A stretch of 41,791 nt of DNA from Desulfurellaceae bacterium (GTDB lineage: Bacteria > Desulfobacterota > Binatia > Bin18). Shown one piece after another: positions 1 through 41,791 of this stretch; positions within the stretch are counted from its first letter, which is position 1; every line of letters starts with the position of its first letter. Made by a program: the position numbers and the translations under genes. The stretch is from assembly GCA_021296095.1 (NCBI GenBank), contig JAGWBB010000006.1:56743-98533 (forward strand), given 5' to 3'. Under the pieces are notes generated by a model. That model was not told the origin of the DNA. It saw nothing but the letters and a program-made list of their open reading frames with translations, and did not search any database.

Positions 1-1
1 C

Positions 2-685
2 TACATGTACCTGCCGGAGCTGCGTCGTGTGCGGCGCATCAGTGTGGCCAACCGCAGCGACGCCTTCTGGGGCACCGACGTAGACCTCGACTCGCTGTGG
101 GGCTTCAACTCCAAGCATTCCTACTGGACCTTCCGGATCCTGTCTGAAAAAGACATCCTGGCTCCGGTTCACATCGGCCTGTACGGCACCCGTAAGGTCT
201 GGTGCGCCGAGCCCGACGGCACGAGCGGCACGACGGCCTTTATCCCCTGCAATATTCCGTGGGAACGGCGGCCGGTGTACGTAGTCGAAGGGATTCCGAC
301 AGCCTACAGCCAGTACGCCTACTCCAAGCGCCTCATGTACATCGACAAAGACTTCTGGGGCATGAGCTTCGCCGAGATGTACGACCAGGGTGGTGAGCTG
401 TGGAAGTTCTGGTTCAACCTGTTCAACTACGTCGGCACACCGTACGAGGGCTATCCGGTCAACAAGCTGGACGGCGCCACGTACAACTACGAGGACGTGT
501 GGGCCTTCACCCCGCACGGTCAGGGTTCTGACCTCCAGCTGGCCCACTCGACCAAGTGGGACGCGCCGTCCGGCTACGCCAGATCGGCGAGTGAGTGGAC
601 CCAGGAGTGGTACTTCAACGAGCAAACCCCGATTAACACCCCGGAAGCGTTCTCGGTGAACTTCCTGATCCGCAGCGCTCGTTAA
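2..685 (+). CDS. DUF1329 family protein, C-terminal part
   Basis: The reading frame is open to the left edge, so this is the C-terminal ~227 residues of a longer gene; the in-frame ATG at 5 is probably internal. The stretch beginning YLPELRRVRR, followed by a Trp/Tyr-rich region and a late FNEQTP segment, fits the DUF1329 family. Members are outer-membrane lipoprotein-sorting-like proteins, usually exported and 400-450 residues long, and often lie near RND exporters or hydrophobic-substrate catabolism genes. No signal peptide can be checked because the N terminus is outside the window. It ends in TAA with a hairpin just downstream, so it is probably the last gene of its transcript. The family call rests on motif resemblance and the molecular role is not known. 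Confidence 0.65.
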   Translation, partial: YMYLPELRRVRRISVANRSDAFWGTDVDLDSLWGFNSKHSYWTFRILSEKDILAPVHIGLYGTRKVWCAEPDGTSGTTAFIPCNIPWERRPVYVVEGIPTAYSQYAYSKRLMYIDKDFWGMSFAEMYDQGGELWKFWFNLFNYVGTPYEGYPVNKLDGATYNYEDVWAFTPHGQGSDLQLAHSTKWDAPSGYARSASEWTQEWYFNEQTPINTPEAFSVNFLIRSAR

Positions 686-693
686 CGCGCTGC

Positions 694-743
694 GCAAGGG
701 AGCGGTGTAGCAAGCCACTTTGGGCTGTCACCCGCTCCCTTGC
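694..743 (+). terminator. Long hairpin after the DUF1329 gene, candidate terminator
   Basis: A perfect 12-bp inverted repeat (GCAAGGGAGCGG at 694-705, its complement at 732-743) lies 8 bp after the stop codon. The 26-nt loop contains a smaller AGCC/GGCT pairing. No T-run follows, so it is not a textbook intrinsic terminator; transcript-end stabilisation is equally possible. Confidence 0.45.
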
Positions 744-939
744 AGGCTCCTAGGCTCACCGTGGTCGTGCCTGTAACCGCGGTGCGGACCGACTTTGTTT
801 CGCCTTGAACAGCGAGTACCGGAGTGCGGTCCGCGCCGTTCCTCCAAGAAAATTCAGACTGAGAGTCGTACCGTATTACAGCTTGACAGTTGCGCTCTCG
901 GAGTGCCAGACTTGGGCGGTCGTGCAGGAGGGATCAGCC

Positions 940-2016
940 ATGGGCGCATATCAGGTCATCGACATTGACGGACACGTCTTTGAACAAGAGGAGATGTGGA
1001 AAGACTACCTCGAATCCGCCTACCAAGACCGCCGTCCTCGCATCGTGCCCGATAGTCGCGGCACCGAGCGTTATCTGATTGAGGGCAAGCTGTGGCCGAC
1101 GCCAGAGGGCCGGGGCGCCTGGAACCCCGAAGGGATTGTCCGCGCGGCGTGTCGCCGGGAGGGGGGCTATGATCCGCACGCCCGCCTCAGAGACATGGAT
1201 ACCGACGGCATTGATATCGCGGTGCTGTACGGTACGACCGCGCTGGGTCTGTGTTGGCTGGAGGATCGGGACTATGGCGTAGCCTTGTGCCGGGCGTATA
1301 ACAACTGGCTGTCAGACTATTGCAAAGCCGATCCCAAACGCCTCAAAGGCGTCGTCTCTTTACCCCTCCAAGACATGACCGCAGCGCTCAAGGAAGCCGA
1401 ACGGGCGGTCAAAGAGTTAGGGATGGTCACCCTCCAGATCCAAACCAACGCGGTCGGCAAAAATCCCGATCATCCCAGCTATTATCCGCTGTACGAATTG
1501 GCCCAAGACCTGAATGTGTCCGTTGGCTTTCACTTTGGCGGCGGCGGGGCGGGCGTTGACCGTTTCGTCAACAACTATGTGCTGGCCCACGCCTGTGGCT
1601 TCGCTTTCGATACCATGTTGGCGATGTCGACCGTGCTGTGCGGTGGTATTTTAGAGAAATTTCCCAAGCTTCGGGTCGCCTTCCTCGAAGCCGCCTGCGG
1701 CTGGGCTCCGTACTGGCTGGCCCGGCTTGACGAGCATTATGAAAAGCGGACCGACGAGATGCCTCATATCACTAAAAAACCCAGTGAGTATCTCGCAGAC
1801 GGCAACTGCTTCATCTCGTGTGATCCAGACGAAGAAGAGATCGCCCATGTAGTTGAGGTACTGGGCGACGACAAGATTGTCTTTGCCTCCGACTATCCGC
1901 ACTGGGACGCCATGTTCCCCGGTGCGGTTGCCGCCATCAGCGAACGTGACGACATGCCGGATCAGGCCAAGCGGCGGGTACTGGGTGAGAATGCCCTGCG
2001 GTATTTGGGACACTAG
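940..2016 (+). CDS. Amidohydrolase family 2 protein (metal-dependent hydrolase/decarboxylase)
   Basis: A 358-residue TIM-barrel amidohydrolase of the Amidohydro_2 group, which includes ACMSD and hydroxybenzoate decarboxylases. Visible metal-site elements are D10-G-H12 near the N terminus, H198 in GFHFGG, E250 in FLEAACGW, and D318 in FASDYPHWD. Members of the group catalyse non-oxidative decarboxylation or hydrolysis of carboxylated aromatic or cyclic substrates; the substrate here cannot be read from sequence. The ATG at 940 is chosen because AGGAGGG lies ~8 bp upstream and conservation begins there; an open frame continues upstream to a TTG at 805 but looks non-coding. A BKACE and a methyltransferase gene follow on the same strand, suggesting a small catabolic operon. 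Confidence 0.85.
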   Translation: MGAYQVIDIDGHVFEQEEMWKDYLESAYQDRRPRIVPDSRGTERYLIEGKLWPTPEGRGAWNPEGIVRAACRREGGYDPHARLRDMDTDGIDIAVLYGTTALGLCWLEDRDYGVALCRAYNNWLSDYCKADPKRLKGVVSLPLQDMTAALKEAERAVKELGMVTLQIQTNAVGKNPDHPSYYPLYELAQDLNVSVGFHFGGGGAGVDRFVNNYVLAHACGFAFDTMLAMSTVLCGGILEKFPKLRVAFLEAACGWAPYWLARLDEHYEKRTDEMPHITKKPSEYLADGNCFISCDPDEEEIAHVVEVLGDDKIVFASDYPHWDAMFPGAVAAISERDDMPDQAKRRVLGENALRYLGH

Positions 2017-2116
2017 CGCTCGGGCAGATACGCAAGATGAGGATGGGAACAGGGAGGAACGCGTGGACTTGCTGAAGAAACCGCGCTGAGCGTTTCAGCT
2101 CTTTCGAGGATGAACC

Positions 2117-2986
2117 ATGGATAAAATTGTAATTAAAGCCTGTCTGAACGGGATGCGCGGGCGGGAACGCAGCCCGCAGGTACCCTGGACGCCGGCGGAG
2201 GTGGCGGCCGAGGCGCGCCGCTGTGCGGAGGCCGGCGCCGCTGTCGTTCACATCCACGCCCGCACCCCCGAAGGCGGCATCAGCTACGATCCAGACTGGT
2301 ATGCCGAAGCCGACCGGATGATTCGGGACCAGACCGATCTGATTATCAACCACACCACCGCCCGGATGCCGGACGCCACGCTCGAGCAGGTCCTGCGCTA
2401 TTTGCGGGAAACGCCCGAGCCGGTCGATATGATCTCGCTCAACTCGGGCAATATTGTCTTCAATACTCCACTGTCCGAGGGTGGCCGGCGCACAATCGCC
2501 ATTCCCAACTCTTACGACGATATCAGACAGACCATACAGGTGTGCCGCGAGCGCGGGATTGTGCCCGAGCCGGCCGTACTCGATACCGGCTTCCTGTCGA
2601 ATGTCGCCATGTTTGTGGAAGACGGCTTGCTGCCGCCACCGCGCTACCTCCTGGTTGAATTCTCAGGTCGCTTTGGTCAGGGCTTTCAGATCATGCCGGG
2701 TACGCCACGCAGCTACGCCTATATGACGGACTGCGTCAGAGAGGTCTTTCCGAACGCCACCTGGATCGCCCACGGCATTGAAGACAGTGTTTTCACCATC
2801 GCCAGCCTGGCCATCTCGACCGGAGCCCATCTGCGGATCGGCTTTGAAGACCGCGACACGCTGGTCGACGGCTCTCCGGCCCAGAGCAACGCCGACTATG
2901 TCAACTGGGCGGTCGAGGTCGCCCGCGCTCACGGCAGACAGCCCGCAAGCCCGCAAGAGGCGAGACACATCCTGATAGGCGAGTAA
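2117..2986 (+). CDS. Beta-keto acid cleavage enzyme (BKACE, DUF849)
   Basis: A 289-residue TIM-barrel enzyme of the BKACE family, typified by 3-keto-5-aminohexanoate cleavage enzyme Kce. These Zn enzymes condense a beta-keto acid with acetyl-CoA to give acetoacetate plus a new CoA thioester. The zinc pair H45-x-H47 is in VVHIHART. The C-terminal R240-x3-E244-D245 in LRIGFEDRD matches the Arg226/Glu230/Asp231 arrangement of Kce. The length is normal. The substrate is unknown, since family specificity depends on a few pocket residues. The stop codon directly abuts the ATG of the next gene (TAA-ATG), so the methyltransferase is almost certainly translationally coupled. Confidence 0.88.
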   Translation: MDKIVIKACLNGMRGRERSPQVPWTPAEVAAEARRCAEAGAAVVHIHARTPEGGISYDPDWYAEADRMIRDQTDLIINHTTARMPDATLEQVLRYLRETPEPVDMISLNSGNIVFNTPLSEGGRRTIAIPNSYDDIRQTIQVCRERGIVPEPAVLDTGFLSNVAMFVEDGLLPPPRYLLVEFSGRFGQGFQIMPGTPRSYAYMTDCVREVFPNATWIAHGIEDSVFTIASLAISTGAHLRIGFEDRDTLVDGSPAQSNADYVNWAVEVARAHGRQPASPQEARHILIGE

Positions 2987-3781
2987 ATGGCCCTTCCGTA
3001 TTACAAGCAGCACTGGATCGACATCGAACACAGCCGTTTTTCCATCTACGACAGCCTGCTCGGCTACCACCCGCGGATGGCGCCCCTGCTGGCGCCGCTC
3101 GATGTGCAGCCCGGACAGTCGGTGCTCGACGTTGGTTCTGGTCCCGGCTCCATCACGCTGGAGTTCGGCCGTCGGGTCGGCAGCGACGGCCAGGCCGTCG
3201 GCGTTGATATCAATGCAACATTCGTCGAGCGCGCACAGGCGCAGGCCCAGCACCAGGGTCTGCCTCAGGTCCGCTATGAACGCGCCGACTTCCCTCCCCT
3301 GCCCTTCGCCGACCAGGCTTTTGATCGGGTGTTTTGCAAGAACGTGCTGGAATACGTGGACTCGGCCGCAGCAACGGTGCAAGAAATTGCCCGGGTGGCA
3401 AAACCCGGCGGCACAATCGTGCTGATCGACAGCGACTGGGACATGCTGGCCCTGGATGCCAGTGACGAAGCCTTGCACGACCGTGTTCTCCAGGCCGTGA
3501 CATCGACCGCCACCAAAGAGCCCCGTATCGGTCGCAAACTGCCCCGCTTGTGCCAGGCGGCCGGGCTGACCGACATCACGACCAGGATCTTTGCCAGCCC
3601 CGACCGGGTCGGCCACGCGCTGCCCATGCTGGAAAAGAGCCTGTACCACTACGCCACTGTCTCTGGGACGGTGAGTCAGGCCGAGGCCGACGCCTGGCTG
3701 GCCGACATCAAAGCCCGGCTAGACAGCGGCGAGTACTTTTTCTGTTTGCCGCAGTTCCTGGTTGCCGCCACAAAATCCTGA
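2987..3781 (+). CDS. Class I SAM-dependent methyltransferase
   Basis: A 264-residue Rossmann-fold methyltransferase of the UbiE/Methyltransf_11 type. SAM motif I is VLDVGSGPGS at residues ~46-55 and the acidic strand-2 end is VGVDIN. Later come RADFPPLPF, then FDRVFCKNVLEYV (motif IV region) and VAKPGGTIVLID (post-motif). The ATG follows the stop of the BKACE gene with no gap. The methyl acceptor cannot be deduced; small-molecule O- or C-methylation within the upstream catabolic operon is a reasonable inference. There are no membrane segments. Confidence 0.85.
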   Translation: MALPYYKQHWIDIEHSRFSIYDSLLGYHPRMAPLLAPLDVQPGQSVLDVGSGPGSITLEFGRRVGSDGQAVGVDINATFVERAQAQAQHQGLPQVRYERADFPPLPFADQAFDRVFCKNVLEYVDSAAATVQEIARVAKPGGTIVLIDSDWDMLALDASDEALHDRVLQAVTSTATKEPRIGRKLPRLCQAAGLTDITTRIFASPDRVGHALPMLEKSLYHYATVSGTVSQAEADAWLADIKARLDSGEYFFCLPQFLVAATKS

Positions 3782-3803
3782 TCACCGGCCACACGAAAGA
3801 ATC

Positions 3804-4199
3804 ATGGCTCACCGCTTGCTGAATCCTCCCGACCTGGCCAGACCGCCCGGCTTCAGCCACGGTGCAGCCGGTAGCGGCCAGACGCTGTATGTCTCGGGCC
3901 AGGTCGGTAATGACGCGCAGGGCAGGCTGGTCAGCGACGATCTTGTCGAGCAGTTTGATCGGGCCTTGGGCAATGTCCTCACGGTTGTCCGCGCCGCAGG
4001 TGGGGCGGTCGAGGACATTGTGAAAATCAACCTGCTCGTCGTCGATCCGCGCGAATACACGGCCAGAGGCAGCGCCATAGGCACGGCCTACCGCAAACAC
4101 ATGGGCCGCCACTTCCCGGCCATGACCCTAGCCGGGGTGAGCGGTCTGTTTGACGAGCGGGCCAAGGTCGAAATTGAAGCGGTGGCCATGCTGCCCTGA
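3804..4199 (+). CDS. RidA/YjgF family protein lacking the canonical active-site Arg
   Basis: A 131-residue YjgF/YER057c/UK114-fold protein. TLYVSGQVGND, the central VRAAGG.VEDIVKINLLV region and the terminal KVEIEAVAML are typical. In RidA proper the imine-deaminase Arg lies in the PAR(S/T) segment before the last strand; here that segment reads HFPAMTLAGV, so the Arg position is Met. This points to one of the Rid subfamilies without 2-aminoacrylate deaminase activity. The ATG at 3804 is preferred because homology starts there. It lies 22 bp after the methyltransferase stop, so it probably belongs to the same transcript and may act on a reactive intermediate of that pathway. Confidence 0.82.
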   Translation: MAHRLLNPPDLARPPGFSHGAAGSGQTLYVSGQVGNDAQGRLVSDDLVEQFDRALGNVLTVVRAAGGAVEDIVKINLLVVDPREYTARGSAIGTAYRKHMGRHFPAMTLAGVSGLFDERAKVEIEAVAMLP

Positions 4200-4212
4200 G
4201 ACGGCTTGGCTT

Positions 4213-5727
4213 CTAGCGTGTCTGCCACGCCGCCTGCCGCTCAAACGCGTGTCCCATCCGCAACAGCGTGCCGTCTTCAAAATGCCGGCCGGTCAGCATC
4301 AGGCCGACGGGCAGCCCATCGGACTTGCCGCACGGCACGGTCAGCGATGGATGGCCGGTCATATCGAACGGGGCCGTGTTGGCCAGCATGGTCCAGCCGA
4401 AATTCAGGTTCTGCTGTACGGACTGCCCGGCCTCATGCCGCTGGGCAACCATCGGGGTGGTGGGCATGACCAGCACATCACACTGCTCCAACACCGTGTC
4501 ATAGGCCGCCTGGAGCGCCCGGCGTTGATTCTGGGCCTTGGCGTACAAACGTCCGTGATAGGCTTGGTTCAGGTACGAGCCCATCAGCACCACCAGCTTC
4601 ACCTGGGCGGGCAGATCCTGGGCTTGCGCCTGGAGGGACTTGCCGAGCGTATTGGCGAAGCTCTCGTTGTAGAGCCCCTTCGAGTGATGGCCGACCCCAT
4701 TGCCATACACCAGGGCGGCCATGCCTTCGGCAATCAGCGCCCAGGTAATGCCGCCGGCTTCGATATGCGCCGGAATGGACACCTCGTGCACCTCGGCTCC
4801 CAACTCGCCCAACGCGCTGACCGCCTCGTGGACCTTGGCATCCACCCCGGGCTGTGACACCGGCGTACCAAATCCCTCACGCACCACGCCCACTCGCAAC
4901 CCGCTGATATCTTTCTCCAGCTCCTGGGTGTAGGGCTGGACCGGCACCTCGTACTGGCGGGGGTCGAGCGGGTCTTTGCCCGCAATGACCTCCAGCAGCA
5001 GGGCCGCATCGGTCACCGTGCTGGTCATTGGGCCGGTGTGATCGAAGGTGGGGTCAATGCCGACAATACCGGTATAAGGGACGAGGCTGTGGGTGGGCTT
5101 ATGGCCGACCACCCCGCACCACGAGGCCGGGATGCGTATGGAACCGCCCTGGTCACCACCAATCGTCATGTCGATATCGTCGTACGACAGGGCGGCCCCG
5201 GAGCCCCCCGAAGAACCGCCGGCGCTGTGCTCGGGATTATGCTGATTCCGGGTCGGCCCGTAGGCGCTGGTATGCCCGCCGCCGGAAAAGGCGAAGTTAT
5301 CCATATTCAGGACCGCCGTCACCTCTCCCCCGGCGTCGAGAATCCGGGTGATAATCGTCGCGTCTATATCCGGCACATAGCCGTCCAGGACCAGCGAGGC
5401 GCAGGTCATGGGCAGGCCGGCGATACACACATTGTCCTTGATACCCAGCCGTTTGCCGGCCAACTTGCCCGACGCCGCCCCCTTGACCGAGCAGCGCCGC
5501 ACGATCGCGTTAAGCGGGTCATCCTCAGGACGGGGGCGCACCCCGGGGTCGCGGTCTCGATAGGTGACCGGGGGCAGATTGGTCGGTTTCTGGTCCAGCT
5601 CGTCCAGGGATGCAAACATGCCCGGCAGCATTGACTGGAAAGCCTCGAGTTCTTCCTCACTCAGCTCGAAATGATGCGCCTCGGCCAAGCGTCGCAGTTC
5701 ATCACCGGTTGGCTTACGGAGTGCCAT
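4213..5727 (-). CDS. Amidase signature family enzyme (enantioselective amidase type)
   Basis: A 504-residue amidase-signature hydrolase (RCONH2 to RCOOH plus NH3). The Ser-cisSer-Lys triad is visible: K97 in GIKDN, S172 in AGGSSGGSG and nucleophile S196 in GDQGGSIRIP. The long N-terminal extension before the core, the GVVGHKPTH and LVPYTGI segments, and VVREGFG resemble the Rhodococcus enantiomer-selective amidases associated with nitrile hydratase. No nitrile hydratase gene is visible in this window. The start is supported by AAGGAGG ~6 bp upstream. It faces the RidA-like gene convergently with 13 bp between stops. Role as a catabolic amide hydrolase is inferred; tRNA amidotransferase GatA is less likely because no gatB or gatC is near. 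Confidence 0.88.
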   Translation of the reverse strand: MALRKPTGDELRRLAEAHHFELSEEELEAFQSMLPGMFASLDELDQKPTNLPPVTYRDRDPGVRPRPEDDPLNAIVRRCSVKGAASGKLAGKRLGIKDNVCIAGLPMTCASLVLDGYVPDIDATIITRILDAGGEVTAVLNMDNFAFSGGGHTSAYGPTRNQHNPEHSAGGSSGGSGAALSYDDIDMTIGGDQGGSIRIPASWCGVVGHKPTHSLVPYTGIVGIDPTFDHTGPMTSTVTDAALLLEVIAGKDPLDPRQYEVPVQPYTQELEKDISGLRVGVVREGFGTPVSQPGVDAKVHEAVSALGELGAEVHEVSIPAHIEAGGITWALIAEGMAALVYGNGVGHHSKGLYNESFANTLGKSLQAQAQDLPAQVKLVVLMGSYLNQAYHGRLYAKAQNQRRALQAAYDTVLEQCDVLVMPTTPMVAQRHEAGQSVQQNLNFGWTMLANTAPFDMTGHPSLTVPCGKSDGLPVGLMLTGRHFEDGTLLRMGHAFERQAAWQTR

Positions 5728-5768
5728 GCCCGTCCTCCTTATGTGATCTTAGGAAATCCGTTCGTCAA

Positions 5769-5820
5769 CAAGGTGAACGATGATCTCTTCTTGCTCGGGC
5801 GGTCATCATCGTTCACCTTG
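5769..5820. repeat. Hairpin repeat, copy 1 (TGATCTCTT...GGTCATCA family)
   Basis: Perfect 16-bp inverted arms at 5769-5784 and 5805-5820 enclose a 20-nt loop. The core GATGATCTCTT and GGTCATCATC reappears at 21464-21512, 26923-26971 (minus orientation) and 30627-30658. It sits between the amidase start and the VOC remnant and overlaps the last codons of that remnant. Confidence 0.75.
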
Positions 5821-6033
5821 ACTGCAAAATAATGCCATCCGGGTCCTGGAACAGACACGTCAACACCTTGCCGCCCGGCGTTTGCCTTTTTGCACATCGT
5901 GGAACAGCGTCGGCAGACCGCCGACATTCTCCTCGGCCTCGCGGGTCACGGTCAGGCCCAGCACATCGCGATAAAACGGCAGGGATCGATCCATATCGCT
6001 GACGCCAATTGCCACGTGGGAAACTCCTTGCAT
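5813..6033 (-). pseudogene. Glyoxalase/VOC-type gene remnant, internally deleted and frameshifted
   Basis: From an ATG at 6033 with AAGGAGG ~7 bp upstream, the frame reads a normal VOC N terminus (MQGVSHVAIGVSDMDRSLPF... through FYRDVLGL) and continues to GLPTLFHDVQKGK. It then runs out at TGA 5862-5860. The C-terminal VOC strand (GGKVLTCLFQDPDGIILQ) continues in another frame from ~5881 to the TGA at 5813-5815. One missing A in the AAA run at 5881-5883 would reconnect the frames. Even rejoined, the product is ~73 residues against the usual ~125, so ~50 middle residues are missing. I read it as a decayed dioxygenase or lyase-fold gene. Confidence 0.7.
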
Positions 6034-6186
6034 AGCCACGCCCTCCTTGTGGTGTTACATGGCATACCCGCGCCGCTATTGTCCAGCGAAAAGGGCCGGC
6101 CGGGCTCTCGTGCCGACACACTCCACATCCGCGGTATCAACTCCGCCTATTATTGAAGAGCGACTCGTCCTTACGGAAGCGTAGCC

Positions 6187-6394
6187 TTAACGGTACACCT
6201 CGCGGCGGTTGCCAATTCTCACCACCAGGACGCGCAAAACATCATCCTGGATGTCGCAAATCACACGGCAATCGCCGACCCGGTAACGCCACAGCCCGCC
6301 CGTCCATGTAATTGGCAATGCGTCGGGCCGTCTGCTTCCCGAGTTTGCGAAGCTGGGTCTTGGCCGTGTCCGTGTACTCAATCGTCCAGGCCAA
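6187..6394 (-). pseudogene. RelE/ParE-type toxin remnant with frame-shifting deletion
   Basis: A TTG start at 6394, overlapping the antitoxin stop in the usual toxin-antitoxin manner, opens [19 protein letters not shown] and continues through [11 protein letters not shown]. That frame then degenerates and stops. The C-terminal half of the toxin ([16 protein letters not shown], then [14 protein letters not shown]) follows in another frame to TAA at 6187-6189. Intact RelE proteins have about 20 residues between YMDxR and GLWRYRVGD, including the DPRxLGKxL segment; these are absent here. A single out-of-frame deletion of ~60 nt explains both observations. The toxin should be inactive, because the two halves cannot be made as one chain without frameshifting. 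Confidence 0.78.
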
Positions 6395-6605
6395 GGTCGG
6401 CCCTCACGTCCGCCGCAGCGTGCGTTTTTTCCTGGCCTTTGCGCAGACGCTCCAGCACGTCCGCAGCGAGGTAGTAGTCTTCCATATCCTCAAGGCCACG
6501 TTCGATGAGTTCACGCAGATAGAAAGCCTTGGTGCGCCCGGTCTGTGAGGCCAGAAAGTCAAGCCGTTGTTCGATCTCAGGAGCAAGACGGATCGAAGTC
6601 GCCAT
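6378..6605 (-). CDS. RelB-like ribbon-helix-helix antitoxin
   Basis: A 75-residue protein with an N-terminal ribbon-helix-helix ([19 protein letters not shown]), then [24 protein letters not shown] and an acidic, likely flexible C terminus that normally wraps the toxin. RHH antitoxins dimerise, neutralise RelE and repress their own promoter. AAGGAGG lies 7 bp before the ATG. Its stop overlaps the start of the broken relE gene, so the antitoxin remains as an orphan. A palindrome 21 bp upstream of the start is a candidate operator. No intact toxin partner is visible in the window. Confidence 0.85.
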
Positions 6606-6625
6606 GTCAGAGCCTCCTTGGCGAA

Positions 6626-6641
6626 TGAATATGTGTATTCA
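6626..6641. promoter_or_regulatory. Palindromic candidate operator upstream of the RHH antitoxin
   Basis: TGAATA-TGTG-TATTCA is a perfect 6-bp palindrome with a 4-bp centre, 20 bp ahead of the antitoxin ATG in the locally most AT-rich stretch. Its position between likely promoter and RBS fits autorepression by the RHH protein. The assignment is by position and symmetry only. Confidence 0.4.
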
Positions 6642-6795
6642 CCATATCACATGTTGGACGATGGTGCTGGAGATGGTCGAGCTGAAGAGTGACGGAAAAG
6701 CACCGCAAGGCGGCTAGACATCGGGAGCGGACGCTTTTGAGCGGCCGCAGCCGGACCGGATTTGGCCTGTTCGCTCATCCGGTTCGCCTCTCCGG

Positions 6796-7143
6796 TCAAG
6801 GGCGGGGGCGCGTCACCCGGGCAAAATAATACGCACCATTGCGCTCTAAATCGGCATCGTTGCCTTGCTCGCCGTCGAAATGCCACCCACGCGCCTCATA
6901 CCCGCCGATCTCTTGGTGGACTTTCTCGGCTGACGGGTAGGGACCGATGATCTTCACCTCGCTCGGCGCCTGCTCGGCCCGTATCTGTTTCCAGGTCGTT
7001 TGCAGCACGGCCATGTCATGTTCCAGCGCCCCCCAGGTGCGGTCCGCCGCCTGCTGACCCTCCGTAGCCCCGAAAAGCCGCAGATCCCGGTCCACCTTGC
7101 CCAGCGCCTGCCGCAGTTCCAACACCGCCTGTTCCTTCGTCAT
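6796..7143 (-). CDS. Hypothetical protein, 115 aa
   Basis: I do not recognise this protein. From the ATG at 7143 it reads MTKEQAVLELRQALGKVDRDL and continues as a soluble, charged, predominantly helical N-terminal half. The second half (KIIGPYPSAEKVHQEIGGYE, GWHFDGE..., AYYFARVTRP) looks like a small alpha/beta domain. There is no signal peptide or membrane segment. GAAGGAGCGGAAGGG precedes the start; an in-frame ATG at 7167 would add eight residues. A 7-bp perfect inverted repeat (GCAAGCG at 7168-7174, complement at 7178-7184) lies directly upstream and could be regulatory. It belongs to the low-density strip with broken genes, but its own frame is intact. Confidence 0.5.
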   Translation of the reverse strand: MTKEQAVLELRQALGKVDRDLRLFGATEGQQAADRTWGALEHDMAVLQTTWKQIRAEQAPSEVKIIGPYPSAEKVHQEIGGYEARGWHFDGEQGNDADLERNGAYYFARVTRPRP

Positions 7144-7400
7144 CCCTTCCGCTCCTTCCTCACGCATGCAAGCGTTTCGCTTGCTGCTGGCCCCCGCACC
7201 GAACATTCTTCGGCTAACTCGCCCTTTTGCCTCACATTCTTCAGCCGAGCATAGCATATTCAGGGCCGTAAGTCCCTGTTTTTCCTCCCCACCACCACCT
7301 GGCCGTACAGCCCCCTCCGCCCGATAACGCGCAAAGTGTCTACCTTGCAAGAACAAGGAAGAAGAGAGGGGGCCGGGCTCACCTGTTTATGAGAGAACGG

Positions 7401-7958
7401 CTAGTCGGAATACAGGGAGTTTTTGCCAAACTGATTCTTGCTGACTGTCTGGCCAGTCGTGGCGAAGAACTGGACGCCTTGCACCACACACGCAAGATAG
7501 TGCTGGAGGACTTCCCCAAAGAGGCGTGCCTGATACGCCTGTTTCTTCTCAGCACTCAGCGCGGATTTCAGCAGCGGAAACACTTCTATCGACAGGCGAC
7601 AGGTCTCCAGAGAAGTCGGAGCAATGCGCCACAGAACCCGGGCGGTCTGATTGGGCGGAGCCCCCAGTTCGATGTCGTAGCCAACCCCCTCCCGCCAGTC
7701 CACGAAATTTCTCTGGTAGCGAATGCCACTGTAGTAGGTAATGGAATCACGAGAGCCCAGCCCCGGCCAGCGTTCGACTTCCGTCGCGGCACAGAAGGGA
7801 TGAAACTGCTTGAGATTGCCCGGTGCAGCGATGGCCTGCCACACGTCCGCCGCTGGGACAGCAATCTCAACACTCGATTTCAGCGGACGGCCGGGCTCCA
7901 AGCCCCATTGCCGAAGCCCGGTTTTCCAATCTGTACTGGGGAACACATGAGTCGGCAT
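7401..7958 (-). CDS. SRPBCC (START/polyketide-cyclase-like) family protein
   Basis: A 185-residue protein with a typical SRPBCC opening strand (SSVEIAVPAADVWQAIAAPG), a following helix-strand LKQFHPFCAATEVERWPG, central YSGIRYQRNFVDW, and a long C-terminal helix around ARLFGEVLQHYLACVV. The fold makes a hydrophobic ligand cavity; the ligand is not predictable. The ATG at 7958 is preferred (GAGAGG upstream) over an in-frame GTG at 7982. It is transcribed toward the hypothetical gene at 7143 across ~257 bp without another gene. Confidence 0.7.
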   Translation of the reverse strand: MPTHVFPSTDWKTGLRQWGLEPGRPLKSSVEIAVPAADVWQAIAAPGNLKQFHPFCAATEVERWPGLGSRDSITYYSGIRYQRNFVDWREGVGYDIELGAPPNQTARVLWRIAPTSLETCRLSIEVFPLLKSALSAEKKQAYQARLFGEVLQHYLACVVQGVQFFATTGQTVSKNQFGKNSLYSD

Positions 7959-8049
7959 AAGCCACCTCTCCGGGTTGATCACCGTAGGCTGGGTCCAGCC
8001 GCTGCCATTCTAGCCCGTCCCGGGCACGAACACAAAACGGCCCCGCCGC

Positions 8050-8205
8050 GGCCGCCGTCCGCTTACGATACAGACCAGAACGACTCGTGTTGAAGTGACG
8101 CTGATACCGGGCCGTGCTGCGTCCGACTTCCGATAGTGGGCCAGCACGTCTTGCGACAGCCGGATGGTCGTGGACACGTTCGGGGTGGCGACTGCTGGCC
8201 AAAGC
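8050..8205 (-). pseudogene. Possible BrnA-like RHH antitoxin remnant, frameshifted
   Basis: On the minus strand one frame gives VSTTIRLSQDVLAHYRKSD, close to the ribbon-helix opening of BrnA-type antitoxins. The expected continuation (xRYQxxxN...) appears in another frame as ARYQRHFNTSRSGLYRKRT from about 8112 downward. One lost base near 8110-8115 would restore one reading. No BrnT toxin is recognisable beside it. The match is short and low-complexity, so the call is tentative. The rest of 7959-8355 holds this remnant and the 12-bp-period repeats. Confidence 0.35.
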
Positions 8206-8207
8206 TG

Positions 8208-8353
8208 TGTCAAATTGGCTGTCAAATAACGTGTCAAATACGGACGGAATTTTGCCTGTTTCCTTGCTATGAGGAGAAAAAATCGTTAGTTTTGCAGAGC
8301 TTATGATTTTTCTGGTTTGTCAAATTGGCTGTCAAATACGAGGACACATACGG
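8208..8353. repeat. Two clusters of 12-bp iterons (TGTCAAAT...) upstream of the CoA-transferase
   Basis: TGTCAAAT recurs with exact 12-bp spacing at 8208, 8220 and 8232, and again at 8318 and 8330; a degenerate third unit may follow at 8342. The 21-bp segments 8208-8228 and 8318-8338 are identical. Read on the minus strand each unit contains TTGACA. Helical-phase spacing and position just before the CoA-transferase start suggest a repressor/activator site, or a duplicated segment. Confidence 0.6.
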
Positions 8354-8355
8354 AC

Positions 8356-9519
8356 ATGGCACTGCCCCTTGAGCATATCAGTGTGATCGACCTTACCCGC
8401 GCCCGCGCCGGCCCGACCTGCGTCCGCCAGCTGGCCGATATGGGCGCCGATGTCATCAAAGTCGAGCAGCCCAACGACGAAGAAGGGACCAGCCGGCATC
8501 ATTTCGACTTTCAGAACCTGCACCGCAACAAGCGCAGTCTGGTGCTGAATCTCAAAGACGAGCGCGGCAAAGACATTCTCAAAAAGCTGGTGCGCGACGC
8601 CGACGTGCTGGTCGAAAACTATCGGCCCGCCGTGAAAAAGCGCCTCGGCATCGACTATGAGGCGCTGAAACCCCTCAACCCGCGCCTGGTCTACGCCAGC
8701 ATCTCCGGCTTTGGCCAGACCGGACCGTATAAAGACCGTCCCGGCTATGACCAGATTGCCCAAGGCATGGGCGGTTTGATGAGCATCACCGGCCAGCCGG
8801 GCAGCGGACCGTGGCGGGTCGGCATCCCGGTCGCCGACCTGAGCGCCGGCCTGCTGGCCGCCCAGGGCATTCTGGTTGCCCTGCTCGAACGCGAGCGCTC
8901 GGGTGAAGGTCAGTGGGTCCACACCTCGCTGCTCGAAGCCATGGTGTCCATGCTCGATTTTCAGGCCACACGCTGGCTGATCGGCCAGGAAGTCCCCCCC
9001 CAAGCCGGCAACAACCACCCGACCAGTATCCCGACCGGCAGCTTCAAGGTCAAAGACGGTCATATCAACATCGCCTCGGGTGGCCAGCATATGTGGAAAC
9101 GCTTGTGCCATGTGCTTGAAGCCGACGAATTGTACGACGACCCGCGCTTTGCCTCACCGGGCCGACGCTCGCGCAACCGTGACGAGCTGAGCCGTGAGAT
9201 GGAAGCCCGGCTGGCCCACAAAACCGCGGCCGAGTGGATCGCCGCACTCAACGCCGCGGGCGTGCCGAGCGGTCCCATTCTGTCGATTGATCAGGTCTTT
9301 GCCAATGAACAGGTCGAACACCTGGGCTTGGCCACCCCGCTTGGCCACCCCCAGCTGGGTGACATTCAGGTCCTGGGCCTGCCCGTCAGCCTCAGCCGCA
9401 CGCCCGGTGGGGTCCGCACGCCCACCCCGGAGAAAGGCCAGCAGACCGATGAGATTTTGCGCCAGCTGGGTTTGAGCGCGGAGGAAATCCGGCGCTTGCA
9501 CGAGGATGAGGTGGTATAA
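8356..9519 (+). CDS. CaiB/BaiF family (class III) CoA-transferase
   Basis: A 387-residue family III CoA-transferase, the group of formyl-CoA:oxalate, carnitine and succinyl-CoA-dependent transferases. It shows the N-terminal VIDLTRARAGPTCVRQLADMGADVIKVE block, RNKRSLVLNLKDERG, SGFGQTGPY, and the candidate catalytic Asp D161 in PVADLSAG, the position of Frc Asp169. The ATG at 8356 is preferred: the in-frame upstream extension to 8317 runs through the direct repeats and is unlike the family. GAGG ~12 bp upstream is a weak RBS. Substrates cannot be inferred. aroC follows after 38 bp on the same strand, but the two are not functionally linked in any obvious way. Confidence 0.88.
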   Translation: MALPLEHISVIDLTRARAGPTCVRQLADMGADVIKVEQPNDEEGTSRHHFDFQNLHRNKRSLVLNLKDERGKDILKKLVRDADVLVENYRPAVKKRLGIDYEALKPLNPRLVYASISGFGQTGPYKDRPGYDQIAQGMGGLMSITGQPGSGPWRVGIPVADLSAGLLAAQGILVALLERERSGEGQWVHTSLLEAMVSMLDFQATRWLIGQEVPPQAGNNHPTSIPTGSFKVKDGHINIASGGQHMWKRLCHVLEADELYDDPRFASPGRRSRNRDELSREMEARLAHKTAAEWIAALNAAGVPSGPILSIDQVFANEQVEHLGLATPLGHPQLGDIQVLGLPVSLSRTPGGVRTPTPEKGQQTDEILRQLGLSAEEIRRLHEDEVV

Positions 9520-9557
9520 CTTTCGCCTCGGCCTCTCCCCACTGCATCAGGACAGCC

Positions 9558-10691
9558 ATGCCAGGCAACACCTTTGGAACCGTCTTACGAGTGACCACCT
9601 TCGGCGAGAGCCACGGCCGAGCCGTGGGCGTGGTTGTGGACGGCTTTCCGGCCGACTTCCCGCTTGACCTGGCCGCCATTCAGCACGAGATGAATCGCCG
9701 CCGGCCCGGCCAATCCAAACTGGTCACCCAGCGTAAAGAGGGCGACCAGATCGAGGTCTTCTCGGGCGTGTTCGAGGGCAAGACGACCGGCACCCCGCTG
9801 ATGGCCATGGTCTCGAATACCGACACGCGTTCCAGAGACTATGACGAACTCGCCCAGCTGTTCCGGCCCGGACACGCCGACTTCACCTATTTCGCCAAGT
9901 ACGGCCACCGCGACCATCGGGGCGGAGGCAGGGCATCAGTGCGGGAATCGGTCGGGCGGGTGTTTGCCGGCGCCCTCGCCAAGCAGCTGCTGGCCCGGTT
10001 CGGGATCACGATCAAGGGCGGCGTCACCCAGGTCGGCAAAGTCTGCGCCCAGGCACGGCTGTGGGACACGGTCGAAGACAACGAGCTGCGCAGCGTTGAT
10101 CCGGCCAGCGTGGCCGCCATGCGGGCCGAGATCGAACGGGCCAGAAAAGAGCGCGATTCGGTCGGCGGGGTGATCGAGGTCGTGGCCGAAGGCGTACCGC
10201 CCGGGCTGGGCGAGCCGGTGTTCGGCAAGCTCGACGCCGAACTGGCCGCCGCCCTGATGTCCATCCCGGCGGTCAAGGGGGTCGAGTTCGGAGCCGGTTT
10301 TGCCGCCGCCGCCATGCGCGGCAGCCAGATGAACGATGAGCTGTCTCCGACAGGCTTTGTGAGCAATAATCATGGCGGTATGCTGGGTGGCATTTCCTCT
10401 GGCGCACCGATTGTCGCGCGCCTGGTGGTCAAGCCGACCTCCTCCATCCCCCAGGACAAAAACACGATTGATGTGCATTTTCAGCCGCGCACGGTGGCCA
10501 CCCGCGGGCGGCACGACCCGTGCGTGGCCATCCGCGGCGTGCCGATTGCCGAGGCCATGGTTGCCCTGGTCCTGGCCGACTCCCTGCTGCAAGACTTAGC
10601 CACCCGAGGGGCGCGGGAGTACTTCTCGCCGCGCGAGTATCTCGACTACGACTCGGCGGCCGGAGTCCGGCGGCGGCAAGGGAAACGATGA
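9558..10691 (+). CDS. aroC: Chorismate synthase
   Basis: A 377-residue enzyme converting 5-enolpyruvylshikimate-3-phosphate to chorismate, the last shikimate step, with reduced FMN as cofactor. Family signatures are present in order: TTFGESHGRAVG near the N terminus, then RPGHADFTYFAKYGHRDHRG with GGGRASVRES, and GGISSGAPIVARLVVKPTSS. All are cytosolic-enzyme features and the length is standard. The last codons overlap the next gene by 4 bp (ATGA), so recX is translationally coupled. Confidence 0.97.
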   Translation: MPGNTFGTVLRVTTFGESHGRAVGVVVDGFPADFPLDLAAIQHEMNRRRPGQSKLVTQRKEGDQIEVFSGVFEGKTTGTPLMAMVSNTDTRSRDYDELAQLFRPGHADFTYFAKYGHRDHRGGGRASVRESVGRVFAGALAKQLLARFGITIKGGVTQVGKVCAQARLWDTVEDNELRSVDPASVAAMRAEIERARKERDSVGGVIEVVAEGVPPGLGEPVFGKLDAELAAALMSIPAVKGVEFGAGFAAAAMRGSQMNDELSPTGFVSNNHGGMLGGISSGAPIVARLVVKPTSSIPQDKNTIDVHFQPRTVATRGRHDPCVAIRGVPIAEAMVALVLADSLLQDLATRGAREYFSPREYLDYDSAAGVRRRQGKR

Positions 10692-11188
10692 GGACCGCCA
10701 AAGGCACGCGTAGCCCCCTCGACTACGCCTACCGCCTGCTGGGTCGCCGCGCCTACAGCACGGCCGGCCTGGCGGCAAAGATGCGCGCCAGCGGCTTCAG
10801 CCCCCACGCGGTGGAGCGGACCGTCACCCGCCTCAGCAGCCAGGGCTATCTCAACGACGCCCGGATGGCCGCCGCGCTGACCGAGCGCTTCCAGGCGCGC
10901 GGCTTTGGCCCGGCCGCCATCCGGCAAAAACTCGTCCACCACCAGCTCGATTCCGCCCTGATTGAGCAGACGCTTGACGCGCGACAGCCGGCCCTCGAAC
11001 TCGAGGCTGCCCGCAAGCTGCTGGCTAGCCGTTTTCCTGCGGACGCGCTACAACAAGCCAAGACCTATGCCCGGGCGTTGCGCCTGCTCCTGCGCCGTGG
11101 CTATTCCTACGAGCTTGCCAAACAGCTGTTGGGTAGACCGCCCCGGGATGAACCCGAAGATGAACAGGGGGTCGACGATCTCATGTAG
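10688..11188 (+). CDS. recX: Regulatory protein RecX
   Basis: A 166-residue all-helical RecX protein that binds RecA filaments and modulates recombinase activity. Three-helix repeats are visible: DYAYRLLGRRAYSTAGLAAKM, VERTVTRLSSQGYLNDARMA, FGPAAIRQKLVHHQLD, and a C-terminal YARALRLLLRRGYSYELAKQLL. The ATG is within the aroC stop (ATGA). No recA is in the window; in many proteobacteria the order is recA-recX-alaS, so recX-alaS here keeps half of that arrangement. The C terminus is acidic (DEPEDEQGVDD). Confidence 0.9.
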   Translation: MRTAKGTRSPLDYAYRLLGRRAYSTAGLAAKMRASGFSPHAVERTVTRLSSQGYLNDARMAAALTERFQARGFGPAAIRQKLVHHQLDSALIEQTLDARQPALELEAARKLLASRFPADALQQAKTYARALRLLLRRGYSYELAKQLLGRPPRDEPEDEQGVDDLM

Positions 11189-11207
11189 ACGAGGTCGTCA
11201 TCGACCC
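11169..11207 (+). terminator. Bulged hairpin between recX and alaS
   Basis: The arms 11169-11182 and 11191-11207 pair (GGGTCGA then CGATCTC against GAGGTCG ... TCGACCC) with a 3-nt bulge and one G-U. It covers the recX stop and is followed by TTTT at 11208-11211. It could be a recX terminator, an alaS leader structure or a diverged member of the GATCTC...GGTC hairpin family. Confidence 0.35.
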
Positions 11208-11247
11208 TTTTGGTCGAGTGAGCCCAGCGGCCGAAAGAAGACGAGCC

Positions 11248-13893
11248 ATGACGGGAAACGAGATTCGAGACAGTTTTCTGCGTTTTTTTGCCGACCGGGG
11301 CCATCGCATTGTGCCCAGCGCGTCTATCATTCCAGCCAGCGACCCGACGCTCCTGTTCACCAATGCGGGCATGGTGCCGTTCAAGAATATCTTTCTGGGT
11401 ATGGAACAGCCGGCCCATCCCCGGGTGGTCGATTCCCAGAAGTGTCTGCGGGTGTCGGGCAAACACAATGACCTCGAAGAAGTCGGCCGCGATACCTATC
11501 ATCACACCTTCTTTGAGATGCTCGGCAACTGGTCGTTTGGCGATTACTACAAAGCCGAAGCCATTGGCTGGGCCTGGGAACTGCTGACCGAGGTATGGCA
11601 GCTGCCCCCCGAGCAGCTGTGGGCCAGCGTGTATACCACCGACGATGAAGCCGACACGTTGTGGCGGACGCAGACCAGCATCAATCCGGACCAGATTCTG
11701 CGCTTTGGCGAAAAAGACAATTTCTGGGAGATGGGCGAGACCGGACCGTGCGGACCGTGCTCCGAGATTCACATCGACCGTGGGCCGGGGTCGTGCGAGC
11801 TGGTCAACACCCCGGGCCACACCTGCGGCGTCAACGCCGACTGCCCGCGCTTTATTGAGCTGTGGAATCTGGTGTTCGTTCAGTACAACCGCAACCCCGA
11901 CCGCTCGCTCGACGACCTGCCGGCCACCCATGTGGATACCGGCATGGGTCTGGAGCGTGTCGCCGCAGTCCTCCAGGACGTGCCGGGCAATTACGACTCC
12001 GACCTGCTGCGCGACGTCATCCGCGCCACCGAAGCGCTCAGCCCGATCCGTTACGGCAGCACGCCGGACAGCGACATTTCCTTTCGGGTGATTGCCGACC
12101 ACGCCCGGGCAGCCGCGATTGCGATTGCCGACGGTGTGGTGCCGACCAACGACGGCCGGGGCTATGTGCTGCGCCGCATCATGCGTCGGGCCCTGCGCCA
12201 CGGGCGGCTGATCGGCTTTGAGCAGCCCTTTTTGTGGCGCGTCGTTGACAGTGTGGTATCGCTGATGGGCCGGGCATATCCCGAACTGACCGAGCGCAGG
12301 GACTATCTCAGCGAGGTCATCCGCACCGAGGAAGAACGCTTTTCCGACACCCTGGGCAGGGGCTTGGCCCTGCTGGAGCAGGAGATCGGCAGCCTGCGGA
12401 CCGACTCGGCCACCCGCCTGTCAGGAGAGATTGCCTTTCGCCTGTACGATACCTACGGTTTCCCGCTGGACCTGACCGAAGACTTCCTGGCCTCCGAGGG
12501 GTTCGCGCTGGACCGGGACGGTTTTGAGCAGGCCATGGAACAGCAGCGCAGCCGCGCCCGCGAGAGCCAGAAAGACCTCGTCTATATCAACACCGGTCTG
12601 ACGGACCTGCACTCCCGTTTTGTCGGCGACCGGATTACCGAGTGGGAATCCGAGATCCTGGCCGTGCTGGTCGATGGAGAATCGCGCAGCGGTCCGGTCG
12701 GTCAGGGGCAAGCGGTCGAGATTGTCACCGCCGAGACTCCTTTTTACGGCGAATCCGGTGGTCAGGTGGGGGATAGCGGCCGCCTGGAGACCGCCCGGGG
12801 TGATCTGGTCGAGATTCTCGATACCCAGAAGCCCCAGCCGCTGCTGACGGTTCATCGCGGCCGGGTCAGCCGTGGGGCGGTTCAGACCGGCGACCGGGTG
12901 CGTCTCATCCTCGACACCGCGCGGCGCGAGGCGACCCGACTCAACCACTCGGCCACCCACGTGATGCACGCCGCGCTCAGACAGGTCTTGGGCAGCCATG
13001 TCCGCCAAGCCGGCTCCCTGGTGACCCCGGACCGCCTGCGTTTCGACTTTACTCATACCAGCCCGGTCAAACCGGACGAGCTGGCCCACATCGAGACCCT
13101 GGTCAATACCCATATCCGTGACAACGCCGAGGTGAGCAGCACGGAGATGTCCCTCAACGAGGCGCTCAAAGGCGGCGCACTGGCCTTCTTCGGCGAAAAA
13201 TACGGCGAGCGTGTCCGGGTGGTCCGGATGGGGGACTTCTCAACCGAACTGTGCGGCGGCACGCATGTCGGCCGCACCGGCGATATTGGTCTGTTCAAGC
13301 TCAGAGCCGAGAGCGGCGTGGCGTCCGGGGTACGGCGCGTCGAAGCCACGACAGGCGATGCCGCCCTCGACTGGGTGCGCCACAAAGAGCAACTGCTCAA
13401 AGAGGTCGGGACGCTGGTCAAGGGCGCGGAAGAAGACGTGACCGCCAAGATCACCCGCCTGTTGGCCCAACAGCGCGAGTTGGAAAAGCAGCTGGCCGAG
13501 CTGCAAAGCCAGGTGGCCGGCTCGCAGAGCGATGCGCTGCTCAGTCAGGCGCGACAGCTGCACGGCGTCAACGTCCTGGCCACCCGGGTCGAGGGGATCG
13601 ACGCCGCAGGTCTGCGGGAGATGGCCGACCGGCTGCGCGATAAACTCCAGCCGGGAGTCATCGTGTTGGGCTTGGTCAAGGGCGAGCGGGTCAATTTGCT
13701 GGCGGCGGTCAGCAAAGACGTGACCGAGCGCTATCAGGCCGGGGCGCTGATCAAACAGCTCGCTCCGATCGTCGGTGGCGGTGGTGGCGGCCGGCCGGAC
13801 TTTGCCCAGGCTGGCGGCAAAAATCCTGCACGGCTGGATGAAGCGCTGCAAAAGGTGTATGAGCTGATTGAGCACGGTACGGAGGAACGCTGA
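11248..13893 (+). CDS. alaS: Alanine--tRNA ligase
   Basis: An 881-residue class II alanyl-tRNA synthetase with all domains. The aminoacylation core begins MTGNEIRDSFLRFF and contains the FTNAGMVPFK, KHNDLEEVG and GPCGPCSEIH segments. The editing domain has the zinc pair H567-x3-H571 (NHSATH) and C669-x3-H673 (CGGTH). The C-terminal C-Ala domain includes a heptad-like region around residues 725-760 and a final glycine-rich GGGGGGRPDFAQAGG that is typical. The ATG at 11248 is chosen over an in-frame upstream start at 11218 because homology begins there. The stop codon lies inside a hairpin. Confidence 0.97.
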   Translation: MTGNEIRDSFLRFFADRGHRIVPSASIIPASDPTLLFTNAGMVPFKNIFLGMEQPAHPRVVDSQKCLRVSGKHNDLEEVGRDTYHHTFFEMLGNWSFGDYYKAEAIGWAWELLTEVWQLPPEQLWASVYTTDDEADTLWRTQTSINPDQILRFGEKDNFWEMGETGPCGPCSEIHIDRGPGSCELVNTPGHTCGVNADCPRFIELWNLVFVQYNRNPDRSLDDLPATHVDTGMGLERVAAVLQDVPGNYDSDLLRDVIRATEALSPIRYGSTPDSDISFRVIADHARAAAIAIADGVVPTNDGRGYVLRRIMRRALRHGRLIGFEQPFLWRVVDSVVSLMGRAYPELTERRDYLSEVIRTEEERFSDTLGRGLALLEQEIGSLRTDSATRLSGEIAFRLYDTYGFPLDLTEDFLASEGFALDRDGFEQAMEQQRSRARESQKDLVYINTGLTDLHSRFVGDRITEWESEILAVLVDGESRSGPVGQGQAVEIVTAETPFYGESGGQVGDSGRLETARGDLVEILDTQKPQPLLTVHRGRVSRGAVQTGDRVRLILDTARREATRLNHSATHVMHAALRQVLGSHVRQAGSLVTPDRLRFDFTHTSPVKPDELAHIETLVNTHIRDNAEVSSTEMSLNEALKGGALAFFGEKYGERVRVVRMGDFSTELCGGTHVGRTGDIGLFKLRAESGVASGVRRVEATTGDAALDWVRHKEQLLKEVGTLVKGAEEDVTAKITRLLAQQRELEKQLAELQSQVAGSQSDALLSQARQLHGVNVLATRVEGIDAAGLREMADRLRDKLQPGVIVLGLVKGERVNLLAAVSKDVTERYQAGALIKQLAPIVGGGGGGRPDFAQAGGKNPARLDEALQKVYELIEHGTEER

Positions 13894-13919
13894 TCGCTCA
13901 ATGAGACGGTCAGCGTTCC
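13884..13919 (+). repeat. Hairpin at the alaS stop codon, repeat-family-like
   Basis: Arms 13884-13896 and 13907-13919 pair over 13 bp with one G-U and enclose a 10-nt loop. The layout (stem, TGATCGCT, loop, CGGTCA, stem) resembles the core of the hairpin repeats elsewhere. The alaS TGA is in the left arm. There is no T-run; it may shape the 3' end or attenuate readthrough into phoH. Confidence 0.5.
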
Positions 13920-13953
13920 CCGGTCTTGAGACGCCACGCCAGCCCGGAGCCAT

Positions 13954-15153
13954 ATGGAGCATCACCTCCGAGACACGTCCCACCTGGAGTTTGACGATCC
14001 TCGTTTCTTCCGCGACCTGCTGGGGAACCAGGACGCCCACCTGCGCGGCATGGAAAAGGCGCTGGGGGTAAAAATCTCGGCCACGGGGTCCGGTCTGAAC
14101 ATCGCCGGCGAGGACCACCTGCGCGACCTCGCCGGCCGGGTTGCGACCCAGCTGTACGGCTTGATTAAAAGCGGCTATCCGGTCTATCCCAGCGACGTTG
14201 ACTACGCCATTCGCATCCTGAGCCGCAACCGGTCGGCCAAGCTGCGCGACATCTTTCTGGATACCGTCTATATCTCGTCCAAACGCCGCACGATCACGCC
14301 CAAAAGCCTGGCCCAAAAGTCGTACATCGACGCCATCCGCAGCCACGACATCGTGTTCGGCATCGGCCCGGCGGGCACCGGAAAAACCTATCTGGCCATG
14401 GCCGTGGCGGTCGCCGCCCTCATGAAGCAGAAGGTGAGCCGGGTGGTCCTCACCCGGCCGGCGGTCGAAGCCGGAGAAAAACTCGGCTTTCTGCCCGGCG
14501 ACCTGGCCGAAAAGATCAATCCCTATCTGCGGCCCCTGTACGACGCCCTGTACGACATGGTCGATTTTGACCGGGCGCGAAAAATGATCGAACGCGGCAC
14601 GATTGAGGTCGCGCCCCTGGCGTTCATGCGGGGCCGGACGCTCAACGATTCCTTTGTCATTCTGGACGAGGCCCAGAACACCACGAGTGAGCAAATGAAG
14701 ATGTTCCTGACCCGCCTCGGCTATGGCTCACAGGCGGTCATCACCGGCGACATCACCCAGATCGATCTGCCGCCCGGCACCCGGTCCGGCCTCAAAGAAG
14801 CGCGCTCCATTCTGCGCAATATTGACGGCATTGAGTTTACCCTGTTCACCGAGAAGGATGTGGTCCGCCACCGGCTGGTCCAGGATGTGATTAGCGCCTA
14901 TGAACGCGACCAAGAAAAACGAGAGCAGACCAGACACGCCCGCCGAGACCGCCGCCGGCAGCGCCAAGCCGGGGCTCGTCATCGACATCTGCGGAACAGT
15001 ACCGACGGTGAGTCGGACCCTACTGCGCAGCTGGGCCAAGACGATCCTCCGCCATCTGGGACAGACCCCGACCGAACTCAGCATCGCCCTGGTTCGCGAT
15101 CCGCAGATCCGCCGTCTCAACCGTCAGTACCGCCACCAGGACAGCCCGACTGA
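13954..15153 (+). CDS. PhoH-like ATPase (PhoH/PhoL) with long C-terminal extension
   Basis: A PhoH-family P-loop NTPase. Residues ~1-125 form the N-terminal KH-like part; Walker A is GPAGTGKTY at ~residues 139-147 and Walker B is VILDEAQN at ~235. [18 protein letters not shown] and GDITQIDLP are also family hallmarks. In bacteria it sits with ybeY, and the pair is linked to ribosome/rRNA processing. The recognisable protein ends near residue 320; the frame then continues ~80 residues as an Arg/Pro/Gln-rich tail that is simply the ybeY gene in another frame. No stop occurs before 15153, so either the tail is real or a termination signal has been lost. The start at 13954 has only weak RBS support. 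Confidence 0.88.
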
Positions 15154-15388
15154 TGTGCTGTCCTTTCCCTTAGCCGATGCGGCCTGCCCGTTTCTGCTCG
15201 GCGATGTCATCATCTCGGTCGAGACCGCCAGCCGCCAGGCCGCCGGCCGTGGCATCGGCCTGGCGGAAGAACTCCAGAGCTTGTTGATTCACGGGATTTT
15301 ACACCTAGTGGGCTACGACCACGAGGTCTCAGCCAGCGAGGCGAGGCGGATGCGGCGCAAGGAACGCGAGCTCAAAGCCCAGCTCTAA
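14900..15388 (+). CDS. ybeY: Endoribonuclease YbeY (rRNA maturation factor)
   Basis: A 162-residue YbeY metalloprotein needed for 16S rRNA 3'-end maturation and ribosome quality control. The zinc site is complete: HGILHLVGYDH near the C terminus (three His) followed by EARRMRRKERE. Upstream, [19 protein letters not shown] and [11 protein letters not shown] are typical. The first ~25 residues (Asn/Lys/Thr/Pro-rich) precede the conserved core. No Shine-Dalgarno sequence precedes the ATG, which lies 254 nt inside the phoH frame, so translation probably depends on coupling to phoH. A later non-ATG start cannot be excluded. Confidence 0.9.
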   Translation: MNATKKNESRPDTPAETAAGSAKPGLVIDICGTVPTVSRTLLRSWAKTILRHLGQTPTELSIALVRDPQIRRLNRQYRHQDSPTDVLSFPLADAACPFLLGDVIISVETASRQAAGRGIGLAEELQSLLIHGILHLVGYDHEVSASEARRMRRKERELKAQL

Positions 15389-15398
15389 AGACCTCACC

Positions 15399-16937
15399 AT
15401 GCTGTCCCTGCTGCGCTCCAGACAGACCGCCCTGGTCTTTGCCAGCGGCATGTTGCTGTCGCTCGCCTTTCCCAAAGCCGATCTCGGCTTTGTGGCCTGG
15501 GTCGCCTTTGTTCCCCTGGTCTGGGTGGTGTGGGAAGGCTCCCTGCGCCAGGCCTTTTTCTACGGCTGGATGGGCGGCATGGGCTTCTATCTGTGCACCG
15601 TCTACTGGGTCGTGCACACCATCGGTCTGTACAGCAACATCCATCCGGTTGTCGCCGTCATCCCCCTGTTCCTGATGTGCAGCATTCTGGCCGCCTACAC
15701 CGGCGCCTTTGCCCTGGGCGTCCGCTGGTGTAAGGGCAACTGGCGATGGCTTCTGATTTTTGGGCCCCTGCTGTGGGTCAGCCTGGAGTGGCTGCGGTCG
15801 TTTTTCTTCATCGGTTTTCCGTGGGTCAGTCTGGGCTATTCGCAACATCAGTCGCTGAACCTGATCCAGATCGCCGAACTGACCAGCGTCTACGGTATCT
15901 CGGCCCTGGTCATCTTCGGCAACCTGGTCGTGTTCACCTTGGCCTGTAAGCGCGGCCCCGGGCGCGGGCGGCTACTGGTAGGAACGCTGGTCCTCATCCT
16001 GTGCGTTATGGCCTGGGGTTCGTGGCGCCGATCCCAGCTGGCCAGCCTGCCCCACGACCAGCGCCTGCGCGTCGGCGTCGTCCAGGGCAATATCGAACAG
16101 GATGAAAAATGGCATCCGGCTTTTCAGGCTGAAACCATCGCCCGCTACGCCCGGATGACGCGCCAGGCCGCCGCCCAGGGCACTGGGCTGATCGTCTGGC
16201 CGGAAACCGCAGTGCCCTTTTTCTTTCAGTCAGACCATACCTACCGTGGCCGGATTCTCGGTCTGGCCCGTGAAATGAAGACCCCGCTGCTGTTCGGCAG
16301 CCCTGCCTTCCAGCGCAGCCCGCGTCGCGTCACCCTGTTCAACCGGGCCTATCTGCTGTCGGCCGAGGCCGAGGTCGTGGATCGCTATGACAAGATCATT
16401 CTCACCCCGTTCGGGGAGTTCATCCCTTTTCAGGACAGCTTTCTGTTTTTTCTGGATAAGCTCGTCGAAGGTATTGGCGATTTTGCCCCCGGCACCACGC
16501 CGACCGTTTTTCCGCTGCCGCCGCACGCCTTTGGCGTCCTGATTTGCTACGAGGACATTTTTCCGGACTTGGCTCGCCGCTTTGTTGAAGGCGGAGCTAC
16601 CTTTCTGGTGAATATCACCAATGACGCCTGGTTCGGCCGGACCGCCGCCCCGTATCAACACCTGATGATGGGAGCCCTGCGCGCGGTGGAAAACCGGGTG
16701 CCGCTCGTCCGGGCGGCCAACACCGGCATTTCCGCAGTTGTTGATGTGACCGGCGCGGTACGAACCCGCACGCAGCTGTATGAGACGACGTTCTTTGTCG
16801 AAGACATCAGCTGGCCTCGGGTGACCAGCTTTTATACCAGGTATGGCGACATCTTCGCGCGCCTGTGTGCCCTCGGCTGTCTGGGTATGCTAGGATATCG
16901 CGGCGTGCGGTATTACCAACACCGCCGTAGACAGTGA
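15399..16937 (+). CDS. lnt: Apolipoprotein N-acyltransferase
   Basis: A 512-residue inner-membrane enzyme that N-acylates the amino-terminal cysteine of lipoproteins, using phospholipid as acyl donor. Several hydrophobic segments span residues ~10-210, and the periplasmic nitrilase domain follows (VGVVQGNIEQDEKW). The Glu-Lys-Cys triad is seen as E269 (VWPETAVPF), K332 (YDKIILTPFGEFIP) and C383 (GVLICYEDIFP). A last TM helix is near residues 485-505. It follows ybeY after 10 bp, the common ybeY-(corC)-lnt order without corC. Its presence implies a Gram-negative envelope with triacylated lipoproteins. Confidence 0.95.
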   Translation: MLSLLRSRQTALVFASGMLLSLAFPKADLGFVAWVAFVPLVWVVWEGSLRQAFFYGWMGGMGFYLCTVYWVVHTIGLYSNIHPVVAVIPLFLMCSILAAYTGAFALGVRWCKGNWRWLLIFGPLLWVSLEWLRSFFFIGFPWVSLGYSQHQSLNLIQIAELTSVYGISALVIFGNLVVFTLACKRGPGRGRLLVGTLVLILCVMAWGSWRRSQLASLPHDQRLRVGVVQGNIEQDEKWHPAFQAETIARYARMTRQAAAQGTGLIVWPETAVPFFFQSDHTYRGRILGLAREMKTPLLFGSPAFQRSPRRVTLFNRAYLLSAEAEVVDRYDKIILTPFGEFIPFQDSFLFFLDKLVEGIGDFAPGTTPTVFPLPPHAFGVLICYEDIFPDLARRFVEGGATFLVNITNDAWFGRTAAPYQHLMMGALRAVENRVPLVRAANTGISAVVDVTGAVRTRTQLYETTFFVEDISWPRVTSFYTRYGDIFARLCALGCLGMLGYRGVRYYQHRRRQ

Positions 16938-16983
16938 CCACCACCCGATCAAACACGGATCATCGTCTCCAAGGGAGGACGCC

Positions 16984-18079
16984 ATGCTGGCCGAGATGAA
17001 GGAAAAACTGACTGAACTCCAGGCCCGGGTAGACAATCTCGGGAGGCATCTTTGACATCGCCGCCAAAGAGGCCCGCATCGCTGCGCTCGAAGAGCTGAT
17101 CGGCGCTGGCGAATTCTGGCACGACCAGGACACAGCCCAGGCTGTCCTCAAAGAGCGCGCCGCGCTGCGCGATACGGTCGGCGACTGGAAAACGCAGCAG
17201 CAGGCGCTGGCCGACGCCCTGGTTTTCTTTGAAATGGCCGAGGCCGGCGATGCCGAGGCGACCGACGAGGTCGAAACCACACTGGTCGAGATTGGTCAGG
17301 CCGTCAGCACGGCCGAGATGCACCAGCTGCTCGGCGGTGAGCACGACAGCCACAACGCAATCGTCAGCCTGCGCCCCGGCGCCGGCGGACTCGAAGCCCA
17401 GGACTGGGCCGATATGCTGTTGCGCCTGTACCTGCGCTGGACGGAGCGGCGCGGCTTTCGCACCGAGGTTGCCGAGTATCTGCCGGCAGAAGGCGGCGGC
17501 CTGAAAAATGCGACCTTCACCGTTGAAGGCGCCTATGCCTACGGCTATCTCCGCGCCGAAGCGGGGATTCATCGGCTCGTCCGCATCTCTCCGTTTGACG
17601 GCAACGCCCGGCGCCATACCTCCTTCGCCTCGCTGTTTGTGTATCCGGAGATCGACGACAGCGTTGAGATCGATATTCGTCCCGAGGATCTTCGCGTCGA
17701 TACCTATCGGGCCAGCGGAGCGGGCGGCCAGCACGTCAATAAAACCGACTCGGCCGTCCGCCTGACCCATCTGCCGAGCGGCCTTGTCGTCACCTGTCAA
17801 AATGAGCGATCGCAGCACCGCAACCGGACGATGGCGATGAAAATCCTCCGCGCCCGTTTGTATGAACACGAGCTGGAGAAACAAAAAGAGCGGCTGGAAG
17901 ATCTGGAAAAGAGCAAAAAGGATATTGCCTGGGGCAGTCAAATCCGCTCGTATGTCCTGCACCCCTACCGGCTGGTCAAGGACCACCGCACCGGGGTCGA
18001 GATCGGGAATACGGACGCGGTGCTCGACGGCGATATTGATCCCTTCATTGAAGCGTATCTGCTCCAAAACAGACGATGA
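16984..18079 (+). CDS. prfB: Peptide chain release factor 2, programmed +1 frameshift
   Basis: The protein is read from ATG 16984 to CTT 17050-17052, skips T17053, and continues at GAC 17054 to the TGA at 18079, giving 364 residues. RF2 recognises UGA and UAA. Seen are the SPF stop-recognition tripeptide (ISPFDGNARRHTS), the catalytic GGQ at residues ~247-249 (SGAGGQHVNKTDSAVR) and the post-shift DIAAKEARI. An excellent RBS (AAGGGAGG) lies 7 bp before the ATG. Annotating only from the internal ATG at 17234 would lose the N-terminal domain. The frameshift makes synthesis self-regulating: enough RF2 terminates at the in-frame UGA, while too little lets the ribosome shift. Confidence 0.96.
17041..17056 (+). 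promoter_or_regulatory. prfB: prfB +1 frameshift signal
   Basis: GGG AGG CAT CTT TGA C: an internal anti-SD-pairing GGGAGG is 3 nt ahead of the slippery CTT followed by in-frame TGA-C. Spacing and order are those of the E. coli RF2 site; only the SD-like sequence and the codon before CTT differ. Confidence 0.95.
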
Positions 18080-18164
18080 TGACTCCCTGATCAAGAAGAA
18101 CTCAGCATCCACTTTGCCAACGCCTGGCCGTCTGAGCCGGCGCCGTACTCGGAAAGCACACGAC

Positions 18165-18566
18165 ATGCCCGGAGAACTCGCCACACTACTCAAACAAAAA
18201 CGGGAAGAGCAGGGGCTGTCGTCCCAAGAGGTGTGCAGCCAGACGCGCATCCCAGAGTCCTATTTGTCCATTTTAGAGGGCCAGGGCGATCCGCGCGTGC
18301 TGGCCGATGCCCTGTATCTCGTCCCCTTTTTGCGTACCTACTCGACGTTTCTCGACCTGGACCCGGCCGAAACCGTTCCTCAATTCCTGGCCGATATCCG
18401 ACACGAGACACCCGGAGCGGGCGCGCCCCAGCGCACGGCGCGCCAGTTTTCCCGCCCAATCGTCATCGGGCTTGTTCTCCTCGCCCTCGTCGTGCTGGGA
18501 GGCTATGTGTTCAAAGACAGCCTGCCCTGGCTTGAATCCCTTGGCAACACTTCGGGAAGCAGGTAG
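18165..18566 (+). CDS. RodZ-like HTH protein with one membrane segment
   Basis: A 133-residue protein. Residues 1-75 form an Xre/HTH_25-type helix-turn-helix (LATLLKQKREEQGLSSQEVC, TRIPESYLSILEGQ, PFLRTYSTFLDLDP). A single TM helix around residues 97-115 (IVIGLVLLALVVLGGYVF) follows a basic TARQFSRP. The layout matches a truncated RodZ: cytoplasmic HTH and TM, but only ~18 residues after the membrane instead of the periplasmic DUF4115 domain. RodZ binds MreB in cell-shape control; for this short version the role is not known. The ATG at 18165 has GGAAAGCA upstream as a weak RBS. Confidence 0.75.
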   Translation: MPGELATLLKQKREEQGLSSQEVCSQTRIPESYLSILEGQGDPRVLADALYLVPFLRTYSTFLDLDPAETVPQFLADIRHETPGAGAPQRTARQFSRPIVIGLVLLALVVLGGYVFKDSLPWLESLGNTSGSR

Positions 18567-18632
18567 ACTCCTGCGACGCTTCAGCAGTGCATGGGCGTGC
18601 CATGTGCCCGCAGCTCACAAGGAGGGGAAGTG

Positions 18633-19532
18633 ATGAGCGCACTACAGATACACGAACTCCCCACACTCACCGACCCGGTCTTGATCGTCGCCTTTGCCGG
18701 CTGGAACGACGCCGGGAATGCGGCGACACATGCCGCGGAGTTCCTGGTCAAGGGTCTGCAAGCCCGCAAGTTTGCCGACATTGACCCTGAGGAATTCTAT
18801 GATTTTTCGGAAACCCGGCCCCAGGTCCGCCTCAAAGAAGGGCTGTACCGGGAGATCAAGTGGCCGGCCAACGACTTTTTTTACTCCACGACCCCGGCCC
18901 TGCGCCGCAACCTGATTCTGGGGGTTGGCATTGAACCGCAGTTGAAGTGGAAAACCTACTCAGCCGCCATTCTCGACCTGGCCAAACAGTGCGGGGTGAA
19001 TCTGGTCATTACCCTCGGGGCGCTGCTGGCCGATGTGGCCTACTCGCGGCCGGTTCGGGTGGTGGGTTTCTCCAGCGATCCGACCCTGGCCAGCCAGATT
19101 CAGGTCACCCCGTCCCGCTACGAAGGTCCGACCGGCATTGTCGGCGTGTTCAACGACGCCTGCCGCCAAGCCAGCGTGACCTCGGCCAGCTTTTGGGCCA
19201 ATGTGCCGCACTATATCTCGGCCACACCCAACCCCAAGGCCGCCCTGGCCCTGGTCGAACGGCTCGAGTCCTTCCTCCAGTTCAGCATTGAAACCGCCGA
19301 GTTGAGCACCCAGGCGTTCGATTTTGATGCCAAGGTCGCCCAGGCCGTATCCGAGAATCCCAATATGGCCGCCTATGTCAAACAGCTCGAAGAACGGGAC
19401 CAGGAGGAAGGAGTCGGACTGGAGACCGCGCCCAAAGGCAACGGCAACGGCCACGCCAACGGCCATGATATGGAAGACGCGCTACAGCGTTTCCTCCAGC
19501 AACGCAAAGATGACAAGGATGAGGATGAATGA
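18633..19532 (+). CDS. PAC2 family protein
   Basis: A 299-residue protein of the PAC2 (proteasome assembly chaperone 2-like) family. Family features are DPVLIVAFAGWNDAGNAATHA at the start (residues ~13-33), the SETRP region, then LGALLADVAYSRPVRVVGFSS and HYISATPNPKAALALVERL. Bacterial members have no settled function and many such bacteria lack proteasomes. The C-terminal ~35 residues are low complexity (Gly/Asn/His, then Asp/Lys/Glu) and probably disordered. A strong RBS (AAGGAGGGG, 18619-18627) fixes the ATG at 18633. Its stop overlaps the next start by 4 bp (ATGA), coupling it to rimO. Confidence 0.85.
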   Translation: MSALQIHELPTLTDPVLIVAFAGWNDAGNAATHAAEFLVKGLQARKFADIDPEEFYDFSETRPQVRLKEGLYREIKWPANDFFYSTTPALRRNLILGVGIEPQLKWKTYSAAILDLAKQCGVNLVITLGALLADVAYSRPVRVVGFSSDPTLASQIQVTPSRYEGPTGIVGVFNDACRQASVTSASFWANVPHYISATPNPKAALALVERLESFLQFSIETAELSTQAFDFDAKVAQAVSENPNMAAYVKQLEERDQEEGVGLETAPKGNGNGHANGHDMEDALQRFLQQRKDDKDEDE

Positions 19533-20926
19533 GGCCGGGCAGCATCTGTCCCCGCCTCCACACACCCGGCATGGACAACACCGTATACATGGTCAACCTG
19601 GGCTGCCCCAAGAACCTGGTCGACGGAGAGGTGATGCTCGGCCTGCTGGCTCAGGCTGGCTACACCATGAGCCTCGACCCAGACCAGGCCGGCATCCTGA
19701 TGGTCAACACCTGTAGCTTTATCGACGAGGCCAAGGAAGAGTCGATTGAAACGATTCTTGAGCTGGCCACCTACAAAGAACACAGCCCGGCCAAGCAACT
19801 CATCGTGACCGGCTGCCTGGCCCAGCGCTACGCACCCGAGCTGCGGGCCTCGCTGCCCGAGGTGGACGTGTTTGTCGGCACCGGCGAGTTTCTGCGGATC
19901 ACCGACATTCTGCGCGCCAAGCGGGCCGCCCTGGACGGTCCGGTCTCGTATGTCGGCGCGGGCCACATTTTGCCCGATCAGACCACCCCACGCGTCCCGA
20001 CCACGCCGTTTTACTCCGCCTACCTCAAGGTCGCCGAGGGCTGTAACCATCAGTGCGCCTTCTGTATCATCCCCAAGATTCGGGGCCGACAAGAGAGTCG
20101 TTCCATCGACTCCCTGCTAGCCGAAACCGAGACCCTGGCCGCCCAAGGTGTGCGCGAACTCAACCTGATCGCCCAGGATCTGACCGCCTACGGCCGGGAG
20201 CGACGCGACGGCACCACCCTGCTGGGGCTGCTGCGGGCGCTGTGCCGGGTGGACGGCATTGACTGGATCCGCCTACTGTACTGCTACCCGAACTATCTGG
20301 ACGCGGCCATGCTGCGCTGCATTGCCGAGGAAGACAAGATCTGCCCCTACATCGACCTGCCCCTCCAGCACATCAGCGACCGGATGCTGCGGGCGATGCG
20401 CCGAGAAAAAAGCGGGGACGGTATTCGCCGCCTGCTGGACCGGATTCGGACCCATATCCCCGGCGTCGTGCTGCGCAGCTCTTTCATCGTCGGCTTTCCG
20501 GGCGAGCAGGAAGACGATTTTCGGCAGCTGCTCGACTTCATCGGCGAAGCGGAAATTGATCACGTCGGCGTTTTCCGCTACTCGCAGGAAGAGGGCACGC
20601 GGGCCGGGCTGATGGCAGACCAGGTCGGGCCAGAGCTCAAACACGAGCGCTGGACCCGGCTCATGGAACGCCAGTATCAGGTCGTGCGCAAAAAACAGCT
20701 GTCGCTGATTGGCGCTGAGCAGGCCGTCCTGATGTGTGACACCGACGAACAGGGGCGGGTGTGGGGTCGCACGCGCGGTCAGGCGCCCGATATCGATGGG
20801 GTGGCGTATTTCCCCCAGGAGACCCGGTCGGCCAACGGAGAGATTGTGCCGGTGCGCATCGTCGGTGCCAATGGGTACGACCTGAACGTGCAGCGGCTGT
20901 CCGGAGCGCTGCCGACAAACGGTTGA
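19529..20926 (+). CDS. rimO: Ribosomal protein S12 methylthiotransferase RimO
   Basis: A 465-residue radical-SAM methylthiotransferase that adds a methylthio group to an aspartate of S12. The N-terminal UPF0004 domain shows VNLGCPKNLVDGEVML and its other cluster cysteines (NTCSF, TGCLAQRY). The radical SAM cluster is C172-x3-C176-x2-C179 in GCNHQCAFC, followed by RGRQESR, with a C-terminal TRAM domain. The SD-like AAGGATGAGG fits the ATG at 19529, which overlaps the previous stop. A start at 19571 (MDNTVYMVNLGC) would give the more usual N terminus and is equally possible. Confidence 0.95.
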   Translation: MRPGSICPRLHTPGMDNTVYMVNLGCPKNLVDGEVMLGLLAQAGYTMSLDPDQAGILMVNTCSFIDEAKEESIETILELATYKEHSPAKQLIVTGCLAQRYAPELRASLPEVDVFVGTGEFLRITDILRAKRAALDGPVSYVGAGHILPDQTTPRVPTTPFYSAYLKVAEGCNHQCAFCIIPKIRGRQESRSIDSLLAETETLAAQGVRELNLIAQDLTAYGRERRDGTTLLGLLRALCRVDGIDWIRLLYCYPNYLDAAMLRCIAEEDKICPYIDLPLQHISDRMLRAMRREKSGDGIRRLLDRIRTHIPGVVLRSSFIVGFPGEQEDDFRQLLDFIGEAEIDHVGVFRYSQEEGTRAGLMADQVGPELKHERWTRLMERQYQVVRKKQLSLIGAEQAVLMCDTDEQGRVWGRTRGQAPDIDGVAYFPQETRSANGEIVPVRIVGANGYDLNVQRLSGALPTNG

Positions 20927-20951
20927 CTTTGAGTGGGTTGTTTATTAGGGT
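20923..20951 (+). promoter_or_regulatory. Candidate promoter for the DksA/TraR-family gene
   Basis: TTGACT at 20923-20928 and TAGGGT at 20946-20951 are separated by 17 bp, overlapping the rimO stop and ending ~40 bp before the next start. The -35 is good and the -10 is poor. It is offered because dksA-like genes often have their own promoter. Confidence 0.3.
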
Positions 20952-20991
20952 GGGGCACTTTTCAGCAATCGAGTCGGAGAGGGAAGGTCGC

Positions 20992-21417
20992 ATGCGAAAA
21001 ACGTTTCTGAAAAAAATGCACGAAACGTTGACCGCTCAGAAACAGCAAATCCTGGAGCAGTTGGACGAAGAGTTTCGGGTCGGCAAAGAAGGCACGATCG
21101 AAGAAGGCATGGACACCTATGACCTGGCCAGCGAAGAGCGCGACCGAGAGATCAATCTGATCCTGAGCGACCGCGACCGGGATAAACTCCAGGCGATCGA
21201 AGACGCCCTGGAACGCATCACATCTGGTGACTACGGCCTGTGCGACATGTGTGAAGAAGAAATCACGCCCCAGCGGCTCGAAGCCCTGCCGTTTACCCGG
21301 CTGTGTGTGTCCTGCCAGAGCGATCTCGAAAAAGAAGCCAAACTGCACCGCCGCAACGATGACGACCGTCTCCGCCGACGCGGGTCGCTGGTCGATCTCG
21401 ACGACGACGGCGCCTGA
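20992..21417 (+). CDS. DksA/TraR family C4-type zinc-finger protein
   Basis: A 141-residue protein with an N-terminal coiled-coil of about 85 residues (from FLKKMHETLTAQKQQILEQL to IEDALERITSGDYG), then a C4 zinc finger C-x2-C-x17-C-x2-C (CDMC...CVSC). DksA-type proteins enter the RNA polymerase secondary channel and tune rRNA and stress promoters, with or without ppGpp. The coiled-coil tip here carries the acidic YDLASEERDRE. A GAGAGGGAAGG element 5 bp upstream supports the ATG at 20992. Whether it is the housekeeping DksA or a paralogue cannot be told from the window. Confidence 0.88.
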   Translation: MRKTFLKKMHETLTAQKQQILEQLDEEFRVGKEGTIEEGMDTYDLASEERDREINLILSDRDRDKLQAIEDALERITSGDYGLCDMCEEEITPQRLEALPFTRLCVSCQSDLEKEAKLHRRNDDDRLRRRGSLVDLDDDGA

Positions 21418-21463
21418 ACACTAGCGTTCTTCCCTCTCCAAACGGGACATCTCAGACCGAAAA

Positions 21464-21512
21464 GATGAACGAGGATGACCACTTCATCGGGAAGGGATCA
21501 TCGCTCACCTTT
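21464..21512. repeat. Hairpin repeat, copy 2 (imperfect)
   Basis: On the minus strand this reads GGTGAGCGATGATCCCTTC ... GTGGTCATCCTCGTTC, nearly co-linear with copy 1 (GGTGAACGATGATCTCTTC ... GCGGTCATCATCGTTC). It covers the start codon of the glycerate kinase gene and its RBS. Confidence 0.65.
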
Positions 21513-22851
21513 GTCCCCAGCCCCTCCGCGTCACTCTCTTGCCGCCCTTTTTTCTGCCGCGGTCGCGGCCGTCGATCCGGGGCGGCTCATACGAAACAGT
21601 CTCACCCGACAGACGAACCGGCTCAGCGTCCGGGTCGGCGGCCAGACGTCTCACTTCCCCCTCGACCACAACGCCTTCCTCATTGGCGCGGGCAAGGGCG
21701 CCGGTCGCATGGCCCAGGCCCTGCTACCGCTGCTTGGCGAACACCTGGTTGGGGGAAGCGTCGTGGTTCCTCACGACGCGGTTCTCAGCCTTGATCCCGT
21801 TTCGGTTATTGTCGCAGAGCATCCCCTGCCGGGCCCGGGCAGTCTGCGCGGCGGCACCCAGCTGGCAGCCCTGCTGGCTGAGCGCGGCCCGTCCGACCTG
21901 GTCTGTTTTTGCCTGACCGGAGGGGCGTCGAGTCTGCTCGTCGGGCCGGTTCCGGGCGTCTCGCTCGAAGACAAGCTGACGATGAACCGCCTGCTCTTGG
22001 CCTGCGGGGCAGACATTCAGGAAATCAACACGGTACGCAAACACCTGTCCCGGCTGAAAGGCGGACAGCTGGCCCGCCTGGCGGCTCCTGCGAGCGTGAT
22101 CAGTTTTATCCTGTCGGATGTGATTGGCGATGATCTGAGTACGGTCGGCTCGGGGCCGACGGTGGCCGATCCCACGACATTTGCCGAGGCGTGGCGCATC
22201 CTGGAACGCTATGAGCTGCTCTCCGCCAGCCCTGAATCGGTCACCCGCCATCTGTCGGCCGGTATGCAGGGTAGCGTGGCAGAGACACCCAAGCCGCACG
22301 ACCCGATCTTTACCCGGGTTCACAACTACCTGCTCGGCTCCAACCGGCTGGCGCTCGAAGCCGCGTCCTCAGACGCCCGGCACCGGGGCTTTGGCGTCCA
22401 CATTCTTCCCGAACCCGTGGCGGGTGATACCACCCAGGCGGCCCGCGCTTTTGCCCAGCAGATCCGAACCCGCCTGGCACAAGATCGCAGCCCGACCTGT
22501 GTGCTGGCCGGCGGAGAAACAACCGTCCAGCTGACGGGCACGGGCAGGGGCGGACGCAACCAGGAATTTGCCCTGGTCGTCGCCCAACAGCTTCAGGACG
22601 AAGCGGGCTGGACCCTTCTCAGCGCCGGAACAGACGGCCGAGACGGTCCGACCGACGCGGCGGGCGCCTATGTCGATGGGACCAGTGTCGGCCGGGCGCG
22701 GGCCAAGGGGCTCGATCCGTCCGCCGCCCTCCGCAACAATGATTCGTACACCTTCTTTGCCGCGCTGGGCGATGTATTCCAGCCGGGTCCGACCGGCACC
22801 AATGTCATGGATATCAAAATCGTGCTGATCGGACCGCCGCCAGGCTCATGA
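21475..22851 (+). CDS. Glycerate 2-kinase (MOFRL family, GckA/TtuD type)
   Basis: A 458-residue kinase of the MOFRL type, phosphorylating D-glycerate at C2 in the serine/hydroxypyruvate pathways. Seen are GKGAGRMAQALLPLL, the FCLTGGASSLLV and KHLSRLKGG segments, SDVIGDDLSTVGSGPTV, and the C-terminal MOFRL domain with AGGETTVQLTG and GRGGRNQEF ... LLSAGTDGRDGPTDAAGAY. The N-terminal ~25 residues (Ser/Pro/Arg-rich) are encoded by the hairpin repeat and are not conserved; the family starts near HSLAALFSAAVAAVDP. GAGG lies only 2-3 bp from the ATG, so a slightly later start is possible, but no better ATG is present in frame. Confidence 0.88.
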   Translation: MTTSSGRDHRSPLSPAPPRHSLAALFSAAVAAVDPGRLIRNSLTRQTNRLSVRVGGQTSHFPLDHNAFLIGAGKGAGRMAQALLPLLGEHLVGGSVVVPHDAVLSLDPVSVIVAEHPLPGPGSLRGGTQLAALLAERGPSDLVCFCLTGGASSLLVGPVPGVSLEDKLTMNRLLLACGADIQEINTVRKHLSRLKGGQLARLAAPASVISFILSDVIGDDLSTVGSGPTVADPTTFAEAWRILERYELLSASPESVTRHLSAGMQGSVAETPKPHDPIFTRVHNYLLGSNRLALEAASSDARHRGFGVHILPEPVAGDTTQAARAFAQQIRTRLAQDRSPTCVLAGGETTVQLTGTGRGGRNQEFALVVAQQLQDEAGWTLLSAGTDGRDGPTDAAGAYVDGTSVGRARAKGLDPSAALRNNDSYTFFAALGDVFQPGPTGTNVMDIKIVLIGPPPGS

Positions 22852-22998
22852 TGACAGGCTGGGAACGAGCGCAGATGATTCGTTTGTCCCGCGTCAGCAA
22901 CAGCATTCCGAGTCCTTCATTGAACTCAGCGCGTTGATTTCTCTTCGCTGACCGGCCTATATGACCGGTGAGAGCAGTCACACACAAGGAAGCATTGC

Positions 22999-24003
22999 AT
23001 GCAGTACACGTTTCTCAGTCGGACCGGTGTCAAAGTCTCACGCCTGTGCCTCGGCTGCATGAGCTATGGCTCATCGTCGTGGCGGCCGTGGGTCCTGGAC
23101 GCCGAGGGTGCCGCGCCGTTCTTTCGTCGCGCGCTTGAGGCCGGGGTCAACTTCTTTGACACGGCCGATGCCTACTCTGTCGGTGTCAGTGAAGAGGTGA
23201 CCGGTCGCCTGCTGCGCGAGTACGCCAATCTCGACGAGGTTGTGCTGGCCACCAAGGTCTTCTTTCCCATGTCCGAAGGACCGAATATGGGTGGCCTGTC
23301 CCGCAAGCACATCGAGCAGGCGTGCGAGGTCAGCCTGAAACGCCTCGGTGTGGAGGTCATCGACCTGTATCAAATCCATCGGCTCGACCCACACACCCCC
23401 ATAGAGGAAACCCTGGCCGCGCTTGACCGGCTGGTGAGCCAGGGCAAAGTCCGCTACATCGGCTCCAGCTCCATGTATGCCTGGCAGTTCATGCGCGCGC
23501 TGTCCATTTCGGAACGCAACGGCTGGGCACGCTTTGTGACGATGCAGAATCACTACAATCTGGTCTATCGCGAAGAAGAGCGGGAGATGATGCCGCTGTG
23601 CGAAGCAGAAGAGATCGCGGTGATTCCGTGGTCTCCCCTGGCCCGCGGCATGCTGGCCGGGACGCGAACGACACTCGGGGACGATTCGACGACGCGCTCC
23701 AAAAGCGATGGCGCCGATCAAATCCTGTACGATCAGCCCTCAGACTGGGATGTGGTCGAGGCGGTCAAAACCGTGGCCCGGCAACGTGGCGACAAGCCTG
23801 CCCAGGTCGCGCTGGCCTGGCTGCTGTCCAAGCCAGCGGTCGCCGCTCCAATTTTGGGTGCGACCCGGCTGTCGCATCTGGATGACGCGCTGCGGGCCGT
23901 CGATATCACCCTCTCTGACGAGGAAATTATCGCGCTTGAAGCGCCCTACCAGCCCCATCCGGTCAAAGGCATTCAACCCAGCCGGCCGCTACGCAGCCGT
24001 TAG
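22999..24003 (+). CDS. Aldo/keto reductase
   Basis: A 334-residue NADPH-dependent aldo/keto reductase (TIM barrel). The catalytic tetrad is visible: D54 and Y59 (FFDTADAYSVG), K86 (ATKVFFP) and H127 (YQIHRLD). The length and the loop GYSSMYAWQF-like region (here IGSSSMYAWQFMRA) place it with YajO/AKR11-type enzymes. The substrate is unknown. It has a good RBS (AAGGAAG). A ThuA-like gene follows after 61 bp on the same strand. The 147 bp before it hold only a short ACCGG/CCGGT inverted repeat. Confidence 0.9.
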   Translation: MQYTFLSRTGVKVSRLCLGCMSYGSSSWRPWVLDAEGAAPFFRRALEAGVNFFDTADAYSVGVSEEVTGRLLREYANLDEVVLATKVFFPMSEGPNMGGLSRKHIEQACEVSLKRLGVEVIDLYQIHRLDPHTPIEETLAALDRLVSQGKVRYIGSSSMYAWQFMRALSISERNGWARFVTMQNHYNLVYREEEREMMPLCEAEEIAVIPWSPLARGMLAGTRTTLGDDSTTRSKSDGADQILYDQPSDWDVVEAVKTVARQRGDKPAQVALAWLLSKPAVAAPILGATRLSHLDDALRAVDITLSDEEIIALEAPYQPHPVKGIQPSRPLRSR

Positions 24004-24064
24004 GCCAACTGGAACTGGCAGGCAGCTTCGGCTAGGAACATAAGAGCCCAAGGAGGGACACACG

Positions 24065-24898
24065 ATGAGTACATCACAACCGACTCGCGTCTACCTGATT
24101 ACCGGCGGCTATCCGGCCGGCTCTCCCGCCGGACACGATATGGACTACGCCCGCCTGCGCCTTCTGCAACTGCTGGGCGAAACCCCGAATCTGACGACCA
24201 CCGTCGGCAATGATTTCAGCGATCTGGCCAAGTGGCTGCCGTCCTGCCAGCTGGTCATCACCTATGTGGCCGGTCCGCACCTGAACGACGAACAGAGCCA
24301 CCTCATGCAGCAGTGGCTGGAGGACGGCGGGCGCTGGCTGGGGCTGCACGGCACCAGCGGCGGCCGAGCCGCTCCGGTTGGAGACGACCGACGCGTGCGT
24401 AAAATGGTCAAGACCAGCCATCATGCCGTGTTGGGCGGCTTCTTTCTCAACCACCCGCCACTGTGTAAGTTTCGGGTCGAGGTCGCCCAGCACGACCACC
24501 TGCTGACACATGGGCTGCCGGCGTCTTTTGAGGTGATGGACGAACTGTACATGATTGAGCTGCAAGAGCCGGCCAGCAGTCAGATCCTGCTGACCACCGA
24601 GCTGCCGACCGACCCGTCGCCCCCCGGCTTTGGCTTTGTGTACGACGCCGACACCGCCCTGTTGCCGGACGGCAAGACCCGGGTGCTGGGCTATACGCGT
24701 GACATCGGCAAGGGCGGGGTTGCCTATATCGCCCTCGGCCACTGTCACTCGCCGCTCAACAATGTCCAGCCCTTTGTCGATACCAGCGTGGAGGAGTCGG
24801 GCACGACGCCGGTCTCGTTTCGGGGGTCGTGGGAGACCGCCGCGTTTGCGCAGCTGGTGCGCAACGGCATCGCCTGGGGGAGCGCTCAGGCCGTCTAG
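24065..24898 (+). CDS. ThuA-like domain protein
   Basis: A 277-residue protein with the class I glutamine amidotransferase-like fold of the ThuA (trehalose utilisation) family. Markers are an N-terminal VYLITGGYP, ARLRLLQLLG, CQLVITYVAGPHLNDEQ, WLGLHGTSGG and VLGGFFLNHPP, then a late GGVAYIALGHCHSP. ThuA-type domains occur in sugar-oxidation proteins but most have no assigned reaction. A strong RBS (AAGGAGGG) is 7 bp from the ATG. It probably shares a transcript with the aldo/keto reductase, consistent with carbohydrate metabolism. Confidence 0.78.
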   Translation: MSTSQPTRVYLITGGYPAGSPAGHDMDYARLRLLQLLGETPNLTTTVGNDFSDLAKWLPSCQLVITYVAGPHLNDEQSHLMQQWLEDGGRWLGLHGTSGGRAAPVGDDRRVRKMVKTSHHAVLGGFFLNHPPLCKFRVEVAQHDHLLTHGLPASFEVMDELYMIELQEPASSQILLTTELPTDPSPPGFGFVYDADTALLPDGKTRVLGYTRDIGKGGVAYIALGHCHSPLNNVQPFVDTSVEESGTTPVSFRGSWETAAFAQLVRNGIAWGSAQAV

Positions 24899-24926
24899 AG
24901 CAAATAACGATGATGTGTAGCTGTCC

Positions 24927-25000
24927 GTCATTCCTGCAAAAGCAGGAATCCAGGTCCCCAGCCTCCCGATCTCTGGATGCCGGATCAAGTCCGGCATGAC
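24927..25000. repeat. Intergenic double-hairpin repeat (GTCATTCC...GGCATGAC type)
   Basis: Hairpin A has perfect 8-bp arms at 24930-24937 and 24942-24949 with an AAAA loop. Hairpin B has perfect 8-bp arms at 24977-24984 and 24990-24997 with loop TCAAG. The ends GTCAT...ATGAC are inverted. The minus strand would read MPDLIRHPE...WIPAFAGMT, a phrase that recurs in many proteobacterial genomes as a false ORF over this repeat. It is a mobile-type extragenic palindromic element and not a gene. Confidence 0.85.
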
Positions 25001-25111
25001 GCGAGCGTGCTAGCATGGCTACAACTTATCGTGAAACGCTCTAGGCGGACCGGATTCCGAGCAGGACGCCAACTGGGGGGCGACAATCGTCGCTCCCGCA
25101 ACGTTTACCCG

Positions 25112-25936
25112 TCAGCGATGATCGCCAAACGCCTCGTCGCGCGTTTTGGCCCGCTGGGCGCCGGCCAGGCTGTCCTCGCCCTGCTCCAGACGATACACCC
25201 GGGTCAGCGCATAGGTCTGAAAGGCACCCGTCACACCGGTCCGAAACCCCATCTCATCCTGCATCTGATTGATGGCAAACTTTGCCGTGCGTAGGGCGAA
25301 CGCGTCTTGCAGGGCAATGCGCTGGGCCAGCGCCATGGTTTCCTGGGCCAGCGTGTCGCGGGACACCACCCGGTTCACCAGCCCTCTGCGCTCGGCCTCC
25401 TGAGCGGTTAGCCAGTCGCCGGTGAACAGCTGCTCCTTGGCTTTGCGAAAGCCGATATCCCACGGCAGACTGAAATACTGCACGTGCGAGCCGCCCCAGC
25501 GCACGGCTCGGTCACAGAACTTGGCGTCGTCCGAAGCAATGATCAGATCACACGCCGAGGCCAGCATCAGGCCGCCCATAATACAGTACCCCTGCACCTG
25601 GGCGATGGTCGGCTTTGGAAAATCGCGCCAGCGTAGGGTGTTTTCAAAGTACAGCTGCCAGGTCCGTTGATATTCGTGGGCGGTGCCTTTTTTCAGGGGC
25701 CGCCGGCGCTGGTCTGCCAGTTCCTGCGGGCTGCCGATATCGTGACCGGCCGAAAAATGCTCGCCGGCGCCGGCCACAATGACCACCTTGACCGCATCGT
25801 CCTCCTCAGCCTGGGCCATGGCCTGATCAAACTCTTCCAACATGATCCGGCTCTGGGCGTTCAGCACCTCGGGCCGGTTGACGGTGAGGGTCAAGACGGC
25901 CTCGTTCCGCGCAAGCGTCAGCGTCTGGTATGACAT
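25112..25936 (-). CDS. Enoyl-CoA hydratase/isomerase (crotonase) family protein
   Basis: A 274-residue crotonase-fold protein. The oxyanion-hole segments are GAGEHFSAGHDIG (near residue 65) and CIMGGLMLASACDLIIASD. The usual catalytic glutamates (E144 and E164 of rat hydratase) are not evident: the matching stretch reads RWGGSHVQYFSLPWDIG. Simple hydration is therefore uncertain, and it may be an isomerase or a hydrolase of the superfamily. The ATG at 25936 has AAAGGAG upstream. It is divergent from the MTH1187 gene, with 77 bp between starts. Confidence 0.85.
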   Translation of the reverse strand: MSYQTLTLARNEAVLTLTVNRPEVLNAQSRIMLEEFDQAMAQAEEDDAVKVVIVAGAGEHFSAGHDIGSPQELADQRRRPLKKGTAHEYQRTWQLYFENTLRWRDFPKPTIAQVQGYCIMGGLMLASACDLIIASDDAKFCDRAVRWGGSHVQYFSLPWDIGFRKAKEQLFTGDWLTAQEAERRGLVNRVVSRDTLAQETMALAQRIALQDAFALRTAKFAINQMQDEMGFRTGVTGAFQTYALTRVYRLEQGEDSLAGAQRAKTRDEAFGDHR

Positions 25937-26013
25937 CGTCTGGCTCCTTTCTGGGACAGTTGGAAAAGTATGCGACAGTGCTACAGTCCCTGGCAACACC
26001 AAGGAGGCAAGTA

Positions 26014-26325
26014 ATGAAAGTCATCGCAGACCTGTGTGTCGTCCCGGTCGGGGTGGGCGTGTCCGTCTCAGCCCACGTCGCCGCCTGCCAGCGCGTCCTC
26101 AAAGAAGCCGGCCTCACGGTCCAGCTGCACGCCTATGGGACAAACATCGAGGGCGAGTGGGATAGCGTCTTTGCGGCCATCAAGCGCTGCCACGAGGTGG
26201 TCCATGAGATGGGCGCACCACGGATTTCGACCAGCCTGAAGATCGGCACCCGGACCGACCGCGCACAGACCATGGCCGACAAAGTGTCGAGCGTTGTCCG
26301 CAAGCTGGCCGGGCCGACGGGCTGA
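26014..26325 (+). CDS. MTH1187 family thiamine-binding protein
   Basis: A 103-residue protein of the MTH1187/YkoF-like (DUF77) group. It begins MKVIADLCVVPVGVGVSVS, followed by LTVQLHAYGTNIEGEWDSVF and VHEMGAPRISTSLKIGTRTD. These small ferredoxin-like-fold proteins form tetramers; homologues bind thiamine or its pyrimidine moiety. An ideal RBS (AAGGAGG) is 7 bp from the ATG. It is divergent from the crotonase and convergent with the NTF2-like gene. The cellular role is not settled. Confidence 0.88.
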   Translation: MKVIADLCVVPVGVGVSVSAHVAACQRVLKEAGLTVQLHAYGTNIEGEWDSVFAAIKRCHEVVHEMGAPRISTSLKIGTRTDRAQTMADKVSSVVRKLAGPTG

Positions 26326-26347
26326 CACCCCGGCTCAGCCTGCCGGC

Positions 26348-26776
26348 CTAGCTCATATCGCCCATCAGGTCGAAGTGTACCTTGCGGGTCTTGAACAGCC
26401 AGCGGTCACCCTGCTTGACCAGGGTGTCTTCGTAGCGTCCGGCCAAGCCATTCACCAAGGCGCTCTCGCCCTTGGAACGCACGACTACAATGTAGCTCTT
26501 GGCCGTGGCTTCCTCGCCGTTGACCTTGATGATCTCATTCATCACGCAGTGCTTGACCAGGGGCGCGCCGTCTTTCATCGGCACCCGGCCCGGGATGGCC
26601 CGCACAAAAGCACGCAGGGCCTCTTTGCCCTCCTGAACCCCGTTGGCACCGGCGTCAAACCGGCCGTCCTCGGCGAACAGGTCCACCCACTCGTCAAACT
26701 CGCCGCCATCAAAGTGGAAACAATAATTGGCAATCGTCTCGTGAATGGCATCTTTCTCTTCCAGAACTGTGGCCAT
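26348..26776 (-). CDS. SnoaL/NTF2-like domain protein
   Basis: A 142-residue alpha+beta barrel protein of the NTF2-like (SnoaL_4) type: IHETIANYCFHFDGGEFDEWV, LFAEDGRFDAG, a central HCVMNEIIKVNGEEATAKSY strand and a C-terminal RWLFKTRKVHFDL. Such proteins are ligand-binding or isomerase/dehydratase-like, and the activity cannot be predicted. AAGGAGGG precedes the ATG at 26776; a longer in-frame reading to 26974 runs through hairpin repeats and is unlikely. Confidence 0.78.
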   Translation of the reverse strand: MATVLEEKDAIHETIANYCFHFDGGEFDEWVDLFAEDGRFDAGANGVQEGKEALRAFVRAIPGRVPMKDGAPLVKHCVMNEIIKVNGEEATAKSYIVVVRSKGESALVNGLAGRYEDTLVKQGDRWLFKTRKVHFDLMGDMS

Positions 26777-26832
26777 GGCGTCCCTCCTTCTGTTGATACC
26801 GTCCGTCCTAGCACTTTTTTCCGGTCCCGCCC

Positions 26833-26887
26833 ACACAGGGAATCGTGATAACAAAAAGAATCCTAAGGAGATCACGATTGCCTGTGT
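26833..26887. repeat. Hairpin repeat, copy 3 (diverged)
   Basis: Arms 26833-26849 and 26871-26887 pair over 17 bp with one mismatch, around a 21-nt loop. On the minus strand the left side reads GTGATCTCCTT, matching the family core, while the right side has TTATCAC in place of GGTCATCA. Confidence 0.65.
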
Positions 26888-26922
26888 CACCAGCTTGCTT
26901 TGGTCCGAGCGGTGGTGGTAAA

Positions 26923-26991
26923 AAAGCTCTCGGTGATGACCGATCCCTCGAAAGAGATCACCGAGAGCTTTCAAAGCCGTCGGTGATGACC
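26923..26991. repeat. Hairpin repeat, copy 4, with a 50-bp partial duplication
   Basis: Perfect 15-bp arms at 26923-26937 and 26957-26971 (AAAGCTCTCGGTGAT and its complement) surround a 19-nt loop. On the minus strand the core reads GGTGATCTCTTTC ... CGGTCATCACC. CGGTGATGACC at 26931-26941 recurs exactly 50 bp on at 26981-26991, suggesting half of another copy. The 26777-27026 gap contains only copies 3 and 4. Confidence 0.75.
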
Positions 26992-27026
26992 AATTCCCCC
27001 CAAGAAAGTATTTCAGAGGCAGCGCG

Positions 27027-27473
27027 ATGGATTCTCAACTCGAAGCTCTTCTCAATCGGCTGCTCGAAGCAGAACGCGCCGGCCATCGGCTGCTCGACGC
27101 TATGGGCCAAGAGACGTCGGACTCCGAGGTGAGCGCGCTGCTGGTCAACTTCACCGATGTTGAGGTGAGCGACACCGCCATCCTCGAAGGCTTGATCCGC
27201 CTGCACGGCGGAACGCCCTCGACCGAAACCGGCGACTTTGCCGACAAGGTCCTGCGGCTCAGCAGTCTGGCCGACCAGATCGATCTGCTGTCCCAGGGAC
27301 AGGCCTGGGTTGCCCGCAAGGTCGAGCAGGTCCTGGCCCTCAACCCGCCCCCCGACGTTGCCGCCTTTCTCAAGGAAATGGCCAACCGCCATCGCCACAA
27401 TATGGAGTGGGCCCGAGCCGAGGCCATCAAGCTGTCGGTGGCGACTGATCTCCCAGGAAGACATCAGCGCTAG
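27027..27473 (+). CDS. Ferritin-like helical protein (DUF6306-type)
   Basis: A 148-residue four-helix-bundle-type protein: LEALLNRLLEAERAGHRLLDAM, then EVSALLVNFTDVEVSDTAILEGLI, LADQIDLLSQGQAWVARKVEQVL and FLKEMANRHRHNMEWARAEAI. Glu and His residues recur at ferritin-like spacing (E-R in helix 1, E-V in helix 2, H-R-H-N-M-E-W in the last helix), but a di-iron site cannot be confirmed. The function is unknown. The start ATG is preceded by AGAGGCAG. A PAP2 gene begins 13 bp after its stop. Confidence 0.6.
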   Translation: MDSQLEALLNRLLEAERAGHRLLDAMGQETSDSEVSALLVNFTDVEVSDTAILEGLIRLHGGTPSTETGDFADKVLRLSSLADQIDLLSQGQAWVARKVEQVLALNPPPDVAAFLKEMANRHRHNMEWARAEAIKLSVATDLPGRHQR

Positions 27474-27486
27474 CTGGTTCGGACTG

Positions 27487-28608
27487 GTGACACCTCAGTT
27501 TGCGACCCGCTTCTCCCTCGTCTGCCTGGGACTCGCCGTGTGCGAGTTGGTGTGTCTGCCGTGGCTGATCAGCCTCGACGCCACAGCCTATCGCTGGATG
27601 CAGACCCTGCGCTCGTGTCGGGCCGATTATCTGGCCAGTCTGCTCAAACACCTGCCGCTGGCGGGTCTGCTGATCCTTGGCGGCGTCCCGGTCGCGGTCT
27701 TATACCTCCGTCGCCAGTGGGCCGAGGCGTGGCGGGCCAGCTGGCTGATCGGTGGCGGCTTGTTCCTGTGTGAGCTGCTAAAGACCGGCCTGGAACGCGC
27801 CCGACCCAGTGTCCTGACCCCCAGCCTGGTCGGCAACAGCTTTCCCAGCGGTCATGTCAGCGCCGCCCTGCTGATGAGCGGCGTGTTCATTTTTCTTGCC
27901 TGGCGCTCCGACTGGAGGCCCTGGCTGCGACACGGCGGAACCGGGCTGTGCGTCGTCCTGTCGGCCCTGATCGTCTGGCAGCGCGTCTACTTCGGCCACC
28001 ACTGGCTGCTTGATGTGGTCGGGACGGTGCTGCTCGGCGGCGCCTGGCTCAGCTTCGGCCTCTCGCGGCCGGCCCGGCTTCCCATTTCCCGCTCGGCCCT
28101 GGTCTGGAGTGTGGGACTGCTGGCCTGCTATCCGATCGTCCTGCTCTTTCCCCACACCAACCTGAGCCTACCCTCGGCGCGGACAGCCGAGACCGCCGCA
28201 GTGGCCCGGATTTCCTTTGGCGTGGCCAAGCAACACGTCGGCTTGGCCGGCGCCTGGGGCGCTCGGGGGCGCGAGCCGGCCGGGCCGATTACCTGGATGA
28301 AACGCGGTGAGGCCGGGCTGAGCCTGTCCCTGCCCCAGCCCGGCACCTATCTGCTGCGTTTTGCCGCCCGCCCCTTTGTCCACGCCCGGACCGAAACGTG
28401 TTACCCGCTGAGCGTCCTGATTAACGGTCAACTGGTCGGCCGCCAGCTGCTGTACCGGGGCTGGCGCGAGTATGAGCTGTGGCTGGACCCGGCGTGGGTC
28501 GTGGCCGGCGAGAACGAGCTGGTGTTTCGGGTCGGACCGGATTTTCCGCCGGCCGGTCCCGAACAGCAAACCGTGGCGTTTCGCTCAGTGCGGATAGCAC
28601 ACCCCTGA
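27487..28608 (+). CDS. PAP2 family phosphatase with C-terminal beta-rich domain
   Basis: A 373-residue membrane phosphatase of the PAP2 superfamily, probably acting on undecaprenyl pyrophosphate or another lipid phosphate. The three motifs are KTGLERARP (K99 to P107), PSGH (120-123) and R166-x5-H172-x3-D176 (WQRVYFGHHWLLD). Five to six TM helices lie in residues ~8-225. After residue ~240 a soluble ~130-residue region, probably facing outside, resembles a beta-sandwich (GLSLSLPQPGTYLLRFAA, YPLSVLINGQLVGRQLLY). GTG at 27487 is the best in-frame start; no ATG is available nearby, so the exact start is uncertain. Confidence 0.82.
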   Translation: MTPQFATRFSLVCLGLAVCELVCLPWLISLDATAYRWMQTLRSCRADYLASLLKHLPLAGLLILGGVPVAVLYLRRQWAEAWRASWLIGGGLFLCELLKTGLERARPSVLTPSLVGNSFPSGHVSAALLMSGVFIFLAWRSDWRPWLRHGGTGLCVVLSALIVWQRVYFGHHWLLDVVGTVLLGGAWLSFGLSRPARLPISRSALVWSVGLLACYPIVLLFPHTNLSLPSARTAETAAVARISFGVAKQHVGLAGAWGARGREPAGPITWMKRGEAGLSLSLPQPGTYLLRFAARPFVHARTETCYPLSVLINGQLVGRQLLYRGWREYELWLDPAWVVAGENELVFRVGPDFPPAGPEQQTVAFRSVRIAHP

Positions 28609-28617
28609 GCGCAGCGC

Positions 28618-28863
28618 CTAGAAGACGATTTTGACCGTCGGGATGCTCTTGAGGGCGGAGAAGATCACGTTCCGCTCTTCCTCGCTGTGGACCTGGAGGG
28701 AGAAATGGAAGGACGTGTACTTGCCCGTTCTGCTGCGGTTTGACTCGCTCAGGTGATAGTCGCAGTGCTCGAACAGGGTCGGGACGGTATCCAGGATACG
28801 CTGTCGGTCAGCTCCGATGATTTTGTAATACCACTGGCACGGATACCGGATTTCTGGCTTCAC
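28618..28863 (-). CDS. ybeD: YbeD/DUF493 family protein
   Basis: An 81-residue ACT-like alpha/beta protein of the YbeD family. It starts MKPEIRYPCQWYYKIIGADR and has the conserved YTSFHFSLQVHSEEERNVIF and a final VKIVF. Proteobacterial YbeD lies near lipoate genes and has an ACT-type regulatory fold, with the role undefined. It is convergent with the PAP2 gene, the stops 9 bp apart. A 79-bp gap separates it from the ThDP enzyme upstream on the same strand. Confidence 0.82.
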   Translation of the reverse strand: MKPEIRYPCQWYYKIIGADRQRILDTVPTLFEHCDYHLSESNRSRTGKYTSFHFSLQVHSEEERNVIFSALKSIPTVKIVF

Positions 28864-28908
28864 ATGATTCCCTTTGTTTGCAAACCGCTCTCATCTTCAG
28901 ACAGACGT

Positions 28909-28932
28909 GCGTGCCGCCTTAACGCGGCACGC
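28909..28932 (-). terminator. Hairpin after the ThDP enzyme gene
   Basis: Perfect 9-bp GC-rich arms (GCGTGCCGC at 28909-28917, complement at 28924-28932) enclose a 6-nt loop, 11 bp downstream of the gene end on the minus strand. No T-run follows. Confidence 0.45.
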
Positions 28933-28942
28933 CGTCCCGCTC

Positions 28943-30601
28943 TTAATATCCGCCAAAGCCCATATCCGTGGTTGCCTGCGCTTCGGGGTCGGTGCACACA
29001 TTGACCAGGGCCGGCTTGCCGCTGGCAATGGCGCGCTCGATTGCGGCGCGGATGTCGTCCGGGTTCTCGACAAACTCGCCGTGACCGCCCAGCGCCTCGA
29101 CGACTTTATCGTAGCGCTGGTGGCCGAGTTCACGCCCGACATTGCCCATGCCCAGGCCACTGGCCGTCGCCCGACCGGTCTGGCGCGAGGTAAAGCCGGC
29201 ATTGTTCGACACGACCACGACAATCGGCAGATTGTGACGGATGGCCGAGTCCATTTCCATGCCGTTCCAGCCAAACGCCCCATCCCCGGACAAGACCAGG
29301 ACCGGCTTGTCCGGCTGAGCCGCCTTGGCGCCAATCCCGAATGGGACGCCAACGCCCATACAGCCGTGCGGGCCGGCGTTCAGGCTCGTCCCGATGTCGT
29401 AAATGGGAATAGACTGGCGGGCAAAGTTGAGGATTTCGTGTCCGTCCACCACCAGGATCGTATCGCGGCTGATGACCTCGCGCACTTCCTGGCACAGACG
29501 CAGCGGATGCACGGGCACGGCGTCGGAGTGCAGCAGCGGCGCCGAGCGTTCTTCGTTTGAGTGCTGCTTGGCCGACAGTTGGGCGACCCAGGCCGTCTCC
29601 TGCGTCCCGTCGAATTTTCCGGCCGCCTCTTCGATCAACTGCTGGAGCACCAGCTTGGCGTCACCAATAATCCCCACCTCAACACCCCGGTTATGGCCGA
29701 TGGAGCGTCCGTCCAGATTGACATTGATGAACTTGGCCTCGGCCGAAAACCGTGGCGCCCGCAGAAAGGACAGCATGGAGTTGGCCCGGGCACCGATGAC
29801 GAGCACTACGTCGGCTTCGCGGAAGGCCATGGAGCGGGCGGCCGGAAACGCGCGCTGGTGATCTTCGGGCACCACACCCCGGCCCTGCGGGGTGGTATAG
29901 AACGGAATGCCCGTGGTCTCGACGAATTGCCGCAGCTCCTGGCTGGCGTCGGCCCACAGCACGCCGCTGCCGGTGACGATGATCGGCTTGGCAGCCTGCC
30001 GCAGCAGTTCGACCGCCCGCCGGATCAGGGCTGGGTCGCCGGCCGGCCGACTCTCGACCCGGTACTGTTGCGGCCAGTACAGGCTGTCCTCCTCCACCTT
30101 GCCGGCCAGGATGTCGCCGGGCAGATCCAGGTAGACCGGCCCCTTCTTGCCGTCCATGGCCTCCCGAAAGGCGATGCTGACGTACTCTGGAATGCGCTGG
30201 ACCATATCGACCCGGTAGGCGGCCTTGACCACCGGCTTCATCATCGCCAGCTGGTCCATCTCCTGGAACGCGTCCAGGGTGGTCGCCCGTATCGGCGCCG
30301 ACCCCCCAATCGCCACAATCGGCGCGGCATCGGCCCAGGCGTTGGCCAGCCCGGTGACCGCGTTGGCCGTTCCCGGTCCCGACGGGGTAATACAAATGCC
30401 GGGTTTGCCGGTCACCCGGGCATAGGCGTGAGCCATCATGGCGGCGGCTTGTTCATGGCGTACATAAATGCCCTGCATGCCGTGGGTCAGGCACGAGGCG
30501 GCCGTTCCCGAGGTCGGGCCGCCCATCATGAAGAAAATGGTATCGACGCCCTCGTTCTTAAACGCTTGTCCGATGATCTGTTCGCCGCGGATGCTTGCCA
30601 T
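28943..30601 (-). CDS. Thiamine-diphosphate enzyme (2-hydroxyacyl-CoA lyase/oxalyl-CoA decarboxylase/ALS-like)
   Basis: A 552-residue three-domain ThDP enzyme. The activating Glu is E50 in YVRHEQAAAMMAHAYAR and the ThDP/Mg motif is GDG at 439-441 through NN at 466-467. PSGPGTANAVTGLANAWADA and GPVYLDLPGDIL are typical of the acetolactate synthase/oxalyl-CoA decarboxylase superfamily. Lack of a small-subunit gene and the CoA-rich neighbourhood favour a 2-hydroxyacyl-CoA lyase-type or other decarboxylase role over branched-chain biosynthesis, but this is inference. GGGAGGAGAACA precedes the ATG. It is divergent from the quinone oxidoreductase. Confidence 0.85.
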   Translation of the reverse strand: MASIRGEQIIGQAFKNEGVDTIFFMMGGPTSGTAASCLTHGMQGIYVRHEQAAAMMAHAYARVTGKPGICITPSGPGTANAVTGLANAWADAAPIVAIGGSAPIRATTLDAFQEMDQLAMMKPVVKAAYRVDMVQRIPEYVSIAFREAMDGKKGPVYLDLPGDILAGKVEEDSLYWPQQYRVESRPAGDPALIRRAVELLRQAAKPIIVTGSGVLWADASQELRQFVETTGIPFYTTPQGRGVVPEDHQRAFPAARSMAFREADVVLVIGARANSMLSFLRAPRFSAEAKFINVNLDGRSIGHNRGVEVGIIGDAKLVLQQLIEEAAGKFDGTQETAWVAQLSAKQHSNEERSAPLLHSDAVPVHPLRLCQEVREVISRDTILVVDGHEILNFARQSIPIYDIGTSLNAGPHGCMGVGVPFGIGAKAAQPDKPVLVLSGDGAFGWNGMEMDSAIRHNLPIVVVVSNNAGFTSRQTGRATASGLGMGNVGRELGHQRYDKVVEALGGHGEFVENPDDIRAAIERAIASGKPALVNVCTDPEAQATTDMGFGGY

Positions 30602-30626
30602 TGTTCTCCTCCCTGCGAAGAAAGTG

Positions 30627-30658
30627 GATGATCTCTTTTTGCTGCGGTGCTTATCATC
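30627..30658. repeat. Hairpin repeat, copy 5 (short, diverged)
   Basis: GGATGATCTCTTTTTGCTG ... CGGTGCTTATCATC shares the GATGATCTCTTxTTGCT half of copy 1, including the loop, and pairs GATGAT with ATCATC. It lies in the divergent gap between the ThDP enzyme and quinone oxidoreductase genes. Confidence 0.6.
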
Positions 30659-30776
30659 ATGCCCTTTTTACTCGTGCCCCGTTTTCCCTCAGTCCGAAGC
30701 CAGAAGTCAAGGGACCTATGCTCAGCCACGGCATTGGGATAGGACACAAGACACACCGCACTGAAGGGAGAGCGAT

Positions 30777-31745
30777 ATGAAAGCAATTCTGTTTGAGGCA
30801 GTCGGCGGACCCGAGGTGCTGAAACTGGGCGAGGCGCCCATTCCCGAACTCAGACCCCGTAAAGTGTTGATTAAAAATCAGGCCATCGGGATCAACTTTG
30901 CGGATACGCGCTTCCGTCAGGGCCAGTATGTCATGCAACCCAGACTCCCGGATACGCCCGGCCTCGAAGCGGCGGGCGTGGTCGAAGCGGTCGGCGAGGG
31001 GGTAGACCATATCGCGCCGGGCACCCGGGTGGCGGCCATCGGCATGCGGACCTACGCCGAATACGCGCTCGTCTCGGCCGACCAGGTCATGCCGCTGCCC
31101 GATTCGGTCAGTTTTGAACAGGGCGCGGCCTTTCCGATCCAGACCCTGACCGCCTACCACCTGTTGCACACCTGCCATCAGACCGCCCCGGGCCAGACTG
31201 TGCTCGTGCACTCCGCAGCCGGCGGAGTGGGCATTGTCGCCATGCAGATCGCCAAGGCGGCCGGCGCGCGGGTGATCGGCACCGTCTCGAGCGACGCCAA
31301 AGTCGCCCTGGCCCAGGAGTATGGGGCCGAGGCGGTGATCAATTATGAGAGCCAGGACTTTGCCGAAGAAGTCAAAAAGCTGACCGACGGCAAGGGCGTA
31401 GACCTGATCCTCGACGCAGTGGGGCAACCGACCTTTGCCACAGGGCTCAAGTGCCTGGCCCCGTTCGGTCATGCCATCCTGTACGGCCAGGCCGGCGGCG
31501 CGCCCGAGCCGGTCAACGTCTTTGGGCTGTTCCAGAACTCGCTCAAGGTCAGCTGCTTTGGCCTGTACACGGCCTCGGCCATACCCGAGCTGCACCACAG
31601 AGGGATTACCGAGTCGTTCCGGTTGATGGAGGAAGGCAAACTCAAACTCCTGGTCGGCAAGAGCTACCCTCTGGCCGAGGCGGCCGAGGCGCACCGCTTC
31701 ATGGAATCCCGCCAATCGGTCGGCAAGCTGATCCTGACCCCCTAG
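30777..31745 (+). CDS. Zinc-independent MDR, NADPH:quinone oxidoreductase type
   Basis: A 322-residue medium-chain dehydrogenase/reductase without the zinc-binding cysteines. It has GroES-like N-terminal LRPRKVLIKNQAIGINFADT, a QOR-typical GLEAAGVVEAVG, and the Rossmann HSAAGGVGIVAMQIAKAAGA motif at ~residues 144-163, followed by ADVINY-like GAEAVINYESQDF. It reduces quinones or enones with NADPH in one- or two-electron steps; the true substrate is unknown. A GGGAGAG RBS is 5 bp upstream. The gap to the next gene holds a direct/inverted repeat. Confidence 0.88.
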   Translation: MKAILFEAVGGPEVLKLGEAPIPELRPRKVLIKNQAIGINFADTRFRQGQYVMQPRLPDTPGLEAAGVVEAVGEGVDHIAPGTRVAAIGMRTYAEYALVSADQVMPLPDSVSFEQGAAFPIQTLTAYHLLHTCHQTAPGQTVLVHSAAGGVGIVAMQIAKAAGARVIGTVSSDAKVALAQEYGAEAVINYESQDFAEEVKKLTDGKGVDLILDAVGQPTFATGLKCLAPFGHAILYGQAGGAPEPVNVFGLFQNSLKVSCFGLYTASAIPELHHRGITESFRLMEEGKLKLLVGKSYPLAEAAEAHRFMESRQSVGKLILTP

Positions 31746-31781
31746 GTTTGAGCTTGGGCCGGCTCTGGACGACCCCCCGGC

Positions 31782-31828
31782 ATGTGGGCAACCACGGACG
31801 GATGTGGGCAACCACAGGGGGATTGCCC
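31782..31828. repeat. Direct and inverted repeat (GGGCAACCAC...TTGCCC)
   Basis: A 14-bp unit (ATGTGGGCAACCAC) is at 31782-31795 and 31802-31815 with 20-bp periodicity. GGGCAA at 31806-31811 is inverted to TTGCCC at 31823-31828. The phrase ending in TTGCCCCTACAAC resembles a widespread bacterial intergenic repeat. Confidence 0.6.
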
Positions 31829-31859
31829 CTACAACAGTTCAGCAGAGAAGGAGCCCCGT

Positions 31860-33185
31860 ATGGACTGGCACGCGCTGTGCGGCGACAAACTCGTCACCCC
31901 CCAACAGGCGGTCGCGCTCATCCGGCCGACCGACACCGTCTATATTGCCGGCATACAGGCCACCCCGTTCGCCCTGTGCCAGGCCCTGGTCGAGCGGCAA
32001 GACACGCTGCGCGGCCTGCGCATCAATACCCTGGTGTCGTTTTACGACTGGGACACTCCCGGCCTGAGCGACGCCTTCCGGCTGGAGTCGTGGTATCTGA
32101 GCCGGCGCGAGCGCACGCTGATGCACAAGGGCGGCCTGGACTACATTCCGGTCTCGTATTTCCGGGCCGAGGCCCTGCCCCACGGCATTGACACGCTCGA
32201 TGTGTACATGGTCAGCGTGTCGCCGCCGGACCGACACGGCTATTGCAGCTACGGCACCAGCGTCGGCATGTCGCCGCTCATGACCAAACAGGCCAGGACG
32301 ATCATCGCCGAAATCGACCCCAGCTTTATCCGCACCGGCGGCGAGAATTATCTCCACATCTCGGCCATTAACCGCTGCGTGGAACGCCCGCCCACCGTCA
32401 GCCCACCAACCATCAGCCCGGAAGTCTACAGCCAGGAAAAACAGGACGCGATCGACACGATCTGCATGTCGATCGCCAACGAGCTGATTCAGGACGGCGA
32501 CACGATCCAAATCGGGGCCGGCGATATGACGAGCCCCCTGCCCGCCTATCTGTACGGCAAAAACGATCTGGGCATGCAGACCGAGATCATCCCGCCCGGC
32601 GTGGTCGGCCTCGTCCGGGCCGGCGTACTGACCGGCACGAACAAAACCCGCCATACCGGAACGGTGGTCGGCACCGGCTTTCACCCCATGCTCAGCCCTG
32701 AAGAGCTGGACTATATTGACGCCAATCCGGTCTTTGAGCTATACGATTTCAACTATACCGACGACATCCGCCTGCTGTGCCAGGACCCGCACTTTACGGC
32801 GATCAATAACGCGCTGAGCATCGACCTGACCGGCCAGGTCGCGTCCGAGTCTATCGGTCCCCAGCAGTTTACCGGACCGGGCGGCCAGACCGCCTTTTGC
32901 ATTGCCGCCAGCCTGGCCGGCAGCAAATCCATTATTGCCCTGCCGTCAAGCTCACTCAGCGGGCCAGACCGCCGTCGGATTTCCCGCATCGTCCCCACCC
33001 TTGCGTCGGGGACGGTGGTGACCACGCCCCGCGCGTTTGTCGATTACGTGGTGACCGAGTATGGGATTGCGACCCTGCGGGGCAAGAACCTGCGTGAGCG
33101 CGCCCAGGCTTTGAGCGCCGTTGCTCATCCGGACTTTCAAGATGAGTTGCGGACACAAGCGGAACGCCTGCACGGCGCCGGCTGA
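31860..33185 (+). CDS. Acetyl-CoA hydrolase/transferase family (4-hydroxybutyrate CoA-transferase type)
   Basis: A 441-residue family I CoA-transferase of the acetyl-CoA hydrolase type. The active-site glutamate is predicted as E242 in GMQTEIIPPG, the position of Glu238 in 4-hydroxybutyrate CoA-transferase. YMVSVSPPDRHGYCSYGTS is typical of the N-terminal half, and the C terminus has GGQTAFCIAASLAGSKSII and VDYVVTEYGIATLRGK. These enzymes move CoA from acetyl-CoA to a carboxylate, or hydrolyse it. GAGAAGGAG lies 6 bp before the ATG at 31860; the longer in-frame reading to 31782 runs through the repeat and is rejected. Confidence 0.88.
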   Translation: MDWHALCGDKLVTPQQAVALIRPTDTVYIAGIQATPFALCQALVERQDTLRGLRINTLVSFYDWDTPGLSDAFRLESWYLSRRERTLMHKGGLDYIPVSYFRAEALPHGIDTLDVYMVSVSPPDRHGYCSYGTSVGMSPLMTKQARTIIAEIDPSFIRTGGENYLHISAINRCVERPPTVSPPTISPEVYSQEKQDAIDTICMSIANELIQDGDTIQIGAGDMTSPLPAYLYGKNDLGMQTEIIPPGVVGLVRAGVLTGTNKTRHTGTVVGTGFHPMLSPEELDYIDANPVFELYDFNYTDDIRLLCQDPHFTAINNALSIDLTGQVASESIGPQQFTGPGGQTAFCIAASLAGSKSIIALPSSSLSGPDRRRISRIVPTLASGTVVTTPRAFVDYVVTEYGIATLRGKNLRERAQALSAVAHPDFQDELRTQAERLHGAG

Positions 33186-33189
33186 GGTC

Positions 33190-33555
33190 TCAGGGCTGGG
33201 GCTTCCACCTGGGCGGCGTCCAGCGCTTGGGACCCGCCCAGCGATAGGTGGTCAGATCAACCTTGCCGTGGCGACTGAAGCGGACGCCCTCGTCTTCGAG
33301 CAGCCAGCGCTGCTGTTCGGCCCGCACAAGGTCACCGCGAATGCTGATGCCGCCCGAGGCATTAATGACCCGTTGCCAGGGCACTCTCCGGGACAGCGGC
33401 GGGGGCAGATGGCGCAGGGCCGTACCGACCGCCCGCGGCGCCCGGGGTGCGCCAAGCAGGGCGGCCACCTGTCCGTAGGTCACCACTTTGCCTTTTGGAA
33501 CGCGGGCGACCAGACGGTAGACGGCCGTATGAAAGGCGGGCAGACGGGCGGCCAT
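33190..33555 (-). CDS. Alkyltransferase-like protein (ATL), MGMT fold with Trp in place of Cys
   Basis: A 121-residue protein with the methylguanine methyltransferase DNA-binding fold: FHTAVYRLVARVPKGKVVTYGQVAALLG, then VGTALRHLPPPL. The active-site motif PCHR is replaced by P59-W60-Q61-R62 (VPWQRVINASGGIS), so no methyl acceptor Cys remains. ATLs flip O6-alkylguanines and route them to nucleotide excision repair. It starts 4 bp after the stop of the NTF2-like gene, and follows a putative alkylation-response operon headed by an ECF sigma factor. It is convergent with the CoA-transferase, the stops 4 bp apart. Confidence 0.9.
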   Translation of the reverse strand: MAARLPAFHTAVYRLVARVPKGKVVTYGQVAALLGAPRAPRAVGTALRHLPPPLSRRVPWQRVINASGGISIRGDLVRAEQQRWLLEDEGVRFSRHGKVDLTTYRWAGPKRWTPPRWKPQP

Positions 33556-33559
33556 GGGC

Positions 33560-33973
33560 TCAGGCTTCAGCCCCGATCTGCTGCATCAGGCCCAGGGCGT
33601 CCCAGGCTACCCAGGCTTCGGCAATCCGGCCATCGGCAATCCGATAGATGGCAATGCCCACCACCGATACGTTCTTGCCGCTGGGGGCAATACCCATGAA
33701 ATCGCCCCGATGGGTACCCCGAAACGTCCAGCGTCCGACCACCCGATCCTCCTCGGCAAGCAGATCTTTGATCTGAAAATGCACATTCGGAAAACCACCC
33801 CGGACCGTTGAGACAATTTGTTTCACGTCCTCCGGGCCGCCGCCAAAATCATAGCCGGTCGGATAATGGCTGACATAATCGGGCGCGATCAGCTCGTCGA
33901 TCAACTCAATCCGACCCGCGTTCAAGACCTCGTCAAAATAGCGACGGAAGACGGCTTTATTGGCCTCTGACAT
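33560..33973 (-). CDS. SnoaL-like (ester cyclase) family protein
   Basis: A 137-residue NTF2-like protein of the SnoaL polyketide-cyclase type: AVFRRYFDEVLNAGRIELIDELI, APDYVSHYP, FPNVHFQIKDLLAEEDRVVG, a RWTFRGTHRGDFMGIAPSGK strand pair, and VGIAIYRIADGRIAEAWVAWD. The catalytic acid and His pattern of SnoaL cannot be verified. GAGGGAGAGGAACGCC precedes the ATG at 33973. It lies 82 bp downstream of the sigma-regulator/OGT fusion and 4 bp ahead of ATL, so it is probably part of that operon; its link to DNA repair is unclear. Confidence 0.8.
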   Translation of the reverse strand: MSEANKAVFRRYFDEVLNAGRIELIDELIAPDYVSHYPTGYDFGGGPEDVKQIVSTVRGGFPNVHFQIKDLLAEEDRVVGRWTFRGTHRGDFMGIAPSGKNVSVVGIAIYRIADGRIAEAWVAWDALGLMQQIGAEA

Positions 33974-34055
33974 GGCGTTCCTCTCCCTCTTGATTGCTGT
34001 ACACAAAAGGCAGGACTTGCACAAGACTGGCCCACGCCGGACGCGGGTGGGCCGC

Positions 34056-35033
34056 TCAGTCCGGAACGAACAGCGGGCTCGCGTCCACGGGGTGCAGCTC
34101 GGGCTGACACCCGGGGCAGGGCTGATAGCCGAGTTCGCGGGCCCGGGCCAGGGACGGGATCAACACCCGTTCGGCGGCGGTCTGAGCGTGTAGGTCGGCG
34201 CAGTCGGGCCGACACAGGCGGGAGTGGGAACGCCAGCCCACATACATCCGGGCAGCGGCAATGGCCAAGCCCCGTCGGGTGTGTCTGACCGGAATGCCCT
34301 CGGTCTCAAGAATGGCGCGTTTGGTATCGACCAGATTGCCGGCATAGCCGGTCAGGCGCCCGTCGCTGCCCAACACCCGATGACACGGAATATGCAGAGG
34401 TACCGGGTTGTGACGCAGGGCCTGGGCGACCGCGCGGACCGCGCTGGGTTGGCCGATGGTGTCGGCCAGGCTCTGATAGCTGATGACCGTACCGTAGGGA
34501 ATGGCGGCGGTGGCCCGCAGCACGCGGCGCTGAAAGTCGCTGCGCATCAGGCGATCATCCAGCGTCCAGTCCAGCGTCCGGCGTGTGCCGGTAAAATACT
34601 CGTCAAGCTGTTGGACGAGGACGGCGGTCTCCGGCCCGGCCTGCTCGGGCCTGAAATCGTGCTCCAGGCGCGCGAGCTGGGTTGAGGCTTGATTTGGACG
34701 TGTGAACTCGACAAAAACCACGCCTTTGTCTGTCGCGCCGAGCAGCAGGTCGCCGACCGGCGAGTGCCATAGCTGGACGCGCAACCGCGGACGCTGCGGC
34801 TCGGCCAGCCGCGCCTCAAGCGCCTGCCGGGCGCGCCGCAGGCCCTCAGCTTCTTTGCCGGGAACGGGCCAGTCGTGTAAGCGGGCGCGTAGCGTCCGAT
34901 ACTGTTCCAACAGCTCGCTACACACACCACAGCCGGCCACATGCCGGCGCACCTGCTGGCTCAGCTCGGCCTGCGCCTCGCCAAACGCCTCGGCAATCAG
35001 CCGGTTTTCTGAAAATCTGCACGTTTTCGCCAT
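34056..35033 (-). CDS. Anti-sigma zinc finger / O6-alkylguanine-DNA methyltransferase / Ada-type Zn module fusion
   Basis: A 325-residue three-part protein. Residues ~8-60 carry an anti-sigma zinc-finger signature H31-x3-C35-x2-C38. Residues ~85-255 are an O6-alkylguanine methyltransferase with its RNase-like lead (LWHSPVGDLLLGATDKG) and active site P216-C217-H218-R219, then RLTGYAGNL. Residues ~262-315 match the Ada methylphosphotriester Zn domain (YVGWRSHSRLCRPDC...GYQPCPGC), with four Cys C274, C278, C306, C309. In standard Ada the Zn module is N-terminal and linked to an AraC-type HTH; here order is reversed and no HTH is seen. The start is 3 bp after the ECF sigma stop, with AGGAGGA as RBS. 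I infer a repair enzyme that doubles as an alkylation-responsive anti-sigma factor. Confidence 0.85.
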   Translation of the reverse strand: MAKTCRFSENRLIAEAFGEAQAELSQQVRRHVAGCGVCSELLEQYRTLRARLHDWPVPGKEAEGLRRARQALEARLAEPQRPRLRVQLWHSPVGDLLLGATDKGVVFVEFTRPNQASTQLARLEHDFRPEQAGPETAVLVQQLDEYFTGTRRTLDWTLDDRLMRSDFQRRVLRATAAIPYGTVISYQSLADTIGQPSAVRAVAQALRHNPVPLHIPCHRVLGSDGRLTGYAGNLVDTKRAILETEGIPVRHTRRGLAIAAARMYVGWRSHSRLCRPDCADLHAQTAAERVLIPSLARARELGYQPCPGCQPELHPVDASPLFVPD

Positions 35034-35036
35034 AGC

Positions 35037-35585
35037 CTAATCCTCCTGGTGCCGAGCAAGGGCGAGCCGCAGCTTGCGCAGCGCCTGATAGACATGAGCC
35101 CGCGCGGTCTCTTGTGAACACGCCAGATTGCCGGCGATGACCTGATAGTCCAGCCCCTCAAACTGGCGTTGGACAAGCGCGGTGCGCTGCCGGAAGGGGA
35201 GTCTTTCAATCGTGGCAAGCAAGGTCCGGGTCGTCTCATTGGCGGCCATGGTTTCCTCCATATCGGCCCCGTTTCCAGGCGGCGAGGCGGTGTCTTCGGC
35301 TTGCTCGTGGTTGCGCGTCACCACCACCCGGCCTCTGCGTTGGCGGTCACGCGCGTAGTTCTTGGACACGTTGATAGCGATCCGCATCAACCAGGCCCGA
35401 TAGTTCATATCAGCCCGCCGATTCTGCGCTCGTCCATATGCCCGGTAGGCGCGCAAGAACGTCTCCTGAAACAGATCCTGAGCGTCGTGTGGATCCCGGG
35501 TAAAGCGCAACAGATAGCCATACACCGCGCCCTGGTGGCGCGTGACCAACTCGGCAAAGGCCCGCTGTTCGGTATGTGTCGCCAT
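35037..35585 (-). CDS. ECF-type RNA polymerase sigma factor
   Basis: A 182-residue ECF (group IV) sigma factor. Region 2: FAELVTRHQGAVYGYLLRFT, then DPHDAQDLFQETFLRAYRAY and NYRAWLMRIAINVSKNYARD. Region 4: LPFRQRTALVQRQFEGLDYQVIAGNLACSQETARAHVYQALRKLR (given as positions ~130-175). A linker of about 40 acidic residues lies between. No Shine-Dalgarno is clear before the ATG. It is divergent from a secreted-protein gene with 74 bp between starts, so this gap should hold its autoregulated promoter. The next gene, 3 bp on, is its presumed anti-sigma factor fused to DNA alkyltransferase modules. Confidence 0.92.
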   Translation of the reverse strand: MATHTEQRAFAELVTRHQGAVYGYLLRFTRDPHDAQDLFQETFLRAYRAYGRAQNRRADMNYRAWLMRIAINVSKNYARDRQRRGRVVVTRNHEQAEDTASPPGNGADMEETMAANETTRTLLATIERLPFRQRTALVQRQFEGLDYQVIAGNLACSQETARAHVYQALRKLRLALARHQED

Positions 35586-35659
35586 GTGTAGAGAAAGACA
35601 CTTCAGCCGGCCGTTTGTGAAAACGCTTGCGCCGTCGAGAACCAGACAGTATATGCTGC

Positions 35660-36397
35660 ATGGGTATGCTTGCGTTCGCCACCTCGGTCCTGATGGCCTG
35701 GGCGCTCGCCACGCTCTTGGCCTCCCCGCCAGCGGCGGACCGCTTGCCGGCGGCCGACTTCTTCCCCCTGGCCATGCACAATACCTGGACCCATGAGGTC
35801 AGGTTCTCGGGCGGGGACTATCACTACTACATGACCGAGACCGTCATCAAAGACAACTGGCCGCTGCTCGGCCAACAGTCCTACGTGGTGGCCGAGGACT
35901 ACGAACCGCTCACCGACCGCGCCCCCGAGGCCAGAAGCACAGTTGCCTATTTTCGCAAAAACGGGTTTCTCTACCGCTACCCGTGGCTGGACTCCGAGGG
36001 CGACCGCATCTGGGACACCCGGCTGGGTCAGGGGCTGGATCAAATCATGCCGAGTCCGTTTGTGGAGAGAACACGCTGGCGCATGGACCTGAGCACCCAG
36101 GTCATGGCCAGCGGCGGACAGAGCAGCTCATCGGCCACGGCCTGGATCGATCCGAGTGCCATACAGGTACCGGCCGGCACCTTTCGCAACTGCCTCAGAG
36201 TCGAAACGCTGACCGTCAGCTTCGTGCCGGACCCGCGCAAAAAGAGCGCGGAATTTGCGCTACGGCATACCGAGTGGTACGCCCGGGGCGTCGGCCTAGT
36301 TAAAGCCATCAGCAGCGAAGGCACGGCGCAAAAAAGTGTCACACGGCTGCTGACGTATCGGATTCGTGAAAAGGAGCACCCCAATCACCATGACTGA
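35660..36397 (+). CDS. Secreted hypothetical protein
   Basis: I do not recognise a named family. The 245-residue product begins with a signal-peptide-like hydrophobic stretch (MLAFATSVLMAWALATLLAS), with likely cleavage after residues ~24-28. The mature part starts ADFFPLAMHNTWTHEVRF, an opening seen in uncharacterised exported proteins of deltaproteobacterial type, and continues beta-rich to WYARGVGLVKAISSEG. ATG 35660 (or 35666, two codons later) is the plausible start; the RBS is weak. It is divergent from the ECF sigma gene and overlaps the nitroreductase start by 8 bp, so both may be in one transcript, possibly driven by a sigma-dependent divergent promoter. Confidence 0.6.
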   Translation: MGMLAFATSVLMAWALATLLASPPAADRLPAADFFPLAMHNTWTHEVRFSGGDYHYYMTETVIKDNWPLLGQQSYVVAEDYEPLTDRAPEARSTVAYFRKNGFLYRYPWLDSEGDRIWDTRLGQGLDQIMPSPFVERTRWRMDLSTQVMASGGQSSSSATAWIDPSAIQVPAGTFRNCLRVETLTVSFVPDPRKKSAEFALRHTEWYARGVGLVKAISSEGTAQKSVTRLLTYRIREKEHPNHHD

Positions 36398-37073
36398 CCA
36401 CGACCTGTTTGACATCATGTATACCTGCCGCAGCATGCGGCGCCTCAAACCCGATCCCGTTCCGGACGAGTTGATCTATCGCATCATCGAGGCCGGCACC
36501 CAGGCGCCGAGCGGCGGTGGCGTCCAGGCCTGGCGCTTTGTGGTGGTAACCGACCCGGAACGCAAACAGCGGATTGCCGATCTCTACCAGCACGGCTGGC
36601 AGAGGGCCCTGAAGCAGTACGCGGCAGCCGGACTCACGCCCGAAAACGACAAAAACGTTCGCGCCGCCTCCTACCTGGCCGAGCACTTGGCCGAGGCGCC
36701 GGTGCTGCTCGTGCCGTGTCTGCGGGAGCGCCGCCTGCACGCCGAGCGCAAGACCGGCCCCAACGCCCAGAACTTCGTTCGGATTATCAGCGGCAGCATT
36801 TACCCGGCGGTGCAGAATATCCTGCTGGCCTGCCGAGCGCTGGGTTTAGGCGCCACGCTGACCTCGGTGACGACCCAGTATGAAGCCGAGATGAAAAAAA
36901 TTCTCGACCTGCCGGAGACAATCACCACCTATGCGTTGATTCCCATTGGCTACCCCATGGGCCGCTTCGGGCCGGTCACCCGCCGAGCGGTCGAAGAAGT
37001 CAGCTGGCTGAACGCCTACGGCACGCCGTTTCCCCGGCCAGCCGGCTATTCGGGCAGAAAGCCGCCAGTCTGA
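36390..37073 (+). CDS. Nitroreductase family protein
   Basis: A 227-residue FMN-dependent nitroreductase-fold protein: MYTCRSMRRLKPDPVPDELI, then IIEAGTQAPSGGGVQAWRFVVV, a NILLACRALGLGATLTSV helix and LIPIGYPMGRFGPVTRR. These features are those of the FMN-binding NfsA/NfsB-type superfamily, with roles from nitro-group reduction to flavin handling. AAAAGGAG ends 13 bp before the ATG at 36390. It overlaps the upstream secreted-protein stop by 8 bp, implying translational coupling. The substrate is unknown. Confidence 0.88.
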   Translation: MTDHDLFDIMYTCRSMRRLKPDPVPDELIYRIIEAGTQAPSGGGVQAWRFVVVTDPERKQRIADLYQHGWQRALKQYAAAGLTPENDKNVRAASYLAEHLAEAPVLLVPCLRERRLHAERKTGPNAQNFVRIISGSIYPAVQNILLACRALGLGATLTSVTTQYEAEMKKILDLPETITTYALIPIGYPMGRFGPVTRRAVEEVSWLNAYGTPFPRPAGYSGRKPPV

Positions 37074-37115
37074 ACAGTCTGGCCCTGCCACGCAAGGAAG
37101 AGACCGTCCGCCAGC

Positions 37116-38255
37116 CTAGCTCACCGCCCTGAGCAACGCCTCGGCCAGAGCCTGGATATCCTCGGGACGATTATAGACGTGGGGCGAGACCCGGATCGAG
37201 CTGCCACGCTGCGACACGTACACCCGGCGACGGCGGATTTCGGCAAGAATGGCCGGAATCCGCCCGGCATCGGGCAGCCGCACGCCAAACAGGTGGGCCG
37301 AGCGCTCAGCACCAAGCGTATAGGGGCTGTCTGCCAACGCCTCGGCCAGCCCGCTGCTGAGCCGGGCGCAGTAGGCCCGAATATTGGCAACGCCCCAGCG
37401 GTCCAGCTGGTTCAGCGCTTCAATCAGCATCGGCACCAGGATAAAGTTGGACCGCTCGCCGGCGTCAAAGCGCTGCGCTCCGGGCTGAAACTCGGACTGG
37501 TAGTTGATCAGAGCGCTGAAGTCCTGACTGTTTTTGCGGGTGATCCAGTTGTGTTCAAACGGCTCGGCGTCCAGCAGTCGGTCACCCACCACCGCAAAAC
37601 AGTACTGGTAGGGACCGAACAGCCACTTGTAGCCGGCGCACACCAGCAGGTCGGGCTGCGTCTGGGTAAAGTCAAACGGGACGGCCCCGATCGACTGTGT
37701 GCCGTCAACAATGAACAGGGCGCCGACCTCGCGTGCCCGTCGTCCAATCTGATCCACATCAAACGGCGTGCCGTCGGTCCAGTGGACCGTGCTGAGCGTC
37801 ACCACTGCGGTGTTGCGGTCTATGGCGTCGAGGAGACGGGTAGTCCAACCGTCGCTCGCCTCCTGGTCCGGGCGCTCCACAAAACGCAGGCGCGCTCCGC
37901 TTTGCTGACACTGCGCCATCCAGGCATACACATTGCTCGGAAACTCCTCGCCGGGAATGACCACGTTCTGACTTGGCCGCAGCCGGGTATTGTGGCTGGC
38001 AATGGCCATGCCGTAGCTCACCGCCGGCACCAGCGCGACCCGCTCTGGCGTGGTATTGACCAGCCGGGCGAACAGGCGGCGCAACTCTTGGGTTTCGTCA
38101 AAAAAATCAGCCGGGACAAGCTCGGCCGGATTGACCTTACGCCGCAACCCGGCAATGCCGGCCGCCTCGACCGATTTCAGCAGCGGCGCCATGTAGGCGC
38201 AGTTCAGGTAGTGCTGGTCCTCGGGCAGGGTGAAGAGATGGCGCTGGCATTCCAT
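37116..38255 (-). CDS. Class V aminotransferase-fold PLP enzyme
   Basis: A 379-residue fold-type I PLP enzyme related to cysteine desulfurases and isopenicillin N epimerase. Visible are NCAYMAPL, TPERVALVPAVSYGMAIAS, the PLP aspartate in FIVDGTQSIGAVPFD, the Schiff-base lysine in CAGYKWLFGP and a final SSIRVSPHVYNRPEDI. The reaction is not predictable beyond PLP chemistry on an amino acid or amine. The ATG at 38255 is chosen because the homology starts there; it lies 7 bp after the MaoC stop on the same strand, so the two genes are probably co-transcribed. Confidence 0.87.
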   Translation of the reverse strand: MECQRHLFTLPEDQHYLNCAYMAPLLKSVEAAGIAGLRRKVNPAELVPADFFDETQELRRLFARLVNTTPERVALVPAVSYGMAIASHNTRLRPSQNVVIPGEEFPSNVYAWMAQCQQSGARLRFVERPDQEASDGWTTRLLDAIDRNTAVVTLSTVHWTDGTPFDVDQIGRRAREVGALFIVDGTQSIGAVPFDFTQTQPDLLVCAGYKWLFGPYQYCFAVVGDRLLDAEPFEHNWITRKNSQDFSALINYQSEFQPGAQRFDAGERSNFILVPMLIEALNQLDRWGVANIRAYCARLSSGLAEALADSPYTLGAERSAHLFGVRLPDAGRIPAILAEIRRRRVYVSQRGSSIRVSPHVYNRPEDIQALAEALLRAVS

Positions 38256-38262
38256 GACGGCG

Positions 38263-38766
38263 TCAGGCCTGTTTGACCTCAGGGAAGAGGTCCTGCTTTG
38301 GCGCGTGGGCCTTTTTCCAGACCATGACGTTGCGCGTATATTTACACACCAGAGTGCCGTCCTGTTTGACGCCGCGCGTTTCGACCTTGACGATGCCCCA
38401 CTGGGGTTTGGACCGGGACTCGCGCGTTTCCAGGACTTCGGATTCGGAGTACAGGGTGTCGCCGGCAAAGACCGGGTTGGGCAGGACGACATTGTCCCAG
38501 CCCAGGTTAAAGCCGTTCTCGCTCACATCGGCTACGCCCAGCCCGGCCACAATCGCCAGGGTCAGCACACTGTTGATCAGACACTGGCCGAACTCGGTCT
38601 GTTTGCCGTACTCGGTATTGAAATGGATCTGGTTGGTGTTGTTGGTCAGCAGGGTAAACCAGATGTTATCGTTTTCGGTCACCGTCCGACCGAGCCGACA
38701 GCGGTACACGTCCCCGACCTCAAAATCTTCATAATAACGACCTTCCCAACCGGCTTTGACTGGCAT
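38263..38766 (-). CDS. MaoC-like (hot-dog) dehydratase
   Basis: A 167-residue hot-dog-fold hydratase of the MaoC type: GRYYEDFEVGDVYRCRLGRTV, then TNNTNQIHFNTEYGKQTEFG and CLINSVLTLAIVAGLGV, FNLGWDNVVLPNPVFAGDTL and KVETRGVKQDGTLVCKYTRN. The N/H of the Nx(I)HF segment aligns with the catalytic Asp/His region of R-specific enoyl-CoA hydratases. Mesaconyl-CoA hydratase-like proteins share this form; the true substrate is unknown. The ATG has GGAGGAAAACG upstream. No gene was seen in the 262 bp between it and the VOC gene. Confidence 0.87.
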   Translation of the reverse strand: MPVKAGWEGRYYEDFEVGDVYRCRLGRTVTENDNIWFTLLTNNTNQIHFNTEYGKQTEFGQCLINSVLTLAIVAGLGVADVSENGFNLGWDNVVLPNPVFAGDTLYSESEVLETRESRSKPQWGIVKVETRGVKQDGTLVCKYTRNVMVWKKAHAPKQDLFPEVKQA

Positions 38767-39028
38767 AGCGTTTTCCTCCTGTCCACGAACATGGGTTTAC
38801 CGGCACTCTACCACGCCCGAAGCGAACAGGAGAAGGGGAGGGGCTCGTCCCCTTGTCCCCAAACGCCATTTGAATACTATCAGTACGTTTTTCTACTACA
38901 CAGCCCAGCTCATGCCGAGCGGAGGGACGCGTGTGGAGCGACGATTTCTCCAATCTGCTCGAAGTGATCCGCTGGAAGTAAGGCTGCAAACGAACGCACG
39001 GCGCCAACGGCCGATATCCGTTCGCCCG

Positions 39029-39436
39029 TCATCTGGCGAACACTTGGCGGCTGTCCTGAAACGCCTTGAACTCCAGATGATTGCCGCACGGATCGGTCAG
39101 AAACATCGTCGCCTGTTCGCCGACCTGGCCCCGAAAACGCACCCGCGGGGCAATCACAAAAGCGGTGCCGCGTTGCTCAAGGCGCCGGGCCAGCTCGTGC
39201 CACGCCTGCCAGTCCAGAATCACCCCAAAGTGGGGCACCGGCACCGCGTCACCATCAACCGGATTATGAGCCGCCGACCGGGCGCTCTCTGTCAGGTGGG
39301 CGGTCAGCTGATGACCGAAGAAATCAAAATCAATCCAGCGCCCACTCTCCCGCCCGACTCCACAGCCGAGCACATCGACATAGAAACGGCGGGTTGCGAC
39401 CAGATCGCTCACCGGAAAGGCCAGATGAAAAAGCAC
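39029..39436 (-). CDS. VOC superfamily (glyoxalase/dioxygenase-like) protein
   Basis: A ~135-residue VOC protein: [47 protein letters not shown] and a C-terminal [15 protein letters not shown]. One metal ligand His is in the first strand (LFHLAF) and Glu is in HLEFK, as in two-module VOC metalloenzymes. There is no ATG. GTG at 39442 would lie inside the AAGGAGG (39442-39448), so GTG at 39436, 5 bp after it, is the better start. It is divergent from the LLM gene with 46 bp between starts. Confidence 0.82.
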
Positions 39437-39482
39437 ACGCACCTCCTTGCCAATACGCCGCCTATCGCCTAGGGTTCACGCC

Positions 39483-40322
39483 ATGCAACTCAGCATCAAC
39501 ATCCGGAATTGGGGCACGCAGTCAACACCCGCCATGCTGCTCGAATGTGCCCGGGCGGCCGATGAGTCAGGACTCGATACGCTGTGGCTGAACGAACATC
39601 TGGCCATTCCTCCCCAGGCCGATATGCCGGACCGCGTGCCGCAGGGATTTGCCGAGGGCCGCTTTCTCGATCCAATGGCCACCCTCAGCTTTTTGGCCGC
39701 CGCCACCCGGCGCATCGGCCTGGGCACGGCCGTCCTGCTCCTGCCCTACCGCCTGCCGCTGCAGACGGCCAAGCTGGTGGCGACTGTCCAGGAGTTGTCC
39801 GGCGGCCGCCTGCGGCTCGGCGTCGGCACCGGCTGGATGAAGGAAGAGTTCCAGGCCCTGGGTGTCGATCATGCCCGTCGAGGAGCGATCAGCAATAGCG
39901 TCCTGGCCCTGCTGCGAGAGTGCTTTGAGAACGACGTGGTCGAGTCAAACGGACAGTCCCTGCTGTTCCGGCCCCGACCGGCCCGTCCACCGATCTATGT
40001 CGGGGGAGCGCCCCCCCACGCCTTGCGTCGGGCGGTGCAATATGGCGACGGCTGGATCCCGGCCGGGATTGAGCCCCAGGCGCTCACCACCCATATCGCC
40101 GAACTCAGACAGATGAGTCAGGCCGCCGGTCGGCCGCCGCTTGAGGTCATCGCCATGAAGACGCTCGCCATCGACGATCCGCCCAAAGCCATCGACTACG
40201 CGGGCCAGTTTGCCGAGGCTGGGGTGAACCACCTGGTCCACACCCAGGGCTATGCCGATGCGGCCGAGTATCGGCGCAATGTGGCGACGCTGGAAGAAAA
40301 AATTCGACCTGCTGTGGCCTGA
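39483..40322 (+). CDS. LLM class (luciferase-like) flavin-dependent oxidoreductase
   Basis: A 279-residue bacterial-luciferase-fold oxidoreductase, using F420 or FMNH2. Seen are an N-terminal LSINIRNWG strand, ECARAADESGLDTLWLNEH, the RIGLGTAVLLLPYRLPLQTA strand-helix, LSGGRLRLGVGTGW and PIYVGGAPPHALRRAVQYGDGWIP. The pattern is that of the F420-dependent LLM (TIGR03619-like) subgroup. The ATG at 39483 has no strong SD, and an upstream in-frame start at 39447 would run into the divergent VOC start region. Convergent with the MFS gene, the stops 11 bp apart. Confidence 0.87.
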   Translation: MQLSINIRNWGTQSTPAMLLECARAADESGLDTLWLNEHLAIPPQADMPDRVPQGFAEGRFLDPMATLSFLAAATRRIGLGTAVLLLPYRLPLQTAKLVATVQELSGGRLRLGVGTGWMKEEFQALGVDHARRGAISNSVLALLRECFENDVVESNGQSLLFRPRPARPPIYVGGAPPHALRRAVQYGDGWIPAGIEPQALTTHIAELRQMSQAAGRPPLEVIAMKTLAIDDPPKAIDYAGQFAEAGVNHLVHTQGYADAAEYRRNVATLEEKIRPAVA

Positions 40323-40333
40323 CTGGGCGGCGT

Positions 40334-41566
40334 CTATTGTGTGCTTTCTTTTTGAATCTGGCTTTGGACGCGGCCGCTCAGCCACACAAAGCCCAGCCAT
40401 AGGACGACTCCCAGGCCAGCGCAGCTGAACCACAGGGTCCTATACCCCCAGGCCTCGTACAGCCAGGTTCCGCCCAGCGGGGCAAGCACAAAGGCGCCGG
40501 AGAAGGCCGTGCCAAACATCCCCATATACCGCCCCCGGCTGGCGGCCGGGCTGCGCTTGGCCACAAAGCCTTCGAGCAGCGGCGTTGTCAGCATTTCCCC
40601 CAGCGTCCACACTACCACGGTGACCGCGACCAGCGGCATGACTGGCGCAAACGGCAGCAGGCCGAACCCACCGCACAGCAGCAATGCGCCGAGGCCGACG
40701 ACCCGCAGCGTGTCAAAGCGCTCCACGGCCCGAATGACCAGCATCTGAAAGACAACGATCAGCAGCGTGTTAATGGTAAAGACCAGCCCGACCGAGGTGG
40801 CGGGCAGCCCATACACCTCGGAGAGGGTGAGCGGATAGGTGCCCAAGAGCTGACACAGGACGGTCGCCAGCAGCATGGTCAAGCCGACCAGCACCAGAAA
40901 GACGCCGTCACGCCAGGGCGACAGGCGCGGGTCAGGCGTCTCGGCCGGCTGACCGCCGCGCTGAGCGGGCGAGGGGGCGCTGCCAAACAGCAGCCATAAC
41001 AGGCCTGCGGTCAGCACACATACGCCAGCCTCGACAAAAAACAGCAGCCTGTACGAATAGGCGACCAGCAGTCCACCACAGGCCGGCCCGATGGCCATGC
41101 CCAGATTCATCCCCACCCGCCGCAGGCTGAACGCCCGAACGTGCAGCTCGGCCGGACTCACTTCGGCCAGGGTGGCGGCATTGGCCGGCCGAAAGCTCTC
41201 GGCCGCCACACTGAGGAGAGCCACGACCAGGGCAATGCTCAGCGGCGTCGGCATCAGGCTGAGCGCCACAAAGCCAGCCGCCGCCAAGCCCAGGCTCAGC
41301 CGCTGGGTCGGCAGCGAGCCGATCCGGTCGCTCAACCAGCCGCCCAGATACGAGCCGCCGACAGCTCCGACGCCATACACACTGAGAATGACGCCCGCCC
41401 CGCGGGGGCTGAGCTGCTGTTGACTGGTCAGGTACAGGGTCAGAAAGGGCAAGACCATGGTGCCGCTGCGGTGGACAAACGAGACTGCGGCCACCAGCCA
41501 TACCGCCCGGGGCAGCCCGGAAAACGCCTCACGGTAGAAACGCAGGGGTGAAGACAAACGCGGCAT
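40334..41566 (-). CDS. Major facilitator superfamily transporter
   Basis: A ~410-residue inner-membrane transporter with 12 predicted hydrophobic segments. The signature loop between helices 2 and 3 is [37 protein letters not shown] and [16 protein letters not shown] are typical of drug- or solute-efflux type MFS. The ATG at 41566 is preferred, though no clear Shine-Dalgarno sequence precedes it; an in-frame GTG at 41605 is possible. It is divergent from clpP with 40 bp between starts, which leaves little room for two separate promoters. The substrate is unknown. Confidence 0.88.
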
Positions 41567-41606
41567 ATTGCTGGAGGGGCAGCAAAAGACTAAGCTGACA
41601 GGCACT

Positions 41607-41791
41607 ATGAACTTTATCCCAACCGTTGTCGAGCAGACGGGCAGAGGGGAGCGGGCCTACGATCTCTACTCCCGTCTGCTGAGAGATCGTATTGTGTTTC
41701 TGGGCTCAGCCGTGGGCGACGAGGTCGCCGCTCTGGTCACCGCCCAGCTGCTGTTTCTGGAGTCCGAGGACCCGGACAAGGACATCCATTT
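41607..41791 (+). CDS. clpP: ATP-dependent Clp protease proteolytic subunit, 5' part
   Basis: The gene runs off the right edge; 61 codons are present. The N terminus ([20 protein letters not shown]) followed by [13 protein letters not shown] and [16 protein letters not shown] is diagnostic of ClpP. The catalytic Ser, His and Asp lie beyond the window. ClpP forms the tetradecameric chamber that works with ClpX or ClpA. No Shine-Dalgarno is evident ahead of the ATG. tig and clpX would be the usual neighbours; tig is not upstream here, where an MFS gene is divergent instead. Confidence 0.93.

Follow-up and report, generated by a model that had tools for sequence, protein, structure and literature searches.

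A DNA repair methyltransferase that probably carries the brake on its own sigma factor in uncultured soil bacteria

Can a DNA lesion act directly as the signal for an ECF sigma factor, read by the very protein that repairs it? The question is raised by a gene pair at positions 34056–35585, reverse strand, of the window, by which we mean the whole 41,791-nucleotide stretch of Desulfurellaceae DNA analysed here. The first gene (35037–35585, reverse strand) encodes a 182-residue ECF sigma factor with regions 2 and 4 (Pfam Sigma70_r2, 1.3e-16, and r4_2, 2.3e-11, both above the curated cut-offs; NCBIfam agrees), and its TAG stop codon is separated by a 3-bp gap (GCT) from the ATG of a 325-residue protein (34056–35033, reverse strand). 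The initial annotation had described this second protein as a fusion of an anti-sigma domain, an O6-alkylguanine methyltransferase and a four-Cys Ada module, in that order and 3 bp behind an ECF sigma gene, and its coordinates, domains and domain order agree with Pfam and with the homologue alignment. We consider it likely that the fusion is a soluble zinc anti-sigma factor which holds the adjacent sigma factor, and that methylation of its repair module releases the sigma factor to drive its own operon.

Dozens of independent genomes, including two single-contig ones, show this layout again, and chance or misassembly was rejected on this ground. Sigma and fusion genes also share one reading frame across the TAG-GCT junction, as happens in 5 of the 66 homologous pairs; this is probably chance. 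Downstream of the fusion follow genes for a SnoaL/NTF2-like protein (33560–33985, reverse strand; Pfam) and an alkyltransferase-like protein, ATL (33190–33555, reverse strand; Pfam DNA_binding_1, 2.2e-25), in which PWQR takes the place of PCHR. Both are kept within the family and are probably the third and fourth genes of the operon. A DUF3108-like gene (35648–36397, forward strand) diverges from the sigma gene, an upstream position that is conserved across the family.

The repair modules are the most readily recognized parts of the fusion. Residues 87–247 (34293–34775, reverse strand) match DNA_binding_1 (4.4e-31, residues 166–247) and Methyltransf_1N (1.5e-6, residues 87–159), both above the curated cut-offs, and this part has M. 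tuberculosis OGT as a structural match (Z 18.3). The acceptor C217 lies in a PCHR motif, as had been claimed, and Y186, R200, N209, C217, H218 and E245 are invariant among homologues. PCHR combined with these Tyr, Arg, Asn and Glu residues is the sequence signature of an active O6-alkylguanine-DNA methyltransferase, which the module is predicted to be. The phosphotriester module (residues 260–312; 34098–34256, reverse strand) has C274, C278, C306 and C309 at the positions first proposed and matches Ada_Zn_binding at 6.4e-6, again above the curated cut-off. Pfam found no HTH in the fusion, in keeping with the initial annotation. Strictly defined, Ada has its Ada-Zn domain at the N-terminus and an AraC-type HTH behind it; the protein is thus not an Ada, though it may work like one. 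A search of its own genome found no second Ada-Zn domain; the fusion carries the sole one found there and in most family members, and may therefore stand in for Ada in its family. Rokubacteria have separate, stronger Ada-Zn domains besides the fusion, which counts against the reading we favour.

Whether the N-terminus (residues 1–80; 34794–35033, reverse strand) is an anti-sigma domain is less evident from the window's own protein, where zf-HC2 reaches 13.4 bits and stays below the Pfam cut-off of 22.2, another point against the favoured reading. The zinc ligands H31, C35 and C38 are as originally proposed, but a fourth, C5, had been overlooked. The full motif is C5-x25-H31-x3-C35-x2-C38, a spacing which we take to be that of RsrA. 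It is kept in 57/57 distinct full-form homologues, and none of C5, H31, C35, C38, C217, C274, C278, C306 and C309 varies among 13 full-form homologues, so that these nine positions are not a matter of chance. Among 24 diverse homologous anti-sigma domains, 19 are matched by zf-HC2 and 18 by NCBIfam antisig_RsrA (best 3.8e-7 in each case), with ChrR and other anti-sigma models ranking behind the RsrA model. When a profile of the domain was compared with PDB sequences, the top five matches were RslA, ChrR (two entries), DdvA and RsiW, each of them weak (E 0.09–0.25), yet all ECF anti-sigma factors. Homologue matches and ligand conservation together identify the N-terminus as an anti-sigma domain, which bears out, by way of the homologues, the assignment first made for residues 1–60. 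AlphaFold places four helices at residues 9–16, 22–34, 36–54 and 59–77 (pLDDT mostly >80). A study of coevolution between ECF sigma factors and class I anti-sigma domains (ASDI) has helix 1 touching sigma region 4 and helix 4 touching region 2 (PMC7406223), and both helices are present here. The fusion has Hx3Cx2C, preceded by a further ligand, in an N-terminal domain of four helices, and its gene adjoins an ECF sigma gene; by sequence and context it classifies as a soluble, cytoplasmic class I zinc anti-sigma factor of the RsrA/ChrR type.

Such a domain could itself be the sensor. The fusion would then be a true anti-sigma factor responding to attack, by redox chemistry or by electrophiles, on the C5/H31/C35/C38 zinc site, with methyltransferase and Ada module as repair cargo. 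All four ligands, in RsrA-like spacing and invariant in the 57 full forms, fit this well, redox sensing is common among soluble zinc ASDIs (PMC7406223), and the DinB/ClbS-like proteins among the candidate targets discussed below would suit thiol-reactive electrophiles. What speaks against it is that the zinc site can be missing within the same sigma clade: in family f9 the partner lacks the zinc ligands and keeps methyltransferase and Ada-Zn, and in family f8 it consists of a degenerate anti-sigma region and the methyltransferase, with neither zinc ligands nor Ada-Zn. Across 66 distinct sigma–partner pairs the zinc motif is present in 57 and its ligands are lost in nine, Ada-Zn is present in 58, and the PCHR acceptor is found in 65/65 partners reaching that region. 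As the methyltransferase is constant and the zinc site is not, we argue that the former carries the signal and is the likelier sensor. A stand-alone ogt gene among the regulon members likewise tells against redox sensing, which we regard as unlikely.

At least two further ECF lineages in Rokubacteria adjoin genes for OGT-AdaZn or OGT proteins with no zinc anti-sigma domain, frequently with a 4-nt overlap. Pairing of sigma factor and OGT thus seems recurrent, and a design in which the lesion is the inducer may have arisen repeatedly.

A GTDB genome scan located the carriers among MAGs of Candidatus Binatia (Binatota), the group of the window's own organism, and Rokubacteria (Methylomirabilota), uncultured soil bacteria. 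Nearly every genome of the window's own family has the full form, and full-length matches also occur in family f11 and in one genome labelled just 'same phylum'; the gene pair is present in 47 of the 95 Methylomirabilota genomes searched (E <1e-70). Wherever a full-form locus extends far enough at its 5′ end, the fusion is immediately preceded by its cognate sigma gene, in Rokubacteria commonly with a 4-nt stop/start overlap. Conversely, a sigma-profile search of 58 relatives delimited a clade of 29 genes at ≥151 bits, the next best match scoring 126, and a methyltransferase gene neighbours each of the 29 unless the contig breaks off there. The proposed co-occurrence therefore holds in both search directions and in two phyla, and of the three outcomes that the initial annotation had named as fatal, two, absence of an anti-sigma domain and absence of co-occurrence, were not what was found. 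A search of 398 Pseudomonadota genomes, run without a positive control, gave no match at E <= 1e-40, and no full-length relative was found in a plasmid collection. One Binatia-like contig, CAMBFS010000032.1, is deposited under the title of a 'Klebsiella pneumoniae' MAG and is probably mislabelled.

The element TTTCAC-N15-GTGTCT lies 10 nt upstream of the sigma ATG (35596–35622, reverse strand) and precedes the sigma genes of both phyla. Across 57 distinct sigma loci it is exact in 36 and has one mismatch in 14 (at most one mismatch in 50/57), which dinucleotide-shuffled controls never equalled. We predict that it is an autoregulatory ECF promoter, and a new one. Its −10 element usually ends 1–14 nt before the start codon, so near that the sigma mRNA is probably leaderless.

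Further sites were located by pattern searches. The only exact TTTCAC-N15-GTGTC match in the window's own genome is the sigma-gene promoter, and no copy of the motif was found ahead of the SnoaL, ATL and divergent genes in the window. In the 95 Methylomirabilota genomes TTTCAC-N13-CGGTGTCT occurs 67 times, against twice for the reversed pattern, and nearly all 67 sites fall in genomes with the system. Targets other than sigma genes are a DUF2652 gene (19), a small-membrane-protein gene immediately 3′ of the fusion (9), proteins of the DinB/ClbS-like kind (DinB_2/DUF1706; 5) and Usp proteins (2). The DUF2652 protein, with its 'ADISGFT' start, is the commonest distal promoter target in Rokubacteria; that most sites outside the operon precede a gene with no assigned function counts against alkylation sensing. 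In the Binatia set the seven exact sites outside sigma promoters are about equal in number to the six of the reversed control. Three of these seven lie 44–46 bp before orthologous stand-alone ogt genes in three genomes, and the strongest case for alkylation as the signal comes from this repair gene under what appears to be the same promoter. The window's own genome has a second, stand-alone ogt that lacks the motif carried by its orthologues in these three relatives; it is split by a frameshift, either as a pseudogene or through an assembly error. Just downstream of the motif-driven ogt there is a weak Ada-Zn match (G009:C229 544–672; G006:C49 130045–130116), so an OGT-Ada fusion may also have been the earlier form of this gene.

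The physical contact between the partners, the subject of the third such outcome, was approached by structure prediction, with sigma factor and fusion given to AlphaFold as one chain and the TAG read as Gln. At full length the domains folded well (pTM 0.57) and no confident docking was obtained from the single chain, nor was it with sigma factor plus fusion residues 1–165 (pTM 0.52); the sigma domains were arranged unlike those of known sigma/anti-sigma complexes. Domain-wise coevolution did not single out the anti-sigma domain, the sigma factor correlating alike with the OGT N-domain. We count these results against the favoured reading, and the lack of a predicted interface would be compatible with a fusion that is a constitutive negative-feedback inhibitor and repair enzyme, the sigma factor being set elsewhere, for instance by transcription, and methylation having no regulatory effect. 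Control elsewhere is also what the literature assumes for the group ECF122, which a 2022 review lists without a cognate anti-sigma factor and with a conserved 6-O-methylguanine methyltransferase (MGMT) neighbour (PMC8999054). The strict retention of the methyl-acceptor cysteines is at odds with such an arrangement, and signal-responsive ECF systems usually combine a fused sensor with an autoregulatory promoter. We think it improbable, more so than redox sensing.

Release of the sigma factor by alkylation, the reading we prefer, would run as follows. The anti-sigma domain would hold the adjacent sigma factor inactive until O6-alkylguanine gives up its alkyl group to C217 of the methyltransferase, a DNA phosphotriester gives up a methyl group to C274 of the Ada module, or both. 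Alkylated methyltransferases change conformation and lose stability, and the irreversible modification would similarly alter or destabilize the fusion and so free the sigma factor. Acting at TTTCAC-N15-GTGTCT, freed sigma factor would transcribe its own operon, made up of sigma factor, fusion and probably the SnoaL and ATL genes. In relatives it would also act on other genes for repair or detoxification, with ogt, DinB/ClbS-like and DUF2652 genes as the targets. Fresh, unmethylated fusion could then repair more damage and recapture the sigma factor, closing the loop. What the sequences show is domain content, ligand conservation, strict pairing, promoter and regulon sites; sigma binding, release by methyl transfer to C217 or C274 and recapture are inferred. 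The methylated fusion might instead stay with the sigma factor and guide it to promoters in an Ada-like manner, without release. The Zn module of E. coli Ada does bind DNA better once methylated, which lends this some appeal, but an HTH is missing from the fusion, and its anti-sigma fold is the kind found in inhibitors; we judge it very unlikely.

Release by methylation would mean that DNA methylation damage switches on its own repair genes through a repair protein that carries the brake, probably in a way not described before. We also lean, with rather better than even confidence, towards the lesion itself being the inducer: a suicide DNA methyltransferase would double as an anti-sigma factor, one sigma factor being freed per repair event, apart from SOS and from Ada/AraC. 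If true, DNA alkylation would become a new input for ECF systems, with the repair reaction itself as the read-out, and the adaptive response would have a second architecture that is not based on Ada. It would also offer a testable mechanism for a sigma group said to lack an anti-sigma factor, and the pair might be put to use as a genetic sensor that counts alkylation repair one for one. The hosts suit such a system: PMC8262859 predicts Binatota to be methylotrophs using methylamine and chloromethane, so that methylating chemistry may be an everyday matter for them.

The initial annotation knew of no described example. For the fusion this stands, none having been found in the literature searched; the sigma–MGMT neighbourhood, however, is already known from ECF122 (PMC8999054). 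That literature yielded no account of the fusion with its anti-sigma domain, of the promoter or of the regulon, the 2021 ECF classification lying outside the search. ECF122, as that classification is relayed in PMC8999054, has the same ECF gene and methyltransferase neighbour, a likeness by neighbourhood alone; the review's account of the group has it without an anti-sigma factor, whereas here the methyltransferase itself carries the anti-sigma domain. RsrA/SigR of Streptomyces and ChrR/SigE of Rhodobacter have in common with the fusion the anti-sigma fold, the HxxxCxxC ligands, solubility and an immediately upstream ECF partner. ChrR, like the fusion, has a C-terminal sensor fused to it, but this is a cupin and not a suicide DNA alkyltransferase with an Ada domain, and RsrA is without a C-terminal extension of this kind. 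E. coli Ada likewise unites both methyl-acceptor activities in one polypeptide and autoregulates its own gene. In Ada, an N-terminal Ada-Zn domain is joined to an AraC-type HTH, while in the fusion Ada-Zn is C-terminal and the HTH is missing, and its output, unlike that of Ada, would depend on an ECF sigma factor and on another promoter.
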